A stretch of DNA of 64,000 nucleotides from Gaiellaceae bacterium (GTDB lineage Bacteria; Actinomycetota; Thermoleophilia; Gaiellales; Gaiellaceae): assembly GCA_026002995.1 (NCBI GenBank), contig BPGK01000001.1, forward strand, positions 1,054,001-1,118,000, given 5' to 3'. Below the pieces are notes generated by a model. It did no database searches. It was not told where the DNA came from and saw only the letters and a program-made list of their open reading frames with translations. Position numbers and translations under genes: made by a program. Of this stretch, positions 1-64,000 are shown piece after piece. Positions within the stretch are counted from its first letter, which is position 1; each line of letters opens with the position of its first letter.

Positions 1-441
1 ATCCCCAAGATCCGCCGCCGCCTGCAGACCCTGCACGACGTCGGCCTCGACTACATCCGCCTCGGGCAGCCGGCGACGACCCTCTCCGGCGGCGAGGCGC
101 AGCGGGTGAAGCTCGCCGCCGAGCTCTCCAAGGTCGCGACCGGCAGGACGCTCTACATCCTCGACGAGCCGACCACCGGCCTCCACTTCGCCGACATCGA
201 GAAGCTGCTCGAGGTCCTGCAGCGGCTCGTCGACTCGGGCAACACCGTGCTCGTGATCGAGCACAACCTGGACGTGATCAAGCAGGCCGACTGGATCGTC
301 GACCTCGGCCCCGAGGGCGGCGACGAGGGGGGCGAGGTGGTCGCGGCCGGGACGCCGGAGCAGGTGGCGCAGGTCGAGGAGAGCCATACGGGGCAGTTCC
401 TGCGGGCGGTGCTGGCGGAGCCGGCGGCGGCGGCCGCCTGA
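1..441 (+). CDS. uvrA: Excinuclease ABC subunit A, C-terminal end (partial)
   Basis: Only the last 146 residues are in the window; the gene begins upstream. They contain the ABC signature [15 protein letters not shown] (about residues 29-43 of the fragment), the Walker B stretch [12 protein letters not shown] and the switch region [20 protein letters not shown], an arrangement specific to the second ATPase domain of UvrA. UvrA dimerises, scans DNA for bulky lesions and loads UvrB in nucleotide excision repair. The Ala-rich tail after the ATPase domain is short and unremarkable. The reading frame is open from base 1 and stops with TGA at 439-441. Confidence 0.96.
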
Positions 442-602
442 CTCCGAGCAGGGTGCACGCGTCGGTGGAGCGGTGGATGCGGGGGGCGGCAAGCACGGGA
501 GGGTGGCGCCACGCTCATCGTCAGCATCCGGCGGACGGCGCTGCGCTTTGCTGCTGCCGGGCCCGGCTTCACGACGGAGGACGGATACGAGGGAGGACGG
601 AG

Positions 603-854
603 ATGAGCAAGATCCCGACGTTCTCAGAGCTCCAGAAGCTCTCCGACGAGAAACTCATCGAGCGCTATGACCAGGCAGCCGAGCGCACGGTCGTCGGAAC
701 AGAGTTCTACCTCCGCGAACTCTCGCGCCGAGACACGCGGCGACAGTCGGAGACGCTCCTGAAGTTCACTCAGCAGATTCGCACGTTGACGATCGTCGTC
801 GCTCTCCTGACCTTGGTCAACGTGTTCTTCGTTGGTTACTCGGTCTTGCGATGA
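603..854 (+). CDS. Small tail-anchored membrane protein, unknown function
   Basis: 83 residues, not recognised. The N-terminal 55 residues are charged and helical (LSDEKLIERYDQAAERT), and the C-terminus holds a single hydrophobic stretch (IVVALLTLVNVFFVGY) followed by three residues, so it would sit in the membrane by its tail with the bulk in the cytoplasm. The ATG at 603 is chosen because GGAGGACGGAG stands immediately before it. Codon usage is less GC-biased than in the neighbours, as it also is in the next gene, which may mean recent acquisition. A hairpin separates it from the next gene. Confidence 0.7.
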   Translation: MSKIPTFSELQKLSDEKLIERYDQAAERTVVGTEFYLRELSRRDTRRQSETLLKFTQQIRTLTIVVALLTLVNVFFVGYSVLR

Positions 855-882
855 GTCGGAGGCTTATCGAGCGTCTGACCTT

Positions 883-907
883 CGGCGGGCGAGAGGTAGG
901 CCCGCCG
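883..907 (+). terminator. GC-rich hairpin, possible terminator
   Basis: CGGCGGGC (883-890) pairs with GCCCGCCG (900-907) around a 9-base loop. It lies between the small membrane gene and the DHFR-like gene. No T-run follows, so it may be a Rho-assisted stop or just a spacer hairpin. Confidence 0.35.
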
Positions 908-948
908 ACTGGCGTAGACATCGGAGTTCGAGCAATACAGGAGACTCC

Positions 949-1539
949 ATGAAGACACTCATCACGGAATTCATAAGCCTCGATGGTGTCGTCCAGGCGC
1001 CCGGTGCCTCCACGGAAGACACCGACGGCGGCTTTGCTCACGGTGGCTGGATGACGAAGTACTTCGATCCGGAAGTCGTGGGCGGAGCGTTTGACGAGCT
1101 GGCCAAGCAGAGCGACGCGCTCCTGCAAGGACGCCGCACCTACCAGGTGTCGGCCACTGCCTGGCCTAGCCGCTCCGGAGACGACTTCTCCGACTGGATC
1201 AACCGCGTGCAGAAGTACGTCGTCTCCGACACGCTCACCGAGGACGCCATCACTTGGCACCCGACCACCATCATCCGCGGCAGAGACTTTCTGAAGACCG
1301 TGGCCGACCTGCGGGCGCAGCCGGGCGGCTACATCTACGTGTATGGCAGCCCGACCATGGTGCACTCGCTCCTGGCCGCCGACTTGGTAGACGAACTCGT
1401 GCTCACGGTCGTGCCCCTCGTCATCGGGAGCGGCAAGAAGCTCTTCCCAGCGATGGTCGAGCCGCTGCCCTTCGACCTCGTTTCCGCCGTGATGGCGAGC
1501 ACGGGTGCCCAGGTCTGCCGCTATGTGCGGGCACGGTAG
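949..1539 (+). CDS. Dihydrofolate reductase / RibD C-terminal domain protein
   Basis: 196 residues of the RibD-C/DHFR-like fold. Recognisable parts are the N-terminal strand and loop (FISLDGVVQAPG), the helix-strand GRRTYQV near residue 60, and the C-terminal block YVYGSPTMVHSLL ... VPLVIGSGKKLF typical of small actinobacterial yyaP/yyaP-like reductases. Such proteins bind NAD(P)H, but their substrates are mostly unknown, and this one is not expected to be the housekeeping DHFR. The ATG at 949 is preceded by CAGGAGACTCC, a fair ribosome site. It stands alone, with no operon partner. Confidence 0.85.
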   Translation: MKTLITEFISLDGVVQAPGASTEDTDGGFAHGGWMTKYFDPEVVGGAFDELAKQSDALLQGRRTYQVSATAWPSRSGDDFSDWINRVQKYVVSDTLTEDAITWHPTTIIRGRDFLKTVADLRAQPGGYIYVYGSPTMVHSLLAADLVDELVLTVVPLVIGSGKKLFPAMVEPLPFDLVSAVMASTGAQVCRYVRAR

Positions 1540-1707
1540 CGCGCTTCGCAACTATGGCGCTGGACTCCAGTAGGGGTCGGCGTAGCGTCCGTCGGGGAAT
1601 TGGAGTTCCCCGCTTTCGTGGACACCCGAGCGCTCGGTCGCGAGCGGAGGATCGCCCGAAATTCCACCGCGAACGGGACAACCTCCCAGGCACCGGCGGG
1701 GGCGTAG

Positions 1708-2127
1708 TCAGGCGTCCGCGGGCAGGAGCTCGAACGTCCCGCCAGCCAGCGGCTCGAGCGCGCGGAAGTGGCGCTCGTCGAGCGTGAAGATCCGGTTCGT
1801 GCGGTAGCGGTCGGCGAGGACGACGAGCGACGCCTCGGTCAGCCCGATCCGGAGGTCGCGGTACCGGGCGATGACCCGTCGAGCTGACATGAGGTCCTGG
1901 ACATCGAAGCTCGCGAGGAGGTAGCCACCGCTCGAGAGCTCGTCGAGCAGCGCCAGCTCTGCGACGACCCCGGCATCTCGCGTCGTCAGGTAGTCGAGCT
2001 CCGCGAGGACGAACGGGGAGAGAACGATAGGGCCGCGCTCAGCGTCGAGGAACGCGCGCGCCGCGGCGTGCTGCAGCTGGCTCTCGTCGAAGGCGCTGAG
2101 CAGCCCGCTCGTATCGGCGACGATCAA
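1708..2127 (-). CDS. vapC: VapC-type PIN-domain toxin (putative ribonuclease)
   Basis: 139 residues with the PIN fold. The first acidic residue is Asp5 in MIVADTSGLL, the second is in LAELDYL, the third position carries Glu instead of the usual Asp (GLTEASLVVLADRY) and the fourth is in FTLDERHF. Such toxins cleave RNA, usually tRNA or rRNA, with Mg2+ held by these acids. The start codon overlaps the stop of the upstream ribbon-helix-helix antitoxin by four bases (ATGA), so the pair is translationally coupled. The Asp-to-Glu change keeps the charge, so the toxin is probably intact. Confidence 0.88.
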   Translation of the reverse strand: MIVADTSGLLSAFDESQLQHAAARAFLDAERGPIVLSPFVLAELDYLTTRDAGVVAELALLDELSSGGYLLASFDVQDLMSARRVIARYRDLRIGLTEASLVVLADRYRTNRIFTLDERHFRALEPLAGGTFELLPADA

Positions 2128-2336
2128 TCCTCGCCGAAGCCTTCCAGCGCGGCGTCCCAGTCCTCGATCGGCTTGCCGCTCGCGAACAGCGGCAGCTTCG
2201 GGCGTGGCCGCTCGCGGGCCGTGAACTCCTCCAAGGCGGCGCGGATCAGCTCGGCCTCGGAGCGCCCCTGCTCACGGGCGATCCGCTCGAGCCGGGCCTT
2301 GAGCGCCTCTGGGAGGTACACCGTCGTCTTCACCAT
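2124..2336 (-). CDS. vapB: VapB-type ribbon-helix-helix antitoxin
   Basis: 70 residues beginning MVKTTVYLPEALKARLERIA, a textbook ribbon-helix-helix (CopG/Arc) DNA-binding strand and first helix, followed by the second helix SEAELIRAALEEF and an acidic tail that would occupy the toxin. The ATG at 2336 is preferred over a GTG three codons upstream because a TACGGT -10 box lies seven bases before it, giving a leaderless start. It would autorepress its own promoter together with the PIN toxin encoded immediately downstream. Confidence 0.88.
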   Translation of the reverse strand: MVKTTVYLPEALKARLERIAREQGRSEAELIRAALEEFTARERPRPKLPLFASGKPIEDWDAALEGFGED

Positions 2337-2343
2337 GCCATAC

Positions 2344-2349
2344 ACCGTA
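2344..2349 (-). promoter_or_regulatory. -10 box for the vapBC operon
   Basis: TACGGT on the minus strand, seven bases before the ATG at 2336. The surrounding palindromic sequence GTATGGTACGGTGTATGGC could also be where the antitoxin binds. Confidence 0.5.
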
Positions 2350-2669
2350 CCATACGTGAGGCGCGCTCCCGGCTTCCACGACTCCGCCGCCGGTCAGCGC
2401 GCTGGCGTCGATGCGTCCGAGGTCGTCCTCATTGACGATGGAGACGCTCCGGCTCGAGACCGATCCACGACGGCCGGCTCGGGCCGCGTCCGGCTGAAGA
2501 CGCACGCCGCTCGGCCGTGCGACGGCGCTACGCGCGGCTTCGGTCTTCGCAGCTCCACGTCGTCCATCAACGACCGCTGCCCGACGGCGCGCCCCGGACT
2601 CCGAGCAGGTGGCGAGGATCGCCCGGAAGGCCTCGAGATCGGGCACGCGGAGCTCGTCCGGGCAGCAAG
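2350..2669. other. Intergenic stretch with no supported gene
   Basis: About 320 bases between the vapB promoter and a small zinc-finger gene. No frame has a convincing start, ribosome site or recognisable protein. On the minus strand one open frame reads SIVNEDDLGRIDASALTGG next to the promoter, which may be remnant sequence, but I cannot support a gene. Confidence 0.4.
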
Positions 2670-2801
2670 CTACGAGGTCGCCTGCTCGTCGCTCACGAGC
2701 GCGTGCAGACTCTCGTACTCCTCCCGGCAGGCGGGGCAGCCGACGAGGTGCGCCCGCGGGCCGAGGCAGTCGGACTCCCGGTCGCACTCGGCGGGCGTCA
2801 T
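2670..2801 (-). CDS. Small zinc-finger protein, anti-sigma-like
   Basis: 43 residues. The sequence HLVGCPACREEYESLHALV is the His-x3-Cys-x2-Cys helix seen in anti-sigma-factor zinc fingers (ZF-HC2 type), with two further cysteines upstream (CDRESDC). It is encoded 50 bases downstream of the cyclase-ATPase regulator on the same strand, so it may be its last operon member. No membrane segment follows, unlike a full anti-sigma factor. The start is uncertain because another ATG lies 18 codons upstream. Confidence 0.5.
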   Translation of the reverse strand: MTPAECDRESDCLGPRAHLVGCPACREEYESLHALVSDEQATS

Positions 2802-2851
2802 GCACCCCGGCAGTGCTCGAAGCGGGTGCCCGGAACTTCCTGCTGGGCACG

Positions 2852-5800
2852 TCATGCCGAGACCTCGACGCGGCGCGGCGCTGCCTCGAGCCGCTCGAGC
2901 CAAGGCCGCGCTTGGAGCCGCTCGAAGATCTCGCGCGCCTCGGCCAGCGACGCGCTGTCACCCGTGAGCTCGCCGCGCTCGAGCAGCGTGACCGCGAGCC
3001 AGAACGGGATGCCCAGCTCGCGGAAGCGCTTCGCCGCTGCCTCGTAGCGCTCGCTCGCCTCCTCTGCGGACGCCGTCAGCCGTGCCCGGAAGCGCAGCGC
3101 CTGCGCGCCCAGGTAGGGTGAGCGCAGACCCGGCGGGACGGCCTCGATCGACGCGACGAGCTCTTCGGCCTGCCGGCGCTCGCCCAGCGCGATCGCCGCC
3201 TCGACCGCCTCGACGATCGAGGTCTTGGTCGACTGGTGCGTCTCGCCCAGCGTCCGTGCGACCTCGGCTGTCTCGGAGCCGAGACGGAGGGCGTCCGCGA
3301 GCCGGCCTTCCGCTCGCGCCACCGCTGCCGCCGCAGCGTCGTAGCCGGTCTTGTCCTGCAGGTGGGGCGAGTCCCCGTGCGCCGCGTAGAGATCGAGGAG
3401 GCGTCGGGCAGCTGCGACGTCGCCGCGGTGGATGCGGATCTCGGGTATGGAGCTGAGGAAGCTCGTCGTCAGCGCGTCGAGCAGCCGCTCCTCCGGCACC
3501 TCGGCGAACGCCGCCAGCGCCTCGTCCCAGCGGCCGAGCATGAAGAGCGGATACGACGTCTCCGCGATCGCGCTCCACTCGGCCCGGCGGTCCCCGCGCC
3601 GTCGCATGACGGCGAGCGCGTCGGAGAGGTAGGAGAGCGCTTCCTCGTAGCGGTCGCGTCCGAAGCAGAGGTCGGAGAGGTTGTGTAAGGCGTTGCCTTC
3701 GTGCTCCGGCAGATCGTGCTCACGCGCGAGGGAGAGCTGGTGCTTCCGGAGAGCGAGCGCCTCCTCGGGCCTGCGGCCCGAGGAGGCGTACGCCTTGACG
3801 CCGAGCGCGCGCGCAAGAGCGTCGCTCGCGCCGAGCGACTCGGCGAGCTCGATCGCGAACTCGGCCTTGGAGAGCGCGTGGTCGGTCTTCCCGAGGAATG
3901 CGTAGCAGGCACCGAGGCGAGCCGCCACCTCGGCGAGCTCGGCGCCCGGCTCGAAGGCTTGCAACGCGTCGAACGCGGCCTCTGCCCTGGCGATGGCCTC
4001 CTCCCAGCGGCCCTGGTACGCCTCCACCGCCGAGAGCTTTCCGGAGACGCGGGCCGCCGATCGATCGTCTCCTCCGGCCTCGTACAGCGAGATGGACTCG
4101 CCGAGCAGCCGTGCCGCCTCGTCGTAGTCGGGCACGTACACCCCGAGCCAACCCGCGCGGTCGAGCAGCGCGGCGCGAGCGAGTGGCTCGTCCGTCAGCT
4201 CCGCGGCCTGCGTGAGGTAGCGGAGTGCTTCGCCGGCGGCACCGAGCGACTCGGCTCGGTCGCCCGCGCGGACGAGGGCGTCGCAGGCCTTCGTCTTGAC
4301 CTCGGACGCGTCGTCGGCATCCGGGAGCGCCGTGTACGCGTCGACGTAGTGCGACGCGAGCACTTCGACGATCTCGTCCTCGTTCGCGTAGCCGCTCGAC
4401 AGGTAGGCGGCGGCCGCGAGGTGCCTGACACGGCGCTCTCGCTTCGAGAGCGTCTCGTAGGCGACGCGGCGCACCAGGTCCTGGAGGAAGCCGTACTGGC
4501 CGTGCTCGGGCGAAGTGGGATCGGCCTGGACGCCGAGGATCTCCTTCCGGGCGAGCGAGGCGAGGAGCGGGTCGAGCTCGGCCTCGGCGAGACCTCCGAC
4601 GGCTGCCAGCGCCTGGCGCGTAAACGTCTTGCCGAGCACCGCGGCGTCCTGGAGCAGCCGGCGCTCCTCCGGCGGAAGGCTGTCCAGGCGCGAGGCGACG
4701 AGCCCGTGCAGGGTCTCCGGGACCTCGAGCGAGGGGATCTCGCCGGTCGGGCGGTAGACGGAGCCCTCCTGGACGAGGAGCCCCCGGTCGAGCAGCATCC
4801 GCACCGTCTCGACGGCATACAGCGGCACGCCCTCGGCGCGGGCGAGGATCTGCGCGCGCAGCGCGTCGGGGAGGCCGGGCACGAACCCGTCCAGGAGCTC
4901 GCTCATCGCTGCCTCCGAGAGCGGGCCCAGGTTTAGGGAGGTGAAGTTGCGGTGCCCGGCGCCCCAGCTCGGCCGGCGCTCGAGCAGCTCGGGCCGCGCG
5001 AGCGTGAGCACGAAGAGCGGGCTCGAGCGCGACCACTCGAGGAGGTACTCGACGAAGTCGAGCAGGCTCGCGTCCGCCCACTGCATGTCCTCGAAGACGA
5101 GGACGGTCGGGTACGTGCCCGCGAGCCGCTCGAAGAACAGCCGCCAGCCCGCGAACAGGTCGTGGCGCTCGTGCGAGGAGGCCTCCTGCGCGATCCCGAG
5201 CAGGCTCGCGAGCATCGGCTGGACGAACCGACGCTCCTCGGCGTCGAGGAGGTGCTCGTCGAGTGTGGCCTCGAGTTTCGAGCGCGCGGTCGCATCGTCG
5301 TCCTCCTCCGAGATCCGGCAGCGCATGCGCACCATGTCCGCGAGCGCCCAGTAGGTCACGCCCTCGCCGTAGGCGAGGCAGCGGCCGCGGTGCCAGTAGA
5401 CGTTGTCGACGAGGCCGTCGAAGTACTTGTAGAACTCCCACGCGAGCCTCGACTTGCCGATGCCGGCGATACCCATGGCGGAGACGAGGTGAGCCGTCCT
5501 GCTCGGCCGCGGAGGCGTGGAAGAGCTCCTTGACGAGCCGCAGCTCGCGGTCGCGGCCGACGAAGGGCGGCTCGAGCCCGCTCGACTTCAGCGCTCCTTG
5601 CCTCCCTGAGACGACGCGGATCGCGCGGTAGAGCGTGACGGGCTCTTCCTTGCCCTTGAGCTCGTGTGATCCCGCGTCCTCGTACGCGATGGTGGGCTCG
5701 GTCGCGCGCTTCGTCGACTCGCCGACCAGCACCTTGCCCGGCTCGGCCGCCGACTGGATGCGCGCCGCGGTGTTCACGAGGTCTCCGGCGACCATGCCCT

Positions 5801-6362
5801 GCCCCTCGGCGCCCAGGGTGACCGCGGCCTCGCCGGTCGAGACGCCCGCCCGCGCCTGGAGCTCGGGCGCGCCGACCTCGTCGCCGAGCGCGGAGACGGC
5901 GGCGACGAGGTCGAGCGCGGCCCGAACGGCCCGCTCGGCGTCGTCCTCGGTCGCGACCGGCGTCCCCCAGACGGCCATCACCGCATCGCCGATGAACTTC
6001 TCCACCGTCCCGCCGTAGAGCTCGATCAGCCGCCGGCAGGTGTCGAAGTAGTGGGAGAGCAGCTCGCGCGTCTCCTCGGGGTCGCGCCCCTCGGAGGCGG
6101 CGGTGAAACCGACGAGGTCGGCGAAGAGGACGGAGACGAGGCGGCGCTCGGCGGCGGGCGCCGCCGTCTCCGTCGCCCTCTCTGCCTCTCGGGGCGCGTG
6201 CGCGGCGAGCGCCTTCCCGCACTCGCCGCAGAACTTGACGCCGGGCGGGTTCGGCGTCCCGCAGGAGGGGCAGGCGAGCGCCAGGGAGGCGCCGCACTCT
6301 CCGCAGAACTTGCGCCCGGCCTCGTTCGCGGTTCCGCAGGCGGGACAGGGCTGGCTCGCCAC
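2852..6362 (-). CDS. Zinc-ribbon / class III cyclase / AAA-type ATPase / TPR regulator (apparent frameshift near 5495)
   Basis: About 1,170 residues if one base near 5494-5495 is ignored. The first part (6362 to about 5495) has two zinc ribbons (CPACGTANEAGRKFCGEC, then CPSCGTPN...FCGEC) and a nucleotide-cyclase domain with both metal aspartates (LFADLVGFT, FIGDAVMAVWG). The second part (about 5494 to 2852) holds a Walker A GIAGIGKSRL, an NB-ARC/AAA-like region with Walker B VLVFEDMQWAD, and a long TPR tail (repeated A/L helices such as RYEEALSYLSDAL). This domain order is that of large actinobacterial adenylate cyclase-type signal proteins. In one frame the peptide runs FHASAAEQD; after a one-base slip it continues AHLVSAMGIAGIGKSRL, an exact family join, so the break is either a recent mutation or a base-calling error. 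The GTG at 6362 has a TAGAGT box six bases upstream. Confidence 0.85.
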
Positions 6363-6420
6363 GGCTGAACTCTAGTGTCGCGACGGCAGCCGCTCAATCG
6401 TCGGCGGCTACGCTCCAGGC
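6363..6420. promoter_or_regulatory. Divergent promoter region between cyclase and Yip1 genes
   Basis: A minus-strand TAGAGT (6369-6374) lies six bases from the GTG at 6362, and a plus-strand TACGCT (6409-6414) lies six bases from the ATG at 6421. Both spacings suggest leaderless transcripts. Confidence 0.55.
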
Positions 6421-7074
6421 ATGTCGTCGGAAACGGCCGAGACGCGGGGCATCTCGCCCGACCGTGCGTGGTGGCTGCGCGTTCCGGCTGTCTTCCTCTC
6501 GCCGCGATCCGTCTTCTTCGCGCTTCGCGAGGACGACCCGGATGACATCGCGGCGCGGTCCGAGCCGGTGCTCTTCCTCGTTCTCCTCTCGGGGATGGCG
6601 GCCGTGCTCGCGACTCCGACCGCCGGCGGGCTGCTCGACAACCCGGAGTACGACGCCCTGCTCGTCGCTGTGTGGGCGTTCATCGCGGGCGGGATCTACG
6701 GCGCCGTCGGCTACTTCGTCCTCGGCCTGGCCCTCCACTTCGGGACGCGCCTGCTGGGCAGCCAGGGGTCGTTTCGGCGAGAGCGGCAGCTCCTCGCCTT
6801 CGCGTCCGCGCCGCTCGCCGTGTCGCTTCTCGTCCTCCTGCCCGCCAGGCTCGCGCTCTACGGCGGCGACACCTTCCGGAAGAGCGGGCCGGACGAGGGC
6901 GCGGGGGAGAGCGTGCTGCTCGCGCTCCAGCTCGGCTTCGTGGCGTGGTCGGCCGCGCTGCTCGTCCTGGGCGTGAAGGTCGTCCACGGCTGGGGGTGGC
7001 TGCGTGCGCTCGGCTCGCTCGCCGCCGGAGTGGCGCTGCTCGCTGCGTTCGCAGGGGTGTTCCTCACCTTGTAG
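6421..7074 (+). CDS. Yip1-domain integral membrane protein
   Basis: 217 residues with about five membrane spans (roughly 43-65, 75-105, 125-148, 165-187, 192-215). The N-terminal motif WWLRVPAVFLSPRSVFFALRE, with a short amphipathic stretch before the first span, is the pattern of bacterial Yip1-family proteins. Function in bacteria is unknown; no enzyme motif is visible. The start is fixed by a TACGCT box six bases upstream. Its TAG stop falls inside a palindromic repeat that follows. Confidence 0.75.
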   Translation: MSSETAETRGISPDRAWWLRVPAVFLSPRSVFFALREDDPDDIAARSEPVLFLVLLSGMAAVLATPTAGGLLDNPEYDALLVAVWAFIAGGIYGAVGYFVLGLALHFGTRLLGSQGSFRRERQLLAFASAPLAVSLLVLLPARLALYGGDTFRKSGPDEGAGESVLLALQLGFVAWSAALLVLGVKVVHGWGWLRALGSLAAGVALLAAFAGVFLTL

Positions 7075-7121
7075 GCGAGGCTTGTCTCGGTGAGGGCGAC
7101 CCGAGGGTCGCCCCTGCGACG
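7072..7121. repeat. Palindromic GC-rich intergenic repeat
   Basis: GTAGGCGAGGCTTGTCTCG followed by the hairpin GGGCGACCC-GAG-GGTCGCCCC. The same motifs recur at 7424-7449, 10751-10779 and 10906-10928. The first bases form the stop codon of the Yip1 gene. Confidence 0.7.
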
Positions 7122-7138
7122 TACGCAACAAGGGGTTC

Positions 7139-7352
7139 GCAACAGGGGTCAGGTCTGCCGTGTTGCAGCGAGGAGCGAGAGAAGGTACCGAGCATGCGCG
7201 CAACGAAAGGGACCTGACCCCGGTGTTGCGCGGAACGCCCGTCGTGTGCAACAGGGGTCAGGTCTGCCGTGTTGCAGCGAGGAGCGAGAGAAGGTACCGA
7301 GCATGCGCGCAACGAAAGGGACCTGACCCCGGTGTTGCGCGGAACGCCCGTC
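7139..7352. repeat. Two tandem copies of the GGTCAGG inverted-repeat element
   Basis: Two 105-base copies (7139-7243 and 7248-7352) are identical, with a period of 109. Each copy is an imperfect palindrome: outer arms GCAACAGGGGTCAGGTC and GACCTGACCCCGGTGTTGC, inner arms GTTGC and GCAAC. The orientation is opposite to that of the related copy at 10802-10898. The bases from 7353 to 7423 hold nothing recognisable. Confidence 0.9.
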
Positions 7353-7423
7353 TTGCGCCACGGCCGGCCCCGGAGCACCCGTCGGGTCTTCGCTCGACGC
7401 CCGCGCTCCCGCACTCGAGAGGA

Positions 7424-7449
7424 GGGAGACCCAGGGGTCGCCCCTACGA
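7424..7449. repeat. Palindromic GC-rich repeat at the end of panB
   Basis: GGGAGACCCAGGGGTCGCCC followed by CTACGA, a relative of the repeat at 7072-7121. The CTA at 7444-7446 is the complement of the panB TAG stop codon, so the repeat has set the end of that protein. Confidence 0.65.
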
Positions 7450-8325
7450 CGGGTACGGAGATGAGGCGGCGGACGCCGCAAGGCCCCGCTCGAAGAGGGC
7501 GAGCTCGTCGTCGGGCATCGCATAGGTGTGTTCCTCGGCCGGGAAGCGGCGCTCGCGGACGTCGCGGGTGTAGGCATCGAGCGCGTCGCGGATCGCGTCT
7601 CCGATCTCCGCGTAGCGCTTCACGAAGCGTGCTTGGTGTCCGTGCGAGAGGCCGAGCAGGTCGTGCCAGACGAGCACCTGTCCGTCGCAGCCCGGCCCGG
7701 CGCCGATCCCGATCGTCGGAATGGCGAGCCGCTCGCTGATCCGGGCTGCGACCGGCGCCGGGACGGCCTCGAGCACGAGCGAGAAGCAGCCGGCCGCCTC
7801 GAGCGCGCGCGCATCGGCGAGGAGTTGGAGCGCTCGCTCGGCGGTTCTGCCCTGCGCCTTGAAGCCGCCGAGCATCGTGGCCGACTGTGGGGTGAGCCCG
7901 ACGTGCCCCATGACCGGGATGCCCGCGCCGACGAGCGCGCGCACGCGGGAGAGCGTCGGGCCGGCACCCTCGAGCTTGACCGCGTCAGCGCCTGCTTCTT
8001 TCACGAACCGGATCGCGTTCCGCAGCGCGTCCTCGTCCGAGACCTGGTACGAGCCGAACGGCATGTCGGCGACGACGAGGGGGCGCGGCGCGGCGCGCGC
8101 CACCGCGCGGGTGAGCATGAGCATCTCCTCCATCGTCGCCGGGACGGTCGAGTCGTGCCCGAGCACGGTCATCGCCGCCGAGTCGCCGACGAGGAGGATG
8201 TCGATCCCTGCCTCCCCCGCGAGCCGTGCCCCGGGGGCGTCGTAGGCCGTCACCATCGCGATCGGGCGACCCTCCGCCGCCATCGCGGCAAGCTCGGGGA
8301 GCGTGAGCTTCGCGGACGGGCTCAC
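7444..8325 (-). CDS. panB: 3-methyl-2-oxobutanoate hydroxymethyltransferase
   Basis: 293 residues. PanB transfers a hydroxymethyl group from 5,10-methylene-THF to 2-oxoisovalerate to give ketopantoate, the first committed step to pantothenate and CoA. Recognisable are MVTAYDAPGARLAGEAGID, the metal ligand region LLVGDSAAMTVLGHDST, MPFGSYQ, VKLEGA, MGHVGLTPQS and IGIGAGPGCDGQVLVWHD. The GTG start overlaps the panC stop (GTGA), which fixes it. The C-terminal extension after the fold (FERGLAASAASSPYPS) runs into an intergenic repeat that supplies the stop. Confidence 0.97.
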   Translation of the reverse strand: MSPSAKLTLPELAAMAAEGRPIAMVTAYDAPGARLAGEAGIDILLVGDSAAMTVLGHDSTVPATMEEMLMLTRAVARAAPRPLVVADMPFGSYQVSDEDALRNAIRFVKEAGADAVKLEGAGPTLSRVRALVGAGIPVMGHVGLTPQSATMLGGFKAQGRTAERALQLLADARALEAAGCFSLVLEAVPAPVAARISERLAIPTIGIGAGPGCDGQVLVWHDLLGLSHGHQARFVKRYAEIGDAIRDALDAYTRDVRERRFPAEEHTYAMPDDELALFERGLAASAASSPYPS

Positions 8326-9095
8326 CGCTCGTCCAAGACGACGTTGTCGATGAGACGCGTTCCGCCGACGCGCACCGCTCCTGCGAGCACAGGTGGCTGG
8401 AAGTCCGCGACCTCCACGTAGTCGACTTCGACGCCTTCCGACTCGGCGAGGAGTCGGAGCGCGCTCTCCCGGTCGCGCGTCGCGAGCGCACGCGGCAGCG
8501 CGAGCGCCCGCTCGCGCTCCTCTGGCGAGAGGCGGGCGTTGCGCGAGGAGAGCGCGAGCCCGTCGGCGTCCCGCACGGTGGGGCAGACGCGGAGCTCGAC
8601 CTCGAGCGCGAGATCGGCGATGAGGCGCCGGATCACCTCCACCTGCTGCGCGTCCTTCTGCCCGAAGTACGCGCGGTCGGGGCGCACGATCTCGAAGAGC
8701 TTGAGGCAGACCGTCGCGACGCCGCGGAAGTGCCCGGGCCGGAACGCGCCCTCGAGGATGGAGCCGAGCTCGACGACGTCCACCCATGTCTGGAACCCCG
8801 GCGGGTACATCTCCTCCGCCGAGGGCGCGAAGACGAGGTCGACGCCTGCCTCCTCGGCGAGCCGGAGATCCCGGCGCTCGTCTCTCGGGTAGCTCGCGAG
8901 GTCGCCGCGCTCGTTGAACTGCGCGGGATTGACGAAGAGGCTCATCACCACCGTGTCGTTCTCCGCGCGCGCGGCCGAGAGCAGGGAGAGGTGGCCGTCG
9001 TGGAGCGCGCCCATCGTGGGAACGAGCCCGACGCCGCCCGAGCGCCGGGGCTCGAGGGCGCGGCGGGTTTCGGCGATCGTCCTTGCGACTTCCAT
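8322..9095 (-). CDS. panC: Pantothenate synthetase
   Basis: 257 residues, slightly shorter than the usual 270-300. It joins pantoate and beta-alanine through a pantoyl-adenylate. The nucleotidyl-transferase motifs are clear: VPTMGALHDGHLSLL (HxGH), FVNPAQFNERGDL, the FRPGHFRGVATVCLKLF block, YFGQKDAQQ and LALSSRNARL (KMSKS equivalent). It sits in a DUF2520-panC-panB minus-strand operon: 15 bases separate it from the upstream gene and four bases overlap panB. No panD is in the window. Confidence 0.97.
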   Translation of the reverse strand: MEVARTIAETRRALEPRRSGGVGLVPTMGALHDGHLSLLSAARAENDTVVMSLFVNPAQFNERGDLASYPRDERRDLRLAEEAGVDLVFAPSAEEMYPPGFQTWVDVVELGSILEGAFRPGHFRGVATVCLKLFEIVRPDRAYFGQKDAQQVEVIRRLIADLALEVELRVCPTVRDADGLALSSRNARLSPEERERALALPRALATRDRESALRLLAESEGVEVDYVEVADFQPPVLAGAVRVGGTRLIDNVVLDER

Positions 9096-9110
9096 CTCGA
9101 GCCCCGACGC

Positions 9111-9827
9111 TCAGGCGGGCGCTTCGGAGCGGAGCAGGGCCGCGCTCGGCAGCTCTCGGGCGGCGAGCGTTGCGGTCGCGGCGGCCAGGGCGACGTAGAG
9201 CTCCTCGAGCTCGGGCCTGCGCTCGCGGATCGCCTCCAGGTGACGCGCGACGGTCTCCCAGTCGCCGCGCGCGATCGGCCCCGTGAGCTCGAAGCCGTTC
9301 TCGAGGACGCCGCGCAGCAGCGGGTCGAGCGCTTCGGGAGGAGCCCCCGCGGCCTCGAGGAGCGACCCCGCGAGGGCGCGGAGCGTGACGAGGTAGTTGG
9401 CGGCGAAGGCCGCGCCTGCGTGGTAGACGGCTCGGTCGGCGTCGTCGAGGAGGAAAGGGCGGAGCCCGAGGGTCTGGGCGAGCTCGATGCCGACCGCGCG
9501 AGCCTCGGACGACTCTGCGGTCACGGCGCCCCAGGCGCCGTCCAGCTGCTCGGGCCCGCGCGCCTTCGAGAACGACTGGAGGGGGTGCAGGGAGAAGCGA
9601 CGCACGTGGGGGTCGAGCGCCGCGAGCGGGGTGGCACCGCTGACGTGGGCGATCCACGGCCCGGGGGCGATCTCGGCGGCGACCTCGGCGATGGCGCGGT
9701 CGGGAACGCAGAGCAGGACGAGCTGCGGATCGTCGGCGCCGAGCACGACGCCGCGCTCGGCGAGCCGCGCGCTCACGACCGACCCGACACGGCCGCTCGC
9801 GCCGATGATCTTGACCCTCTCGATCAT
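9111..9827 (-). CDS. Rossmann-like / DUF2520 oxidoreductase-like protein
   Basis: 238 residues from the ATG at 9827. The N-terminus has a nucleotide-binding loop VKIIGASGRVGSVVSARL, and the C-terminal half (FLLDDADRAVYHAGAAFAANYLVTL) matches the helical DUF2520 domain, an arrangement resembling ketopantoate reductase and prephenate-dehydrogenase-like proteins. Its position directly upstream of panC and panB makes a role in reducing ketopantoate plausible, since no panE or ilvC is nearby, but that is inference. A longer frame starting 14 codons upstream lacks a ribosome site and is not preferred. Confidence 0.8.
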   Translation of the reverse strand: MIERVKIIGASGRVGSVVSARLAERGVVLGADDPQLVLLCVPDRAIAEVAAEIAPGPWIAHVSGATPLAALDPHVRRFSLHPLQSFSKARGPEQLDGAWGAVTAESSEARAVGIELAQTLGLRPFLLDDADRAVYHAGAAFAANYLVTLRALAGSLLEAAGAPPEALDPLLRGVLENGFELTGPIARGDWETVARHLEAIRERRPELEELYVALAAATATLAARELPSAALLRSEAPA

Positions 9828-9884
9828 GTTCTCGGCTCCAGTTCCCCGTCGGGATACCGGGCTCGACACAGCGTAGCAGGGTGC

Positions 9885-10475
9885 TCAGCTCCCGGCGAGC
9901 CGCGCCTCGAGTCGCGTGCGAACCGCCGGCCACTCGTCGTCGAGGACGCTGTACCAGGCGCTGTCGCGGCTCTCGCCGTCCCGCACGAGCATGTGCTTGC
10001 GGTGAATGCCCTCGAAGGTCGTGCCGAGCGCCTCGAGCGCCCCCTTTGCACGCTCGTTCAGCGCGTCGGTCTTGAGCTCGACCCGCCTGCAGCCCCACGT
10101 CTCGAACGCGTGCCGGAGCTGCAGGAGCTTCGCCTCGACGTTCACCCCCGTTCCCCAGGCGGAAGGGTGGAGCCACGTCCACCCGATCTCGACGGAGCGG
10201 TGCTCGGGCCGCAGGGCGAGGAAGCGCGTCGACCCGACCACCCCCGCCTCGTGACTGATCGTTACAAGGGGGATCTCCACGCCGCGCTCGGCCGCAGCGA
10301 GCGCGTCCTCGAGCCAGCGGCGCCACTCCTCGCGCGTCCTCGGCTCGACGATCGGGAGCCAGCGCCAGGTGCGTGCGTCGCGCGACGCGTGCCAGAGGGG
10401 CTCCTCGTGCTCCGGGCCGAGCGGCTCGAGCCGCACGATGCGCCCTTCGAGCGTCGGGCAGGTCCACCGCTCCAC
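9885..10475 (-). CDS. GNAT acetyltransferase, RimJ/RimL-like
   Basis: 196 residues of the Acetyltransf_3 type: GRIVRLEPLGPEHEEPLWHA at the start, then VGSTRFLALRPEHRSVEIGW and an acetyl-CoA loop variant (WGTGVNVEAKLLQLRHAF), finishing with VELKTDALNERAKGALEALG, the usual RimJ/RimL C-terminal motif. Relatives acetylate ribosomal-protein N-termini or small amines; the substrate here cannot be told. The GTG start is set by a TACTGT box eight bases away. It diverges from the FmdB gene with only 24 bases between starts. Confidence 0.85.
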   Translation of the reverse strand: MERWTCPTLEGRIVRLEPLGPEHEEPLWHASRDARTWRWLPIVEPRTREEWRRWLEDALAAAERGVEIPLVTISHEAGVVGSTRFLALRPEHRSVEIGWTWLHPSAWGTGVNVEAKLLQLRHAFETWGCRRVELKTDALNERAKGALEALGTTFEGIHRKHMLVRDGESRDSAWYSVLDDEWPAVRTRLEARLAGS

Positions 10476-10483
10476 GGGAGCCG

Positions 10484-10493
10484 ACAGTACACT
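10484..10493. promoter_or_regulatory. Overlapping divergent -10 boxes
   Basis: In ACAGTACACT the minus-strand TACTGT (10484-10489) and plus-strand TACACT (10488-10493) share two bases, serving the GNAT gene and the FmdB gene. Polymerase could not occupy both at once. Confidence 0.55.
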
Positions 10494-10499
10494 GGGCTC

Positions 10500-10721
10500 A
10501 TGCCGATCTACGAGTACGCCTGTATGGAGTGCGAGACGCACTTCGACGAGCTCGTCCGCTCGCCCGAGCAGGCCGTTACGTGCCCCGAGTGCGGCGCGGC
10601 GAAGGTCCTCAAGCAGCTCTCGACCTTCGCCGTGCACGGCGCACAGGCGAAGCCGAGCTTCTCGGGCCCGACCGGAGCCGGGGGTGGCTGCTGCGGCGGC
10701 GCGTGCGGCTGCGGGCACTGA
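10500..10721 (+). CDS. FmdB-family zinc-ribbon protein
   Basis: 73 residues. It starts MPIYEYACMECETHFDELV and has the second cysteine pair in VTCPECGAAKVLKQLSTF, which together form the CxxC...CxxC zinc ribbon of the FmdB/putative-regulator family. The tail is rich in Gly and Cys (GGGCCGGACGCGH), common in this family. The role is not established; some relatives are linked to formamidase/amidase regulation. The ATG has a TACACT box six bases upstream and no ribosome site, so it is probably leaderless. Confidence 0.92.
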   Translation: MPIYEYACMECETHFDELVRSPEQAVTCPECGAAKVLKQLSTFAVHGAQAKPSFSGPTGAGGGCCGGACGCGH

Positions 10722-10750
10722 GCCTCTGAGGCAAACCGAACGAGGGCGCG

Positions 10751-10779
10751 GTGAGGGCGAGGCAAGCCTCGCCCCTACG
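10751..10779. repeat. Palindromic repeat GGGCGAGGC-AA-GCCTCGCCC
   Basis: A perfect 9-base-pair hairpin (10755-10763 with 10766-10774) followed by CTACG. An almost identical copy at 10906-10928 brackets the larger inverted-repeat element between them. Confidence 0.8.
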
Positions 10780-10801
10780 GGCGGACGGTCGGGGCGTACC
10801 G

Positions 10802-10898
10802 CGCAACACCGGGGTCAGGTCTCTTTCGTTGCGCGCGCGCGCGCGCGCTCGGCGCCTTCCCTCGCTGCAACACGGGAGACCTGACCCCGCTGTTGCGC
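10802..10898. repeat. GGTCAGG inverted-repeat element, copy B
   Basis: Outer arms CGCAACACCGGGGTCAGGTC and GACCTGACCCCGCTGTTGCG, with inner GTTGCG and TGCAAC. Its interior, read in reverse complement, resembles the tandem copies at 7139-7352. It contains 18 bases of alternating GC at 10831-10848. Confidence 0.88.
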
Positions 10899-10905
10899 AG
10901 GACGC

Positions 10906-10928
10906 GGGCGAGGCAAGCCTCCCCTACG
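10906..10928. repeat. Palindromic repeat, second flank of copy B
   Basis: GGGCGAGGCAAGCCTCCCCT then ACG, the copy of 10755-10779 with two bases missing. Its CTA at 10924-10926 is the complement of the stop codon of the next minus-strand gene. Confidence 0.75.
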
Positions 10929-11247
10929 AGGATGGCGTGCCGACGAGCGCAGCCGCTGCGACCATCGCCGAGAGCCCCGCGGCCGCGAATACGGCAACGA
11001 GGACGAGCGCCCGCGCGCGCGGCTCCGGCGGTCCGGCGAGCGTCTCGACCAATCGTCGGAGTCGTCCTGAGAAGTGGATCGCGAAGCCGAGCGCGACGGA
11101 CGAGACGAGCGCCGCGAAGAGGAGCCAGTTGAACGCCCGGTCGCCGACGCCGAACCACTCCTGGGCGAACGGGAGCACGCTCACGGCCCCGCCGAGGAAG
11201 GAGACGACGGCGACGCGCGGCGCATTCACGCGGCTAGCGTGCCGCAT
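10924..11247 (-). CDS. Small integral membrane protein, unknown
   Basis: 107 residues from the ATG at 11247 (or 101 from the GTG at 11229). About three hydrophobic segments are visible (VAVVSFLGGAVSVLPFA, NWLLFAALVSSVALGFAI, ALVLVAVFAAAGLSAMVAAAAL), with a basic loop FSGRLRRLVETL. No family is recognised. It diverges from the UDG gene with 28 bases between starts, and its last codons and stop run into a palindromic repeat. Confidence 0.6.
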   Translation of the reverse strand: MRHASRVNAPRVAVVSFLGGAVSVLPFAQEWFGVGDRAFNWLLFAALVSSVALGFAIHFSGRLRRLVETLAGPPEPRARALVLVAVFAAAGLSAMVAAAALVGTPSS

Positions 11248-11275
11248 CCGGGCGACGTCGTAGACTGGCGAGCGC

Positions 11276-11944
11276 ATGGCGGATGCAGTCGAGCGCGCGG
11301 CGGCTCTTCGCGAGTATGCGGAGGCGGTCGCGGGCTGCACGCGCTGCGCGCTCGCCCGGGGGCGTACGCAGGTCGTCTTCGGCGCCGGAAACCCGGACGC
11401 CGACCTCATGTTCGTGGGCGAGGCTCCCGGCTTCCACGAGGACCAGCAGGGCGTTCCGTTCGTCGGCCAGGCGGGGAAGCTCCTCGACCGGCTCCTCGCC
11501 GGCATCGGGCTCTCGCGAGCGGACGTCTACATCGCGAACACGCTGAAGTGTCGTCCTCCCGGGAACCGCGACCCCCTGCCGGAGGAGATCGCCGCCTGCG
11601 AGCCTCACCTCTTCCGCCAGATCGAGCTCATCGAGCCGAAGCTCGTGGCCACCCTCGGGAACTTCGCGACGAAGCTCCTCTCGGGGCGACCGACCGGGAT
11701 CACGCGCGTGCACGGCCAGGTGCAGGAGGTGACGCTCGGGACGAGGACGGTGCTCCTCTACCCCCTCTACCACCCGGCTGCGGCGCTCTACACGCCGTCG
11801 ATGCTCGCGGTGCTCGAGGAGGACTTCGCCCGCATCCCCGCGCTGCTCGAGCGAGCCCAGGCCTCGCCCGCCGCGGCGTCGGACACCGAGCAGGACGCGG
11901 CGATCGAGCCCGAGGCGGATCCGATCCAACTCGGGCTCTTCTGA
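11276..11944 (+). CDS. Family 4 uracil-DNA glycosylase (iron-sulfur type)
   Basis: 222 residues. It removes uracil from DNA at the start of base-excision repair. The family 4 marks are motif A GEAPGFHEDQQGVPFVGQAG, the second motif YHPAAAL, and four cysteines for a 4Fe-4S cluster (Cys21 and Cys24 in CTRC, Cys in LKCRPPGNRDP and in AACEPHL). The acidic tail is variable. It is the first gene of a run through tsaE, tsaB, rimI, tsaD and a subtilase; the next start is two bases after its stop. Confidence 0.95.
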   Translation: MADAVERAAALREYAEAVAGCTRCALARGRTQVVFGAGNPDADLMFVGEAPGFHEDQQGVPFVGQAGKLLDRLLAGIGLSRADVYIANTLKCRPPGNRDPLPEEIAACEPHLFRQIELIEPKLVATLGNFATKLLSGRPTGITRVHGQVQEVTLGTRTVLLYPLYHPAAALYTPSMLAVLEEDFARIPALLERAQASPAAASDTEQDAAIEPEADPIQLGLF

Positions 11945-11946
11945 AC

Positions 11947-12390
11947 GTGCGCGTAGCCGTGACGACTGCCTCGGCGGAGGAGACCGAGGCGCTCGCGGCG
12001 CAGCTCGCCATCCGCCTCGAGCCGGGCGACGTCGTCTTCGTCTCCGGCGAGCTCGGGAGCGGGAAGACGACCTTCGTCCGCGGCGCCTGCCGCGCGCTCG
12101 GGATCACCGCTCCCGTCACGAGCCCGACCTTCACCATCGGCCACCGCTACCGGGGCGCGCCGGACGTCTCCCACCTCGACCTGTACCGCTTCGCGGGTCT
12201 CTCGCCTGCGGAGTGGGGTGACCTCGAGCCGTACTTCGACGATGCCGTCGTGTTCGTCGAGTGGCCCGAGGCCGGCACCGGCGTGCTCCCCGCTCCGCGT
12301 CTCGAGGCACGGCTCCGCCACGCAGGCGGCGACCGTCGGCAGATCGAGCTCTCGACGGAGGAGGGCTCGCTGCTAGAAGGGATCGCGTGA
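11947..12390 (+). CDS. tsaE: tRNA t6A biosynthesis ATPase TsaE
   Basis: 147 residues. TsaE is the small P-loop ATPase that works with TsaB and TsaD to put threonylcarbamoyl on A37 of ANN-decoding tRNAs. The Walker A loop is GELGSGKTTFVRG, followed by VTSPTFTIGHRYRG and the Walker B-like HLDLYRF with DDAVVFVEWPE, all typical. The GTG start lies two bases after the UDG stop, and its end overlaps tsaB by four bases. Confidence 0.95.
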   Translation: MRVAVTTASAEETEALAAQLAIRLEPGDVVFVSGELGSGKTTFVRGACRALGITAPVTSPTFTIGHRYRGAPDVSHLDLYRFAGLSPAEWGDLEPYFDDAVVFVEWPEAGTGVLPAPRLEARLRHAGGDRRQIELSTEEGSLLEGIA

Positions 12391-12983
12391 CGCTCGTTCT
12401 CGGACTGGACACGGCAACCGACGTCGCGACGTGCGCGCTCGCCCGCGACGGGGGCCTCCTCGGAGAGCGGGCGGCCCGGGAGCCGCGGCGCGTGCTCGAG
12501 GAGGTCGACGTCCTCCTGCGGGAGGCGGGCGTCGAGCAGGACGACCTCGGTGCGCTCGTCGTCGGGACGGGGCCGGGGAGCTTCACCGCCACCCGCATGG
12601 GGATCGCACTCGTGCGCGGCCTCGCCCTCGCGCTCGAGCTGCCGGTCGCAGGCGTCTCGACGCTCGACGCGCTCGCGTCTGCCCGCCCCGGGGTCTACCC
12701 GGTGATCGATGCCAAGCGGCGCGAGGTGTTCGTCCCCGGCCCTCGGGTTCTCGCTCCCGACGAGCTCGTGGTCGAACCGGGGACGACGTGCATCGGCAGC
12801 GGCGCCGTCCGCTACCGAACGACGCTCGAGGCGAAGGGGGCGACCGTGCCGCCCGACGACGATCCGCTGCACGTTCCCCACGCGCGGCTCCACCTCGCGC
12901 TCGCGCGCGACTTCGGCGCCGCGGAGACGGTCGAGCCGGTCTACGTCCGCGCCCCCGACGCGAGGCCCCTGGAGGCTGCGTGA
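12387..12983 (+). CDS. tsaB: tRNA t6A biosynthesis protein TsaB
   Basis: 198 residues, shorter than the roughly 230 of E. coli. TsaB is a kinase-fold pseudo-enzyme that scaffolds TsaD and TsaE. Seen are LGLDTATDVATCALARDG, the GTGPGSFTATRMGIALVRGLA block that identifies the family, and VYPVIDAKRREVF. Starts with GTG overlapping the tsaE stop and ends overlapping rimI (GTGA). Confidence 0.95.
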   Translation: MTLVLGLDTATDVATCALARDGGLLGERAAREPRRVLEEVDVLLREAGVEQDDLGALVVGTGPGSFTATRMGIALVRGLALALELPVAGVSTLDALASARPGVYPVIDAKRREVFVPGPRVLAPDELVVEPGTTCIGSGAVRYRTTLEAKGATVPPDDDPLHVPHARLHLALARDFGAAETVEPVYVRAPDARPLEAA

Positions 12984-13450
12984 ACGTCGAGCTTCGCCGG
13001 GTCGAAGCGAGCGACCTGGACGCCGTGCTCGAGATCGAGCGTGCCTCGTACCGCACCCCGTGGTCGCGGGCGATGTTCGCCGCCGAGCTCGCCAAGCCCG
13101 GATCGCTCACCCTCGGCGCGTACCTCGAAGGCGGCGAGCTCGTCGGCTACGCAGTCGTCTCGCGGTACGTGGACGCGTGGCACGTGATGAATGTCGCCGT
13201 CGCTCCCGCCTTCCGCCGCCGCGGCATCGCGCGCCTCCTCCTCGAGCGGCTCTTCGAGCTCACGGAGAGTGATCCGCGGCGCGGCTACACGCTCGAAGTC
13301 CGCGTCTCGAACGCTGCGGCGATCAGGCTGTACGAACGACTCGGGTTCGAGCGGCGCGGCACGCGCCGCGGCTACTACACGGACAACGGCGAGGATGCGC
13401 TCATCATGTGGCGGGACGCGCGCGCTCGTGCCCCGGAGGAAGAGCGGTGA
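12980..13450 (+). CDS. rimI: Ribosomal protein bS18-alanine N-acetyltransferase
   Basis: 156 residues of the GNAT fold: VEASDLDAVLEIERASYRTPWS, the acetyl-CoA loop VAPAFRRRGIARLLLERLF and the C-terminal VSNAAAIRLYERLGFERRG. RimI acetylates the N-terminal alanine of S18. Location between tsaB and tsaD is the common actinobacterial order and supports the name. The frame is tied to both neighbours by four-base overlaps. Confidence 0.93.
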   Translation: MNVELRRVEASDLDAVLEIERASYRTPWSRAMFAAELAKPGSLTLGAYLEGGELVGYAVVSRYVDAWHVMNVAVAPAFRRRGIARLLLERLFELTESDPRRGYTLEVRVSNAAAIRLYERLGFERRGTRRGYYTDNGEDALIMWRDARARAPEEER

Positions 13451-14412
13451 TTCTCGGGATCGAGACGTCGTGCGACGAGACGGCGGCTGCGGTCCTCACC
13501 GCGGACGGGGTGATCCTCTCCTCGATCGTGTCTTCCCAGGCCGACCTCCACGCCCGCTACGGCGGCGTCGTGCCCGAGGTTGCCTCCCGTCGGCACCTCG
13601 AGCTCGTCGCGCCGGTCGTGCGCGAGGCACTCTCCGAAGCCGGGATCGCCCTCGACGAGGTCGAGCGGGTCGCCGTGACCCAGGGCCCCGGGCTCGTCGG
13701 CGCGCTCCTCGTCGGGCTCTCCTTCGCGAAGGCGCTCGCCTGGGCTCGGAGCCTGCCCCTCGTGCCGACCGACCACCTCGCAGGCCATGTCGCCTCGCTT
13801 GCCGTCGCGCCGGATCCGCTCGAGCCGCCGTTCACGTGCCTGCTCGCGAGCGGGGGGCACACGCTGCTGCTCGCGGTGCGCGCCTACGACGACTTCGAGC
13901 GCGTCGGGACGACGCTCGACGACGCGGCGGGAGAGGCGTTCGACAAGGGTGCGCGTCTGCTCGGGCTCGGCTACCCAGGAGGCGCGGAGATCGACCGGCT
14001 CGCGCGCGAGGGAGACCCCGAGGCCTTCGCCTTCCCGGTCGCGCGCGTCCCCGGCCTCGACTTCTCCTTCTCGGGGCTCAAGACGGCGCTCCTCTACACC
14101 GTCCGCGAGCTCGGGGAGGCCGAGACCGCGGCGCGGCGAGCCGACCTCGCCGCCTCGTACCAGCGGGCGATCGTGCGGGCGCTCGTGGAGCGGCTCCGCC
14201 GGGCGGTCGACGAGACCGGCTTCGAGCGCATCGCTGTCGTCGGGGGCGTGGCGGCGAACTCGGAGCTCCGCGCCGCCCTGCCGGAGGCACGCTTCGCGCC
14301 GCTTGCCCTGTGCACGGACAACGCGGCGATGATCGCCTCGGCGGCTCGCTTCCACGCCGCGATCCCGTGCCCCGAGTACCTTGCGCTCGATGCGTACGCG
14401 TCGCTCGCGTAG
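13447..14412 (+). CDS. tsaD: tRNA N6-adenosine threonylcarbamoyltransferase TsaD
   Basis: 321 residues. TsaD transfers the threonylcarbamoyl group to A37. It opens with ILGIETSCDETAAAVL, has the metal ligands in TDHLAGHVASL (HxxxH), ASGGHTLLL, the GYPGGAEIDRLA loop, DFSFSGLKTALLY and VGGVAANSELR. The length fits bacterial TsaD (about 330). The GTG start overlaps the rimI stop, and 23 bases of its end are shared with the following protease gene in another frame. Confidence 0.97.
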   Translation: MILGIETSCDETAAAVLTADGVILSSIVSSQADLHARYGGVVPEVASRRHLELVAPVVREALSEAGIALDEVERVAVTQGPGLVGALLVGLSFAKALAWARSLPLVPTDHLAGHVASLAVAPDPLEPPFTCLLASGGHTLLLAVRAYDDFERVGTTLDDAAGEAFDKGARLLGLGYPGGAEIDRLAREGDPEAFAFPVARVPGLDFSFSGLKTALLYTVRELGEAETAARRADLAASYQRAIVRALVERLRRAVDETGFERIAVVGGVAANSELRAALPEARFAPLALCTDNAAMIASAARFHAAIPCPEYLALDAYASLA

Positions 14413-16906
14413 GTCGTCCACGCTCGCCGCGCTCGCGCTCGCCACGCTCCTCGTCGGTGGGGTCGGTGCGCGCGGGCAGTCGCCGGCCGTCGCGACGATC
14501 GACGAGGCCGGCTGGCAGGGCGTCCTCGGGGCGCGGGTCGCGGTCTCTCCGGCGCAGCGTCACGTCGTCGTCCTCCGCTCGCCGTCGGTGGCTGAGCGGG
14601 TCCGCCAGGCGGGGGGCCGGGTCAGCGAGCGCCGCATGCGCGCCTGGAACGCGACGGTCGTCCGGCTCCAGGAGCAGTTCCTCGCCCGCTTCGCCGCGAC
14701 CGGCGTCCGGCTCGACCCCGAGTTCCGCTACTCGCGCGTGCTCAACGGCTTCTCCGCCCGACTCGACGGCACCGCGCTCGCCCGCTTGGACCGCGACCCG
14801 GAGGTCGCGGGCGTGTTCCCCGTACGGATCGCGTTTCCGGCTCAGGTCGCGGACACCGCCGCCGTTACGCCGTCCGCCATCGCCGGCATTGGGGTGCCCG
14901 GCCTCGACGGCTCCGGCGTCACCGTCGCGGTGCTCGACACCGGAGTGGACGCGACGCATCCCTACCTACAGGGCAACGTGCTTCCGGGCGCCGACCTGCT
15001 GAGCCCCGGGAGCGGAGGCATTGCCCAGCCGCATCCCACGATCTCCGGGCGGATCGAGCGGCACGGCACCGAGGTGGCGGGGATCATCGCCGGGTCGGAC
15101 GGACCGGGCGGGCTCCACGGGGTCGCTCCCGGCGCCTCGATCCTTCCGATCCGGGTCGGTGGCTGGCAGCCGGACGCGGAAGGGGGGTTCAGCGTCTACT
15201 CGCGCACGGATCAGCTCCTCGCCGGGCTCGAGATCGCGGTCGATCCCGATGGGGACGGCGACTGCACGGACGCCGCGCGCGTCGCCGTCGTCGGCCTGGT
15301 CGAGCCGTATGCGGCGTTCGCGGAAGGCGTGCTCGCGCGCGGCGTCGCGGGCGCGACCACTCTCGACACGCTCGTCGTCGTGCCCGCCGGCAACGACGGT
15401 CGCGCCGGCCCGATCTTCGGGAGCATCGGCGGCCCCGCCGGCGCGCCGGCCGCGTTGACGGTCGGAGCGTCTGACGCGCGGCCCGCGACGCCGACGGTTC
15501 GCGTCCAGCTCCGCGCCGGCTTGCGCGTGCTCCTCGAGGGCGAGCTCCCGCTCGGAGGTGCGCCGACGGAGACCGTCACCGCACCGGTCGCGATCGTCTC
15601 GCGCCGCGCCGCGTCGAGGGGGATCGCCGGCCTCTTCGATGCGGACGGGATCAGCGCCGTCGCCGGGCGGGCCGCGCTGCTGCCTCGCGGAGCGCTCTCG
15701 GACGAGGCGGTGACCGACGCCACCGTCGCGGGCGCCTCGATCGTCCTCGTCGACGGGGTGTTGCCGGCCGGCGCGTTCAGCCTCGACGTGCCACGAGGAG
15801 TTCCCGTCGTCGGTCTGCCCGCAGCCGTGGCGGGCGAGGTGCGCGCTCTGCTCGCGTCAGGCATCCCCGTCGTCGCCGCAGTCGGGGCCGCATCGCTCGT
15901 CGCGAACCCGGCCGGAGGATCGGTCGCCGCGTTCTCGTCCACCGGGCTCGCGTTCGCGGGCGTGCTCAAGCCGGAGCTCGTCGCCTCTGGTGTCGCGCTT
16001 CCGACCGCCCTCCCCGGACGGGGGGCGGACGGTGAGGTTCGGTACGGGACCGTGAGCGGGACGAGCGCTGCCGCGGCCGTCGTCGCGGGAGCGGCCGCGG
16101 TGCTCGCGCAGGGCCGCCCGGGGCTCGACGCGACGGCTCTGCGCGGCGCGCTCGTCGGCTCGGCCACACGCGCCGACCTCGACGTTCCGGCCTCGGGCGG
16201 GGGGCTCCTCGACCTCCGGCGCGCCGTGCAGCAGGAGGTGGTCGCCGACCCGCCAGTCCTCTCGTTCGGAGCGAAGGCCGCCAGCGTACGGTCGCTCGAG
16301 CTCCCCCTCCGTGTCCGCAACGTCTCGACGAGGACGCTCGCGGTCGGCGTCGAGCCCGTCGCGATCGCGCCGAAGGGCGTCGAGATCACGGTCGACCCCG
16401 CCCGCCTGCGCCTGCGCCCGGGGAGGAGCGGCGTCGTCGTCGTGCGGGCGGAGAGCGCCGAGCTGTCGGCAGAGGCAGGGGTGGCGACCGGAGAGATCGT
16501 CCTGCGTCCGGAGGGCTCCGGGGAGACGCGGGTTCCGTGGGCGCTCGTCCATCCCGAGCGGGGCGTTCCGCTGCTCTCGCGGGTCTCGCTCACCTCGACC
16601 GGACGCCGCGTCACCGACGCGACTCCCGCGGTGCTCTCGCTCGTCGCCGGCTCGGTCGCGGGCGATCCGAGCCCGCAGATCCGTCCGCTCGAGCTCCTCG
16701 AGGTCGAGCTGTGGCAGGACGGTAGAGAGCTCGGGACGCTCCTCCGCAGGCGCGAGCTCCTTCCGGGCCGCTACGCGTTCGGCCTCACCGGCCGGAGCCC
16801 CGACGGCCAGCGCCTCCCGTCGGGCGAGTACGTCGTGCGCGTCGTCGCGCGGCCCGGTGACGGGACGCGGAGGCAGGCCGTCGACGTCCCCTATCGCGTC
16901 CGCTGA
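14390..16906 (+). CDS. Secreted subtilisin-like (S8) serine protease
   Basis: 838 residues. A basic N-terminus and hydrophobic core (STLAALALATLLVGGVGARG) form a signal peptide, followed by an inhibitor-like propeptide. The catalytic triad is Asp183 (VAVLDTGVDATHP), His225 (RHGTEVAGIIAG) and Ser559 (VSGTSAAAAVVAGAA), with the oxyanion Asn in VVPAGNDG. The long stretch between His and Ser includes an insert resembling a PA domain. Beta-rich C-terminal domains follow. The ATG lies inside the tsaD coding end, so it is probably co-transcribed with the t6A genes. Confidence 0.9.
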   Translation: MRTRRSRRSSTLAALALATLLVGGVGARGQSPAVATIDEAGWQGVLGARVAVSPAQRHVVVLRSPSVAERVRQAGGRVSERRMRAWNATVVRLQEQFLARFAATGVRLDPEFRYSRVLNGFSARLDGTALARLDRDPEVAGVFPVRIAFPAQVADTAAVTPSAIAGIGVPGLDGSGVTVAVLDTGVDATHPYLQGNVLPGADLLSPGSGGIAQPHPTISGRIERHGTEVAGIIAGSDGPGGLHGVAPGASILPIRVGGWQPDAEGGFSVYSRTDQLLAGLEIAVDPDGDGDCTDAARVAVVGLVEPYAAFAEGVLARGVAGATTLDTLVVVPAGNDGRAGPIFGSIGGPAGAPAALTVGASDARPATPTVRVQLRAGLRVLLEGELPLGGAPTETVTAPVAIVSRRAASRGIAGLFDADGISAVAGRAALLPRGALSDEAVTDATVAGASIVLVDGVLPAGAFSLDVPRGVPVVGLPAAVAGEVRALLASGIPVVAAVGAASLVANPAGGSVAAFSSTGLAFAGVLKPELVASGVALPTALPGRGADGEVRYGTVSGTSAAAAVVAGAAAVLAQGRPGLDATALRGALVGSATRADLDVPASGGGLLDLRRAVQQEVVADPPVLSFGAKAASVRSLELPLRVRNVSTRTLAVGVEPVAIAPKGVEITVDPARLRLRPGRSGVVVVRAESAELSAEAGVATGEIVLRPEGSGETRVPWALVHPERGVPLLSRVSLTSTGRRVTDATPAVLSLVAGSVAGDPSPQIRPLELLEVELWQDGRELGTLLRRRELLPGRYAFGLTGRSPDGQRLPSGEYVVRVVARPGDGTRRQAVDVPYRVR

Positions 16907-16913
16907 CCGGGTA

Positions 16914-16945
16914 TATGCTCGGCTCGGAACCGACGTGCGAGGAGG
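16914..16945 (+). promoter_or_regulatory. Promoter and ribosome site of the glutamate dehydrogenase gene
   Basis: A TATGCT -10 box (16914-16919) is followed by a leader of about 30 bases containing AGGAGG (16940-16945), nine bases before the ATG at 16955. This is one of the few leadered starts with a strong Shine-Dalgarno sequence in the window. Confidence 0.6.
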
Positions 16946-16954
16946 CGCATCCCG

Positions 16955-18226
16955 ATGTCAGAAGCCGTAGCCACGTCGCATCTTCGTGAGAACCCGTACG
17001 AGCTGGCGAGGACGCAGCTCGAGCACGTGGGGGAGGTCTTCGGGATCGAGCCGAACCTGATCCGTGTCCTCTCGCACTGCAAGAAGGTGGTCGAGGTCTC
17101 GATCCCGTTCCAGCGCGACGACGGGACGGTGGGCGTGTTCACGGGCTTCCGCGTGACGCACAACGTCGCGCGGGGGCCGTCGAAGGGCGGCATCCGCTAC
17201 CACCCCGACGTGACGCGCGACGAGGTGAAGGCGCTCGCCATGTGGATGACCTGGAAGTGCGCGCTCATGGCACTGCCGTTCGGCGGCGCCAAGGGCGGCG
17301 TCGTGTGCGATCCGAAGAGCCTCTCGGAGAAGGAGCTCGAGCGGATGACGCGCCGCTACACGAGCGAGATCATCAACGAGATCGGCCCGGAGCGCGATAT
17401 CCCGGCGCCCGACGTCGGCACCGACAGCAGGGTGATGGCCTGGATCTTCGACACGTACTCCATGAACAAGGGGCACTCGGTGCTCGGCGTCGTCACGGGC
17501 AAGCCGCTCTCGGTGGGCGGGTCGCTCGGGCGCGAGGAGGCGACCGCGCGGGGGTCCCTCTACTGCATCCAGGCGCTCGCCGGAAAGCGGGGCCAGCGGG
17601 TGGACGAGTACACGGTCGCGATCCAGGGCTTCGGCAACGTCGGCTCGAACCTCGCGCGTCTCCTGCACGCCGAGGGGGCGAAGGTCGTCGCCGTCTCCGA
17701 CTCGCGGGGTGGTGTCTACAACCCCCACGGCATCGACGTGCCCGCGGCCGTCGAGCACAAGCGGGAGACGGGATCGGTCGTCGGCCTCGCCGGCACCGAT
17801 GCGATCACGAACGAGGAGCTCGTCGAGCTCCCGTGCGACATCTTCGCTCCCTGCGCCCTCGAGCAAGTGGTGCACGCGGAGAACGCCGACCGCGTGCAGG
17901 CGTCGGTCATCTGCGAAGGGGCGAACGGGCCGGTCACGCCGGCCGCCGATGCCATCCTGGAGGACCGCGGCATCCTCGTCCTACCCGACGTTCTCGCCAA
18001 CGCAGGAGGCGTCGTCGTCTCGTACTTCGAGTGGGTGCAGGGCCTGCAGGAGTACTTCTGGCAGGAGGACGAGGTCAACGCGAAGCTCCGCGACATCGTG
18101 GCCCGGGCCTTCGAGGAGACGTGGCAGACGCGCGAGCGGTACCAGACCAGCCTGCGCATGGCGGCGTACGGGCTCGCCGTGCAGCGGGTTGCCGAGGCGA
18201 CGACGACGCGAGGCCTGTACCCGTAG
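16955..18226 (+). CDS. gdhA: Glutamate dehydrogenase (Glu/Leu/Phe/Val family)
   Basis: 423 residues, the usual length of hexameric NAD-type enzymes. It interconverts glutamate and 2-oxoglutarate plus ammonia. Seen are GPSKGGIRYHPDV, the catalytic lysine region LPFGGAKGGVVCDP, PAPDVGTDSRVMAWI, the Rossmann loop IQGFGNVGSNLARLL and CEGANGPVTPAAD. A C-terminal YFEWVQGLQEYFW is characteristic of this subgroup. A small glutaredoxin-like gene and rex follow on the same strand, which links nitrogen and redox state only by position. Confidence 0.96.
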   Translation: MSEAVATSHLRENPYELARTQLEHVGEVFGIEPNLIRVLSHCKKVVEVSIPFQRDDGTVGVFTGFRVTHNVARGPSKGGIRYHPDVTRDEVKALAMWMTWKCALMALPFGGAKGGVVCDPKSLSEKELERMTRRYTSEIINEIGPERDIPAPDVGTDSRVMAWIFDTYSMNKGHSVLGVVTGKPLSVGGSLGREEATARGSLYCIQALAGKRGQRVDEYTVAIQGFGNVGSNLARLLHAEGAKVVAVSDSRGGVYNPHGIDVPAAVEHKRETGSVVGLAGTDAITNEELVELPCDIFAPCALEQVVHAENADRVQASVICEGANGPVTPAADAILEDRGILVLPDVLANAGGVVVSYFEWVQGLQEYFWQEDEVNAKLRDIVARAFEETWQTRERYQTSLRMAAYGLAVQRVAEATTTRGLYP

Positions 18227-18237
18227 CGCGCGTCGTC

Positions 18238-18516
18238 TTGTACCGCGGAGCGGGCTGCGCGCTCTGTGACGACGCGCTCGCCGTGCTCGAGACCCTCCGT
18301 CGCGAGCTCGCCTTCGAGCTCGCCGTCGTCGAGATCGACGGAGACGAGGCGCTCGAGCGTGCGTACCGCGCGCTCCTCCCGGTCGTCGAGGTCGACGGGG
18401 AGGAGGCGTTCGTGTTCGAGGTCGATCCGGACGCCCTCCGCGAGCTCCTCGGCGGCCGACGCTCGGCGGGCGACGGTTCTCGTGCGAGCCGATCAGGGCC
18501 GCTGGCAGAATCGTGA
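18238..18516 (+). CDS. Glutaredoxin-like (DUF836) protein
   Basis: About 92 residues with the thioredoxin-fold pattern VVLYRGAGCALCDDALAVL (CxxC redox pair), a second strand FELAVVEIDGD and the cis-Pro region LLPVVEVDGEE. It belongs with the small DUF836 glutaredoxin-like proteins often found next to rex. The start is unclear: the first strand needs residues upstream of the TTG at 18238, yet the frame back to the gdhA stop holds no ATG or GTG. Its TGA stop is inside the palindrome before rex. Confidence 0.7.
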   Translation: MYRGAGCALCDDALAVLETLRRELAFELAVVEIDGDEALERAYRALLPVVEVDGEEAFVFEVDPDALRELLGGRRSAGDGSRASRSGPLAES

Positions 18517-18529
18517 CACCTTGTCACGA
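18511..18529. promoter_or_regulatory. Palindrome ahead of rex, possible Rex operator
   Basis: TCGTGACA-CCT-TGTCACGA, a perfect 8-base inverted repeat, nine bases before the rex start. Known Rex sites read TTGTGA-N6-TCACAA; here the half-sites TCGTGA and TCACGA match except at one position and are seven bases apart. Autoregulation by NADH/NAD+ is the likely meaning. Confidence 0.6.
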
Positions 18530-18537
18530 ACTCGGGG

Positions 18538-19167
18538 GTGAAGCACGTGGCCGACCGTCTGACCGTGGGAGTCGCAGCCCGCCTGAGCAGGTACCTACAG
18601 GTTCTGACGCAGGCGAAGAAGATGGGCAAGGATCGGATCTCGTCGCAGGAGATCGCGGAGTACACGAACATCAACGCGACGCAGATCCGCCGCGACCTCT
18701 CGACGTTCGGCAAGTTCGGCAAGCGCGGCGTTGGCTACCGGACGGAGGCTCTCCTCGAGGAGATCCGCAAGATCCTCCGCACGCAGGGCCAGCACAACAT
18801 CGCGCTCGTCGGCGCAGGGCGCCTCGGGAGCGCGATCGCGAGCTCGCCGATCTTCGCGGAGCACGGCATCACGATCGCGGCGATCTTCGACAACGACCCG
18901 GACAAGATCGGACGCCAGATCGGGAGCTTGACGGTCAGTTCGATCGCCGACGCGACCGAGGTCTGCCGCGACCGCAACATCATCGTCGGCGTCATCGCCG
19001 TGCCGGCGAAGAGCGCCCAGAGCGCTGCCGACAGCCTCGTCGCCGCAGGCGTGAAGATCATCTTCAACTACTCGGAGGCGCTCATCGACACGCCTCCGGA
19101 CGTGCAGGTGCACACGTCGAACCCCGCGGTGGAGCTGCTCTACGCTCTCTACTTCCACCTCACCTGA
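18538..19167 (+). CDS. rex: Redox-sensing transcriptional repressor Rex
   Basis: 209 residues. Rex binds DNA when NAD+ is high and lets go on NADH. The N-terminal winged helix includes RLSRYLQVLTQAKKMGKDRI and NINATQIRRDLSTFGKFGKR; the Rossmann domain starts IALVGAGRLGSAI and the C-terminus carries the swapped helix AVELLYALYFHL. Typical targets are respiratory and fermentative genes. The GTG start sits just after a palindrome, suggesting it controls itself. Confidence 0.96.
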   Translation: MKHVADRLTVGVAARLSRYLQVLTQAKKMGKDRISSQEIAEYTNINATQIRRDLSTFGKFGKRGVGYRTEALLEEIRKILRTQGQHNIALVGAGRLGSAIASSPIFAEHGITIAAIFDNDPDKIGRQIGSLTVSSIADATEVCRDRNIIVGVIAVPAKSAQSAADSLVAAGVKIIFNYSEALIDTPPDVQVHTSNPAVELLYALYFHLT

Positions 19168-19221
19168 CGCGCCGTCTCGTCGCTCCCCACCGAGCGACCG
19201 TCGCCCGCGACGACGAGCTCG

Positions 19222-20466
19222 ATGAAGATCGTCCTCTGGCACGGCTACCTGCTCGGCGGCACCGGCTCGAACGTCTACACCCGACAGCTCGCCCGCGAGT
19301 GGAGCCGCGCGGGGCACGAGGTCGTCGTCCTCTCACAGGAGCCGCACCCGGAGCGCTACGACGTGGGAGGCGCGAGGACGCTCCGGCCGGATGTGGGCGG
19401 GCTGCTGCCGGTCTTCGTGCTCGACCGCTACGCGGGTTACGACGTGAAGCTGCTCCAGGACTGCACGCGCGCCGAGCTCGAGCGCTGGGTGGAGGCGAAT
19501 GCGGCGGCGATCCGGGCGGAGCTGCCGGCCGAGCTCGTCTTCTGCAATCACGTCCTCCTCGGAGGCGCGGTGGGCGCGGCGAGCGGCGCTCCCTACGTCG
19601 TGAAGGCGCACGGGTCGGAGCTCGAGTACTCGCTGCGAGGGAGGCCGTGGCTCGAGGCCTGGGGGAGGGAGGCGCTCGCCGGGGCGCGAGCCGTCGTCGT
19701 CGGCTCCGCGCACATCCGCGAGGTGCTGGCCGAGGTCTGTGGCCACGTCGAGCGCGTGCACGAGGTGCCGCCGGGGGTGGACGTCGAGGCGTGGCGTCCG
19801 CGACCGCGCGCGCGGGCTCTCGCGGCGCTCCTCGAGGAGGCGCGGCGTGATCCGCCGAACCCGGGCAACGCGAACGAGCGCCTCCCCGACGAGGGGAACG
19901 CGGAACGCCTCGAGGCGTTCCTCGCAACGACGGAGCCCGTCGTCGTCTACTTCGGCAAGCTGCTCGAGAACAAGGGCGTCCAGGTGCTCCTGGAGGCGCT
20001 CCCCGGCGTCGGCGCGCGGGCCGTCGTCGTCGGGTTCGGCGACTACCGGGCCGAGCTCGAGCGGCTGGCTGATCCCGAGCGCACCCTCTTCACCGGGCCG
20101 TTCGAGCACCGTCACCTCGTCCACCTGCTCGCGCTCGCCGACGCATGCGTCGTGCCGTCGATCTTCCCCGAGGCGTTCGGGATGGTGGCGGCCGAGGCCG
20201 CAGCCGCCGGGTGCCCGCCGCTCGTCGCCCGCCACAGCGGTCTCGCCGAGATCGCGGACGGGCTCGAGGCCGAGTACCCGCCACACCTGCGCGACCTTGC
20301 GTCGTTCGCGACCGGGGACGCGAACGAGCTGCGAGAGAAGCTGCGGGCTCTCGTCTCGCTGGGAGCCGACGACCGCGCCGAGCTCCGGGCCGCCGCGCGC
20401 CGCGCCGCCGTCGAGCGCTGGAGCTGGGCGAGCATCGCGAAGCGCCTCCTAGCCCTGGGCCGCTGA
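19222..20466 (+). CDS. Glycosyltransferase, GT4 family (GT-B fold)
   Basis: 414 residues. The N-terminal half opens MKIVLWHGYLLGGTGSNVYT, the acceptor-domain loop of GT4 enzymes, and the C-terminal donor domain has VVYFGKLLENKGVQVLLEAL and the E-x7-E motif in PEAFGMVAAEAAAAGCP. An unusual feature is a 30-residue basic/Pro insert (DPPNPGNANERLPDE) between the domains. The sugar and acceptor cannot be told from sequence. The gene lies between rex and a carboxylate-amine ligase, with no surrounding polysaccharide cluster. Confidence 0.9.
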   Translation: MKIVLWHGYLLGGTGSNVYTRQLAREWSRAGHEVVVLSQEPHPERYDVGGARTLRPDVGGLLPVFVLDRYAGYDVKLLQDCTRAELERWVEANAAAIRAELPAELVFCNHVLLGGAVGAASGAPYVVKAHGSELEYSLRGRPWLEAWGREALAGARAVVVGSAHIREVLAEVCGHVERVHEVPPGVDVEAWRPRPRARALAALLEEARRDPPNPGNANERLPDEGNAERLEAFLATTEPVVVYFGKLLENKGVQVLLEALPGVGARAVVVGFGDYRAELERLADPERTLFTGPFEHRHLVHLLALADACVVPSIFPEAFGMVAAEAAAAGCPPLVARHSGLAEIADGLEAEYPPHLRDLASFATGDANELREKLRALVSLGADDRAELRAAARRAAVERWSWASIAKRLLALGR

Positions 20467-20478
20467 CAGCGCTTCAAA

Positions 20479-20484
20479 TACGAT
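20479..20484 (+). promoter_or_regulatory. -10 box for the carboxylate-amine ligase gene
   Basis: TACGAT eight bases before the ATG at 20493, in the short gap after the glycosyltransferase stop. No Shine-Dalgarno sequence is present. Confidence 0.5.
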
Positions 20485-20492
20485 AGTGGGCC

Positions 20493-21650
20493 ATGGGCGA
20501 CGAGCAGCGCCTCCCGCCGGACGAGCTCATCGCGCAGGCTCGCGAGCGCTTCGAGAGCGCGGCGGACTTCACGGTCGCAGTCGAGGAGGAGTTCGCCCTC
20601 CTCGATCCCGAGACGCTCGATCTCGTCAACCGTTTCGAGGAGGTGGAGGCGGCCGCGCGGGGCACGCCGCTCGAGGAGCACCTCGTCGGCGAGCTCATCG
20701 CCTCGGAGGTCGAGGTTCGCACCGGCCGCCAGGAGACCTTCGCGGACGTGCCCGGGGCGATGGCGACCCGCCGCGCGCACCTCCGCGAGCTCGTCGAGCC
20801 GCTCGGCCTCGTGCTCGGAGCGACCGGCACGCACCCCTGGGGCGACTGGAAGAAGCAGCGCATCATCGACACGCCGCACTACCGGCGAAACGACGAGCTC
20901 CTGCGCTATGTCGTCTGGCGGAACAACACGTTCGGCCTGCACGTCCACGTTGCGATCCGCGGCACCGACCGCGCGATCGCCGTCAACGACGCGATGCGCA
21001 ACGTCCTGCCGGAGATCCTCGCCCTCTCGTGCAGCTCGCCGTTCGTCGAGGACGTGAACACCGGGCTGCACTCGGCGCGCACCCAGATCTTCACGCGCTT
21101 CTTCCCCCGCTGCGGCGTTCCGGACGCGTTCGGCGACTGGCGCACGTTCGAGAGCTTCGTGCGCTTCTTGTACGACACGGGCTCGGTCACCGAGCACACG
21201 CAGCTCTGGTGGAGCGTGCGCCCGCACCTCGCGTTCCCCACCGTCGAGGTGAGGATCGCCGACGGTCAGCCGGAGCTCGCCGAGGCGCAGTCGCTCGCCG
21301 CGTTCGCCGCGTCGCTCGTCGTGCGCGCCGCGCGCGCCTACGACGAAGGGCGCCCCGTCTCGCCGCTGCCCCACCGTCTCATCGAGGAGAACCTGTGGCG
21401 CGCGATCCGCTGGGGCCTCTCCGGCGAGCTCCTCGACTTCGAGCGCGGCGAGCCGGTGCCCGCCCGCCGACGGATCGAGGAGCTGATCGAGTGGGCGCTC
21501 CCCGCGGCCGAGGAGATCGGCGCCGCGCCCTACCTCGCGATCCCCGAGCGAAACGCCGCCGAGCGGCAGATCGCGCGCTTCGAGGAGGGAGCGTCGCTGT
21601 ACGAGATCTACGCCGAGCAGGTGCTCGCTCCGGAGGCGGCGCGTGGCTGA
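20493..21650 (+). CDS. GCS2-family carboxylate-amine ligase (YbdK-like)
   Basis: 385 residues. The GCS2 core is evident: VAVEEEFALLD (metal-binding glutamates), GTHPWGDWKKQRI, YVVWRNNTFGLHVHVAI and VEVRIADGQPELAEAQ. YbdK-type enzymes show weak glutamate-cysteine ligase activity, and actinobacterial relatives join glutamate to amines or cysteine. Thiol synthesis (EgtA-like) is possible, but no ergothioneine genes are close by. Its end overlaps a small downstream gene by eight bases. Confidence 0.9.
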   Translation: MGDEQRLPPDELIAQARERFESAADFTVAVEEEFALLDPETLDLVNRFEEVEAAARGTPLEEHLVGELIASEVEVRTGRQETFADVPGAMATRRAHLRELVEPLGLVLGATGTHPWGDWKKQRIIDTPHYRRNDELLRYVVWRNNTFGLHVHVAIRGTDRAIAVNDAMRNVLPEILALSCSSPFVEDVNTGLHSARTQIFTRFFPRCGVPDAFGDWRTFESFVRFLYDTGSVTEHTQLWWSVRPHLAFPTVEVRIADGQPELAEAQSLAAFAASLVVRAARAYDEGRPVSPLPHRLIEENLWRAIRWGLSGELLDFERGEPVPARRRIEELIEWALPAAEEIGAAPYLAIPERNAAERQIARFEEGASLYEIYAEQVLAPEAARG

Positions 21651-21963
21651 GGAGCGCCCGCCGCACGAGCGTCCCCCGACCGAGGAGGAGCTGCGCGAAG
21701 CGCTCGCGAAGGTCGACGTCGTGCACGTCCTCGCGGAGACGTGCGCCGCCGTCGTCTCCCTCGGCTTTCAGCGCCTGCAATCCGAGACCCGCGACCTTCG
21801 CCAGGCACGGGTCGCGATCGAGGCCCTGCGCGCGCTCGAGCCCGTGCTGCGGGAGGGAGAGGTGGACGCGGGGCTCCTCCGCGACCTCGAGCAGGCGCGA
21901 GCGAATCTCCAGCTCGCCTACGCGAGCGCCGTCGCGGAGACGCCTCGGGCGGACGCGTCCTGA
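21643..21963 (+). CDS. DUF1844-like small protein
   Basis: 106 residues, mostly helical, with a central hydrophobic helix (VDVVHVLAETCAAVVSLGF) and a C-terminal pattern DLRQARVAIEALRALEPVLR ... LRDLEQARANLQLAY, which resembles the DUF1844 family. Function unknown. The GTG start overlaps the carboxylate-amine ligase end by eight bases, so the two are translated together. The 155 bases after it hold the hppA promoter region. Confidence 0.6.
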   Translation: MAEERPPHERPPTEEELREALAKVDVVHVLAETCAAVVSLGFQRLQSETRDLRQARVAIEALRALEPVLREGEVDAGLLRDLEQARANLQLAYASAVAETPRADAS

Positions 21964-22118
21964 GGGCGGTGCGTTCGTCGCTCCTCGTGTGACGTGGGCG
22001 GACGAGTGGCAGTCGCTCGCTCGAGACGATCGGGCGCGACCGGCGCTTGTGATACATAATCCGGCGCGCCGAGGCCACTCGGCGCTTCAGTTTGTGATGC
22101 GCAGAGACCGGAGGACGG

Positions 22119-24164
22119 ATGGACTTCTTCGTTGACAACGCCGTCGGGTTCGCGCTCGCGTGCGCGGCCGTGGCGGTCCTGTACGGGCTGTACCTGACCT
22201 GGTGGCTGCTCCGCCAGCCCGCCGGGAACGAGCGGATGCAGGAGATCGCGGGCGCGATCCAGGAGGGAGCCGCCGCCTACCTGCGCAAGCAGTACACGAC
22301 GATCGCGGTCGTCGCGATCGCCCCCTTCCTGCTCCTTGGGTTCTACGACGAGCTCGGGTGGGGGACGGCGTTCGGCTTCCTCATCGGCGCGGTCTTCTCC
22401 GGCGCCGCCGGCTTCATCGGCATGAACGTGGCCGTGCGCTCGAACGTCCGCACCGCAGAAGCGGCGCGGGGCGGCCTCCAGCCTGCGTTCACCGTCGCCT
22501 TCCGCGCGGGCTCGGTGACAGGCCTCCTCGTCGTCGGGCTCGGGCTGCTCGGCGTCGCCGGCTACTACTGGATCCTCACGAGCGTGTTCGACAACAGCGC
22601 CGAGTCAGCGGTGATCGATCTCGTCGGCCTCGCCTTCGGCGGCTCGCTCATCTCCGTCTTCGCGCGACTCGGCGGCGGGATCTACACGAAGGCAGCGGAC
22701 GTCGGCGCCGACCTCGTCGGGAAGATCGAGGCCGGCATCCCCGAGGACGACCCGCGGAACCCGGCCGTCATCGCCGATAACGTCGGCGACAACGTCGGCG
22801 ACTGCGCCGGCATGGCGGCCGACCTGTTCGAGACGTACGCCGTCACGGCGGTCGCGGTCATGCTGCTCGGGATCCAGTTCGAGGCGACCGACCTCTGGCT
22901 CTATCCGCTCGCGCTCGGCGGCATCTCCATCCTCGCCTCGGTCATCGGAACGTTCTTCACGAAGGTCGGGTCGGGCTCGAACGCGATCATCAACGCGCTC
23001 TACCGCAGCGTCATCGTCGCGACCGTCCTCGCCGCGCTCGGGTTCATCCCGGTCACGATGGCGTACGACAACGGCGAGTTCTCGTTCTGGAACCTCTACG
23101 GCTCCGCGCTGATCGGCCTGGCGGTGACCTTCCTGCTCGTCGCGATTACCGAGTACTACACGGGCTCGCGCTGGGGGCCGGTGAAGGAGATCGCGCGGGC
23201 GTCGCAGACCGGCCACGCGACGAACATCATCGCCGGGCTCGCGATCGGCATGAAGGCGACGGCGCTGCCCGTGCTCGTCATCGCGGCGGGGGTCGTCGGC
23301 GCCTACTACACGGCCGGCGAGGCGCTGTACGGGATCGGGATCGCGGTCATGGCCCAACTCTCGATGACCGGTCTCATCGTCGCGCTCGACGCGTACGGGC
23401 CTGTCACCGACAACGCGGGCGGCATCGCCGAGATGGCCGACCTGCCGGAGGGCGTCCGCGGCGTCACCGATCCGCTCGATGCGGTCGGGAACACGACGAA
23501 GGCGGTCACGAAGGGGTACGCCATCGGCTCCGCCGGGCTCGCAGCGCTCGTGCTCTTCGACGAGTACGGCCGCGGTCTGCGCGAGCAGGGGCTCGACGTC
23601 CTCTTCTCGCTCGACAGCCCATGGGTGGTCGCCGGGCTGTTCGTCGGCGGCCTCATGCCGTTCCTCTTCGCGGCGCTCGCGATGCAGGCGGTCGGGCGCG
23701 TTGGTGGCCAGGTGGTCGAGGAGGTGCGCCGGCAGTTCCGCGAGAACCCCGGCATCATGGAGCGCACCGCGCGGCCCGACTACTCGCGCGCGATCTCCAT
23801 CGTCACGGGCTCGGCGATCCGGGAGATGATGGTGCCGGCGCTCATCCCGGTCGCCATCCCGATCGTGGTCGGGCTCATCAAGCCGGAGATGCTCGGCGGG
23901 CTCCTCATCGGGACGATCGTGACCGGCATCTTCCTCGCTATCGCGATGACGTCCGGAGGCGGCGCCTGGGACAACGGCAAGAAGCTGATCGAGGACGGCC
24001 TCTACGGCGGCAAGGGCTCCGACGCCCACGCCGCCGCCGTGACCGGCGACACGGTCGGCGACCCGTACAAGGACACCGCCGGCCCCGCGATCAACCCGAT
24101 GATCAAGATCGCGAACATCGTCGCCATCCTCATGATCCCGGTGATCGCCTCGATCCACGGGTAG
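22119..24164 (+). CDS. hppA: Membrane proton-translocating pyrophosphatase, K+-independent type
   Basis: 681 residues and about 16 membrane spans. HppA splits pyrophosphate and pumps H+ out. The substrate site is clear: [58 protein letters not shown] and the C-terminal [12 protein letters not shown]. The segment [10 protein letters not shown] has Lys and Thr where K+-dependent enzymes have Ala and Gly, which marks the K+-independent H+-pumping class. The gene stands alone; the ATG follows GGAGGACGG. Confidence 0.96.
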
Positions 24165-24206
24165 CGCGGAGCGGACAGGCGGGGCGCGGCGGCGGGGCGG
24201 CGCTCT

Positions 24207-24292
24207 GCAACGGGCGGGGTCAGGTCCTTTGTGTTGCGCGTGTCGGGTCGGTGGAGTGCGCGCAACACGGGGGACCTGACCCCGGTGTTGCG
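24207..24292. repeat. GGTCAGG inverted-repeat element, copy C
   Basis: Arms GCGGGGTCAGGTCC and GGGACCTGACCCCGGTGTTG, inner GTTGCGCG and CGCGCAAC. It lies between hppA and the large subtilase gene. Confidence 0.85.
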
Positions 24293-24374
24293 GTGTTCCG
24301 CGCTCGTCGCTCTCTCGCTTGCACGAGTGTCGCTCGCTCTTTTAGCATCCGCCGCGTCACTGGCAGGCCAGGAT

Positions 24375-24394
24375 TCGTCAGCTTCTGCTGACGA
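24375..24394 (+). promoter_or_regulatory. Hairpin just upstream of the subtilase ribosome site
   Basis: TCGTCAGC-TTCT-GCTGACGA: a perfect 8-base-pair stem with a four-base loop, ending only a few bases before the Shine-Dalgarno GAAAGGGGAGAG and 18 bases before the ATG. It could shield or expose the ribosome site; no T-run follows, so it is not a simple terminator. Confidence 0.5.
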
Positions 24395-24412
24395 CGAAAG
24401 GGGAGAGTGCAT

Positions 24413-27400
24413 ATGAGACTCAGATCTCTTCGCGGGCGAGGTGTGCTCGCGCGCACGCTAGGCCTCGGATCGCTGGCGGCGCTCGTCGTGCTCGGCGCGG
24501 GCTCCGCGGTGTCCGCGCAGTCGACTGTTTCGCAGCGCATGCCCGATCGACCTCTGCCGGCGAGCATCGAGAGCATGAGGCTCGACGAGCCTCTGACGAT
24601 CGCCAACGGGCGCTCGCTGCTCGGCGCCTCGGCAACTGGCACGGGCAAGGTCATCATCCGGCTGTCGGCCGACTCCGGCGCCGACGCTCTCGCCAAGGGC
24701 GCCAACACGGCGTCGGCGAAGCGGGCGGCGAAGGCGCAGCAGGACGCGTTCCTCAATCGGGTCAGAAGCATCGACCCGAGCGCCAAGGTGCTCGGGCAGG
24801 TGCAGATGGTGATGAACGCCGTCTTCGTCGAGGTTGACGCCTCGAAGCTGGCCGAGATCGCGAAGGACTCGGCCGTGCGGCGTATCGCCCCGCTCGGCAC
24901 GTACCAGAAGGACCTCTCGGAGACGGTCCCCTACATCGGCGCGAAGGCCGTGCAGGACGCGGGCGTCAAGGGGAAGGGCATCAGAGTCGCCGTCTTCGAC
25001 AGCGGCATCGACTACACCCACGCCGCGCTCGGCGGCTCGGGTAACCCGGCCGACTACGCGGCGAACAACCCGAACATCGTCGAGCCGGGTACGTTCCCGA
25101 CCGCGAAGGTGAAGGGCGGGTACGACTTCGTGGGCAGCGTGTGGCCGAACGGGGCCGAGGCTCCCGATCCCGATCCGCTCGACGACGGCCCGCAGGCCGG
25201 GCACGGCACGCACGTCGCGCACATCATCGCGGGCAAGGGCGGTGTTGCCCCCGCGGCCGACCTCTACGCGGTGAAGGTCTGCTCGTCAGTCTCGTCGGCC
25301 TGCTCGGGCCTCGCCCTCGTTCGAGGCATGGAGTGGGCGGTCGACCCGAACGGCGACGGCAACTTCCGCGACCGGATGCACCTCATCAACATGTCGCTCG
25401 GCGCAGCCTATGGGCAACCGTTCGACGACGACCTCTCGTTTGCGATCGAGAACGCGACGAAGGTCGGCATCCTGACCATCGCGTCGGCGGGCAACTCGGC
25501 CGACAAACCGTACGCCAACGGCACGCCGTCCTCGACGGACTCCGCGCTCTCGGTCGCGCAGACCTCGGTGCCGAGCGCGTTCCTGCCGCTCATGCAGATC
25601 ACGGCGCCTGCGAGCATCGTGGGCCAGTTCCCGGCGGTCTTCCAGCCATGGTCTGCGCCGCTGACGAGGGCAATCGAAGCGCCACTGCAGTACGGGAACG
25701 GCGCCGGCGGGAACCTCAACGGTTGTGCCGGGTTCGCACCGGGCTCGCTGGCGGGCAAGATCGTGCTCGTCGACCGCGGCGGCTGCAACTTCACGCTCAA
25801 GATCAAGAACATCGGAGAGGCCGGCGGGCTGATCGGGATCATTGGACTCATTGCGCCCGGCGACCCGTTCGAGGGTGGCGACGGCGGCGACCGGCCGATC
25901 GCGATTCCGGGCTATATGGTGAGTCAGGCGGTCGCGAACCGGCTCCGCTCCGGCCTTCCGAACACGGTCGTCCGCTTCGATCCGGCGGTCGGCGTGCCGC
26001 TCGCCGGCTCGATGGTCGGCTCGTCCTCACGTGGGCCGCAGCACGAGTCGACGCACCGGATCAAGCCGGAGATCGGCGCGCCCGGCGCCTCGGTCTCGGC
26101 GATCGCGGGCACCGGAACGGGTCAAGGTCCGTTCGGTGGGACCTCCGGCGCTGCCCCGATGGTGACCGGCGCCGCGGCACTCCTCCTGGAGGGCTTCGGC
26201 GGCGTGAAGACGACGGCGAAGGGCACGGCCGCCGGCAAGGCGATCGGCCTCGGCCTGCAGCCCGTCGAGGTGAAGGCGCTGCTCATGAACAACGCCGAGA
26301 CGAACATCGTCTCGAACCCGCTGACGAGAGCTCTCGCCGAGATCACGCGGATCGGCGGCGGTGAGGTCCGGGCGGACAGGGCGCTCGACGCTCCTGTCGC
26401 CGCGTGGGACGACTCGACGCCCACCGGCGCGCTCGGGTTCGGCTTCATCGACGTGGCGGAGGACACCGCCGTGCTCAAGAAGAAGGTCCGGATCCGCAAC
26501 TACGACAACACCCGGCGGACCTACAAGATCACGCCCACGTTCCGCTTCGCGGACGACGTCGCCAACGGCGCCGTGTCCGTTAGCGTTCCGGACAGCGTGA
26601 CCGTGATGCCGGGCCGGGGGCGCGACACGACCTTCGAGGTCACGCTCCACATCGACGGCGCCAAGCTGCGCGGGAACTTCATGAACTCGGGTAGCCAGGG
26701 CGCCAATCCGGCGGCTCTGACGACGAACGAGTACGACGGCTACCTCGTGCTGGACGACGGCAAGGACAAGCTCACGATCCCGTGGCACGTCCTCCCACGG
26801 AAGGCGGCAAGGGTCGTGCCGAGCACGACGTCGCTCGTGCCCGGGAGCTTCCCGCAGGTGATCGGGCTGAACAACCAGGGCGTGGGCACGGCGCAGAACG
26901 ACGCGTACGCGCTCCTCGCCGAGAGCCCGAAGCTGACTCCCGGCGGCCAGGGCCAGCAGTCGCCGACGCCGGACATCCGCGCGGTGGGGATCAACACGTT
27001 CCCGGTGCCCGCGGGCTTCTGCTCGGCGAGCCCGTCGTTCCTGTGGGCGTTCGCGATCACCACACACCGTCGGCAGGAGCACCTGCTGCCGGTCTCGCAC
27101 CAGGTGTGGCTGGACACGAACCAGGACGGGACCGACGACTACGTCGTGCTCAACCGAGACGCATCCGGCCTCGGGACGATCTCCGACGGGCGTCAGCTCT
27201 CGTGGGTCGTCAACCTCAACACCGGAGCCGCATCGGCGTTCTTCTTCGCGGAGCACGCGGCGAACACTGCGAACACCGTCCTCTATATCTGCGGCGAGCA
27301 GATCGGCATGAACGCTGCCGACCTGCTCGTGAACACGGTCGACATGGACGTGATTGCGCAGGACTTCTACTACGGGGGGCCTGGTGACATCGTCGAGGGT

Positions 27401-27619
27401 CTCACGGTGACGCCGCTCGGCGAGCGGTTCTACGGTTTGCCGAACGACGTGCCCGGGAAGACCAGCGACGCGAACGGTCTCTCGGTGTACGACTTCGGCC
27501 CGTTCCCGGGCAACACGCCCGAGCTCGGGCTGCTGCTCTTCACGAACGGCGACCGCGGCGCAGGTAATCGCGGCGGAGCCACCGACGGCACCGAGGCGCT
27601 GCTTTTCAGGGCGCCGTAG
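24413..27619 (+). CDS. Large secreted subtilisin-like (S8) protease with PA domain
   Basis: 1,068 residues. A signal peptide (ARTLGLGSLAALVVLGAGSA, then AVSAQS) is followed by an I9-like propeptide. The triad is Asp196 (VAVFDSGIDYTHAAL), His264 (GHGTHVAHIIAG) and Ser578 (GGTSGAAPMVTGAAALL), with Asn in ASAGNSAD. Between His and Ser a protease-associated domain is inserted (GKIVLVDRGGCNFTLKIKNI). The C-terminal third holds Fn3-like and other beta domains and no sorting signal, so it is probably released. Possible roles are extracellular protein degradation. The ATG follows GAAAGGGGAGAG. Confidence 0.93.
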   Translation: MRLRSLRGRGVLARTLGLGSLAALVVLGAGSAVSAQSTVSQRMPDRPLPASIESMRLDEPLTIANGRSLLGASATGTGKVIIRLSADSGADALAKGANTASAKRAAKAQQDAFLNRVRSIDPSAKVLGQVQMVMNAVFVEVDASKLAEIAKDSAVRRIAPLGTYQKDLSETVPYIGAKAVQDAGVKGKGIRVAVFDSGIDYTHAALGGSGNPADYAANNPNIVEPGTFPTAKVKGGYDFVGSVWPNGAEAPDPDPLDDGPQAGHGTHVAHIIAGKGGVAPAADLYAVKVCSSVSSACSGLALVRGMEWAVDPNGDGNFRDRMHLINMSLGAAYGQPFDDDLSFAIENATKVGILTIASAGNSADKPYANGTPSSTDSALSVAQTSVPSAFLPLMQITAPASIVGQFPAVFQPWSAPLTRAIEAPLQYGNGAGGNLNGCAGFAPGSLAGKIVLVDRGGCNFTLKIKNIGEAGGLIGIIGLIAPGDPFEGGDGGDRPIAIPGYMVSQAVANRLRSGLPNTVVRFDPAVGVPLAGSMVGSSSRGPQHESTHRIKPEIGAPGASVSAIAGTGTGQGPFGGTSGAAPMVTGAAALLLEGFGGVKTTAKGTAAGKAIGLGLQPVEVKALLMNNAETNIVSNPLTRALAEITRIGGGEVRADRALDAPVAAWDDSTPTGALGFGFIDVAEDTAVLKKKVRIRNYDNTRRTYKITPTFRFADDVANGAVSVSVPDSVTVMPGRGRDTTFEVTLHIDGAKLRGNFMNSGSQGANPAALTTNEYDGYLVLDDGKDKLTIPWHVLPRKAARVVPSTTSLVPGSFPQVIGLNNQGVGTAQNDAYALLAESPKLTPGGQGQQSPTPDIRAVGINTFPVPAGFCSASPSFLWAFAITTHRRQEHLLPVSHQVWLDTNQDGTDDYVVLNRDASGLGTISDGRQLSWVVNLNTGAASAFFFAEHAANTANTVLYICGEQIGMNAADLLVNTVDMDVIAQDFYYGGPGDIVEGLTVTPLGERFYGLPNDVPGKTSDANGLSVYDFGPFPGNTPELGLLLFTNGDRGAGNRGGATDGTEALLFRAP

Positions 27620-27640
27620 GCGCTGTCACCTGCACGACCT

Positions 27641-27676
27641 GCCGAGGGGCCGGCGAGCACCGGCCCCTCGGCGTTT
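27641..27676 (+). terminator. Rho-independent terminator of the subtilase gene
   Basis: GCCGAGGGGCCGG (27641-27653) pairs perfectly with CCGGCCCCTCGGC (27660-27672) around CGAGCA, followed by GTTT. It starts 22 bases after the stop codon. Confidence 0.85.
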
Positions 27677-27681
27677 CTCCG

Positions 27682-27776
27682 CGCAACGCGGGGTCAGGTC
27701 TCTTTCGTTGCGCTGGGGCAGTAGTCGGCTCTGAAGGGGTCGCCCCGTAACAGAAGGGACCTGACCCCGCGTTGCG
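27682..27776. repeat. GGTCAGG inverted-repeat element, copy D
   Basis: Arms CGCAACGCGGGGTCAGGTC and GGGACCTGACCCCGCGTTGCG. The middle differs from the other copies, but GGGTCGCCCC occurs in it, as in the small palindromic repeats. Confidence 0.85.
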
Positions 27777-27796
27777 GCCGGCGCTGTCGGCGGGGC

Positions 27797-28186
27797 TCAG
27801 ACCGTGTCGAGTGGGACGAGGCCGACGAGGCGCTCCGCGCGGCGCGCGAGTCTTGCATCGGTCGTCAGGATCGGACACCCGAGCCGCTCGGCGAGGGCGA
27901 GGTACTCGGCGTCGTACGTCTTCGCCCAGCCGAGGCGACCCGCGAGCTCGTAGGCCTCGCGCTCGAGGGATCCGAGCGGCTCGAGCTCGATGGGCGCTGT
28001 GGCGAGCCTCCCGAGCGCCGTGGCCGCGTGCCGATCCTCGATGTCGCCGCGCCAGGCGAGCTGGCGGAGCGTCGAGGTCGCCTCCGAGCGCAGCGGCGCC
28101 AGTGCATGTGCGCCGCGGCCGGCGAGCCGGCCGAGCGCATCGCGGAGAGCGAGGTGAACGGCCGCGCTCGCATGGACGACGAGCAC
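27797..28186 (-). CDS. PIN-domain protein, toxin-like, first catalytic Asp replaced by His
   Basis: 129 residues from the GTG at 28186. The PIN fold is recognisable: VLVVHASAAVHLALRDAL, LRSEATSTLRQLAWRG (mid Glu), TYDAEYLALAERLGCPILT and TTDARLARRA. In VapC toxins the first strand reads VVDAS; here CAT codes His at that place, so one of four metal-binding acids is lost and the nuclease is probably weak or dead. The gene follows a HTH-type antitoxin by four bases. A longer frame upstream has no support. Confidence 0.78.
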   Translation of the reverse strand: MLVVHASAAVHLALRDALGRLAGRGAHALAPLRSEATSTLRQLAWRGDIEDRHAATALGRLATAPIELEPLGSLEREAYELAGRLGWAKTYDAEYLALAERLGCPILTTDARLARRAERLVGLVPLDTV

Positions 28187-28190
28187 GGCC

Positions 28191-28439
28191 TCAGTGCTCG
28201 TCGCGCTGGCGGCGGACGATCGAGGCGATGCTCGGGAGCGGTCGACCCGTGATCGGTTCACCCCAGCTCTCGGGGATCGGGAGCTCCTCGGGGGCCATGA
28301 CGAGCTCGAGATCCTCCTCGTCGATCAGGTGCTGCTTCCCGATCTTCCGGGCGGGAAGACGGCCGGAGCGGATCCATCTCCGGATCGTCCCGGGATCTCG
28401 CTCCCCGATTCGGGCGGCCTCAGGAACGGTCCGAGTCGT
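28191..28439 (-). CDS. HTH (excisionase/MerR-like) antitoxin without a standard start codon
   Basis: Open frame of 82 codons. It reads RTVPEAARIGERDPGTIRRW then IRSGRLPARKIGKQHLID and ends SIVRRQRDEH, a complete helix-turn-helix of the excisionase/HTH_17 type paired with PIN toxins, plus an acidic-proline tail. No ATG, GTG or TTG exists between the upstream in-frame stop and the domain; the place where ATG is expected has ACG (28437-28439). A repeat element begins nine bases further upstream. It is either decayed, started from a non-standard codon, or holds a sequence error. Confidence 0.65.
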   Translation of the reverse strand, partial: TTRTVPEAARIGERDPGTIRRWIRSGRLPARKIGKQHLIDEEDLELVMAPEELPIPESWGEPITGRPLPSIASIVRRQRDEH

Positions 28440-28447
28440 ACGTCTGG

Positions 28448-28543
28448 CGCAACACGGGGTCAGGTCTCTCGTGTTGCGCTACGACCGAGCGCGAGCCCGA
28501 CCAGGCCGCCATGCAACAGCCGGGACCTGACCCCGGTGTTGCG
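28448..28543. repeat. GGTCAGG inverted-repeat element, copy E
   Basis: Arms CGCAACACGGGGTCAGGTC and GGGACCTGACCCCGGTGTTG, inner GTGTTGCG and TGCAACAG. It sits between the trkH stop (24 bases away) and the antitoxin frame (nine bases away). Confidence 0.85.
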
Positions 28544-28566
28544 CTGTTCCGGGAGAGCTCGACGCG

Positions 28567-30120
28567 TCAGAGTCGCCAGTACTGGCGCGTGAAGAGGAGG
28601 ACGACCGGGATGATCTCGAGCCGCCCGAGCCACATGAGCCCGACGAGGACGAGCGTCGAGAGGTCGCTGAACTCGTGGAAGGACGCGAACGGCCCCGCAT
28701 GGCCGAACGCGGGGCCGACGTTGCCGAGCGTCGTCGCTGCCACGGCCATGACGGTGATCGGCTCGAGACTCGGCCCTTGCAGCGCCGTGTCGATCGCGAT
28801 GATCCCGGCGCCGACGACGAAGAGCCCGACGTAGAGGAGCACGAACGCGATCACGGCGCGGAGCGTCCGCTCGTCGACGGGGGTGCCGCCGAGACGGATC
28901 GGCGCGACGAGGTCGGGGTGCACGGTCGTCTGCAGCTCGCGGCGGAGGATGCGCCCGACGAGGAGGTGGCGCACGATCTTGATCGAGCCTCCGGTCGAGC
29001 CGGCCGATCCTCCGACGAACATGAGCCCCACGATCGTGAGCAGCGCGAGCGTGGTCCAGCCCGTGAAGTCCACGGTCGCGTAGCCGGTCGTCGTGAGGAT
29101 CGAGACTGCCTGGAAGACGCCGTTGCGGAGCGGCGCGTCGCTTCCGGAGAGCTCCTGCTCGAGGAGCTGGAGGACGAGGAGGGCTGAGCCGAGGACGATG
29201 AAGCCGAGGTAGAGGCGGAGCTCCTCGTCGCGCAGCCCGGAGCGTACGCGCCGCCGCACGAAGACGCGGTAGAGGAGCGCGAAGTTGACGCCGGCGAGGA
29301 TCATGAAGCAGACGAACACCCACTGCGTGACCGGCTGGAAGGCCGCGATCGAGTCGGGCTCGGTGGAGAACCCGCCCGTGGGCATCGTCGTGAAGGCGTG
29401 TGCGAGCGCGCGGTAGGGGGTCATCCGGTCGTCCAGCCCCGTCCAACCGAGCACGGCGAGAGTCCCTGCGAGGAGTGCCGTCAGGACGACGTACAGGCCC
29501 CACAGGCGGCGGGCCGTCTGCCGGATGCGCGTACCCAGGTCTTCGATCTCGGGTCCCGGCAGCTCGGACTCCATGAGCTGCCGACCGCCGATCCGCAGCC
29601 GAGGCAAGACCGCGAGCGCGAGCACGATGATGCCCATCCCGCCGAGCCACTGGGTGAGCTGTCGCCACATGGCGAGCGAGCGGTCGAGCGCGGGGAGGTC
29701 GGTCACGATGGAGGCGCCCGTTGTCGTGAACCCGGACATCGACTCGAAGAGCGCGTCCACAGGTCGATCGAGTTCGGGATTTCCGGAGAGGAGGTAGGGG
29801 ACAGTGCCGATCCCCGCCGCGACCACCCAGGTCGCGGACACGACGAGGAATCCCTCGCGGAACCCGACCGTCCGGAGCTCGTCGCGGCCGAGCCGCTCGA
29901 GCGCGAGTCCGAGCACCCCCGCGACGGCGATCGCGCCCAGGAAGGGCCAGGGCGACTCGCCGTAGCCGAGCGCGAACGCGAGCGGGAGGAGCGGCGCGGC
30001 CGCGAGCCACTTCGTCAGCGTCCCGACGAGCGCGAGCGCGCCGCGGACGTTGACACCCAGGCGTCGGGGCGGCCCTACATGTGGGGGCTCGAGGACGCGC
30101 ATCCCCGTCGTCGGGCTCAC
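28567..30120 (-). CDS. trkH: Potassium uptake channel subunit TrkH, second copy
   Basis: 517 residues. TrkH is the membrane pore of Trk uptake. The four pore loops carry their glycines: SGFTTTGASIV, AFTTMPTGGFST, SILTTTGYATV and TLGNVGPAFG. About ten hydrophobic helices surround them. The GTG start overlaps the stop of the upstream trkH (GTGA), so it is co-translated with it; an ATG six codons in is an alternative. It is a close paralogue of the neighbour, suggesting tandem duplication or a heteromeric pore. Confidence 0.95.
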   Translation of the reverse strand: MSPTTGMRVLEPPHVGPPRRLGVNVRGALALVGTLTKWLAAAPLLPLAFALGYGESPWPFLGAIAVAGVLGLALERLGRDELRTVGFREGFLVVSATWVVAAGIGTVPYLLSGNPELDRPVDALFESMSGFTTTGASIVTDLPALDRSLAMWRQLTQWLGGMGIIVLALAVLPRLRIGGRQLMESELPGPEIEDLGTRIRQTARRLWGLYVVLTALLAGTLAVLGWTGLDDRMTPYRALAHAFTTMPTGGFSTEPDSIAAFQPVTQWVFVCFMILAGVNFALLYRVFVRRRVRSGLRDEELRLYLGFIVLGSALLVLQLLEQELSGSDAPLRNGVFQAVSILTTTGYATVDFTGWTTLALLTIVGLMFVGGSAGSTGGSIKIVRHLLVGRILRRELQTTVHPDLVAPIRLGGTPVDERTLRAVIAFVLLYVGLFVVGAGIIAIDTALQGPSLEPITVMAVAATTLGNVGPAFGHAGPFASFHEFSDLSTLVLVGLMWLGRLEIIPVVLLFTRQYWRL

Positions 30121-31667
30121 GGGCGCCAGTAGCTCCGCGTGAAGAGGACGACGATCGGGAGCACCTCCAGGCGCCCCAGCCACATGAGCGCGACCATGAC
30201 GAGCGTCGAGAGGTCGCTGAACGGCTCGTAGGAGTCCATCGGCCCGGCCGGTCCGGCCGCCGGCCCGACGTTGCCGAGCGTGGCCGCTGCCGCGGAGATC
30301 GCATCGATGGGCAGGAGCGCCGGCCCCTGCAACGAGGCGTCGACCGCGATGACTCCCGCGCCGACGACGAAGAGCCCGAGGTAGAGGAGGATGAAGGCGA
30401 CGATCGCGCGGAGCGTCTTCTCGTCGACCACCGCACCGCTGAGTCGGATCGGCATGACCACCTCGGGGCGCAGCGTCTGCGTCAGCTCGCGCCGGAGGAC
30501 GCGTCCGAGGACGAGGTGGCGGACGACCTTGACCGACCCCGTCGTCGAGCCCGCCGAGCCGCCGACGAACATGCACAGGACGAGCGTCATAAGGGCGAGC
30601 GTCGGCCAGGCTGCGAAGTCGACGGTGGCGTAGCCGGTACCCGTCATGATCGCGACGGCCTGGAAGACGCCGTTGCGGAGCGGCGCGTCGCTCCCCTCGA
30701 TCTCGCTCGTCAGGAGCTCCACGAGCAGCACGGCGGACGCGAGCCCGAGGAGCGCGACGTAGAGCCGGGTCTCCTCGTCGCGCAGGAGCGGACGAAGTCG
30801 GCCACGGACGAACGCGTAGTAGAGGAGAGCGAGGTTCGTGCCGGCGAGAACCATGAAGACGACGACCACCCACTGCGTGGCGGGCGCGAACGCCCCGATG
30901 GAGCGTGCCTCGGTCGAGAAACCGCCGGTCGAGACCGTCGTCAGCGCATGGGCGACGGCCTTGAACGGCGTCATCTTCTCGTCCACGCCCGTCCATCCGA
31001 GCGTCGCCAGGATCGACGCCTCGGCGACGGTGAGGCCGACGTAGAGAACCCAGAACCGCTGCACGGCCTGGCGAATGCGAATCCCGAGCTGGTCGACCTC
31101 CGGTCCCGGCAGCTCCGCCTCGAAGAGTTGGCGGCCGCCGACCCGCAGCCGGGGTAGGACGGCGAGTGCGAGCACGATGATTCCGAGGCCGCCGAGCCAC
31201 TGCGTGAGCTGGCGCCAGATGGCGAGCGACCGGGGGAGCGCCTCGAAGTCGGTGACCACCGTCGCGCCCGTCGTCGTGAACCCGGACATCCCTTCGAAGA
31301 GGGCGTCGACGGGATCGGCGAACTGCTCGCCGCCGGCGAGCAGGTACGGCACCGCGCCGAAGCAGGCCGCGAGCAGCCAGGTCGCGGCGACGACGAGGAA
31401 CCCTTCGCGAGCTCCGACGCGCGCGCCCGCGCCGGCGGTCGCCCGCGCGAGCGCGAGCCCGCAGCCGCTCGTGATCCCCCCCGCGAGCAGGAATGGCCAC
31501 ACGGGCTCCCCGTACCAGAGTGCGACTGCGGACGGAACGAGCGCGGCCAGGCCGAGGAAGGCGGTGAGGGCTCCGAGGAGATGGGTTGCGGCGGCGAGGT
31601 CGACCGCAATGCGTCGTCTCGGGCCGATCCGCGGGGGCGGGAGAACGACCTCCGACGTCGCTCTCAC
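30117..31667 (-). CDS. trkH: Potassium uptake channel subunit TrkH, first copy
   Basis: 516 residues. Pore loops SGFTTTGATVV, ALTTVSTGGFST, IMTGTGYATVD and TLGNVGPAAG are all present, with the conserved WLGGLGIIVLALAVLPRL helix. It would conduct K+ (or Na+/K+) under control of the TrkA gating ring encoded directly upstream, whose stop it overlaps by four bases (ATGA). Confidence 0.95.
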   Translation of the reverse strand: MRATSEVVLPPPRIGPRRRIAVDLAAATHLLGALTAFLGLAALVPSAVALWYGEPVWPFLLAGGITSGCGLALARATAGAGARVGAREGFLVVAATWLLAACFGAVPYLLAGGEQFADPVDALFEGMSGFTTTGATVVTDFEALPRSLAIWRQLTQWLGGLGIIVLALAVLPRLRVGGRQLFEAELPGPEVDQLGIRIRQAVQRFWVLYVGLTVAEASILATLGWTGVDEKMTPFKAVAHALTTVSTGGFSTEARSIGAFAPATQWVVVVFMVLAGTNLALLYYAFVRGRLRPLLRDEETRLYVALLGLASAVLLVELLTSEIEGSDAPLRNGVFQAVAIMTGTGYATVDFAAWPTLALMTLVLCMFVGGSAGSTTGSVKVVRHLVLGRVLRRELTQTLRPEVVMPIRLSGAVVDEKTLRAIVAFILLYLGLFVVGAGVIAVDASLQGPALLPIDAISAAAATLGNVGPAAGPAGPMDSYEPFSDLSTLVMVALMWLGRLEVLPIVVLFTRSYWRP

Positions 31668-32989
31668 AGAGCCTCGATCACCCAGGGCGCGTTGGAGGCC
31701 TCGGTGAAGACGATGACGCGGTCGCCCGCCTGGAGCACGTCGTCACCGTGTGGGAAGATCGCGGAGCCGTTGCGGACGATCGCGCCGATGAGCGCTCCGT
31801 GGACGGGCATGTCGCGGAACTTCGTTCCGATGTAGCGGCTCGTCTCGCGCGTCGTGACGTCGAGCACCTCGTAGCGGTTGCCCTCGAGCATCGCGACCTG
31901 CTGAGTGCGCGGGTCGTGCGCGAAGCGGACGATCTCCTCGGCCGTGACCGCGCGCGGGTTGACGGCGACGTCGATCCCGGCCTGGTCGAAGGCTGCGATC
32001 GAGACCGCCTCGTGAGCGACTGCAATCGTGAACGGCACGCCGTGCACCTTCGCGAGCGACGCGCCGTAGAGGTTCTTCGTGTCGTCGCGCATGGCGAAGA
32101 TCGCCGCCTGCGCGAGGCCGATCCGCTCGCGCTCGAGGAAGTCGGGGTCGAAGCCGACTGCGTTGTAGACGCGGACCTTGGGGAACTGCTCGGCCGCTGC
32201 CCGCGCACGCTCGCGCGAGGCCTCGATCATGCGGATCGAGATCCCCTGGCCGGAGAGCACGCGCGCGATCGCCGTACCGACGCGGCCGGCTCCGAAGATC
32301 ACGACGTCCTGCACGCTCGCGCCTCCCGGGGCGAGGAGCGCTCCCCACTCCTTCGCTGCCCTCGGCGAGCCGATGACGACGATCCGCGACCCGGGCTCGA
32401 TGACGCTGTCTCCGCCCGGGAGCGTGAGCTCGTCGCCGTGGATGATCGCCATCACCTTCGAGTCCCGCGGGAGATCGGCGTCGCGTAGCGGGACGCCGAC
32501 GACGCTCTTCGGCGCTCCCTCCTCGACGTCGAACTCGACGATCTGAACCTGTCCCTCCGCGAAGACGTCCGTCTGGCGGGCAGCGGGGACGCCGATCGCT
32601 CGCGAGATCGCGTGCGCCGTCTCGAGCTCCGGGCAGACGACGAAGTCGACATCGAGCTGGCCCTCGCGCCAGAGCTCGACGTACTCGAGCTCCGAGGTGC
32701 GGACGATCGTCTTCGCGTGCGGCGCCTCGCGGCGGCCGAACATGCCGGCGACGAGGTTCGCCTCGTCGCGGGAGGTGCAGGCGATGACGAGGTCGGCGTT
32801 CGCGATTCCGGCCTGGCTGAGGTCGCGGCGACTCGTTCCGTCCCCCTCGAACGTCGCGACGTCGTACTTGTAGGCGAGCGCGGACAGGCGAGCCGGCTCC
32901 ATGTCGAGGACGGTGATGTCGTGATCCGCGTGGAGGGCCTCCACGACCGTCGAGCCGACCTGGCCCGCGCCGATGATGAAGACCTTCAC
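31664..32989 (-). CDS. trkA: Trk potassium uptake regulatory protein TrkA
   Basis: 441 residues: two RCK modules in tandem. The first Rossmann loop is FIIGAGQVGSTVVEAL (residues 4-19), the second VIFGAGRVGTAIARVL (about 228-243); each is followed by a TrkA_C domain (EFDVEEGAPKSVVGVPL and the C-terminal GDRVIVFTEA). It forms the NAD/ATP-sensing ring under TrkH. The GTG start has a TACGCT box eight bases upstream. It is the first gene of a trkA-trkH-trkH operon. Confidence 0.96.
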   Translation of the reverse strand: MKVFIIGAGQVGSTVVEALHADHDITVLDMEPARLSALAYKYDVATFEGDGTSRRDLSQAGIANADLVIACTSRDEANLVAGMFGRREAPHAKTIVRTSELEYVELWREGQLDVDFVVCPELETAHAISRAIGVPAARQTDVFAEGQVQIVEFDVEEGAPKSVVGVPLRDADLPRDSKVMAIIHGDELTLPGGDSVIEPGSRIVVIGSPRAAKEWGALLAPGGASVQDVVIFGAGRVGTAIARVLSGQGISIRMIEASRERARAAAEQFPKVRVYNAVGFDPDFLERERIGLAQAAIFAMRDDTKNLYGASLAKVHGVPFTIAVAHEAVSIAAFDQAGIDVAVNPRAVTAEEIVRFAHDPRTQQVAMLEGNRYEVLDVTTRETSRYIGTKFRDMPVHGALIGAIVRNGSAIFPHGDDVLQAGDRVIVFTEASNAPWVIEAL

Positions 32990-32997
32990 GGGCGCGA

Positions 32998-33041
32998 AGC
33001 GTACTCTCCTTCACGGAGCTCTCACACCGGTGGGCTACGGT
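32998..33041. promoter_or_regulatory. Divergent promoter region trkA / sugar dehydrogenase
   Basis: Minus-strand TACGCT (32998-33003) is eight bases from the trkA GTG, and plus-strand TACGGT (33036-33041) is six bases from the GTG at 33048. Both suggest leaderless messages. Confidence 0.5.
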
Positions 33042-33047
33042 GGGGTC

Positions 33048-34151
33048 GTGCGCGCGCTCGTCGTAGTCGGCGTTGTCCTGACCCTCGCCGCGGTGGTCTC
33101 GGGCCCCCGAGCCTCCGAGGGCGGCGCCGACGCTCGCTCACAGTCCGACTCCTCGTTCCGCCTGGCCGTGCTGACGCGCGGCCTCGACTCGCCGGTGGGG
33201 CTCGCGGCGACCCCCAGCGAGCCGCGACGACTGTACGTCGTCGAGCAGCGCGGAACGGTGCGCATCGTCCAGAACGGGCGGCTGCGTCCGGGCGTCTTCC
33301 TCGACCTCCGCGGACGCGTCGTCAGCGGTGGGGAGCAGGGTCTCCTCGGCCTCGCGTTCGACCCGCGCTACGCGCGGAACCGCTTCGTGTACGTGAACTT
33401 CACGGATCGCGACGGACATACGCGGATCGTCCGCTTCAGGACGAACGGCGTCCGCGCTCTCCCCCGTACGGCGCGGCTGCTCCTTCGAGTCGAGCAGCCG
33501 TTCGCAAACCACAACGGCGGCCACCTCGCCTTCGGGCCGGACGGCCGACTCTGGATCGGCCTCGGTGACGGGGGCTCGGGCGGCGATCCACGGGGGTACG
33601 CGCAGAACATGGGCTCCCCGCTCGGGAAGATGCTCCGGCTCGACGTTCGGCGCCCGGGGTCGGCGCCCGAGATCGTCGGGCTCGGGCTCCGGAACCCGTG
33701 GCGCTACTCCTTCGATCGGGCGACGGGACACCTCTACATCGGGGACGTCGGCCAGGGGGCGGTCGAGGAGGTGAACGTCACGCCGCGGTCCGAGCTCTCC
33801 CGGCTCCAGAACTACGGGTGGAACCTGTACGAGGGCTCGCGGCGCTACTCGGGCGGCGAGCCGGGGCCGGGGCGGCTCGTCTTTCCCGTGTTCGAGTACG
33901 GTCACGACCGCGGGTGCAGCGTGACGGGCGGCGTGGTCTACCGAGGTCGCGCGCGTCCGGGCGAGCGCGGCCGCTACCTCGTCGGCGACTACTGCAGCGG
34001 GACGGTGTGGAGCTTGCGCGTCGCCGACGGTCAGGCACGGGACGTCCGCGTCGAGCCGTTCCGCGTCCCGAGCCTGACGTCGTTCGGTGAGGACGCCGCG
34101 GGCGAGGTCTACGCGACCTCCCACGACGGTGTCGTCTTCCGGCTGAGCTGA
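33048..34151 (+). CDS. Secreted PQQ-dependent sugar dehydrogenase (soluble GDH/YliI type)
   Basis: 367 residues. A signal peptide (VRALVVVGVVLTLAAVVSG) leads to a six-bladed beta-propeller. Hallmarks are DSPVGLAATP, GEQGLLGLAFDPRY, ANHNGGHLAFGPDGRLW with the catalytic His, IGLGDGGSGGDPRG, LGLRNPWRYSFD and GDYCSGTVW. Relatives (Asd, YliI) oxidise aldose sugars with PQQ in the periplasm or outside the cell; PQQ genes are not in the window, so the cofactor may be taken from the environment. The 253 bases after it hold no gene. Confidence 0.93.
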   Translation: MRALVVVGVVLTLAAVVSGPRASEGGADARSQSDSSFRLAVLTRGLDSPVGLAATPSEPRRLYVVEQRGTVRIVQNGRLRPGVFLDLRGRVVSGGEQGLLGLAFDPRYARNRFVYVNFTDRDGHTRIVRFRTNGVRALPRTARLLLRVEQPFANHNGGHLAFGPDGRLWIGLGDGGSGGDPRGYAQNMGSPLGKMLRLDVRRPGSAPEIVGLGLRNPWRYSFDRATGHLYIGDVGQGAVEEVNVTPRSELSRLQNYGWNLYEGSRRYSGGEPGPGRLVFPVFEYGHDRGCSVTGGVVYRGRARPGERGRYLVGDYCSGTVWSLRVADGQARDVRVEPFRVPSLTSFGEDAAGEVYATSHDGVVFRLS

Positions 34152-34404
34152 GTCAGGCTCGGCTTCGCGGCCTCACGGGCCCGGGGCCACCCCGCGCCTC
34201 CACCCGCTTCGAGCGTATCGAGGCAACGCGCGCAGGTGGGAGACGGAAGCGTGTCGAGTGTGCAACCAGGCGAGCTCGCGACTGGGAGAGGCCCGAGCAG
34301 GCAGCAGGGGGCCGAGAGAGCCGAGAGCGAGGCCAAGAGGGTCAACCGAGACCTCGACGGCGCGCTGGCTCCGACCTGCCGCGGCCTCCGTCCCTCCGCC
34401 TGCC

Positions 34405-34626
34405 TCAGCTCGCTCGCCGGCGCTGGATGCGCGGGGGCGCTTGCCCGAGGGCGGCGTAGGCGAGCGCGTTCAGCGACTCGTTCAGGTCGTGCAGCTCGCG
34501 GGCGACGAGGAGAAAGCCCTCCTGCTTCTCGGCTGCCCGGTTCATGCGCTCGAGCTCCGTCGTGATCCGGTCGAGGCGTTCGAGGAGCGCGTCGAGCTGG
34601 CGGTCGCCGACGTCCTTCTGTTCCAT
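34405..34626 (-). CDS. Small coiled-coil protein, unknown
   Basis: 73 residues, highly charged, with a clear heptad pattern (LDALLERLDRITTELERMN then RAAEKQEGFL). No family recognised. A short alanine-rich turn and a basic tail (PPRIQRRRAS) finish it. The ATG at 34626 has a TACAAT box seven bases upstream, a good leaderless promoter that supports this as a real gene. Confidence 0.6.
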   Translation of the reverse strand: MEQKDVGDRQLDALLERLDRITTELERMNRAAEKQEGFLLVARELHDLNESLNALAYAALGQAPPRIQRRRAS

Positions 34627-34633
34627 GCGCGAG

Positions 34634-34639
34634 ATTGTA
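34634..34639 (-). promoter_or_regulatory. -10 box for the coiled-coil gene
   Basis: TACAAT on the minus strand, seven bases before the ATG at 34626. Confidence 0.5.
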
Positions 34640-34721
34640 GAAACCGGAGCAGCGGGCACGGCTCCCCTCGCCGGCACGGACGTCGCGGCGGCGACGTCGT
34701 CCGCGGCGGACGAGCGGGTCG

Positions 34722-35192
34722 TCAGCTCGCGCGCACGGCGAGCGCGAGGAGCTCGTCGCGGCGGGTGACGACGACCGGCTCCGACGAGAGCTCCGCGCGG
34801 AGACGCTCGACCGCATCGGTCCCCGTCTCGAGGTGGGAGACGCGCCGGTCGGCCCCGATCTGCGCCAGCACGAGCCGCGCGAGCGGCTCGGGGGCGTCGG
34901 TGACGATGGCGATCTCCCATCCTCCGGCGGCGAGCGCGCGGAGGGCCTCGCTCGTCGCGGGATCTCGGCGCACGTAGACGGCGACGCGCTCCTCGCAGAA
35001 GCGCTCGAGCAGCGCCCGCCAGTTTCCCGCTCTCTCGTCGAGCACCGCAGCTGCCGCCCCACGATCGGTCGGCAGCGCCGCGACGTCGACGTCGAGCACG
35101 CTCGCGACCGCGTCGAGCCAGGCCTGCCACAGCGGCCCCGTGTCCGCGAGCGCGCCGTCGAGGTCGACTGCGAGTGTGCGCGTCTCGCTCAC
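34722..35192 (-). CDS. Short HAD-superfamily protein lacking the C-terminal motifs
   Basis: 156 residues. Motif I is AVDLDGALADTG (DxDG) and motif II VTDAPEPLA, so the nucleophile and phosphate-binding Thr are there. The expected motif III lysine and the motif IV GDxxxD loop are missing: after RLRAELSSEPVVVTRRDEL the protein ends. It is therefore 40-60 residues shorter than active HAD phosphatases and may be non-catalytic. The GTG start overlaps the VanZ stop (GTGA), so the two are one unit. Confidence 0.75.
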   Translation of the reverse strand: MSETRTLAVDLDGALADTGPLWQAWLDAVASVLDVDVAALPTDRGAAAAVLDERAGNWRALLERFCEERVAVYVRRDPATSEALRALAAGGWEIAIVTDAPEPLARLVLAQIGADRRVSHLETGTDAVERLRAELSSEPVVVTRRDELLALAVRAS

Positions 35193-35587
35193 GAGGTTCT
35201 CTTCTCGGCGACGCGGAGCCAGAGGACGACGCCCACGGCCACACCGGCCGCGTCGATCGCGACGTCGACCGGCGAGCCGAGTCGACCGGGGACGAACGAC
35301 TGGTGGATCTCGTCGCTCACGGCATAGGTGATGCCGGCCAGGAACGCAGCCCACGGGCGCCCGAGCGCGCGGACGAGGAGCGCACCGAGGATCGCGTACT
35401 CGGTGACGTGCGCCAGCTTGCGGACGACGAGATCCCATCCTCCGAGGCCGGTTCCGAGATCGGGGACGGACGACAGGCCGAAGATGACCGCGGCCCAGGC
35501 GACGACGGGCAGCCAGAGGCTGAGCGTACGTCGGGGCTCGTGCCCGACGCCGCGCGCCGCCGCGTCCGGGGAGTCGATGTCGGGCAC
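35189..35587 (-). CDS. VanZ-family integral membrane protein
   Basis: 132 residues from the GTG at 35587. The VanZ pattern is complete: WLPVVAWAAVIFGLSSVP, VRKLAHVTEYAILGALL and YAVSDEIHQSFVPGRLGS followed by DVAIDAAG. About four spans. Family members include the teicoplanin-resistance protein VanZ, but most have unknown roles. The TATCAT box six bases upstream supports this start. It is divergent from the cobalamin riboswitch. Confidence 0.88.
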   Translation of the reverse strand: MPDIDSPDAAARGVGHEPRRTLSLWLPVVAWAAVIFGLSSVPDLGTGLGGWDLVVRKLAHVTEYAILGALLVRALGRPWAAFLAGITYAVSDEIHQSFVPGRLGSPVDVAIDAAGVAVGVVLWLRVAEKRTS

Positions 35588-35593
35588 CGCACG

Positions 35594-35599
35594 ATGATA
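35594..35599 (-). promoter_or_regulatory. -10 box for vanZ-like gene
   Basis: TATCAT on the minus strand, six bases before the GTG at 35587. It lies just upstream of the divergent cobalamin riboswitch. Confidence 0.5.
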
Positions 35600-35618
35600 G
35601 GCTCGCGGACGACATACG

Positions 35619-35755
35619 GAGTGCGGTGAGGGAACCCGGTGCGAGTCCGGGACGGTCCCGCCGCTGTGAGGGGAGACGCTCCCCCGCCACGAGGCCACTG
35701 GCGCGAGCTGGGAAGGCGGTGGGGGAGGGAGCCCCGAGTCAGAAGACCTGCCGCG
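35619..35755 (+). promoter_or_regulatory. Cobalamin riboswitch
   Basis: The conserved core is unmistakable: GGGAACCCGGTGCGAGTCCG, then GGACGGTCCCGCCGCTGTGA (B12 box), the loop GCCACTGG, GGGAAGGCG and the 3' end GCCCCGAGTCAGAAGACCTGCC-like segment (positions 35730-35752). Bound adenosyl- or methylcobalamin would shut expression of the btu genes that follow, by hiding the ribosome site AGGAGG at 35781-35786 or by termination. Ends are approximate. Confidence 0.96.
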
Positions 35756-35792
35756 CTTCGCGAACCGAACCCCTCGCGGAAGGAGGATTCAG

Positions 35793-36707
35793 GTGCATCG
35801 ACTCATCGCTTCGCTGATCGCGGTGACCCTGGCTGTGGTCGCGCTGGTCGCCTCTGGGGCGTCGGCGCAGCGCCCTGCGCAGTCCGGGTTCCCGGTCACG
35901 ATCGTGACGCCGGCAGGGAGGGTCACGGTTGAGAGGAAGCCGCAGCGGATCGTCTCGCTCTCGCCCACTGCCACGGAGACGCTCTTCGCTATCGGGGCCG
36001 GACCACAGGTGATCGCGGTCGACGATCAGTCCGACTACCCGAAGAGCGCCCCGCGTACGTCGCTCTCCGGCTTCACGCCGAACGTCGAGGCGATCGCGTC
36101 CTACCGACCCGACCTCGTCGTGATCGCCTACGACCCGAAGGGCCTCTCGAGCGCGCTGCGGCGGCTCGGGATCACGGTCGTCCATCACGACGGCGCGAAG
36201 TCGGCCGCCGGCGCCTACCAGCAGATCCGCCAGCTCGGGAAGATCACCGGCAACGAGGCTCGCGCGACGCGGCTCGTCGCGCGCATGAAGGCGCGGATCG
36301 CAGCGATCGTCAAGGCGCACCGCCCGACCGGGAGCCGGCTCTCCGTCTACCACGAGCTCTCGCCGGATCTGTACTCGGCGACCTCGAAGACGTTCATCGG
36401 GCAGGTGTACTCGAGCCTCGGGCTCAGGAACATCGCCGATGCGGCGGACGCGACCGGCTCCGGCTACCCGCAGCTCTCGTCCGAGTACGTCGTCGCGGCG
36501 AACCCCGACCTGATCGTCCTCGCGGACACGGTGTGCTGCGGGCAGAAGCCCTCCACCGTGGCGGCGCGCCCCGGTTGGGATCGGATCAGCGCCGTGCGCA
36601 CCGGCTCGATCGTGCGGGTACACGACTCGATCGCGTCGCGGTGGGGGCCGCGCCTCGTCGACTTCTACCGCGCGCTCGCCTCGGCGCTCGGCAGGCTTCG
36701 ATCCTGA
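35793..36707 (+). CDS. btuF: Vitamin B12 ABC transporter, substrate-binding protein
   Basis: 304 residues. A signal peptide (LIASLIAVTLAVVALVASGA) precedes a class III periplasmic-binding fold: RIVSLSPTATETLFAIGAG, VDDQSDYPKSA, VEAIASYRPDLVVIAYD and NPDLIVLAD. A missing lipobox suggests it is secreted or held by its uncleaved signal. Its place behind a cobalamin riboswitch and ahead of a FecCD permease and an ATPase defines it as BtuF. The GTG start is preceded by AAGGAGGATTCAG. Confidence 0.93.
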   Translation: MHRLIASLIAVTLAVVALVASGASAQRPAQSGFPVTIVTPAGRVTVERKPQRIVSLSPTATETLFAIGAGPQVIAVDDQSDYPKSAPRTSLSGFTPNVEAIASYRPDLVVIAYDPKGLSSALRRLGITVVHHDGAKSAAGAYQQIRQLGKITGNEARATRLVARMKARIAAIVKAHRPTGSRLSVYHELSPDLYSATSKTFIGQVYSSLGLRNIADAADATGSGYPQLSSEYVVAANPDLIVLADTVCCGQKPSTVAARPGWDRISAVRTGSIVRVHDSIASRWGPRLVDFYRALASALGRLRS

Positions 36708-36710
36708 GGC

Positions 36711-37775
36711 GTGGGCGCCGTCGCCGCAGGGAGCGCGGCCGCGGTCCGAGCACGCGGGCTCTCGCCGCTCGTGGCGGCGGGAGCCTGCGTCTTCCTGCTC
36801 GCTGCGCTCGCGATCGGGGTCGTCGTCGGTCCGGTCGAGCTCGGTCTCGGGGGCGTGCTCGAGTCCGCGGCCGCGCGGCTCCGGCTTCCGGGCGCGACGA
36901 CGCCGCTCTCCCCGACGGAGGAGGCGATCCTCTGGGAGATCCGCGTCCCGCGCGTCGTCCTCGCGGCGCTCGTCGGCGCCATGCTCGCGCTCGCGGGCGC
37001 TACCTACCAGGGCGTGTTCCGGAACCCGCTCGCCGATCCGTACCTCCTCGGCGTCGCGGCCGGCGCCGGGCTCGGCGCGACCCTCGCGATCGCCTACCTG
37101 CCGGACGGCCTTCGCGGCCAGCGCGCGCTTCCCGCCGCGGCCTTCGTCGGCGGCCTGGTCGCCGTCTTGCTGACCTACGCGGTCGGGCGCTCGGCGCGCA
37201 GGGAGCGCGACGCCGCGACGCTCGTCCTCGCGGGAGTCACCGTTGCCGCCTTCTTCACCGCGTGGCAGACCTTCGTCCAGCAGCAGAACGCGGAGACGCT
37301 CCAGCAGGTCTACGCCTGGATTCTCGGCAACATCCCGTCCACGGGTTGGGGGGACGTGCTGCTCGTCCTGCCGTACGTTGCGGTGGCCGCGGCGGTGGTG
37401 CTCGCCCTGCGACGCGTCGTCGACGTCCTCACCCTCGGCGACGAAGAGGCTGCGAGCCTCGGCGTCCACGTCGGCCGCGTCCGTCTCGCGCTCGTCGTGG
37501 CCGCGACGCTCGGGACGGCGGCGGCGGTGGCGGTGACGGGCCTGATCGGCTTCGTCGGCATCATCGTCCCGCACGCCATCCGGCTGCTGACGGGGGTCGG
37601 GTACCGGGCGCTCCTCCCGCTCTCGATGCTCGTCGGCGCGGGCTTCCTCGTGCTCGCCGACGTGGCGGCACGCTCGCTCCTCGCGCCCGCCGAGATCCCG
37701 CTCGGCGTCGTGACCGCATTCCTCGGTGCTCCATTCTTCGCGATCGTCTTGCGCTCGACGCGGGTGGGGCCGTGA
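36711..37775 (+). CDS. btuC: Vitamin B12 ABC transporter, permease
   Basis: 354 residues with about ten spans of the FecCD/BtuC family. Typical parts are LWEIRVPRVVLAALVGAMLALAG-like entry (positions 36934-37002), GATYQGVFRNPLADPYLLGV, the cytosolic coupling region LGDEEAASLGVHV and TGLIGFVGIIVPH. The GTG start is three bases after the btuF stop and its end overlaps btuD (GTGA). Confidence 0.95.
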   Translation: MGAVAAGSAAAVRARGLSPLVAAGACVFLLAALAIGVVVGPVELGLGGVLESAAARLRLPGATTPLSPTEEAILWEIRVPRVVLAALVGAMLALAGATYQGVFRNPLADPYLLGVAAGAGLGATLAIAYLPDGLRGQRALPAAAFVGGLVAVLLTYAVGRSARRERDAATLVLAGVTVAAFFTAWQTFVQQQNAETLQQVYAWILGNIPSTGWGDVLLVLPYVAVAAAVVLALRRVVDVLTLGDEEAASLGVHVGRVRLALVVAATLGTAAAVAVTGLIGFVGIIVPHAIRLLTGVGYRALLPLSMLVGAGFLVLADVAARSLLAPAEIPLGVVTAFLGAPFFAIVLRSTRVGP

Positions 37776-38581
37776 CCGCCATCGCCCTGCGAGGGGTGAC
37801 GGTCGCGCTGGGCGGTAGAACCGTCGTCGAGGGAGTCGACGCGGCCGTCGCGAGCGGCGAGTGGCTCGCGCTGATCGGTCCGAACGGGGCCGGAAAGACG
37901 ACGCTGTTGCGCGCGATCGCAGGTCTCGTTCCCTTCGAGGGCGAGATCGAGCTCGACGGCCGGAGCGTGCGCCTCCTCGGGCGCGGAGAGCTCGCGCGGC
38001 TCCTCGCACTCGTGCCACAGGAGCCGTCCACGCCGCCGTGGATGACCGTCGCCGAGTACGTCCTCCTCGGGCGCACGCCGCACCTCGGGATCCTCGCGGC
38101 GGAGGGTCGACGGGATCGCGAGGCCGCTGCCGAGGCCCTCGCGCGTCTCGATCTCGTCGGCTACGAGGGGCGTCGGCTGGCCACGCTGAGCGGGGGCGAG
38201 AAGCAGCGCGCCGTCGTCGCGCGGGCGCTCGCGCAGGAGGCGCGGATCGTCCTCCTCGACGAGCCCACGGCGTCGCTCGACATCGGTCACGGGCAGCAGG
38301 CGCTGGAGCTGCTCGATGCTCTCCGCCTGGAGAGCGGTCTCACCCTCGTCGCCGCCATGCACGATCTCACGCTGGCGGCGCAGTATGCGGATCGCATGCT
38401 TCTGCTCGACGGCGGGCGCCTTGTAGCCGAGGGGCGCCCGGAGGACGTGCTCACCGCTGAACGAATCGCGGCGCGTTACGAGGCGGCGGTGGAGGTCGTG
38501 CAGGTTGGTGGGAGCGTCGCGGTCGTCCCCCGGCGTGGGGCTCGAGCGAGCGCGAGTGACGCGGCGGACGCAGGTGTCTGA
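37772..38581 (+). CDS. btuD: Vitamin B12 ABC transporter, ATP-binding protein
   Basis: 269 residues. Walker A IGPNGAGKTTLLRAIAG, Q-loop VPQEP, signature LSGGEKQRAVVARALAQ, Walker B RIVLLDEPTASLD and switch AAMHDLT are all present. It energises BtuC import of cobalamin. The final codons (DAADAGV) and TGA stop lie inside a 43-base tandem repeat, so the tail of the protein is repeat-derived. Confidence 0.95.
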   Translation: MTAIALRGVTVALGGRTVVEGVDAAVASGEWLALIGPNGAGKTTLLRAIAGLVPFEGEIELDGRSVRLLGRGELARLLALVPQEPSTPPWMTVAEYVLLGRTPHLGILAAEGRRDREAAAEALARLDLVGYEGRRLATLSGGEKQRAVVARALAQEARIVLLDEPTASLDIGHGQQALELLDALRLESGLTLVAAMHDLTLAAQYADRMLLLDGGRLVAEGRPEDVLTAERIAARYEAAVEVVQVGGSVAVVPRRGARASASDAADAGV

Positions 38582-38659
38582 CACCGATTGTTAAGCGGGG
38601 GATACGAGAGTGATCCGCAGGTGTCTGACACCGAGTGTTAAGCGGGAGATACGAGAGTG
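38570..38659. repeat. 43-base direct repeat, two copies, with AGGTGTCTGACACC palindrome
   Basis: Copies at 38570-38612 and 38617-38659 differ at two bases and are spaced 47 apart. Each holds the palindrome GGTGTCTGACACC followed by TGTTAAGCGGG-like and GATACGAGAGTG segments. The TGA of the first palindrome is the btuD stop codon. Confidence 0.9.
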
Positions 38660-38710
38660 TGTCCGACTCCCTGGTGAGTCACCCGTCCCGTCGCCCGCGC
38701 TCTGCCGAGC

Positions 38711-38866
38711 CTACGCACCGCTAGGACGGCACTCGCCCGTCTCGCCCTCGCAGCAGCCGACCTTGAAGCGGCACCGCGGGCACTGCAAGGAACCGTGCCG
38801 CCACTCCATCGGCGCGCCGCAGCGCAGGCAGCTCTCGGTTGCCTCGGGGTGGGGCTCGCCGGCCAC
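38711..38866 (-). CDS. Very small zinc-ribbon protein
   Basis: 51 residues: VAGEPHPEATES, then CLRCGAPMEWRHGS, LQCPRCRFKVGCCEGETGEC. Two CxxC knuckles 16 residues apart form a zinc ribbon, and an extra CCEGETGEC tail adds three cysteines. No named family comes to mind, but the pattern is too regular for chance. The GTG start has a TACCGT box six bases upstream, the same leaderless layout as its neighbours. It is encoded divergently from tRNA-Cys, 46 bases away. Confidence 0.75.
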   Translation of the reverse strand: MAGEPHPEATESCLRCGAPMEWRHGSLQCPRCRFKVGCCEGETGECRPSGA

Positions 38867-38872
38867 ACGAGC

Positions 38873-38878
38873 ACGGTA
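38873..38878 (-). promoter_or_regulatory. -10 box for the zinc-ribbon gene
   Basis: TACCGT on the minus strand, six bases before the GTG at 38866. Confidence 0.5.
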
Positions 38879-38911
38879 GCGCTCGGGGAGGACGGGCTAC
38901 GATGACCCCGC

Positions 38912-38982
38912 GGCGCCGTGGCCGAGAGGTTAGGCAGAGGCCTGCAAAGCCTCGTACAGCGGTTCGAGTCCGCTCGGCGCCT
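38912..38982 (+). tRNA. tRNA-Cys (anticodon GCA)
   Basis: 71 bases fold as a cloverleaf: acceptor GGCGCCG with CGGCGCC, D-arm GGCCGAGAGGTTAGGC, anticodon arm AGGCCTGCAAAGCCT with anticodon GCA, and T-arm GCGGTTCGAGTCCGC. The discriminator base is T, as expected for cysteine. The 3' CCA is not encoded. Confidence 0.97.
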
Positions 38983-39036
38983 TCGTCTCGTCTCGGCAGG
39001 AGCTGGAGCACCGGCGCGTCGACGAAGCAGGAGGGG

Positions 39037-39348
39037 ATGGCGAGCGTCTACACGACCCGATCGTGGAGGCCGTTCGAGGGCGAGGACGGTGACTTTGTCC
39101 GCGAGTGGCAGGGCTTCATGGGGTGGGCGGCGGCGCTTCCCGGGGCTGGCCGCGGGCTCCTCGCCCGTGACCTCCGCGACCCCGGCCGGTACGTGAGCTT
39201 CATGGAGTGGGCGGAGCCGGAGTCGGTTCGCGCGTGGAAGGGATCGACCGAGCTCAGGCCACGCATGGCGCGCGTCCAAGCACACGTGGACCGGTTCGAG
39301 CCGACGGAGCTCGAGGTCGTCGCTCTCGTCGGTCACTCCACCGGGTAG
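39037..39348 (+). CDS. Antibiotic-biosynthesis-monooxygenase-like (ABM) protein
   Basis: 103 residues with the dimeric alpha-beta barrel pattern of ABM proteins: a first strand MASVYTTRSWRPFEGEDGDF, helix REWQGFMGWAAALPGA, strand GRYVSFMEWAEPESVRAW and helix ELRPRMARVQAHVDRF. Catalytic function cannot be assigned; related proteins are small monooxygenases or stress proteins. GAGGGG lies just before the ATG. Its end overlaps the convergent oxidoreductase gene by 16 bases. Confidence 0.7.
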   Translation: MASVYTTRSWRPFEGEDGDFVREWQGFMGWAAALPGAGRGLLARDLRDPGRYVSFMEWAEPESVRAWKGSTELRPRMARVQAHVDRFEPTELEVVALVGHSTG

Positions 39349-40490
39349 TCGCCGAACCAGCGGGCGAGTCGCTCGCGCTCGAAGGCGCGCTTCTCGGCCG
39401 CGAGCGCAGGGCTCGGCGCCGCGATCTCGATCCGCGGCCCGGGCTCGGCGAAGAACTCGGCATCGATCCGGGCCGCGACCTCCTGGCCCATCTCCACGAA
39501 GCACGTGGCGATGCCTGCGAAGGGCTCGGGCTCCGGCTCGCCGCGCACATCGGCCGCGATTGCGCGAGCCACGCGGAGGCCCTCGAGCTCCGCCGTCACG
39601 CCGGCTTTCGGCAGGGGGAGCCCGTTCGCGAGCGGGATGAGCGTCACGTCACCGACGGCGTACACGTTCGCGTACGAGGTCGCGAGCGTGCCGCGGTCGA
39701 CGGCGATCCAACCGTGCTCACCGGTCAGCCCGCTCGCGGCGACGACGTGCGGGACGCGGTGCGGCGGCACTGCGAGGAGGAGGTCGAAGGGGATCTCGCC
39801 GTCCTCGAGCACGACGCGTCCGGCCTCGACGTGGCTGAGCTTCACCGCCGCCCGCTGGGAGATGCCGCGCTCGGCGAGCTTCGCCGCCATCCATGCAGAC
39901 CCCTCGGGGCCGGCGTTCGGCATGAGGATCGGCTGAACCGTGACGACGTCGATCTCGACTCGGTCGCGGAGCCCACGCGCGCGGAGGTGTTCGTCGACGT
40001 GGAAGGCGCACTCGAACGGCGCCGGCGGGCACGGGTAGGGCGCTCCGGCCACGAGGACGACGACGCGTCCCTCCTCGAGCTCTCGAAGCGCCTGCGCGGC
40101 CCCCGGAATCCCGCTCGTCGTCCAGATGTCGTGGCCGTGCTCGACGAGCCCGGGGACGAGGTCTCCGCGCGAGACCGCTCCGAGGGCGATCACGAGGTAG
40201 TCGCCTCCGAGAGTGACGCCGTCGACGACCGCCTCGCGCTCGGACGGATCGATGGACTCGATCTCCCCTCGGACGACGCGGACGCCGTGCGCGGCGAGGG
40301 CCTCGCGGGAGCGGCTCCCCTCGGCGATCGTGGCGTGCCCGACCAGCTCCCAGAGCTTGCGCAGGCCCATCGAGAACCGCTCGGCCCGATCCACGAGCAC
40401 GACCTCATGCTCCTTGCCGAGGAGACGCTTCAGCTCGGTGGCGGCGGAGATTCCGCCGAAGCCGCCACCGAGCACGAGAGTGGTCCCCAT
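39333..40490 (-). CDS. FAD-dependent pyridine nucleotide-disulfide oxidoreductase (sulfide:quinone reductase-like)
   Basis: 385 residues. It opens with the FAD loop TLVLGGGFGGISAATEL, has the second dinucleotide region EGRVVVLVAGAPYPCPPAPF, and the FAD-closing ANVYAVGDVTLIPL. The arrangement, with cysteines at YPCPPAPFEC, resembles sulfide:quinone oxidoreductase and flavocytochrome c sulfide dehydrogenase, but the three-cysteine SQR pattern is incomplete, so an NADH:quinone or general oxidoreductase role is equally possible. The ATG has a TAGCGT box six bases upstream. Confidence 0.85.
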   Translation of the reverse strand: MGTTLVLGGGFGGISAATELKRLLGKEHEVVLVDRAERFSMGLRKLWELVGHATIAEGSRSREALAAHGVRVVRGEIESIDPSEREAVVDGVTLGGDYLVIALGAVSRGDLVPGLVEHGHDIWTTSGIPGAAQALRELEEGRVVVLVAGAPYPCPPAPFECAFHVDEHLRARGLRDRVEIDVVTVQPILMPNAGPEGSAWMAAKLAERGISQRAAVKLSHVEAGRVVLEDGEIPFDLLLAVPPHRVPHVVAASGLTGEHGWIAVDRGTLATSYANVYAVGDVTLIPLANGLPLPKAGVTAELEGLRVARAIAADVRGEPEPEPFAGIATCFVEMGQEVAARIDAEFFAEPGPRIEIAAPSPALAAEKRAFERERLARWFGDYPVE

Positions 40491-40496
40491 GCCCCT

Positions 40497-40502
40497 ACGC
40501 TA
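40497..40502 (-). promoter_or_regulatory. -10 box for the FAD oxidoreductase gene
   Basis: TAGCGT on the minus strand, six bases before the ATG at 40490. It overlaps the stop codon of the upstream MMPL gene. Confidence 0.45.
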
Positions 40503-42638
40503 CTCCGCTGCTGTGGCCGGGCTTGGAGCTGGCGTCGGCGCGGAGGCGGGTGCCGGCTCCGCGTCACCGTGGCCGAAGCGCACGTCCGGGAGGATGCGGT
40601 CGAGCCAGGCCGGCAGCGCCCAGGCGGTCTGCCCGAGCAGCCGCAACGCCACGGGCATGAGGACGAGCCGGATGAGCATCGCATCCAGCAGGACGGCGAC
40701 GCCGAGGATCACGCCCATCTCCTTCGGGGGCAGCGGCCCCGAGAGCGCGAACGTGAAGAACACGGCGATCATCACGGCGGCCGCGGCGAAGATCACGCGG
40801 CCCGAGTGCGCGACGCCGCCGATCGTCGCCTCGCGCGCGTCGCCCGAGCGGTCGTAGTGCTCCTTCGCCGAGGAGAGCAGGAACACCGTGTAGTCCATCG
40901 CGATCGCGAAGATCATCGCGAAGAAGAACACGGGCCCCCAGGCGTTGAGGAAGCCCTGCGACTCGAACCCGAGGATCGACTCGAGGCGGCCGTCCTGGAA
41001 GATCAGCTTCGCGACGCCGAAGGCCGCGGCGACCGCGAGCAGGTTCAGCACGACTCCGACCGCGGCGATCACGGGCGCCTGCAGCGCGACGAGCAGGAGC
41101 AGGAAGCCGAGGACGAGGACGACGCCGAACACGGCGAGCGTGCGGCTCGAGAGCGCCTCCTCGAGGTCGTGGTTCTCGGCCGCTGCGCCGCCCACGAGCG
41201 CCTCGGCGGGGAGCGTCGCTCGGAGCCGCTCGATCGTCTCGCCGACGGCGGGATCCGAGGGGTCTGCCGCCGGGGTGGCGAGCAGCAAGGCGACGCCGCC
41301 CGACGTCACCGGGGGCGCGACGTTCGCGACCCCCGGATCGACTCCCAGTACCGCCGATGCCCGCTCGACCTGCGCTGCGGGCGCGACGACCTGGAGCGTT
41401 CCCGGCGCGCCCGGCCCGAAGGCCTCCTGCACCTGCGTGTAGCCGACGCGCGAGCCGTCGTCCTCCGGAACGACCTTGATCGAGGGCATTCCCGTCTCGA
41501 GCCCGAGCACGGGAAGCGAGAGGGCGCCGAGGATGGCCGTCGCCACGAGCCCGTAGGCCCAGGGCCGTCTCCACAGCCGCTCGCCCCAGCGCGCGAACGC
41601 CGGCGAGCGGTGTTCGCCGGCGTGCACCCACGGGAGCGCGAGCGTGTCCACCCGGTCGCCGAGCCACGAGAGCACGGCCGGGAGGAGGGTCAGCGCGGCG
41701 AGGAGCACGAACGCCACCGAGAGCATGATCCCGAGCGCCATGGAGCGGAACGCCGGGCTCGGCACCAGCATCACCGCGGATAGCGAGATGAGGACGGTGA
41801 GCCCCGAGAAGAGGACGGCCTTGCCCGCCGTGTCCATCGTCACCGCGACGGCCTCGCGCGTGTCCAGCTCCGAGCCGAAGTGTGCGCCGCGGAACCGCGC
41901 GACGATGAAGAGGGCGTAGTCGATCCCGAGCGCGAGAGCGAACATGAGCGCGAAGTTCATCGCCCAGATCGAGACGTCGAACGCCTGGGTGACGAGGAAG
42001 AGGCTTCCCGCCGCCGCGAGGAGGCCGAGGATCGTGAGCAGGAGGGGGAGTCCCGCGGCGACGAGCGATCCGAACGCGAGCACGAGGATCGCGAGCGTCA
42101 CCGGCCAGGAGATGAGCTCCGAGCGGAGCATCGCCTTCTTGTTCGCCTCGTTGAAGTCGGACCACATCCCCGGGGCGCCGGTGAGGCTGACGGTGACGGC
42201 GTCGTCTCCCGCTGCCGCGAGGTCGTCCTGCAAGGCTCCGGCTGCGGCGACCATCTCCTTCGGGCTCGCTGCGGCCCCTCCGGCGACGATCGCGGTGCGG
42301 CCGTCCCGCGAGAGCTGTGGCTCGGACACGGAGGCGATGCGCGGGTCTGACTCGAGCACCGCTCGCACGCGTGCGAGCGCGGGCGCGAGGTCGCCGTCGC
42401 CGGAGACGACGACCATGAGCGCATACGCGCCCTGACCGCCGAAGGACGCGTCGATCCTCTCGCGCGCGGCGACGGACTCGGACCCCGAGGCCTCCCAGCC
42501 CGCGCCCGAGAGCGCGTGCTCCGCGCGTGGCGCGAAGACGCCGAACCCGATCGCGATGACGGCCCACGCGATGACGACGTGCTTGACGTGGTCGGCGGTC
42601 CACGCGCCGAGCCGGCCGATCGGCCCGATCCGGGTCAT
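40500..42638 (-). CDS. MMPL/RND-type membrane transporter
   Basis: 712 residues and about twelve spans in two halves, each starting with a large extracytoplasmic loop (after residue 40 and after residue 385). The MMPL motifs FALMFALALGIDYALFIVARF and FAMIFAIAMDYTVFLLSS contain the buried aspartate/tyrosine proton relay (GIDY and AMDY). Such pumps export lipids or drugs. It is encoded behind an ArsR-type repressor (ATGA overlap), so it is probably inducible. The tail is Ala-Pro rich. Confidence 0.93.
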   Translation of the reverse strand: MTRIGPIGRLGAWTADHVKHVVIAWAVIAIGFGVFAPRAEHALSGAGWEASGSESVAARERIDASFGGQGAYALMVVVSGDGDLAPALARVRAVLESDPRIASVSEPQLSRDGRTAIVAGGAAASPKEMVAAAGALQDDLAAAGDDAVTVSLTGAPGMWSDFNEANKKAMLRSELISWPVTLAILVLAFGSLVAAGLPLLLTILGLLAAAGSLFLVTQAFDVSIWAMNFALMFALALGIDYALFIVARFRGAHFGSELDTREAVAVTMDTAGKAVLFSGLTVLISLSAVMLVPSPAFRSMALGIMLSVAFVLLAALTLLPAVLSWLGDRVDTLALPWVHAGEHRSPAFARWGERLWRRPWAYGLVATAILGALSLPVLGLETGMPSIKVVPEDDGSRVGYTQVQEAFGPGAPGTLQVVAPAAQVERASAVLGVDPGVANVAPPVTSGGVALLLATPAADPSDPAVGETIERLRATLPAEALVGGAAAENHDLEEALSSRTLAVFGVVLVLGFLLLLVALQAPVIAAVGVVLNLLAVAAAFGVAKLIFQDGRLESILGFESQGFLNAWGPVFFFAMIFAIAMDYTVFLLSSAKEHYDRSGDAREATIGGVAHSGRVIFAAAAVMIAVFFTFALSGPLPPKEMGVILGVAVLLDAMLIRLVLMPVALRLLGQTAWALPAWLDRILPDVRFGHGDAEPAPASAPTPAPSPATAAE

Positions 42639-42976
42639 GGGGAGACTCCCGCGAGCAGCTCGTCGAGCTCCTGCACCCGGCGGCGGAGGCCGCCGCAGAC
42701 GGTGTCGCAGAGCTCGAAGACGGACTCGTCGGCGATCGCGTACAGCGCTCGGTTGCCGTCGCGCCGGCGGGAGACGATGCCCGCCGAGTAGAGGACTCCG
42801 AGGTGCTTGGAGACGTTCTGCTGTGTCGTGCCGAGCGCGTCCGTCAGCTCGAGCACGCTCGCCTCACCGTCCCGGAGCAAGTCGAGGATCCGGATCCGCA
42901 TCGGCTCGCCGAGGACGCGGAAGCGCTGCGCGATCTGCTCGACGAGCTCGACCGCGAGTGGGTGGGGAAGGGTCAT
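42635..42976 (-). CDS. ArsR-family transcriptional regulator
   Basis: 113 residues. The winged helix is plain: AQRFRVLGEPMRIRILDLLR, ASVLELTDALGTTQQNVSKH and LGVLYSAGIVSRRRDGNRAL. There are Cys residues (ELCDTVCGG) in the C-terminal helix, but not the ELCVCDL metal box, so the signal may be redox or a small molecule. The stop overlaps the MMPL start (ATGA), so it most likely represses its own operon. Confidence 0.92.
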   Translation of the reverse strand: MTLPHPLAVELVEQIAQRFRVLGEPMRIRILDLLRDGEASVLELTDALGTTQQNVSKHLGVLYSAGIVSRRRDGNRALYAIADESVFELCDTVCGGLRRRVQELDELLAGVSP

Positions 42977-42997
42977 GGTCGCTCGCTTTCGTCTCTC

Positions 42998-43033
42998 TAC
43001 ACTACACAACTACACAACTAAGAAAATGTATAG
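42998..43033 (-). promoter_or_regulatory. AT-rich promoter/operator of the arsR-mmpl operon
   Basis: Read on the minus strand: TATACA at 43032-43027, then TTTTCTTAG and the direct repeats GTTGTGTA-GTTGTGTA-GTGTA ahead of a leader of about 21 bases. The low GC content stands out and the repeats, spaced exactly eight bases, are good candidates for repressor binding. Confidence 0.5.
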
Positions 43034-43087
43034 CAGAGACGGGTACCCGTCGCCTCCTCTACCGGCCGTGACTAGGGTATGGCCCCG

Positions 43088-43924
43088 ATGACGGCGATCC
43101 GGATCGACGGGAAGGCGCTGGCGGCGAAGGTGCGCGCGCAGGTGGCCGAGGACGTCGAGGCGTTCGGCAAGCCCGTCTGCCTCGCAACGATCCTCGTCGG
43201 CGACGATCCGGCGTCGCACGTCTACGTCGGCGCGAAGCACAAGGCATCGCACGAGGCGGGGATCGACTCGCGCGACCACCGCCTCCCCGGGGACACGGCC
43301 GAGAGCGTCGTCCTCGACCTGATCGCAGAGCTCAATGCGGACGACGCGGTGGACGGAATCCTCGTCCAACTCCCGCTCCCCGAGCACATGGACGAGCCGA
43401 GGGTGCTGCGCGCGGTCGACCCCGCGAAGGACGTGGATGGGTTCCACCCCCTCAATGCGGGCCGGCTCTTCATCGGCGAGCCGTTCCTCGTGCCGGCCAC
43501 GCCCTCCGGGGTTCTCGTCATGCTCGACGAGTACGGCGTCGCACTCGAGGGAGCGGAGGCCGTCGTCGTCGGCCGAAGCGAGATCGTCGGGAAGCCGATG
43601 GCCGCGCTCCTCCTCGGGAGGAACGCGACGGTGACCATCTGCCACTCGCGGACAGCCGACCTCGCCTCCCACACGCGCCGTGCCGACGTCCTCGTCGCGG
43701 CGGTCGGCCGCCCAGGGCTCATCACGAAGGAGATGGTCAAGCCGGGCGCCGCGGTCATCGACGTCGGTGTCAACCGGACCGAGGAGGGCCTCGTCGGCGA
43801 TGTCGACCCCGCCGTGTTCGAGGTGGCGGGGCTCATGACGCCGGTTCCCGGCGGGGTCGGCCCGATGACGATCGCCATGCTCCTGCGCAACACGCTCATC
43901 GCCGCGCAGGCGAGGAAGCCGTAG
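43088..43924 (+). CDS. folD: Bifunctional methylene-THF dehydrogenase / methenyl-THF cyclohydrolase
   Basis: 278 residues. FolD interconverts 5,10-methylene-THF and 10-formyl-THF with NADP. Marks are [20 protein letters not shown] with the catalytic Tyr and Lys, [45 protein letters not shown] and [16 protein letters not shown]. The ATG at 43088 is preferred over that at 43079, because a TAGGGT box ends right at 43078. It supplies C1 units also used by panB. Confidence 0.96.
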
Positions 43925-44070
43925 GCTCGGATCGCCGGCATGTCGCCGACGCCGGCGCCGCGCTGCCTCGGCTTGCAGTTTCGGATCCGGAGACGCTACC
44001 GTTCGCGCGTTCAGTTCATCGGCGTCGGCCGCGCGATCGGGTCGGCGTCTTCGTTTTCCAGGAGGACGTA

Positions 44071-44277
44071 GTGGAGCAGGGCACCGTCAAGTGGTTCTCG
44101 AACGAGAAGGGGTACGGCTTCATCGAGCGCGAGGGTGGGGACGACGTGTTCGTTCACTTCACCGCGATCGAGATGGACGGCTTCAAGACGCTCACCGAGG
44201 GTCAGCGTGTGACCTTCGAGGTCGTCCAGGGCCCAAAGGGTGCCCAGGCCGCGAACGTCACCGCAGCGGCGAGCTGA
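44071..44277 (+). CDS. Cold-shock protein (CspA family)
   Basis: 68 residues, a single OB fold with RNP1 NEKGYGFIE and RNP2 DVFVHFTAI. It starts GTG-GAG-CAG-GGC as many actinobacterial csp genes do (MEQGTVKWF). It binds single-stranded RNA and DNA. The leader of about 145 bases without a gene upstream probably contains regulatory RNA structure. A strong hairpin follows the gene. Confidence 0.96.
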
Positions 44278-44301
44278 CCGGACTCGGATCGACGTGACGG
44301 T

Positions 44302-44321
44302 GGGCTCCCGGGAGGGAGCCC
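44302..44321 (+). terminator. Hairpin terminator of the cold-shock gene
   Basis: GGGCTCCC-GGGA-GGGAGCCC, a perfect 8-base-pair stem, 24 bases past the stop codon and 24 before gatC. Only weak T content follows (GCCTCGTCT). Confidence 0.7.
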
Positions 44322-44345
44322 GCCTCGTCTGAGAGGATCTTCGTC

Positions 44346-44633
44346 ATGCCCATCTCCAGAGACGACGTACTCCACGTCGCGCGCCTCGCCCGGCTCGCGC
44401 TCACCGAGGACGAGGTCGAGCGGCTCACGCACGAGCTCGCGGACATCGTCGAGGCCGTGGGGATCGTCGCCGAGCTCGACCTCGAAGGTGTCCCGCCGAC
44501 CTCGCACCCGCGAGGCCTCGTCAACGTCATGGACGACGACGAGCCGCGGCCGCCGCTCCCCCTCGAGGACGTGCTCGCGAACGCGCCCGACCACGAGGGC
44601 AACCTCTTCCGCGTACCGGCGTGGCGCCAGTAG
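44346..44633 (+). CDS. gatC: Glu/Asp-tRNA amidotransferase subunit C
   Basis: 95 residues. GatC steadies GatA and GatB in the complex that turns Glu-tRNA(Gln) or Asp-tRNA(Asn) into the amide form. The family pattern is [37 protein letters not shown], then [20 protein letters not shown]. The end overlaps gatA by 13 bases. Confidence 0.95.
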
Positions 44634-46036
44634 TCGACACCCTCAGGCTCACGGCCGAGCAGGCGGCCGCGCTGCTCGAGCGCCGGGAGATCTCTCCGGC
44701 CGAGCTTCGCGAGGCGTACTTCGAGGCGATCGCCGAGCGCGACGGTGAGCTCCACTGCTACCTCCGGACGACGGAGACGGCGGAGGGCGACGGCGTCCCC
44801 ATCGCGCTCAAGGACGTCATCTCGACGAAGGGCGTCGAGACGACAGCCGGCTCGAGGATCCTCGCCGGCTACGTGCCCGTGTTCGACGCGACCGTCGCGG
44901 CGCGGGTGAAGGCGGCCGGCCTCTCGCTCCTCGGTAAGACGAACACGGACGAGTTCGCGATGGGCTCGTCGACCGAGAACTCGGCCTACGGCCCCTCTCG
45001 CAACCCGTGGGATCCGACCCGCGTTCCCGGCGGCTCGGGAGGCGGCTCCGCGGCCGCCGTCACGGCGGGGCTCGCACCGTGGGCGCTCGGCTCCGACACC
45101 GGCGGCTCCATCAAGCAGCCGTCTGCGCTCTGCGGCAATGTCGGCTTGCGCCCGACGTACGGGAGCGTCTCGCGCTACGGGGTCGTCGCGTTCGCCTCGA
45201 GCCTCGACCAGATCGGGCCGGTCGCGAAGACGGTGCGCGACGTCGCGCTCCTGTACTCGATCATCGCTGGCCGTGACCCTCTCGACTCGACCACCGCCGA
45301 GCTGCCCGAGCCCGTACGGCTCCCCGAAGACGACTCTCTCGCCGGTCTGCGGATCGGCGTGCCGACGGAGCTGAACGAGGCGGAGGGCATCGAGCCGGGC
45401 GTGCGGGACGCGGTTCGGCGCACGCTCGAGCTCGCCGAGGAGCTCGGCGCGGAGGTCGGGGAGTGCTCGCTCCCGCGGTCGGTGCGCTACGGGCTGCCCT
45501 GCTACTACCTCATCGCACCAGCCGAGGCGTCCTCGAACCTCGCCCGCTACGACGGCATCCGCTACGGAGCGCGCGCCGAGGGCTCCAGCTACCAGGAGGT
45601 GGTCGAGCGGACGCGCGACGAAGGGTTCGGGGACGAGCCCAAGCGGCGGATCATGCTCGGCACGTACGCGCTCTCCGCCGGCTACTACGACGCCTACTAC
45701 GGGCAGGCGCAGAAGGTGCGCACGCTCATCATCGAGGAGCACCGCGAGGCGCTCGAGCGCTTCGACCTGCTCGCGTGCCCGACCTCGCCCACGGTCGCGT
45801 TCCCGCTCGGGGAGCGGGCCGACGATCCGCTCGCCATGTACGCCGCCGACCTCTTGACCATCCCGTCCTGTCTCGCCGGCTTGCCCGGCCTCTCGATCCC
45901 GTGCGGGCTCTCGGACGGACTTCCGGTGGGCCTCCAACTCATCGGCCCGCAGTTCGGCGAGAACACGCTGTTCCGCGCCGGGCACGCCCTCGAGCAGGCG
46001 CTCGGCTTCGACACGGTCCCGGAGCGCTGGCGGTGA
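44621..46036 (+). CDS. gatA: Glu/Asp-tRNA amidotransferase subunit A
   Basis: 471 residues of the amidase-signature family. The catalytic Lys is in [11 protein letters not shown], and the two serines in [14 protein letters not shown] and [13 protein letters not shown], forming the Ser-cisSer-Lys triad. It releases ammonia from glutamine for GatB. The GTG start is inside gatC, and the end overlaps gatB by four bases. Confidence 0.97.
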
Positions 46037-47442
46037 GCTGGGAGCCGGTCATCGGGCTGGAGATCCACGTCCAGCTCAAGACGAAGACGAAGATGTTCTG
46101 CCGCTGCCCGGTCGGCTTCGGCGCCGGCGAGAACACCCAGACCTGCCCCGTCTGCCTCGGGTTCCCGGGTGCGCTTCCCGTGACAAACCGCGTGGCGGTC
46201 GAGTGGACGATCCTGCTCGGCCTCGCTCTCGACTGCACGATCGCCGAGCGGGCGGTGTTCGCCCGCAAGAACTACTTCTACCCCGACCTGCCGAAGGGCT
46301 ACCAGATCTCGCAGTACGATCTCCCGCTTTGCAAAGACGGCAAGATGCTCGTACCGACTGCGGATGGCGACCGTGTGATCGGCATCGTGCGGGCGCACCT
46401 CGAGGAGGACGCGGCGAAGACAGTGCACGTCGGGGGCAGCACGGGACGGATCGGCGGCGCGGCGTGGTCGCTCGTCGACTACAACCGCGGCGGCACCCCG
46501 CTCGTCGAGATCGTCACCGCGCCCGACCTCCACTCGCCGGAGGAGGCGAAGCGCTTCCTCCAGCTCCTGCGCCAGACGATCGTCGAGCTCGGCATCTCGG
46601 ATGCGGAGATGGAGAAGGGGACGCTCCGTGTCGACGCCAACGTCTCCGTGCGACCCGCGGGCTCCGACGAGCTCAGGACGCGTACCGAGATCAAGAACAT
46701 GAACTCGTTCACGTTCATCGCGCGCGGGATCGAGGCCGAGGTCGAGCGCCAGATCGCCGTCTGGGAGGCGGGCGAGGAGGTGCGGCAGGAGACGTACGAC
46801 TTCGACGCGGCGACGGGTCGACTGACGCCACGGCGCGCGAAGGAGGAGGCGGACGACTACCGGTACTTCCCCGAGCCCGATCTCGTCCCCGTGGAGCCTG
46901 ACCGGCGTCTCGTCGAGCGCCTGCGGGCTGAGCTTCCCGAGCTCCCCGCGGCACGGATCCGGCGAATCGAGGGGGAGCTCGGCCTCGAGCGGGCGATCGT
47001 GCTCGTCACGGGCGGGCTCGACCGGCTCTGGCAAGAGACGGTCGAAGCGGGGGCTGACGCGCTCGCGGCGGCGAACGTCGTCGCCAACAACCTCGTCCGC
47101 GCGGGCGTCGATCCGGAGCTCGTGTCCCCGAAGGAGCTCGCGAAGCTCGTCGGCGCGCGCGAGCGGATCCCGCGCGTCGCCTTCGACGAGGCGATCGCGC
47201 GGCTCGGCGAGCCGGGGTTCTCGGCCGATCCGTACCTCGCGCGGGAGGCGGTCTCCGACGTCGCCGCGCTCGACCCGCTCGTCGACGCCATCCTCGCCGC
47301 GCACCCAGAGCAGGTCGCCGCCTACCGCGGCGGCAAGGAGGGGTTGCTCGGCTTCTTCGTCGGTCAGGTGATGCGCGAGACCGATGGAACCGCGAATCCG
47401 CGCGTCGTCTCCGACCTCCTGCGCGAGAAGCTCGCCGGCTGA
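46033..47442 (+). CDS. gatB: Glu/Asp-tRNA amidotransferase subunit B
   Basis: 469 residues. GatB phosphorylates and amidates the tRNA-bound acid. It starts [20 protein letters not shown], has the two zinc-knuckle cysteine pairs CRCPVGFG and CPVCLGFPG, the [20 protein letters not shown] block and a C-terminal YqeY-like tail ([12 protein letters not shown]). Closes the gatCAB operon. Confidence 0.97.
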
Positions 47443-47499
47443 CGTCGTTCGACGGGGGCGCAAGCGCCGTCGGCAGCAGGCGGCGCGGGCGGCGGAGAG

Positions 47500-47799
47500 C
47501 TACGAGGGGATCGTGAGCTCGCGGCCGACGTAGAGCCCGGAGCTCTCGGCCTCGACGAACGGAGCCATCGCCCTGCGCCGCTCGGCCTCGACCTCGGACA
47601 GGCGGTAGCGCTCGCGCGCCTCCTCGGACGCCCAGATGGAGATCCCGACCACCTCGCTCCGCTCCTCCGAGAAGCACTCGTAGGCGCGAAGCATCCCCTC
47701 GGGGAACTCCCTCGGCCTCCAGGCCCGGCGAAACTGCTCGTACGTCCCCGGAGCGATCCGTCGGGTCGTGATCCAGACGACGTACCGGTCGCGCTCCAT
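47500..47799 (-). CDS. Small ABM-like / dimeric barrel protein, unknown
   Basis: 99 residues. Starts MERDRYVVWITTRRIAPGTY, with strand EVVGISIWASEEARERYR, reminiscent of dimeric alpha-beta barrel (ABM-like) proteins, but no sure family assignment. A good ribosome site (AAGGAGGCGATCG) precedes the ATG, unlike most genes here. It is convergent with gatB. Confidence 0.6.
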   Translation of the reverse strand: MERDRYVVWITTRRIAPGTYEQFRRAWRPREFPEGMLRAYECFSEERSEVVGISIWASEEARERYRLSEVEAERRRAMAPFVEAESSGLYVGRELTIPS

Positions 47800-47871
47800 C
47801 GATCGCCTCCTTTCCGCTCGACGGTCTCGCTCCACCGTACAACGGCGCGAAGGCTTGCGCCCGAGCACACG

Positions 47872-47877
47872 TATCAT
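47872..47877 (+). promoter_or_regulatory. -10 box for the 47884 membrane gene
   Basis: TATCAT six bases before the GTG at 47884; no ribosome site. This is the likely promoter of the cupredoxin-lipoprotein cluster. Confidence 0.5.
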
Positions 47878-47883
47878 TTCTCC

Positions 47884-48405
47884 GTGGACCGCCTCCGGGC
47901 GTGGCTCGTCGTCTGCCCCCTCGTCGCCGCCGGGACGCTCGTGGCGCACGCGGGGGCTTACCGGCTCACCGGGACGCCTTCGGGCGCCCTGCACGCCTAC
48001 CTCGCCCACGCGCCACAGGCCGTCCTCGTCGCCTGTGTGCTGGCGATCGCGCTCGCAGGTCTCGGTGCCCGCCTGCGAGCCCCGAGCCCGTGGACGTTCG
48101 CGGCGCTCGCCCCGCTCGCCTTCCTCGTCCAGGAGCACGTCGAGCGCGTCGTCCACACCGGCCATGTGTCGTGGATCCTGACGACGCCGGCTGTGCTCGT
48201 CGGCCTCCTCCTCCAGGCGCCGCTCGGCCTCATCTCCTGGCACGTTGCGCGGCGTCTCCTGCGCGCCCTCGCCGTGCCACGGGCGAGACGCGCTCGGCTC
48301 GGGCGTCTCCTCGTTCCGCTCGCAGCCCCGCTCGAGCGAGCGGTCGTGCTCGCGCCCGTGGGGACGCCGTCCGCACGCGCGCCACCCTCGTCGCGGCGTC
48401 CCTGA
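47884..48405 (+). CDS. Integral membrane protein, unknown, first of a four-gene cluster
   Basis: 173 residues with about four membrane spans (LVVCPLVAAGTLVAHAGAY, AVLVACVLAIALAGLGARL, FAALAPLAFLVQEHVERVV, ILTTPAVLVGLLLQAPLGL). Note the charged EHVERVVHTGH after the third span, a possible metal-binding spot. The C-terminal tail is basic and disordered. Not recognised. The next gene, a cupredoxin-like lipoprotein, begins 42 bases downstream, so joint action on metal handling is a guess. Confidence 0.65.
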   Translation: MDRLRAWLVVCPLVAAGTLVAHAGAYRLTGTPSGALHAYLAHAPQAVLVACVLAIALAGLGARLRAPSPWTFAALAPLAFLVQEHVERVVHTGHVSWILTTPAVLVGLLLQAPLGLISWHVARRLLRALAVPRARRARLGRLLVPLAAPLERAVVLAPVGTPSARAPPSSRRP

Positions 48406-48447
48406 CCACCGCCGCCCCGGGGCGGCACGACCGCGAAGGAGATGACG

Positions 48448-48879
48448 ATGACGAAGGTGCTTGCCGCGTGCGCTGCGCTGCTCGCAGCAGCGGCGCTCGC
48501 GGGCTGCGGCTCGAGCGAGGAGGCGGCCCCGCCGGACACGACCGAGCCGGAGACGACGCACACGACGACGACGGAGACGCCGCCGACCGAGACGGCGCCG
48601 ACGGCGCCGGCTCCCGTCACGGTCCGCATCGCCGTCAGGAGCGGGCGGCCGGTCGGCGGAATCGCCCGGCCGAAGGTGCGACAGGGCGATCGCGTCGTCC
48701 TCGTCGTGAGTGCCGACACGGCCGGCGACGTGCACCTCCACGGGTACGACCTCGAGCGGCGCGTCGCGCCCGGCGCTCCCGCCCGCATCGGCTTCCGGGC
48801 GACGATTCCGGGCCGGTTCGAGATCGAGCTCCACGCTCATCCCGAGGTCCACATCGGAGAGCTGACCGTCACGCCATGA
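48448..48879 (+). CDS. Cupredoxin-like lipoprotein
   Basis: 143 residues. The lipobox LAGC (Cys20 from the ATG at 48448) anchors it to the membrane; a Thr/Pro-rich linker follows and then a beta-domain with DVHLHGYDLERRV and FEIELHAHPEVHIGELTV. This is the EfeO-type cupredoxin fold, with five histidines clustered (HLH, HAH, H), fitting a copper- or iron-binding site but without the Cys or Met of blue-copper proteins. AAGGAG sits six bases before this ATG, preferred to one six bases upstream. It overlaps the following membrane gene (ATGA). Confidence 0.75.
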   Translation: MTKVLAACAALLAAAALAGCGSSEEAAPPDTTEPETTHTTTTETPPTETAPTAPAPVTVRIAVRSGRPVGGIARPKVRQGDRVVLVVSADTAGDVHLHGYDLERRVAPGAPARIGFRATIPGRFEIELHAHPEVHIGELTVTP

Positions 48880-50237
48880 CGCCGCTCGCGCACGGGATCG
48901 GGAGCGTCCGCGACCTCCCGGTCCCGACCTCCTTCTTCTACACGAGCGCGGCGATCGTTCTCGTCGTCTCCTTCACCGCGCTCGGGGCGCTGTGGAGGAG
49001 ACCGCTCCTCGAGCGGCACGGGTACGGCCGTCCGCTCCCCGGCCGGCTCCAGGCGCTCCTCTTCGCGAAGTGGTTGCGTGTCGCCATCCAGGCGATCGCG
49101 ATCGGGCTCTTCGCGCTGACCTTCCTCTCGGCGCTCCTCGGGACGACGACCGAGCTCTTGAACTGGGCGCCGACCTTCGTCTACGTCGTCTTCTGGGTGG
49201 GCGTCCCGGTGCTCTCCGTGCTCCTCGGGAACGTCTGGCGCGTGCTCAGCCCCTGGCGCGCGCTCGCCGACCTCGCCGTCTGGCTCCTCGAGTGCGGTGG
49301 ACGGCGGGCGAGACCGATCCTCGGCGAGCCGACGTGGATGGGGCGTTACCCCGCCGCCGCCGCCCTCTTCGCCTTCGTGACCCTCGAGCTCGCGCATCCG
49401 AGCCCGGCTGCCCCGCGCACGCTCGCGGTCGCGATCGCCCTCTACACGTACTGGGCACTCGCGGGGATGGCGCTCTACGGGCGTGACGCGTGGATGCGGC
49501 ACGGGGAGGGGTTCGCTGTCGCCTTCGAGCTCCTGTCGCGGGTCGCTCCCCTCACGCGTAGGAAGGGCGCGCTCGTCCTCCGCTGGCCGCTCACGGGCCT
49601 CGCCGGAGCCGATCGCGCCCCCGGCGCGCTCGCCTTCCTCGCCGTGATGATCGGGTCGACGAGCTTCGACGGCTTCAGCCGTACGACCTTCTGGCAAGAC
49701 CTCGTGGCGGACGTGCGCGGGCGCTACGCGGACGAGTCGATTCGCGTGCTCGACCTCGTCACCATGGCCGTCAACGTCGCCGGGCTGCTCGCGTTCGTTC
49801 TCGCCGTCGCCGTCACGTACCTCGTCGCCGTCGAGAGCGCGCGCCTGCTCGTACACGCGCCGCGCTCGCTCGTCGGCGACTTCGTGCTCCCGCTCGTCCC
49901 CATCGCCTTCGCCTACCTCGTCGCCCACTACTTCTCACTGCTTCTCATCCAGGGGCAGTTCATCGTCACCCTCGCCTCGGATCCCTTCGGGCGGGGGTGG
50001 GATCTCTTCGGCACGGCGGCCTTCTCTCCGAACCTGACCATCGTCTCGCCCGCGACGGTCTGGTACGTCCAGGTCGTCTCCCTCACCCTCGGGCATGTCG
50101 CCGGGCTTGCCGTCGCGCACGACCGCGCCGTCGCGCTCTTCCGCGACCGTGCCGACGCGCTTCGCTCGCAGTACCCGATGCTCGCGCTCATGGTCCTGTA
50201 CACGGTCGGTGGGTTGTGGCTGCTCTCGCGGGGCTAG
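48876..50237 (+). CDS. Polytopic membrane protein, partner of the cupredoxin-like lipoprotein
   Basis: 453 residues, about ten spans, unknown family. Signposts are DLPVPTSFFYTSAAIVLV, WAPTFVYVVFWVGVPVLSVL, GNVWRVLSPWRAL and PIAFAYLVAHYFSLLLIQGQ. The last (AHYFSLLLIQGQF) has a His inside a membrane helix, seen in metal or quinone sites. The start overlaps the lipoprotein stop by four bases, so they are made in equal amount. A role in metal uptake or an oxidase is conceivable but not shown. Confidence 0.7.
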   Translation: MTPLAHGIGSVRDLPVPTSFFYTSAAIVLVVSFTALGALWRRPLLERHGYGRPLPGRLQALLFAKWLRVAIQAIAIGLFALTFLSALLGTTTELLNWAPTFVYVVFWVGVPVLSVLLGNVWRVLSPWRALADLAVWLLECGGRRARPILGEPTWMGRYPAAAALFAFVTLELAHPSPAAPRTLAVAIALYTYWALAGMALYGRDAWMRHGEGFAVAFELLSRVAPLTRRKGALVLRWPLTGLAGADRAPGALAFLAVMIGSTSFDGFSRTTFWQDLVADVRGRYADESIRVLDLVTMAVNVAGLLAFVLAVAVTYLVAVESARLLVHAPRSLVGDFVLPLVPIAFAYLVAHYFSLLLIQGQFIVTLASDPFGRGWDLFGTAAFSPNLTIVSPATVWYVQVVSLTLGHVAGLAVAHDRAVALFRDRADALRSQYPMLALMVLYTVGGLWLLSRG

Positions 50238-50401
50238 AGCCGGTCGCGCACGGTGGCCTCGCCGGGGCCGTTGTCGAGAGCCTCGTCGTTCTCGCCGTCG
50301 GCGGCGTGTTCGCGGCCATCTGGTTGCGGGAGCGGAGGGCGCGCCGCGCGCGGGGCGGTGCCCGGCGGGGCGAGCTCAGGGACGACGGCTCGGAGCGATG
50401 A
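50216..50401 (+). CDS. Small single-span membrane protein
   Basis: 61 residues: VAALAGLEPVAHGGLAGAV, one membrane helix (ESLVVLAVGGVFAAIWL), then a basic tail RERRARRARGGARRGEL. It starts at a GTG 22 bases before the stop of the large membrane gene. No family known. Its frame is supported by position and hydrophobicity rather than by homology, and it overlaps the end of the convergent gene by 26 bases. Confidence 0.5.
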   Translation: MAALAGLEPVAHGGLAGAVVESLVVLAVGGVFAAIWLRERRARRARGGARRGELRDDGSER

Positions 50402-50996
50402 AGCCCGCGTAGAGGAGGCAAACGGCGGCGAGGAGCACGGGGGCCATCGCGCCGACCCCGTGTCCGGCGAGCCCGCTGCCGACCGCGGCGACGCCGACGC
50501 CGGCGAGGACGAGCGCATTGCCGAGCGGCCTGCGGCGAATCGTTACGGCGGCGACCGCGACGACGGCCAGCGTGCCGAGGACGTTTCCGGCGATCGCGAG
50601 CGCGCGGGCCGGCCAGAGGTCGAGGACCGTCTGCGCCGCGGGCACGTCCGAGCCTGCTACCTCGCCGAGCGGGACGGCGAGCGCGACGCCGATCGCGAGC
50701 CCGGAGTAGACGAGCGCGACGAGCGCCACTTCCCGTCGTCCGACGAGGAGGAGCGAGCCTGCGCCGAGGAGCGCCGCGGCGAGCAGCGCGCCTCCGAGGT
50801 AGTAGACGCGGAAGACCGGCTCGCTCCAGCCGGCCGCCGCACCCCAGGAGAGCGCCCCTGCCGAGAGCGCGAACGCGCCGAGCGCCGCCGCCCAGGCGAG
50901 GAACGCCGGCGCGGGCTGCCGGCGGTAGCGACCGACGAGGTCGGCGGCGAGCCGCAGCGAGACGAGCGTCGCGGCGAAGGCGAGGAGCGCGTCCAC
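50376..50996 (-). CDS. Integral membrane protein, unknown
   Basis: 206 residues, almost entirely hydrophobic, with about seven spans. Motifs such as LSAGALSWGAAAGWSEPVFRVY then YYLGGALLAAALLGAGS recur in a family of actinobacterial membrane proteins of unknown use. The GTG start has a TACAGT box seven bases upstream. It faces the cupredoxin cluster and is divergent from the amino-acid operon. Confidence 0.7.
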   Translation of the reverse strand: MDALLAFAATLVSLRLAADLVGRYRRQPAPAFLAWAAALGAFALSAGALSWGAAAGWSEPVFRVYYLGGALLAAALLGAGSLLLVGRREVALVALVYSGLAIGVALAVPLGEVAGSDVPAAQTVLDLWPARALAIAGNVLGTLAVVAVAAVTIRRRPLGNALVLAGVGVAAVGSGLAGHGVGAMAPVLLAAVCLLYAGFIAPSRRP

Positions 50997-51003
50997 GGGA
51001 GGG

Positions 51004-51045
51004 ACTGTAGGTGGCTGAAGCGCCTCGTCCGACGTGATCTACGCT
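51004..51045. promoter_or_regulatory. Divergent promoter region, membrane gene / aminotransferase operon
   Basis: Minus-strand TACAGT (51004-51009) is seven bases from the GTG at 50996; plus-strand TACGCT (51040-51045) is six bases from the ATG at 51052. Confidence 0.55.
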
Positions 51046-51051
51046 CTTGCC

Positions 51052-52203
51052 ATGCTCCAGAAGACCTACCTCATGTCTCCCGGTCCGACGACGGTGCCCG
51101 CCGAGGTCCTCGCGGCCGGGGCACGCCAGGTGATCCACCACCGCGGGAGCGAGTTCCGCGAGCTCATGGGCCGTTGCCTCGAGCGCCTGCGCGACGTCTT
51201 CCGCACGGAGGGCGACGTGCTCGTCTTCACGGCCTCGGGGACCGGCGCTTTCGAGTCGGCGGTCGCGAACCTGTTCTCGCCGGGCGACCGCGTGCTCGCC
51301 GTCACGGCGGGCGAGTTCGGCGATCGCTGGATCGCGATGGCGAAGGCGTACGGCCTCGACGTGCACGAGCTCCGCTACGCCTGGGGAGAGACGCCCCGCC
51401 CCTCCGACGTCGCCGAGCGCCTGCGCGAGACCGGGGCCGGGACGGCCTTCGTCGTGCACTCGGAGACGTCGACGGGGGTCGTCTGCGACCTCGAGGCCAT
51501 CGCTGTGGAAGCTCGCTCGGCGGGCGCGCTCCTCGTCGTCGACGCCGTGTCGAGCCTCGGCGCCGTTCCGGTCGAGACCGACGCCTGGGGGCTCGACGTC
51601 GTCGTCTCCGGCTCGCAGAAGGCGCTCATGACACCGCCCGGCCTCTCCTTCGCCGCCGTCTCGCAAGCGGGTTGGCAGCGCGCGGCGGAGGCGTCCCTTC
51701 CGCGGTTCTACTTCGACTGGGCGAAGCTCAGGAAGGCTCTGGAGCACGGCTCGACGCCGTCGACCCCGGCGGTGTCGGTCGTCGCGCAGCTCGACGTTGC
51801 CCTCGGCCTCCTCCTCGACGCCGGTCTCGAGGCCGCCTTCGCGCGGCACGCGGCGCTCGGGCGCGCCTGCCGCGAAGGGGCCAAGGCGATGGGGCTCTCC
51901 CTCTTCTCCCCGGACGAGGAGCGCTCGGCGGTGGTCACGGCGATTCGGGTCCCCGAGAGCGTCGATGCTCGCGAGCTCGTACGCTCGTTGCGCGACCGCT
52001 TCGGGATCACCGTGGCCGGGGGCCATGGAGAGCTCGCCTCGCGCGTCTTCCGCGTCGGCCACATCGGCCACTACGACATCTTCGACATCACGACGACGCT
52101 TGCGGCGGTGGAGGAGCTCCTCGTCGAGGCCGGCGCCGAGATCGAGCGCGGCGTCGCGGTGGCCCGCGCGCTCGAGGCGTACGACCAGCCGGCCCGTGTC
52201 TGA
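51052..52203 (+). CDS. Class V aminotransferase (alanine-glyoxylate / serine-pyruvate type)
   Basis: 383 residues, PLP-dependent. It starts KTYLMSPGPTTVPAEVLAAG and has the PLP lysine in VVSGSQKALMTPPGLSF. The class includes alanine-glyoxylate and serine-pyruvate aminotransferase. Because it overlaps serA by eight bases and no serC is in the window, it probably acts as the phosphoserine-forming or serine-pyruvate partner of SerA. The ATG at 51052 is fixed by a TACGCT box six bases upstream. Confidence 0.92.
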   Translation: MLQKTYLMSPGPTTVPAEVLAAGARQVIHHRGSEFRELMGRCLERLRDVFRTEGDVLVFTASGTGAFESAVANLFSPGDRVLAVTAGEFGDRWIAMAKAYGLDVHELRYAWGETPRPSDVAERLRETGAGTAFVVHSETSTGVVCDLEAIAVEARSAGALLVVDAVSSLGAVPVETDAWGLDVVVSGSQKALMTPPGLSFAAVSQAGWQRAAEASLPRFYFDWAKLRKALEHGSTPSTPAVSVVAQLDVALGLLLDAGLEAAFARHAALGRACREGAKAMGLSLFSPDEERSAVVTAIRVPESVDARELVRSLRDRFGITVAGGHGELASRVFRVGHIGHYDIFDITTTLAAVEELLVEAGAEIERGVAVARALEAYDQPARV

Positions 52204-53776
52204 GCCCGCCCGCCCACGCGTCCTCGTCCGCGAGCCGATCGCCGAGGCCGGCCTCGAGCTCCTCCGGCGGCAGTTCGACGTCGTCGAGGATCGGACGTCC
52301 GACCTCGCATCGATCGTCGCCGACTACGACGCGATCGTGATCCGCTCGGCCACGACGGTCGACGCGGCGCTCATCGATCGGGCGACGCGGCTCAAGGTGA
52401 TCGGCCGCGCCGGGGTCGGGATCGACAACGTCGACATCGAGGCCGCGACGCGCCGTGGGATCGTCGTCTGCAACGCTCCCGACTCGACCGTCGTCTCCGC
52501 CGCCGAGCACACGATCGCTCTCCTCCTCGCGCTCGCCCGCCACATCCCCCAGGCGCACGCGTCGCTGAAGGCGGGCGCGTGGGAGCGATCCCGGTTCGCC
52601 GGCGTGGAGCTCGCGGGGAAGACGCTCGGGGTCGTGGGCCTCGGTCGGATCGGCCAGCAGGTCGCGCGTCGCGCCGCCGGCCTCGGCATGCGGGTCGTCG
52701 GCTACGACCCGTTCCTCTCGAGTGAGCGCTTCCGGGAGCTCGGCGTCGAGTCACTGGCGCTCGAACGACTCTTCGAGGAGAGCGACGTGATCACGCTCCA
52801 CGCTCCGCTCACCGACGAGACGCGCGGGCTCGTCTCGGCGGAGGCGATCGCGCGCATGCGGGACGGGGTGCGCATCGTGAACGCCGCCCGCGGGGGGCTC
52901 GTGGACGAGGAGGCGCTCGTCGCCGCGATTCGCGCCGGCAAGGTCGCGGGCGCCGCGCTCGACGTCTTCGGAACCGAGCCGTACTCCGGGCCCCTGCTCG
53001 AGCTCGACGAGGTGGTGGTCACCCCTCACCTCGCGGCGTCGACCGTCGAGGCGCAGGATCGCGCCGGCATCCTCGTCGCAGAGCAGGTCGCGGCGGCGCT
53101 GTCCGGCGAGTTCGTGCAGACCGCGGTGAACATCCCGATCGTCGACCAGTCCGATCTCGAGGTGCTCGGGCCGTACATCCCGCTCGCCGCGCGCCTCGGC
53201 CGCCTCGCGATGTCGCTCGCGCGCGGGGCGCCCCGCCGCATCGTCGTCGCCGCCCGGGGGCCGCTCGCGGAGTACGACACGCGGCTCCTCACGGTCGCCG
53301 CGCTGAACGGCGCGTTCCAGGACCGCGCGGATCAGTCCGTGAACTACGTGAACGCGCCGGTCATCGCGGCGGACCGCGGCATCGAGGTCTCCGAGGAGCG
53401 CGTCGCGACCTCGCAGCACTACACGAACCTCGTCGAGGTGGTCGTGACCGCCGACGGCGAGGAAGTCGCGGTCTCGGGGACGACCGTCGGCCCGGAGGGG
53501 CGCCTGTTCCTCGCCGGTGCTCTCGGATTCGCCATCGACATCGAGATCGCGCCGTGGATGGTGCTCCTCGTCTACGACGACGTGCCTGGCGTCATCGGCC
53601 GGGTCGGGACGATGTTCGGCGACGCCGGCATCAACATCGCGAACATGGCCGTCTCTCGTCGCAGCGAGGGCGGGAAGGCGCTGATGGCGTTCTCCATCGA
53701 CACGCCCGCGACACCGGAGCTCGTCGAGAAGCTCCGTGCGTCGGGCTTCGACGACGTCCGCCTGATCGGTGCCTGA
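52196..53776 (+). CDS. serA: D-3-phosphoglycerate dehydrogenase
   Basis: 526 residues, the long form. The catalytic and Rossmann domains (VLVREPIAEAGLELL, IGRAGVGIDNVDIEAATRRG, GVVGLGRIGQQVARRA, NAARGGLVDEEAL, TPHLAASTVEAQDRAG) are followed by an intervening (ASB) domain from about residue 320 and a C-terminal ACT domain (VLLVYDDVPGVIGRVGTMFG) for serine feedback control. First step of serine synthesis. Overlaps both neighbours by eight bases. Confidence 0.97.
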   Translation: MSEPARPRVLVREPIAEAGLELLRRQFDVVEDRTSDLASIVADYDAIVIRSATTVDAALIDRATRLKVIGRAGVGIDNVDIEAATRRGIVVCNAPDSTVVSAAEHTIALLLALARHIPQAHASLKAGAWERSRFAGVELAGKTLGVVGLGRIGQQVARRAAGLGMRVVGYDPFLSSERFRELGVESLALERLFEESDVITLHAPLTDETRGLVSAEAIARMRDGVRIVNAARGGLVDEEALVAAIRAGKVAGAALDVFGTEPYSGPLLELDEVVVTPHLAASTVEAQDRAGILVAEQVAAALSGEFVQTAVNIPIVDQSDLEVLGPYIPLAARLGRLAMSLARGAPRRIVVAARGPLAEYDTRLLTVAALNGAFQDRADQSVNYVNAPVIAADRGIEVSEERVATSQHYTNLVEVVVTADGEEVAVSGTTVGPEGRLFLAGALGFAIDIEIAPWMVLLVYDDVPGVIGRVGTMFGDAGINIANMAVSRRSEGGKALMAFSIDTPATPELVEKLRASGFDDVRLIGA

Positions 53777-54245
53777 GCTCCCGCTCCTCGGGCGGCGAGG
53801 AGGAGGCTGGGTCGCGCTTCAGTTCGCGCTCATGGGCGCGATCGTCGTCGCGGCGCTCGTCGGGCCCGGCTGGCCGGAGGCGTTGGCGCTGCCGCTGCGG
53901 GCCGTCGGTGCTGCGGCTGCTCTCGCCGGCGTCCTCGTCGGCATTGCGGCTGGGAGGGCGCTCGGCGACGCGCTCACGCCGTTCCCGCGGCCGGCGCGCT
54001 CGGCCGCTCTCGTCGAGCGGGGGCCGTACCGCGTCGTCCGTCACCCGATCTACGCGGCGGGCCTGCTCTTCTTCTGCGGCCTCTCGCTCGTCGCCTCGCC
54101 GGCCGCGCTCCTCGGGACTGCCGCGCTCGCCGTCCTCTGGGCGCTGAAGGCGGCTGTGGAGGAGCGCTTCCTGCTCGAGCGCTACCCGGGCTACGCGGAG
54201 TACGTCCGGCGCGTGCGATACCGGCTCCTGCCGCGCGTCTACTGA
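53769..54245 (+). CDS. Isoprenylcysteine carboxyl methyltransferase-like membrane protein
   Basis: 158 residues, about four spans. The ICMT/PEMT pattern LVERGPYRVVRHPIYAAGLL and EERFLLERYPGYAEYVRRVR marks a SAM-dependent methyltransferase in the membrane. Substrate unknown; bacterial relatives methylate lipids or small thiols. It is wedged into an amino-acid operon with an eight-base overlap to serA, for reasons that are not clear from sequence. Confidence 0.85.
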   Translation: MPELPLLGRRGGGWVALQFALMGAIVVAALVGPGWPEALALPLRAVGAAAALAGVLVGIAAGRALGDALTPFPRPARSAALVERGPYRVVRHPIYAAGLLFFCGLSLVASPAALLGTAALAVLWALKAAVEERFLLERYPGYAEYVRRVRYRLLPRVY

Positions 54246-54268
54246 CGCGCGATCGTTAGGCTTCGTCC

Positions 54269-54784
54269 GTGCAGACGGCGTGGCCTGCGTCGGTCGAGCG
54301 CGTGTCCTCGTTTCTCCGCGACGCCGGTGCCGAGGCCCGCCTCGAGGAGTTCCCGGAGGGGACGGAGAGCGCTGCGGATGCGGCCGAGGCGGTCGGCTGC
54401 GCGCTCGGCCAGATCGTGAAGTCGCTCGTCTTCCTCTGCGACGAGCGTCCCGTCCTCGCCCTCGTGCCCGGAGACCGTCGCGGCGATCCCGTGAAGATCG
54501 CGCGGGTGGTCGGCGCGACGAGGGCTCGCGTCGCCCCGCCGGACGTCGTAGAGCGCGTGACCGGCTTCGCGCCGGGGGCCGTGGCCCCGTTCGCGCTCGA
54601 ACGAATCGAGGCCGTCCTCATGGACGAGACGCTGCTCGTCCAACCGCTCGTGTGGGTGGGCGCGGGCTCCGCGCGGCACATGGTCGGCCTCTCCCCGGGC
54701 GAGCTGCGGCGCCTGAGCCGAGCGCGTCCCGTGGACGTCGTCCAAGACCCGCCCTACGATTCTCCCCGACGGAAGGAGCGCTGA
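54269..54784 (+). CDS. YbaK/EbsC-type aminoacyl-tRNA deacylase
   Basis: 171 residues. The fold is shown by the lysine-containing core LGQIVKSLVFLCDERPVLAL, GDPVKIARVVGATR and the FAPGAVAPFAL loop. It hydrolyses mischarged tRNA, commonly Cys-tRNA(Pro). It starts with GTG 23 bases after the methyltransferase-like gene and is followed by ilvE after five bases. Confidence 0.92.
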   Translation: MQTAWPASVERVSSFLRDAGAEARLEEFPEGTESAADAAEAVGCALGQIVKSLVFLCDERPVLALVPGDRRGDPVKIARVVGATRARVAPPDVVERVTGFAPGAVAPFALERIEAVLMDETLLVQPLVWVGAGSARHMVGLSPGELRRLSRARPVDVVQDPPYDSPRRKER

Positions 54785-54789
54785 CCGCG

Positions 54790-55722
54790 ATGCAACCCAC
54801 CGCGAAGATCTGGATGAACGGCGAGCTCGTCGACTGGGACGACGCGAAGGTGCACGTCGCCGTCCACGGCCTCCACTACGGCTCCGGCGTCTTCGAGGGG
54901 ATCCGCTGCTACGACACGCCGCGAGGGCCCGCGGTCTTCCGCCTCCGCGAGCACCTCGAGCGTCTCCATAACTCCGCGAAGGTCCTGTACATGGAGCTCC
55001 CGTTTACCGTCGATGAGCTCCGGCGTGGCGTCCACGACCTCATCGCCGCGAACGGCATCCCGTCCGTGTACGTGCGCCCGATCGCCTTCTACGGGTACGG
55101 GGAGCTCGGCGTCGCGACGGCGGGCAACCCCGTCGAGGTGGCCGTCATCAGCTTCCCCTGGGGGGCGTACCTCGGCGAGGAGAGCCAGACGAAGGGGATC
55201 ACCGCCAAGACCTCTAGCTGGGAGCGGGTCGGCCCGAACGTCATCCCACACGTCGCGAAGGCGACGGGGATCTACCTCAACTCGATGCTCGCGACGACCG
55301 AGGCGCGTCGAGCTGGATACGACGAGGCGATCATGCTCTCCCACGACGGGTATGTCGCCGACGGACCGGGGGAGAACATCTTCGTGGTCAAGGGCGGCGT
55401 GTTGCGGACGCCGCCGCTCGCGATGTCGATCCTCCCCGGCATCACGCGCGACTCGATCATCCAGATTGCGCAGGACCTCGGCTACCGCGTCGAGGAGTCG
55501 CTCCTCATACGCACCGACCTCTACCTCGCGGACGAGGTCTTCATGGTGGGAACCGCGACCGAGGTCGCGCCGGTGCGTGCCGTCGACGACCGGGAGATCG
55601 GCGTCGGGCCCGTGACGCTCGAGCTCCAGCGCGCGTACGCGGATACGGTCAACGGCCGGAGCGAGCGCTGGAGCCAGTGGCTCGACGTCGTCGAGATGTC
55701 GCCGTCCGCCGCCGAAGCGTAG
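54790..55722 (+). CDS. ilvE: Branched-chain amino acid aminotransferase
   Basis: 310 residues, class IV PLP enzyme. Seen are KIWMNGELVDWDDAKVHV, HGLHYGSGVFEGIRCYDTP, the PLP lysine in VIPHVAKATGIYLNS, and EAIMLSHDGYVADGPGENIF. It makes Leu, Ile and Val from their keto acids and can feed 2-oxoisovalerate back to panB. Sits five bases after the YbaK gene. Confidence 0.97.
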   Translation: MQPTAKIWMNGELVDWDDAKVHVAVHGLHYGSGVFEGIRCYDTPRGPAVFRLREHLERLHNSAKVLYMELPFTVDELRRGVHDLIAANGIPSVYVRPIAFYGYGELGVATAGNPVEVAVISFPWGAYLGEESQTKGITAKTSSWERVGPNVIPHVAKATGIYLNSMLATTEARRAGYDEAIMLSHDGYVADGPGENIFVVKGGVLRTPPLAMSILPGITRDSIIQIAQDLGYRVEESLLIRTDLYLADEVFMVGTATEVAPVRAVDDREIGVGPVTLELQRAYADTVNGRSERWSQWLDVVEMSPSAAEA

Positions 55723-55726
55723 GGCG

Positions 55727-56851
55727 TTGACGACGATACGGACGGTCTCGCTCTCGAGCCCGTGGCTCGACGAGGTCGAGGTGGAGCTCGTTGGAGAGGT
55801 GCTCCGCTCCGGTCGGCTCTCGCTCGGCCCCACCATCGACCGCTTCGAGGAGGCGTTCGCCGAGGTCGTGGGCGCTCCGTACGCGGCGGCGGTGTCGAGT
55901 GGCACCGCGGGCCTCCATCTCCTCTGCGTCGCGGCCGGGATCGGGCCCGGCGACGAGATCGTCACCTCGCCCTACTCGTTCGTCGCCTCCGCCAACTGCG
56001 CGATCTACGAGGGCGCGACCCCGGTCTTCGCCGACATCGACCCGCGGACGTGGAACCTCGATCCGGCGGCGGTGGAGGCCTGTGTGAACGAGCGGACGCG
56101 AGTCGTCGTCGCGGTCGACATCTTCGGCTACCCGTGCGAGCTGGACGAGCTGCGGGCGATCTGCGATCGCCACGGGCTCGTCTTGATCGAGGACGCCTGC
56201 GAAGCGCTCGGCGCCCGCTACCGGGGACGGCCCGTCGGCTCGCACGGGCCGTCGGCCGTCTTCGCCTTCTACCCGAACAAGCAGATCACGACCGGCGAAG
56301 GCGGCATGGTCACGACGCACTCGGAGGAGGAGTGGCGCCTCCTGCGCAGCCTCCGTAACCAAGGACGCGCGGACGCGGGCGGTTGGCTCGAGCACGCACG
56401 CCTCGGGTTCAACTACCGGCTCGACGACGTGCGCGCCGCGATCGGGCTCGGCCAGCTCGAGAAGCTCGACGCGATCCTCGCGGGCCGCGCTCGTGTGGCG
56501 GCGCGCTACGACGAGCTGCTCGCCGATGTCCCCGGGCTCGAGCTGCCGTGCGCCGACGACTCGAGTCACGAGCGCTCTTGGTTCGTCTACGTCGTCGCGC
56601 TCCCCGAGGGGGTGGACCGCGAGGCGGTCGTCGCCTCGCTCGAGCGGGCGGGGGTCAAGACCGCGCGCTACCTCCCCTGCATCCACCTCCAGGCCTACAT
56701 GCGGGAGCGGTACGGATTCCGCGAAGGCCTGTGCCCCGTCGCCGAGTCGCTCAGCGCGAGGACGCTCGCGCTCCCCTTCCACGCGCGGCTCGACGAAGAG
56801 GATCAGGACTACGTCGTCGACTGCCTGCGCGCGGCCCTCGCGGTCGGGTGA
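55727..56851 (+). CDS. DegT/DnrJ/EryC1-family aminotransferase
   Basis: 374 residues, PLP-dependent sugar aminotransferase type. Typical blocks are SSGTAGLHLLCVAAGIGPGD, VTSPYSFVASANCAIYEGA, DACEALGARYRGRPVG and the PLP-lysine region FAFYPNKQITTGEGGMV. These enzymes aminate 4-keto-sugar nucleotides or act in related pathways. No sugar pathway genes surround it; the link with ilvE is by position only. It starts at TTG four bases after the ilvE stop. Confidence 0.9.
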   Translation: MTTIRTVSLSSPWLDEVEVELVGEVLRSGRLSLGPTIDRFEEAFAEVVGAPYAAAVSSGTAGLHLLCVAAGIGPGDEIVTSPYSFVASANCAIYEGATPVFADIDPRTWNLDPAAVEACVNERTRVVVAVDIFGYPCELDELRAICDRHGLVLIEDACEALGARYRGRPVGSHGPSAVFAFYPNKQITTGEGGMVTTHSEEEWRLLRSLRNQGRADAGGWLEHARLGFNYRLDDVRAAIGLGQLEKLDAILAGRARVAARYDELLADVPGLELPCADDSSHERSWFVYVVALPEGVDREAVVASLERAGVKTARYLPCIHLQAYMRERYGFREGLCPVAESLSARTLALPFHARLDEEDQDYVVDCLRAALAVG

Positions 56852-56857
56852 CGCGTT

Positions 56858-58177
56858 TCACCCGCTTTCCCGCCGCGCCTCTTCGGGGCGTCCGCCGAGC
56901 ACGTCGTCGGGGAGGTCGTAGCCCCGAAAGGCGAGGAAGCCGGCCAGCACGAGCAGACCCGCGACAGGGCCGGCGAGCCTGACCCCGAGCGGATCGTCCG
57001 CCGAGCGCCCCAGCTCGAGCAGGATCCCGAGTACGAGCGGCGCCAGCGCCGAGGTCGTCTTCTCGACGAAGTTCTGGGCGCCGTAGTAGGTCGCCTCGCG
57101 CCGCAGACCGGTGCGGAGGCTGTCGTCGTCGATGATGTCCGCGATCAGCGGGGCGGGGAAGAGGTAGTTGCCGGCGATCGGCAGGCCAGCGAGCACCATC
57201 GCGCCCACGAGCTGCGCCTCCACCGGGATCCCGGGCAGGAAGCCCGCGAAGGCGAGCAGGGGGAAGAGCAGGGCCGCCGCCAGGAGCGAGACCCGGTAGG
57301 CATACCGTTTCGTCGTCCGCTTCGCGACGAGGCCTGCGACCGGGATCAGCACGACCATCGTCCCCACCGCGACCGCGGAGAGCGCCGCGACCCAGGCTCC
57401 CTCGTCCTCCGGTCCGAGCACCGCTTCGACGAGGAACGGGAGCGCGCCGAGCAGAACCTGGAAGCCGAGCTGGAAGAGCGCGAACGCGGGCAAAAAGCAG
57501 AGGAAGGCGCGGTTGGAGAAGGTCGTGCGCAGGGCCTCGCCGAGGCGGAGCTTGGCCGGAGGCTGCGTGCGGCTCGCGTAGGGCCACGCTCCGGCGAGGC
57601 CGAGGTAGCGGAACGTGAGCGCGACGATCGCGACCAGCGCCGCCATGGCCGTGAAGCCGGCGTTGTCCTTGACGATGCTCGTGACCACGAGACCGAACGC
57701 GGCGCCGGCGGCACCGAAGTAGACCCGCATGCCGGTGATCGCGACGCGCTCCGCGCTCGAGGGCGCGATCTCGGGGAGGAGCGCCTCGTACGGACCGCCC
57801 GAGAGCGTCGAGGCGAGGAAGTAGAGCTCGAGGACGATGAAGAGGTACGCGGCCGTGGCGGCGCCTCCGGAGGTGGGAGGGGTGAAGAGGAGGAAGCCGA
57901 AGAGCGCCCAAAACGGCGTCGCCGCGAGGATGAAGGGGATCCGCCTGCCGAGCCGGGAGCGCGTGCGGTCGCTCCAGTAGCCGATCAGGCCGTCGTCCAC
58001 GGTCTCGAGCAGGCGCGCGACGGTGATGATCGTCCCGACCGCGAAGGGCGACAGGTAGTCGTTCGCCTCGGTGTAGAAGTAGAGAAGCCAGAGGCTCCGG
58101 CTCTGGGTCAGCGCCTCCCCGCCGAAGCTCGAGGACGCGTACATGAGCTTGGCCCGCAGGGGGAGGCGGCCCGGCAT
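56858..58177 (-). CDS. GPH-family (MelB-like) sugar/cation symporter
   Basis: 439 residues, twelve spans. The GPH signature GYWSDRTRSRLGRRIPFIL and the N-terminal YASSSFGGEALTQSRSLWLLY (split here: SSFGGEALTQSR) identify it. It likely imports a glycoside or other carbohydrate with H+ or Na+. It runs convergent with the DegT gene, six bases apart, and diverges from the alpha/beta hydrolase. Confidence 0.9.
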   Translation of the reverse strand: MPGRLPLRAKLMYASSSFGGEALTQSRSLWLLYFYTEANDYLSPFAVGTIITVARLLETVDDGLIGYWSDRTRSRLGRRIPFILAATPFWALFGFLLFTPPTSGGAATAAYLFIVLELYFLASTLSGGPYEALLPEIAPSSAERVAITGMRVYFGAAGAAFGLVVTSIVKDNAGFTAMAALVAIVALTFRYLGLAGAWPYASRTQPPAKLRLGEALRTTFSNRAFLCFLPAFALFQLGFQVLLGALPFLVEAVLGPEDEGAWVAALSAVAVGTMVVLIPVAGLVAKRTTKRYAYRVSLLAAALLFPLLAFAGFLPGIPVEAQLVGAMVLAGLPIAGNYLFPAPLIADIIDDDSLRTGLRREATYYGAQNFVEKTTSALAPLVLGILLELGRSADDPLGVRLAGPVAGLLVLAGFLAFRGYDLPDDVLGGRPEEARRESG

Positions 58178-58182
58178 GCGCC

Positions 58183-58188
58183 TATTCT
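58183..58188 (+). promoter_or_regulatory. -10 box for the alpha/beta hydrolase
   Basis: TATTCT seven bases before the GTG at 58196. Confidence 0.5.
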
Positions 58189-58195
58189 CCGCTCC

Positions 58196-59305
58196 GTGAG
58201 CGGACCGTGGCACGCCCGCGCCGCGTTCCTCGAGCAGGGCCGCGTGCTCCTCGCGCTTGCAGCGGCGGCCGGGCCTCCGGCGCTGAGCCGACTCGCCCTT
58301 GCCGCGGCGGGCTCCGCCCGGGTGGACGAGCGCACGCTCGGGGGCGCACCAGCGACCGTCTTCTGCCCGATCCGAGGTCGCGGCCGGTGGCCTGCCGCCC
58401 TCGTCGTCCCCGGGGTCACGCGCGCCGGCCGCCACCATCCGGCTCTCGTCCGTCTCGGCCGGGGGCTCGCTGCCGCTGGCTACCTCGTCTTCGTCGTCGA
58501 GCCGGAGGGTCTGACCAGAGGCGAGCTGACCCCGCTCGTCCTGGAGCGGGTGAAAGCGGCCGCGCTGGCCGCGGCCGAGCACCCTCGCGCGCGCGGCGGT
58601 GCCGTCGCCCTCGCTGGAGTCTCGGCCGGCGGCACCCTCGCGCTGCTCGCCGCTGCGCTCCCCGAGGTGCGCGAGAACGTCTCGGCGGTCGTCGCGCTCG
58701 CCCCCTGCTGCGACGTGGTGGAAGCGATCCGCCTCGTCTCCACCGGAACCTACCGGGCGGGCGAGGCGGTGACGAGGTACGAGCCGGGCGACTTCTTCAA
58801 GCTCGTCATCGCCCGATCCACGGTCGCCTGGTTGGAGGAGGGCCCGGATCGGGAGGCGCTCCGGGACCGGCTGCTCGCGCTGCCCGAGTACGGCCCCGAT
58901 CCGCTCGGGATCCTGCGCTCATGGCCGCGGGAGCGGCTGGCTCCGCCGGCGCGGGCCGTCGTCGAGCTGCTCGCGAACCGCGATCCCGTCTGCTTCGGCA
59001 CGCTCTACGCTGCGCTGCCGGCCTCGCTTCGGGAGGCGGCAGAGGCGCTCTCGCCGGTGTGCGCCGCCGACCGGATCGCCGCTCCCGTCGAGCTCGTCGC
59101 CGCACGCGCGGACAAGTACCTCCCGCTCGCGGACGCACGCGCCTTTGCCGCGCGCTGCCCGAGGGTGCGACTCACCGTTTTGGACACGCTCGCGCACGCG
59201 GTCCCGAGCCTGGACGCGGGCGCAGCTTCCGACCTCCTTCGCCTGGATCGCGCCCTGGTGCGGGCGCTCCTGGCCGTGCGTGCAGCGTCATACTCTGTGC
59301 GATGA
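58196..59305 (+). CDS. Alpha/beta hydrolase (dienelactone hydrolase-like)
   Basis: 369 residues. The nucleophile elbow is LAGVSAGGTLALLAA, the acid and His are probably in VAARADKYLPL and DTLAHAVPS. The N-terminal helix and long leader are unusual for the family, and the region GVTRAGRHHPALVRLGRGL precedes the first strand of the core. Probable esterase. It is the first of three genes coupled by ATGA/CTGA overlaps with a DUF370-like protein and a DNA glycosylase. Confidence 0.82.
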   Translation: MSGPWHARAAFLEQGRVLLALAAAAGPPALSRLALAAAGSARVDERTLGGAPATVFCPIRGRGRWPAALVVPGVTRAGRHHPALVRLGRGLAAAGYLVFVVEPEGLTRGELTPLVLERVKAAALAAAEHPRARGGAVALAGVSAGGTLALLAAALPEVRENVSAVVALAPCCDVVEAIRLVSTGTYRAGEAVTRYEPGDFFKLVIARSTVAWLEEGPDREALRDRLLALPEYGPDPLGILRSWPRERLAPPARAVVELLANRDPVCFGTLYAALPASLREAAEALSPVCAADRIAAPVELVAARADKYLPLADARAFAARCPRVRLTVLDTLAHAVPSLDAGAASDLLRLDRALVRALLAVRAASYSVR

Positions 59306-59652
59306 ACGCCCCCCGGATGGTCTTCCTCGGCTTCGGCAAGTACGCGCGCGCCGACAAGATCTACGCGCTCGAGCCGATCACGGGAGACGAGCGGGGAGGC
59401 GGTCGCCGCACGCGCGTCTGGGTCGAGGGGGTTCCGGAGCCGCTCGTCGCCTCGCGCACCGAGCGCACGATCCTCCACGATATGGGCCACGAGGCGGGCG
59501 ACTCGGCGCTCCTCGACGGCGCGCTCGACCTCGCCGAGCGACTCGCCGCGGCCGCCGAGGAGGGTCGCGTCGATCTCGGCGACCTCGGCCGACGCGCACG
59601 CCGCCTGCTGGCCGCGACCTCTCGGCCCGCAGAGGCCGAACGGCTCTTCTGA
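59302..59652 (+). CDS. DUF370/RemA-like protein with added helical domain
   Basis: 116 residues. The first 50 (MVFLGFGKYARADKIYALEP, then GRRTRVWVEG and LVASRTERTIL) match the RemA/DUF370 pattern GFGN.V...RI....P and GRRTR. In Bacillus RemA is a DNA-binding activator of matrix genes. A second, helical part (ALLDGALDLAERLAAAAEEG) of about 50 residues is absent in RemA. The start overlaps the hydrolase stop by four bases, and the TGA stop is shared by the next gene in CTGA. Confidence 0.7.
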   Translation: MNAPRMVFLGFGKYARADKIYALEPITGDERGGGRRTRVWVEGVPEPLVASRTERTILHDMGHEAGDSALLDGALDLAERLAAAAEEGRVDLGDLGRRARRLLAATSRPAEAERLF

Positions 59653-60227
59653 GCGCACTCGCCTCCTCGCCCGCAGCTTTCCTCGGGCGCGACGCCCGCG
59701 TCGTCGCGCGCGAGCTCGTCGGCGCAACGCTGCTGAAAGACGGCGTCGGAGGGGTGGTCGTGGAGACCGAGGCGTACGTCGAGGACGATCCGGCCAGCCA
59801 CTCGCACCGAGGCCGGACGAGGAGGAACGCGTCGATGTTCGGCCCACCCGGTCGTCTCTACGTCTACCGCTCGTACGGCGTCCACTGGTGCGCGAACGTC
59901 GTCTGCGACGCCGAGGGAGTCGGAGCGGCCGTCCTGCTCCGTGCGCTCGCGCCGACGCACGGGCTCGACGCGATGCGCTCGCGGCGCGGCGTGGAGGACG
60001 AGCTCCTGCTCTGCAGCGGCCCCGGCCGACTGGCCGAGGCGCTCGCTATCACCGGAGCGGACGACGGCGCCTCGCTCGAGGAGCCGCCCTTCACGCTTCG
60101 TCTTCCGGCGGCGCCGGCTCCGGTCGTCGTCGGGCCTCGCGTCGGCATCACGCGGGCCCGTGAGCTGCCCTGGCGCTTCAGCCTCCGGGGCTCGCCGTAC
60201 GTGAGCCGTCCCCGACCACGAGCCTGA
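59649..60227 (+). CDS. mpg: 3-methyladenine DNA glycosylase (MPG family)
   Basis: 192 residues. Family marks are VARELVGATLL, VETEAYVEDDPASHSHRGRT (active-site Glu within VETEAY), RNASMFGPPGRLYVYRSYG and VLLRALAPTHGLDAM. It flips out and removes alkylated adenine. No ATG, GTG or TTG precedes the domain in this frame; the only place is a CTG at 59649-59651 overlapping the upstream TGA (CTGA), which matches the coupled layout of other genes here. The end overlaps the convergent PBP gene by 50 bases. Confidence 0.9.
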   Translation: MSALASSPAAFLGRDARVVARELVGATLLKDGVGGVVVETEAYVEDDPASHSHRGRTRRNASMFGPPGRLYVYRSYGVHWCANVVCDAEGVGAAVLLRALAPTHGLDAMRSRRGVEDELLLCSGPGRLAEALAITGADDGASLEEPPFTLRLPAAPAPVVVGPRVGITRARELPWRFSLRGSPYVSRPRPRA

Positions 60228-62622
60228 CTCGCAGGCCGGGAGCCGCGGCGACGCCCGGCTCCGGTCGCTGGCGGAGGATCGTGGCCATCGGGCCGGGGGC
60301 CGTCACGACGCGCGCGTCGAGCTGCAAGCGCCGGACGGCCGCGCTCGTGTCGGCGAGGCTCGAGCCGACGAAGTTCGGCACGAGGCCGTACCGTGCTTTC
60401 GACACCCAGAGGAGCACGTCGTCGTGCGCCGAGAGGCCTCCGCGGCGCGGCTCCTGCTTCACGACGAGGCCCGGACGGCGGCCGGGCTTCGCGGGAACGT
60501 AGGCGACGGAGGCGCCGAGGGGCTGGCGCGCGAGGCGCTCGACGGCAGCTTCCTCGGTCAATCCGATCACGACCGGGACGGAGACCTCGTTCGGCTTGCA
60601 GTCGGCCTGCTCATCCGGCTGTTGACCGGGGAAGTACGCGAGCAGCCGTGCGCCCTTGCAGTAGCCGTTGTCGACCTTCCACGTCCCGTCCCGCCTCACG
60701 ACCCAGGTCGGGGAGGCGCCGAGGTAGGGAGGTGCGTCGAACGTGGCGCCTTCGTCCGGGACGCCTCGGACGAACTCGCGGAAGATCTCGGCCGGGAGCG
60801 TTCCGCCGGCAACCGGCTCGCCGCGGAACTCGGTCAGCATCGGGCGCAACCGCTCCGGGTAGCCGACCCAGACCGCGACCGCGAGCTCGGGGGTGTAGCC
60901 GACGAACCAGGCGTCTCCGTAGTTGTCGGTCGTCCCCGTCTTCCCGGCGATCGCCCGGCCCGGGATCGCCGCGCGTCGGCCGGTCCCCACCCGCACGACG
61001 TCCTCGAGGATGTCGGTCAGGAGCTCCGCCTGCCCGGGCTGGAGCACCTGACGCGGGATCGGCGCGTTCTCCTCGATTCGGCCCGTCCGGATGCGCTCGA
61101 TCCGCTTGATCACCGCCGGCTCGTTGCCGAGCAGCGAGCTGTCGACCCGGCGCCCGCCGTTCGCGATCGTGGCGTACGCGCGAGCCATCTCGAGTGGGTT
61201 TGCGGCGAGGGACCCGAGACCGATCGAGAAGTACGCGTCGAGTGGGCTCGTGATCCCAAGCGCGTGCGCCGTCGCGACGATCGCCTTCGGTCCGACGATG
61301 TCGGTGAGCTGTGCGTAGACCGTGTTGTCCGAAGACACCATCGCGCGCGCGAGGCTCACGGCGCCGAGGTACGTCTTGTCGTAGTTCGTGACCGTCCAGA
61401 CGCGATCGCCGGCATCGATCGAGACCTTCTTCGACTCGAGCTCGGTGGCGGGAGATATGCCCTGCCGCATGGCCGCGGCGAGCACGATGGGCTTGAACGC
61501 GGAGCCGGGCTGGCGCTGCGCCTGGGTGGCCAGGTTGAACTGGCTCTTGCGGAAGTTCCGCCCCCCGAACATCGCCTTCACCTCCCCGGTGCGGGGGTCG
61601 ATTGCGACGAGCGCGGCCGCCGGACCGTCCGGATCGGGGAGCACCTTCTCGATCGCGGCCCGCGCCTGCTCCTGGAGCGCGAGGTCGATCGTCGTCGTCA
61701 CGCGCAGGCCGCCGCCGAAGACGCGCGCGGCCCCGTAGCGCTCCACGAGCTGCTCTTGGACGTAGCTCACGAAGTAGGGCGCGGGCCCCCGGGTGCCGGG
61801 GAGACGAACAGCGTCCGGATTCGGCATCGGCGCGCTCGCGGCCTTGCGGAAGTCCTGCACCGTGATCTTCCCTTGCTCGAGCATCCGCCGCAGCACGTAG
61901 CGCCGTCGCTCCTTGGCCGCTCGAGGACGCGTCACCGGGTCGTACCGTGAGGGGTCGGCGGGGATTCCGGCGAGCAGCGCGGCCTCGTGGAGCTCGAGGT
62001 CCTTCGCGCTCTTTCGGAAGTAGGCGCGGGAGGCTTGCTGGATGCCGTAGGCGCCGTTCCCGAAGTAGATGGTGTTCAGGTACGCGGTGAGGATCCGGTC
62101 CTTGCTCCAGCGCTGCTCGAGCTGCCACGCGAGCGCCGCCTCGCGCACCTTGCGGGCGAGCGTGCGCTCGTCTCGGATGTAGGCGTTCTTCACGAACTGC
62201 TGCGTAATCGTCGATCCTCCCTCGACGATCGCCTGGTGGCGGATGTCGGCCCAGAGCGCACGTGCGATGCCGCGGAGGTCGATCCCGCGGTGCTCGAAGA
62301 AGCGCTGGTCCTCGATGGACACGATCGCCTGGCGCATGATCGGCGCGATGTCCTCGCTCGCGACGAGCACTCTGCTCTCGGAGCCGCGCAGGACTGCGAG
62401 CACGCTCCGGCCGTTCGCCGCGTACACGACGGTGTCGACCTCGGTGCTCTGGCGTGCCGGATCGAGGGAGGGGATCTCGCTCGCGATCGCGCGGACGACG
62501 CCGAAGGTGAACGAGACCGCCGCGAGCGCGACGAGGACGCCGCCGAGCGCCGCAAGGCGCAGCTTGCGAACTCGGCGCCGGCGCGGCGTCGGTGCCCTTC
62601 CTCTCCGAACCCGCAAGGCCAC
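60178..62622 (-). CDS. Class A penicillin-binding protein (PBP1 type) with PASTA domains
   Basis: 814 residues. A signal-anchor (AALGGVLVALAAVSFTFGVV) leads to a GT51 transglycosylase domain with Glu104 in SIEDQRFFEHRGIDLRG and GGSTITQQFVKNAYIRDE. The transpeptidase has Ser374 in PGSAFKPIVLAAAM, SxN in MVSSDNTVYAQ and KTG in IAGKTGTTDNYGD. Two PASTA modules close the protein (VPVVIGLTEEAAVERLA and VPNFVGSSLADTSAAVRRL). It builds and cross-links peptidoglycan. The GTG at 62622 is the most likely start. Confidence 0.95.
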   Translation of the reverse strand: MALRVRRGRAPTPRRRRVRKLRLAALGGVLVALAAVSFTFGVVRAIASEIPSLDPARQSTEVDTVVYAANGRSVLAVLRGSESRVLVASEDIAPIMRQAIVSIEDQRFFEHRGIDLRGIARALWADIRHQAIVEGGSTITQQFVKNAYIRDERTLARKVREAALAWQLEQRWSKDRILTAYLNTIYFGNGAYGIQQASRAYFRKSAKDLELHEAALLAGIPADPSRYDPVTRPRAAKERRRYVLRRMLEQGKITVQDFRKAASAPMPNPDAVRLPGTRGPAPYFVSYVQEQLVERYGAARVFGGGLRVTTTIDLALQEQARAAIEKVLPDPDGPAAALVAIDPRTGEVKAMFGGRNFRKSQFNLATQAQRQPGSAFKPIVLAAAMRQGISPATELESKKVSIDAGDRVWTVTNYDKTYLGAVSLARAMVSSDNTVYAQLTDIVGPKAIVATAHALGITSPLDAYFSIGLGSLAANPLEMARAYATIANGGRRVDSSLLGNEPAVIKRIERIRTGRIEENAPIPRQVLQPGQAELLTDILEDVVRVGTGRRAAIPGRAIAGKTGTTDNYGDAWFVGYTPELAVAVWVGYPERLRPMLTEFRGEPVAGGTLPAEIFREFVRGVPDEGATFDAPPYLGASPTWVVRRDGTWKVDNGYCKGARLLAYFPGQQPDEQADCKPNEVSVPVVIGLTEEAAVERLARQPLGASVAYVPAKPGRRPGLVVKQEPRRGGLSAHDDVLLWVSKARYGLVPNFVGSSLADTSAAVRRLQLDARVVTAPGPMATILRQRPEPGVAAAPGLRVRLVVGDGSRTASPGG

Positions 62623-62661
62623 GAGTGTAGCGCTGTCGGCTCGGGCGCCCCGGCGCGTGGA

Positions 62662-62667
62662 TACGCT
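62662..62667 (+). promoter_or_regulatory. -10 box for the FMN oxidase gene
   Basis: TACGCT seven bases before the GTG at 62675, which favours that start over one six codons upstream. Confidence 0.5.
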
Positions 62668-62674
62668 CTCGTCC

Positions 62675-63742
62675 GTGGACGAGCTCCTCACCCTCGACGA
62701 CGCCGAGCGCTTGGCCGAGGCCGCGCTTCCCCCCGATGCCTGGAGCTACGTCGCGGGCGGAGCAGGTGACGAGCGGACGCTCCGCTGGAACCGCGAGGCC
62801 TTCTCCCGCTGCCGCCTCCGCTACCGGGTGCTCGTCGACGTGTCGGAGGTCTCGACCGAGACGACCGTGCTCGGGACCCCAGTCTCGATGCCCGTCCTCG
62901 TCGCGCCGATGGCGTTCCAGCAGATCGCGCACGAGGAGGGCGAGGTGGCGACCGCCCGCGGCGCAGCCGCAGCCGGAGCGCTCTTCTGCCTCTCGACGGT
63001 CGCGACGGCGACGCCACGGGAGGTCGCGGAGGCGACGCCGGGCGCTCCCAAGTGGCTCCAGATCTACGTCTTCCGCGACCGAGGGGTGAGCGACGCGGTG
63101 ATCGAGCAGGCGCTCGAAGCGGGGTTCTCGGCGCTCGTGCTGACGGCGGACCTCCCCGTCTACGGGAGGCGCCACCGAGAGGCGAGGACGGGCTTCACCG
63201 CGCCGGAGGACGCGGCCCCGGCGCTCATCGCCGCTCGCAAACGCGGAGGTGCGCGCGCAGGGCACCACTCGCTCGATCTCCTCGAGTCGGGCCTCGAGTG
63301 GAGCTACGTCACGGAGCTTCGCGAGCGCTACGACGTGCCGGTCATCGTCAAGGGGCTCGTCACCGCCGAAGACGCGCTCCTCGCCTTGGAGCACGGTGCC
63401 GCTGGCATCGTCGTGTCGAACCACGGCGGGCGCCAGCTCGACGGCGCGATCGCGTCGCTCGAGGCGCTCCCCGAGGTGGTCGAGGCCGTCGACGGCAGGG
63501 CGGAGGTCTACCTCGACGGAGGGGTTCGCAGAGGGACGGATGTGGCGACGGCGCTCGCGCTCGGGGCGCGGGCCGTGCTCGTCGGCCGGCCGGCGCTGTA
63601 CGGGCTCGCGTTCGGGGGCGCGAAGGGCGTCGAGCAGGTGCTCGGCATCCTCCGCGACGAGCTCGAGAACGCGTTGGCGCTCCTTGGCTGTCGCTCGCCG
63701 GCGGATGTCACGCGCGCCCACGTGTCGACGGCGAAGCTGTGA
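62675..63742 (+). CDS. FMN-dependent alpha-hydroxy acid oxidase/dehydrogenase
   Basis: 355 residues, TIM-barrel flavoenzyme. Family marks are [39 protein letters not shown], the active-site [20 protein letters not shown] (catalytic His) and [20 protein letters not shown]. It oxidises L-lactate, glycolate or another 2-hydroxy acid; which one cannot be decided by eye. The stop overlaps tyrS (GTGA). Confidence 0.93.
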
Positions 63743-64000
63743 GTCTCGCCGACCTCACGCGGAACGCCGTCCACGTCTTGCCCGAAGGCGGGCTCGAGGC
63801 GAAGCTCGCGCTCGGCAGGCCGCTCCGGGTCAAACTCGGGATCGACGTCACCTCACCGGACATCCACGTCGGCCGCGGGATCCCACTCCAGCGCATGCGC
63901 GCCTTCCAGGACGAGGGGCACATCGGCGTGCTCATCATCGGTGACTACACCACCCGGATCGGGGATCCGTCCGGACGCTCGAGCGAGCGACCGATCCTCT
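63739..64000 (+). CDS. tyrS: Tyrosyl-tRNA synthetase, N-terminal part (partial)
   Basis: 87 codons up to the window edge. [20 protein letters not shown] carries the HIGH-type signature (HVG) of class I synthetases in TyrRS form, followed by [19 protein letters not shown], a TyrRS hallmark. The GTG start overlaps the preceding stop by four bases. The KMSKS loop and RNA-binding domain lie beyond the window. Confidence 0.93.

Follow-up and report, generated by a model that had tools for sequence, protein, structure and literature searches.

A short palindromic repeat in the genome of a Gaiellaceae bacterium and in two congeneric genomes lies in exact register with amber (TAG) stop codons far more often than expected by chance, and orthologues that carry no repeat mostly end within two codons of the same position. 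We consider it somewhat probable that the repeats settle at GTAG sites already present in the host, which in a GC-rich genome are often stop codons.

Structure and Distribution of the Repeat

The window analysed here is a stretch of 64,000 nucleotides (positions 1,054,001-1,118,000) of a 2.62-Mb genome, G000, which is a single contig and 97% complete. The full repeat has the form (C)GTAGGGGCGA[GGCTTGCC/CCCTCGGG]TCGCCC, and its variants with GTAG foot and hairpin were written as GTAGGGGCGAGGCTTGCCTCGCCC or GTAGGGGCGACCCTCGGGTCGCCC. It is a GTAG-tagged REP with an unpaired GTAG foot, an 8-bp stem, and a 4-nt loop. Alignment, stem covariation, and folds all showed a short hairpin with GTAG left unpaired at its 5' foot, and the inner stem pairs carried compensatory changes in the alignment. 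As for other GTAG-tagged REPs, copies were dispersed and mostly extragenic, with 2 of 144 located inside a same-strand gene, and occurred as head-to-head pairs and clusters (inverted pairs and arrays in G000).

Across the 2.62 Mb of the genome, TAGGGGCGA occurred at 63 sites, compared with 22 for the reversed pattern, and a hairpin was present at about 57 of the 63. The bare 8-mer CCCCTACG was dropped as a marker of the repeat, having 4 matches where 1.4 were expected. A covariance model applied at a loose threshold yielded 140 matches in G000, 109 in G004, and 125 in G006. Inverted REP pairs lay in a 189-bp tandem array at 717483-718250 of G000 (L120), and a dense cluster was located between two genes at 1976659-1977860 (L131). 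Double-footed palindromes of the type GTAGGGG...CCCCTAC were detected at L160 4293 and L134 5162-5188; such a structure could give TAG to both genes of a convergent pair. Identical copies were abundant in G006 (L161-L180, L340-L354), suggesting recent spread.

Repeat Copies in the Window

The first-pass annotation of the window had placed the TAG stops of three genes in, or at the edge of, the repeat, and for two of them the sequence confirmed this. The panB gene (7444-8325, minus strand; 293 aa; Pfam PF02548, E 1e-113) ended in ...SSPYPS-TAG on the head of a GTAG-type REP (7424-7447, minus strand; cmsearch 35.2 bits), its last codons being TCG-TAG with the TAG at 7446-7444 within CGTAGGGGCGACCCCTGGGTCTCCC of the minus strand. 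Similarly, a small membrane-protein ORF identified by the codon model (10924-11277, minus strand; 107-117 aa depending on the start) ended in ...VGTPSS-TAG, with the last codons TCG-TAG and the TAG at 10926-10924 within CGTAGGGGAGGCTTGCCTCGCCC, in a shortened REP (10906-10927, minus strand; cmsearch 23.0 bits). The start of this protein, annotated earlier as 107 residues, may lie further upstream, as the codon-model call was 117 aa. A Pfam search with the 107-aa form gave no match, and no homologue was found in the congener loci fetched.

The third gene encodes a Yip1-domain membrane protein (6421-7074, plus strand; Pfam PF04893, E 7.6e-19) and ended in TTG-TAG (stop at 7072-7074) followed by GCGAGGCTTGTCTCG. 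Its stop does lie at the edge of a related copy (7071-7091, plus strand; GTAG then GCGAGGCTTGTCTCG), but this copy is degenerate, with the GGG missing, and was missed by the covariance model; the Yip1 case is therefore weaker than the other two. A further REP at 7094-7117 (minus strand; cmsearch 37.1 bits) had a foot decayed to GCAG and was not located at a stop. A consensus REP at 10755-10778 (minus strand; cmsearch 42.4 bits; hairpin of -19.2 kcal/mol, z -4.4), situated 146 nt past the point where the membrane ORF stops, supplied no stop. Across the copies, feet that did not serve as stops had decayed to GCAG, GTGG, and GTCG.

Register of Repeats and Stop Codons

The survey covered DNA around repeat copies, amounting to 381 kb in G000 (including the window), 163 kb in G004, and 153 kb in G006; 15 further G006 stretches were added later. 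Genes were called with a codon model trained on the surveyed stretches, and the distance from each repeat TAG to same-strand stops was measured. Among 144 REPs in the three congeneric genomes, 76 fell in the interval from -60 to +100 nt around a same-strand stop. The TAG of the repeat was that exact stop in 55 of these 76, against 0.5 expected under uniform placement, with a scoring that included the foot and so favoured intact TAG feet. These copies (17 in G000, 11 in G004, and 19 + 8 in G006) represent fewer independent events, because several cases are orthologous genes common to two or three species. Eight copies lay just past a stop (+0 to +25 nt). The overlap with stop codons proposed for the window thus extends well beyond it. 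In a control family, GGGGTCAGGT, 29 copies fell in this interval at distances spread from +3 to +93, and none of them was in register; the register of the REPs is therefore not an artefact of gene calling. In G006, GroES and another gene (L248, L249) had a TAA with the REP hairpin immediately behind it (TAAGGGCCGAGGC, TAAGGGCGAGGC), a pattern that would arise if mutation had changed the TAG foot solely into another stop.

A stop codon within a repeat need not be of that repeat's making. According to the first-pass annotation, the repeat would bring its own TAG and be inserted randomly close to gene ends, with in-frame cases creating tolerated new stops and slightly altered C-termini. The position of the TAG in the repeat foot fits this proposal. 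However, random insertion near gene ends predicts 1-6% of copies at stops if 2-10 terminal codons are expendable (3% for 5 codons) and at most 16% for 30 codons, compared with the approximately 39% observed, and insertions in other frames or just past the stop were rare. On these grounds, we discarded the model of random, tolerated insertion close to gene ends.

Protein Ends in Repeat-Less Orthologues

To compare protein ends, the C-termini of 45 repeat-bearing genes were set against those of congeners using concatenated C-terminal queries. Repeat-less orthologues of the REP genes had the same end codon in 53 of 111 cases and ended within two codons in 94 of 111, whereas the baseline for pairs of repeat-less orthologues was the same end codon in 54 of 130, indicating that general C-terminal shortening by the REP is absent. 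The Yip1 protein had an identical end codon in 7/7 congeners, all without the repeat and with TGA or TAG as the stop. For PanB, the stop was TAG in 7/7 congeners; the codon was identical in 3/7, and the others ended within seven codons. The end of ribosomal protein S4, ...VELYSK, was kept in all six G006 congeners examined, with a REP at the S4 stop in G000, G004, G006, and G008 and none in G002 and G010.

Because repeat-less orthologues of Yip1, S4, and in part PanB share end codons, the proposal that the insertion makes a new stop is largely contradicted, and we regard it as very unlikely. It may nevertheless hold for a few genes in which the last residues are altered or the relatives lack TAG (L172, L180, L171). 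In nearly all relatives, L171, L173, L180, and L172 ended in TGA or TAA, and some copies may thus have brought in their own TAG. For the family as a whole, the comparison with relatives suggests that REPs mostly landed on pre-existing stops without shortening or altering the proteins.

Availability of GTAG Sites

We compared the placement of REPs with that of GTAG sites in general. Of the extragenic GTAG sites, 129/367 (35%) were in-frame stops, and the proportion of REPs at stops was almost the same (47/122, 39%; p 0.5). A G preceded the TAG in 42/45 REP stops (93%) compared with 113/193 repeat-less TAG stops (p 3e-6). Both results follow if REPs settle at existing GTAG sites and genic copies are purged. 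A conserved C at position -2 was considered as a further part of the target, but it was present in 31/45 REP stops and 73/129 repeat-less GTAG stops, which is no clear difference.

Stop Codon Identity in Relatives

The genome G007 contains few REPs (13 model matches), and its orthologues show which stops are used where the repeat is rare. Orthologues of G006 REP genes ended in TAG in 16/23 cases, or 15/22 by a stricter count, since one of the 16 (L341) has a degenerate REP itself. The corresponding values were 13/20 for G006 repeat-less TAG genes and 1/10 for G006 TGA genes (REP genes versus TGA genes, p 0.002), against a background TAG share of 35% in G007. In the more distant G004, REP-gene orthologues ended in TAG in 4/20 cases and those of repeat-less TAG controls in 8/19; stop identity is already scrambled there, and this comparison says little. 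In G000 and G010, TAG among REP-gene orthologues was near background. An excess of TAG over all relatives, first held to be strong, was found to rest mainly on G007. With G004 scrambled and G000 and G010 near background, the evidence for an ancestral TAG thus comes from one comparator and from PanB, with TAG in 7/7 congeners.

The high TAG rate of G007 beside its few REPs would also be seen if ancestral REPs had made these stops, and repeats might have been lost in G007 while TAG stayed. However, a G preceded the TAG in just 9/16 of the G007 cases, as in ordinary TAG genes and not in 93%, and a REP remnant past the TAG was absent in all but one or two of them. Loss of ancestral REPs is the least probable of the explanations that we weighed.

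Another possibility is that a REP puts its own GTAG exactly where a native stop of any kind had been, with a post-stop hairpin favoured for mRNA 3' end protection, termination, or translation tuning. The position of the stop is indeed kept although relatives often use TGA or TAA, REPs recur in several species at rpsD, a tRNA synthetase gene, and L27, and in congeners some of these stops are occupied or directly followed by other hairpin variants. Yet a hairpin 1-20 nt further downstream should serve equally well, and copies are rare there; the TAG rate in G007 equals that of repeat-less TAG genes; and an exact codon-for-codon swap of TGA would require a special mechanism. We therefore consider stop replacement rather unlikely.

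When downstream flanks were compared across relatives, a few could be aligned (rpsD, groES, and an aldehyde-dehydrogenase-like gene) and none was decisive; no clean DNA-level empty site was found among them. Different hairpin variants were also seen in L183 (G007) and in the G001 orthologues of G006_L164 and G006_L166, where they occupy the stop of the same orthologous gene or follow it directly. The rpsD gene of G007 had a TAG followed by TAGGGGGCGGGCATGCCCGCCCC, with the variant TAGGGGCCGGGCATGCCCGGCCCCTACG in G001.

Search for a Transposase

No Y1 transposase gene flanked by the GTAG REP was found: G000 contains three Y1_Tnp genes, none of them within 1.5 kb of a GTAG REP, and a search of REP-rich G006 (assembly 89% complete) gave no Y1_Tnp match. 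Inverted repeats of GGGGTCAGGT flanked two of the three G000 transposase genes (L001, L002). This sequence fits the GGGGWSAS motif given for the TIR repeats of TIRYT transposases in PMC3733652, and resembles those repeats in flanking two Y1 genes. Unlike the GTAG REP, it has neither a GTAG foot nor a stop-codon register.

A second family, GCAAC..GGGGTCAGGTC..GTTGC, occurred in the window as inverted pairs at 7139-7356 (a 109-bp unit in tandem), 10798-10896, 24207-24300, 27681-27783, and 28447-28551, with folds of z -4 to -6.5. Because the same GGGGTCAGGT flanks two Y1 genes, this second family looks like the TIR repeats of TIRYT elements.

Discussion

REPs on TAG stops are already known. In the available part of a 2013 paper (PMC3733652), GTAG REPs often supply TAG stops and lie near 3' ends, and the GTAG-tagged REP superfamily has the unpaired GTAG foot, stems of 5-13 bp, and a mostly extragenic distribution near 3' ends as singles, inverted pairs, or clusters, all of which resemble the repeat described here. 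The phyla with GTAG REPs named in that part are Proteobacteria, Cyanobacteria, Chloroflexi, and PVC, without Actinobacteria, whereas the present host is an actinobacterium. The register, the ancestral-stop test, and the match to GTAG availability are likewise absent from it, and no paper testing whether the stops predate the repeats was found in the literature searched. What is new is the family in this bacterial class, the controlled register, and the ancestral-stop test.

Very similar hairpins with a GTAG foot, for example, GTAGGAGCCAGCTTGCTGGCGAA, are found among the RAYT/TnpA-REP REPs of Pseudomonas and enterobacteria (PMC2817692, PMC8266576); such RAYT-associated REPs flank a cognate Y1 gene, an arrangement that our searches did not recover. 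The mobility of REPs is attributed to Y1 enzymes related to those of IS200/IS605 (PMC6006769, PMC8266576). IS200/IS605 elements insert beside a fixed tetranucleotide, guided at the hairpin foot (PMC6006769, PMC8266576). IS608 (PMC6006769), with a 5' tetranucleotide at its hairpin end and insertion beside a fixed host tetranucleotide, offers a model of how the REP might work; it differs in that the REP holds no transposase and that its target use is putative. By analogy with these elements, we tentatively suggest that the GTAG foot could be the host target tetranucleotide and not a sequence carried in. Because no Y1 gene flanked by the GTAG REP was found, a Y1 transposase as the agent is something we infer. 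GTAG as the landing site is likewise inferred.

As a GTAG-tagged REP, the repeat belongs with the small non-autonomous elements on which HUH/Y1 transposases (TnpA-REP, RAYT) act. If REPs do settle at pre-existing GTAG sites, each new copy would land at a host GTAG, and the host tetranucleotide would turn into the foot of the hairpin. Selection would remove copies within genes, and the survivors would occupy extragenic GTAG sites, about one-third of which, in a GC-rich genome, would be in-frame TAG stops after G. A gene would gain a hairpin directly past its stop, and the stop and the protein end would stay unaltered because the REP uses a GTAG already present.

The spread of REPs has been called a central yet unresolved issue (PMC3116915). 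If the explanation favoured here is true, TAG stops would be the commonest safe landing pads in GC-rich genomes, and the gathering of REPs at gene 3' ends would be explained without selection for function. Should the GTAG foot be the landing site, 3'-end clustering would need no role in mRNA stability or termination.
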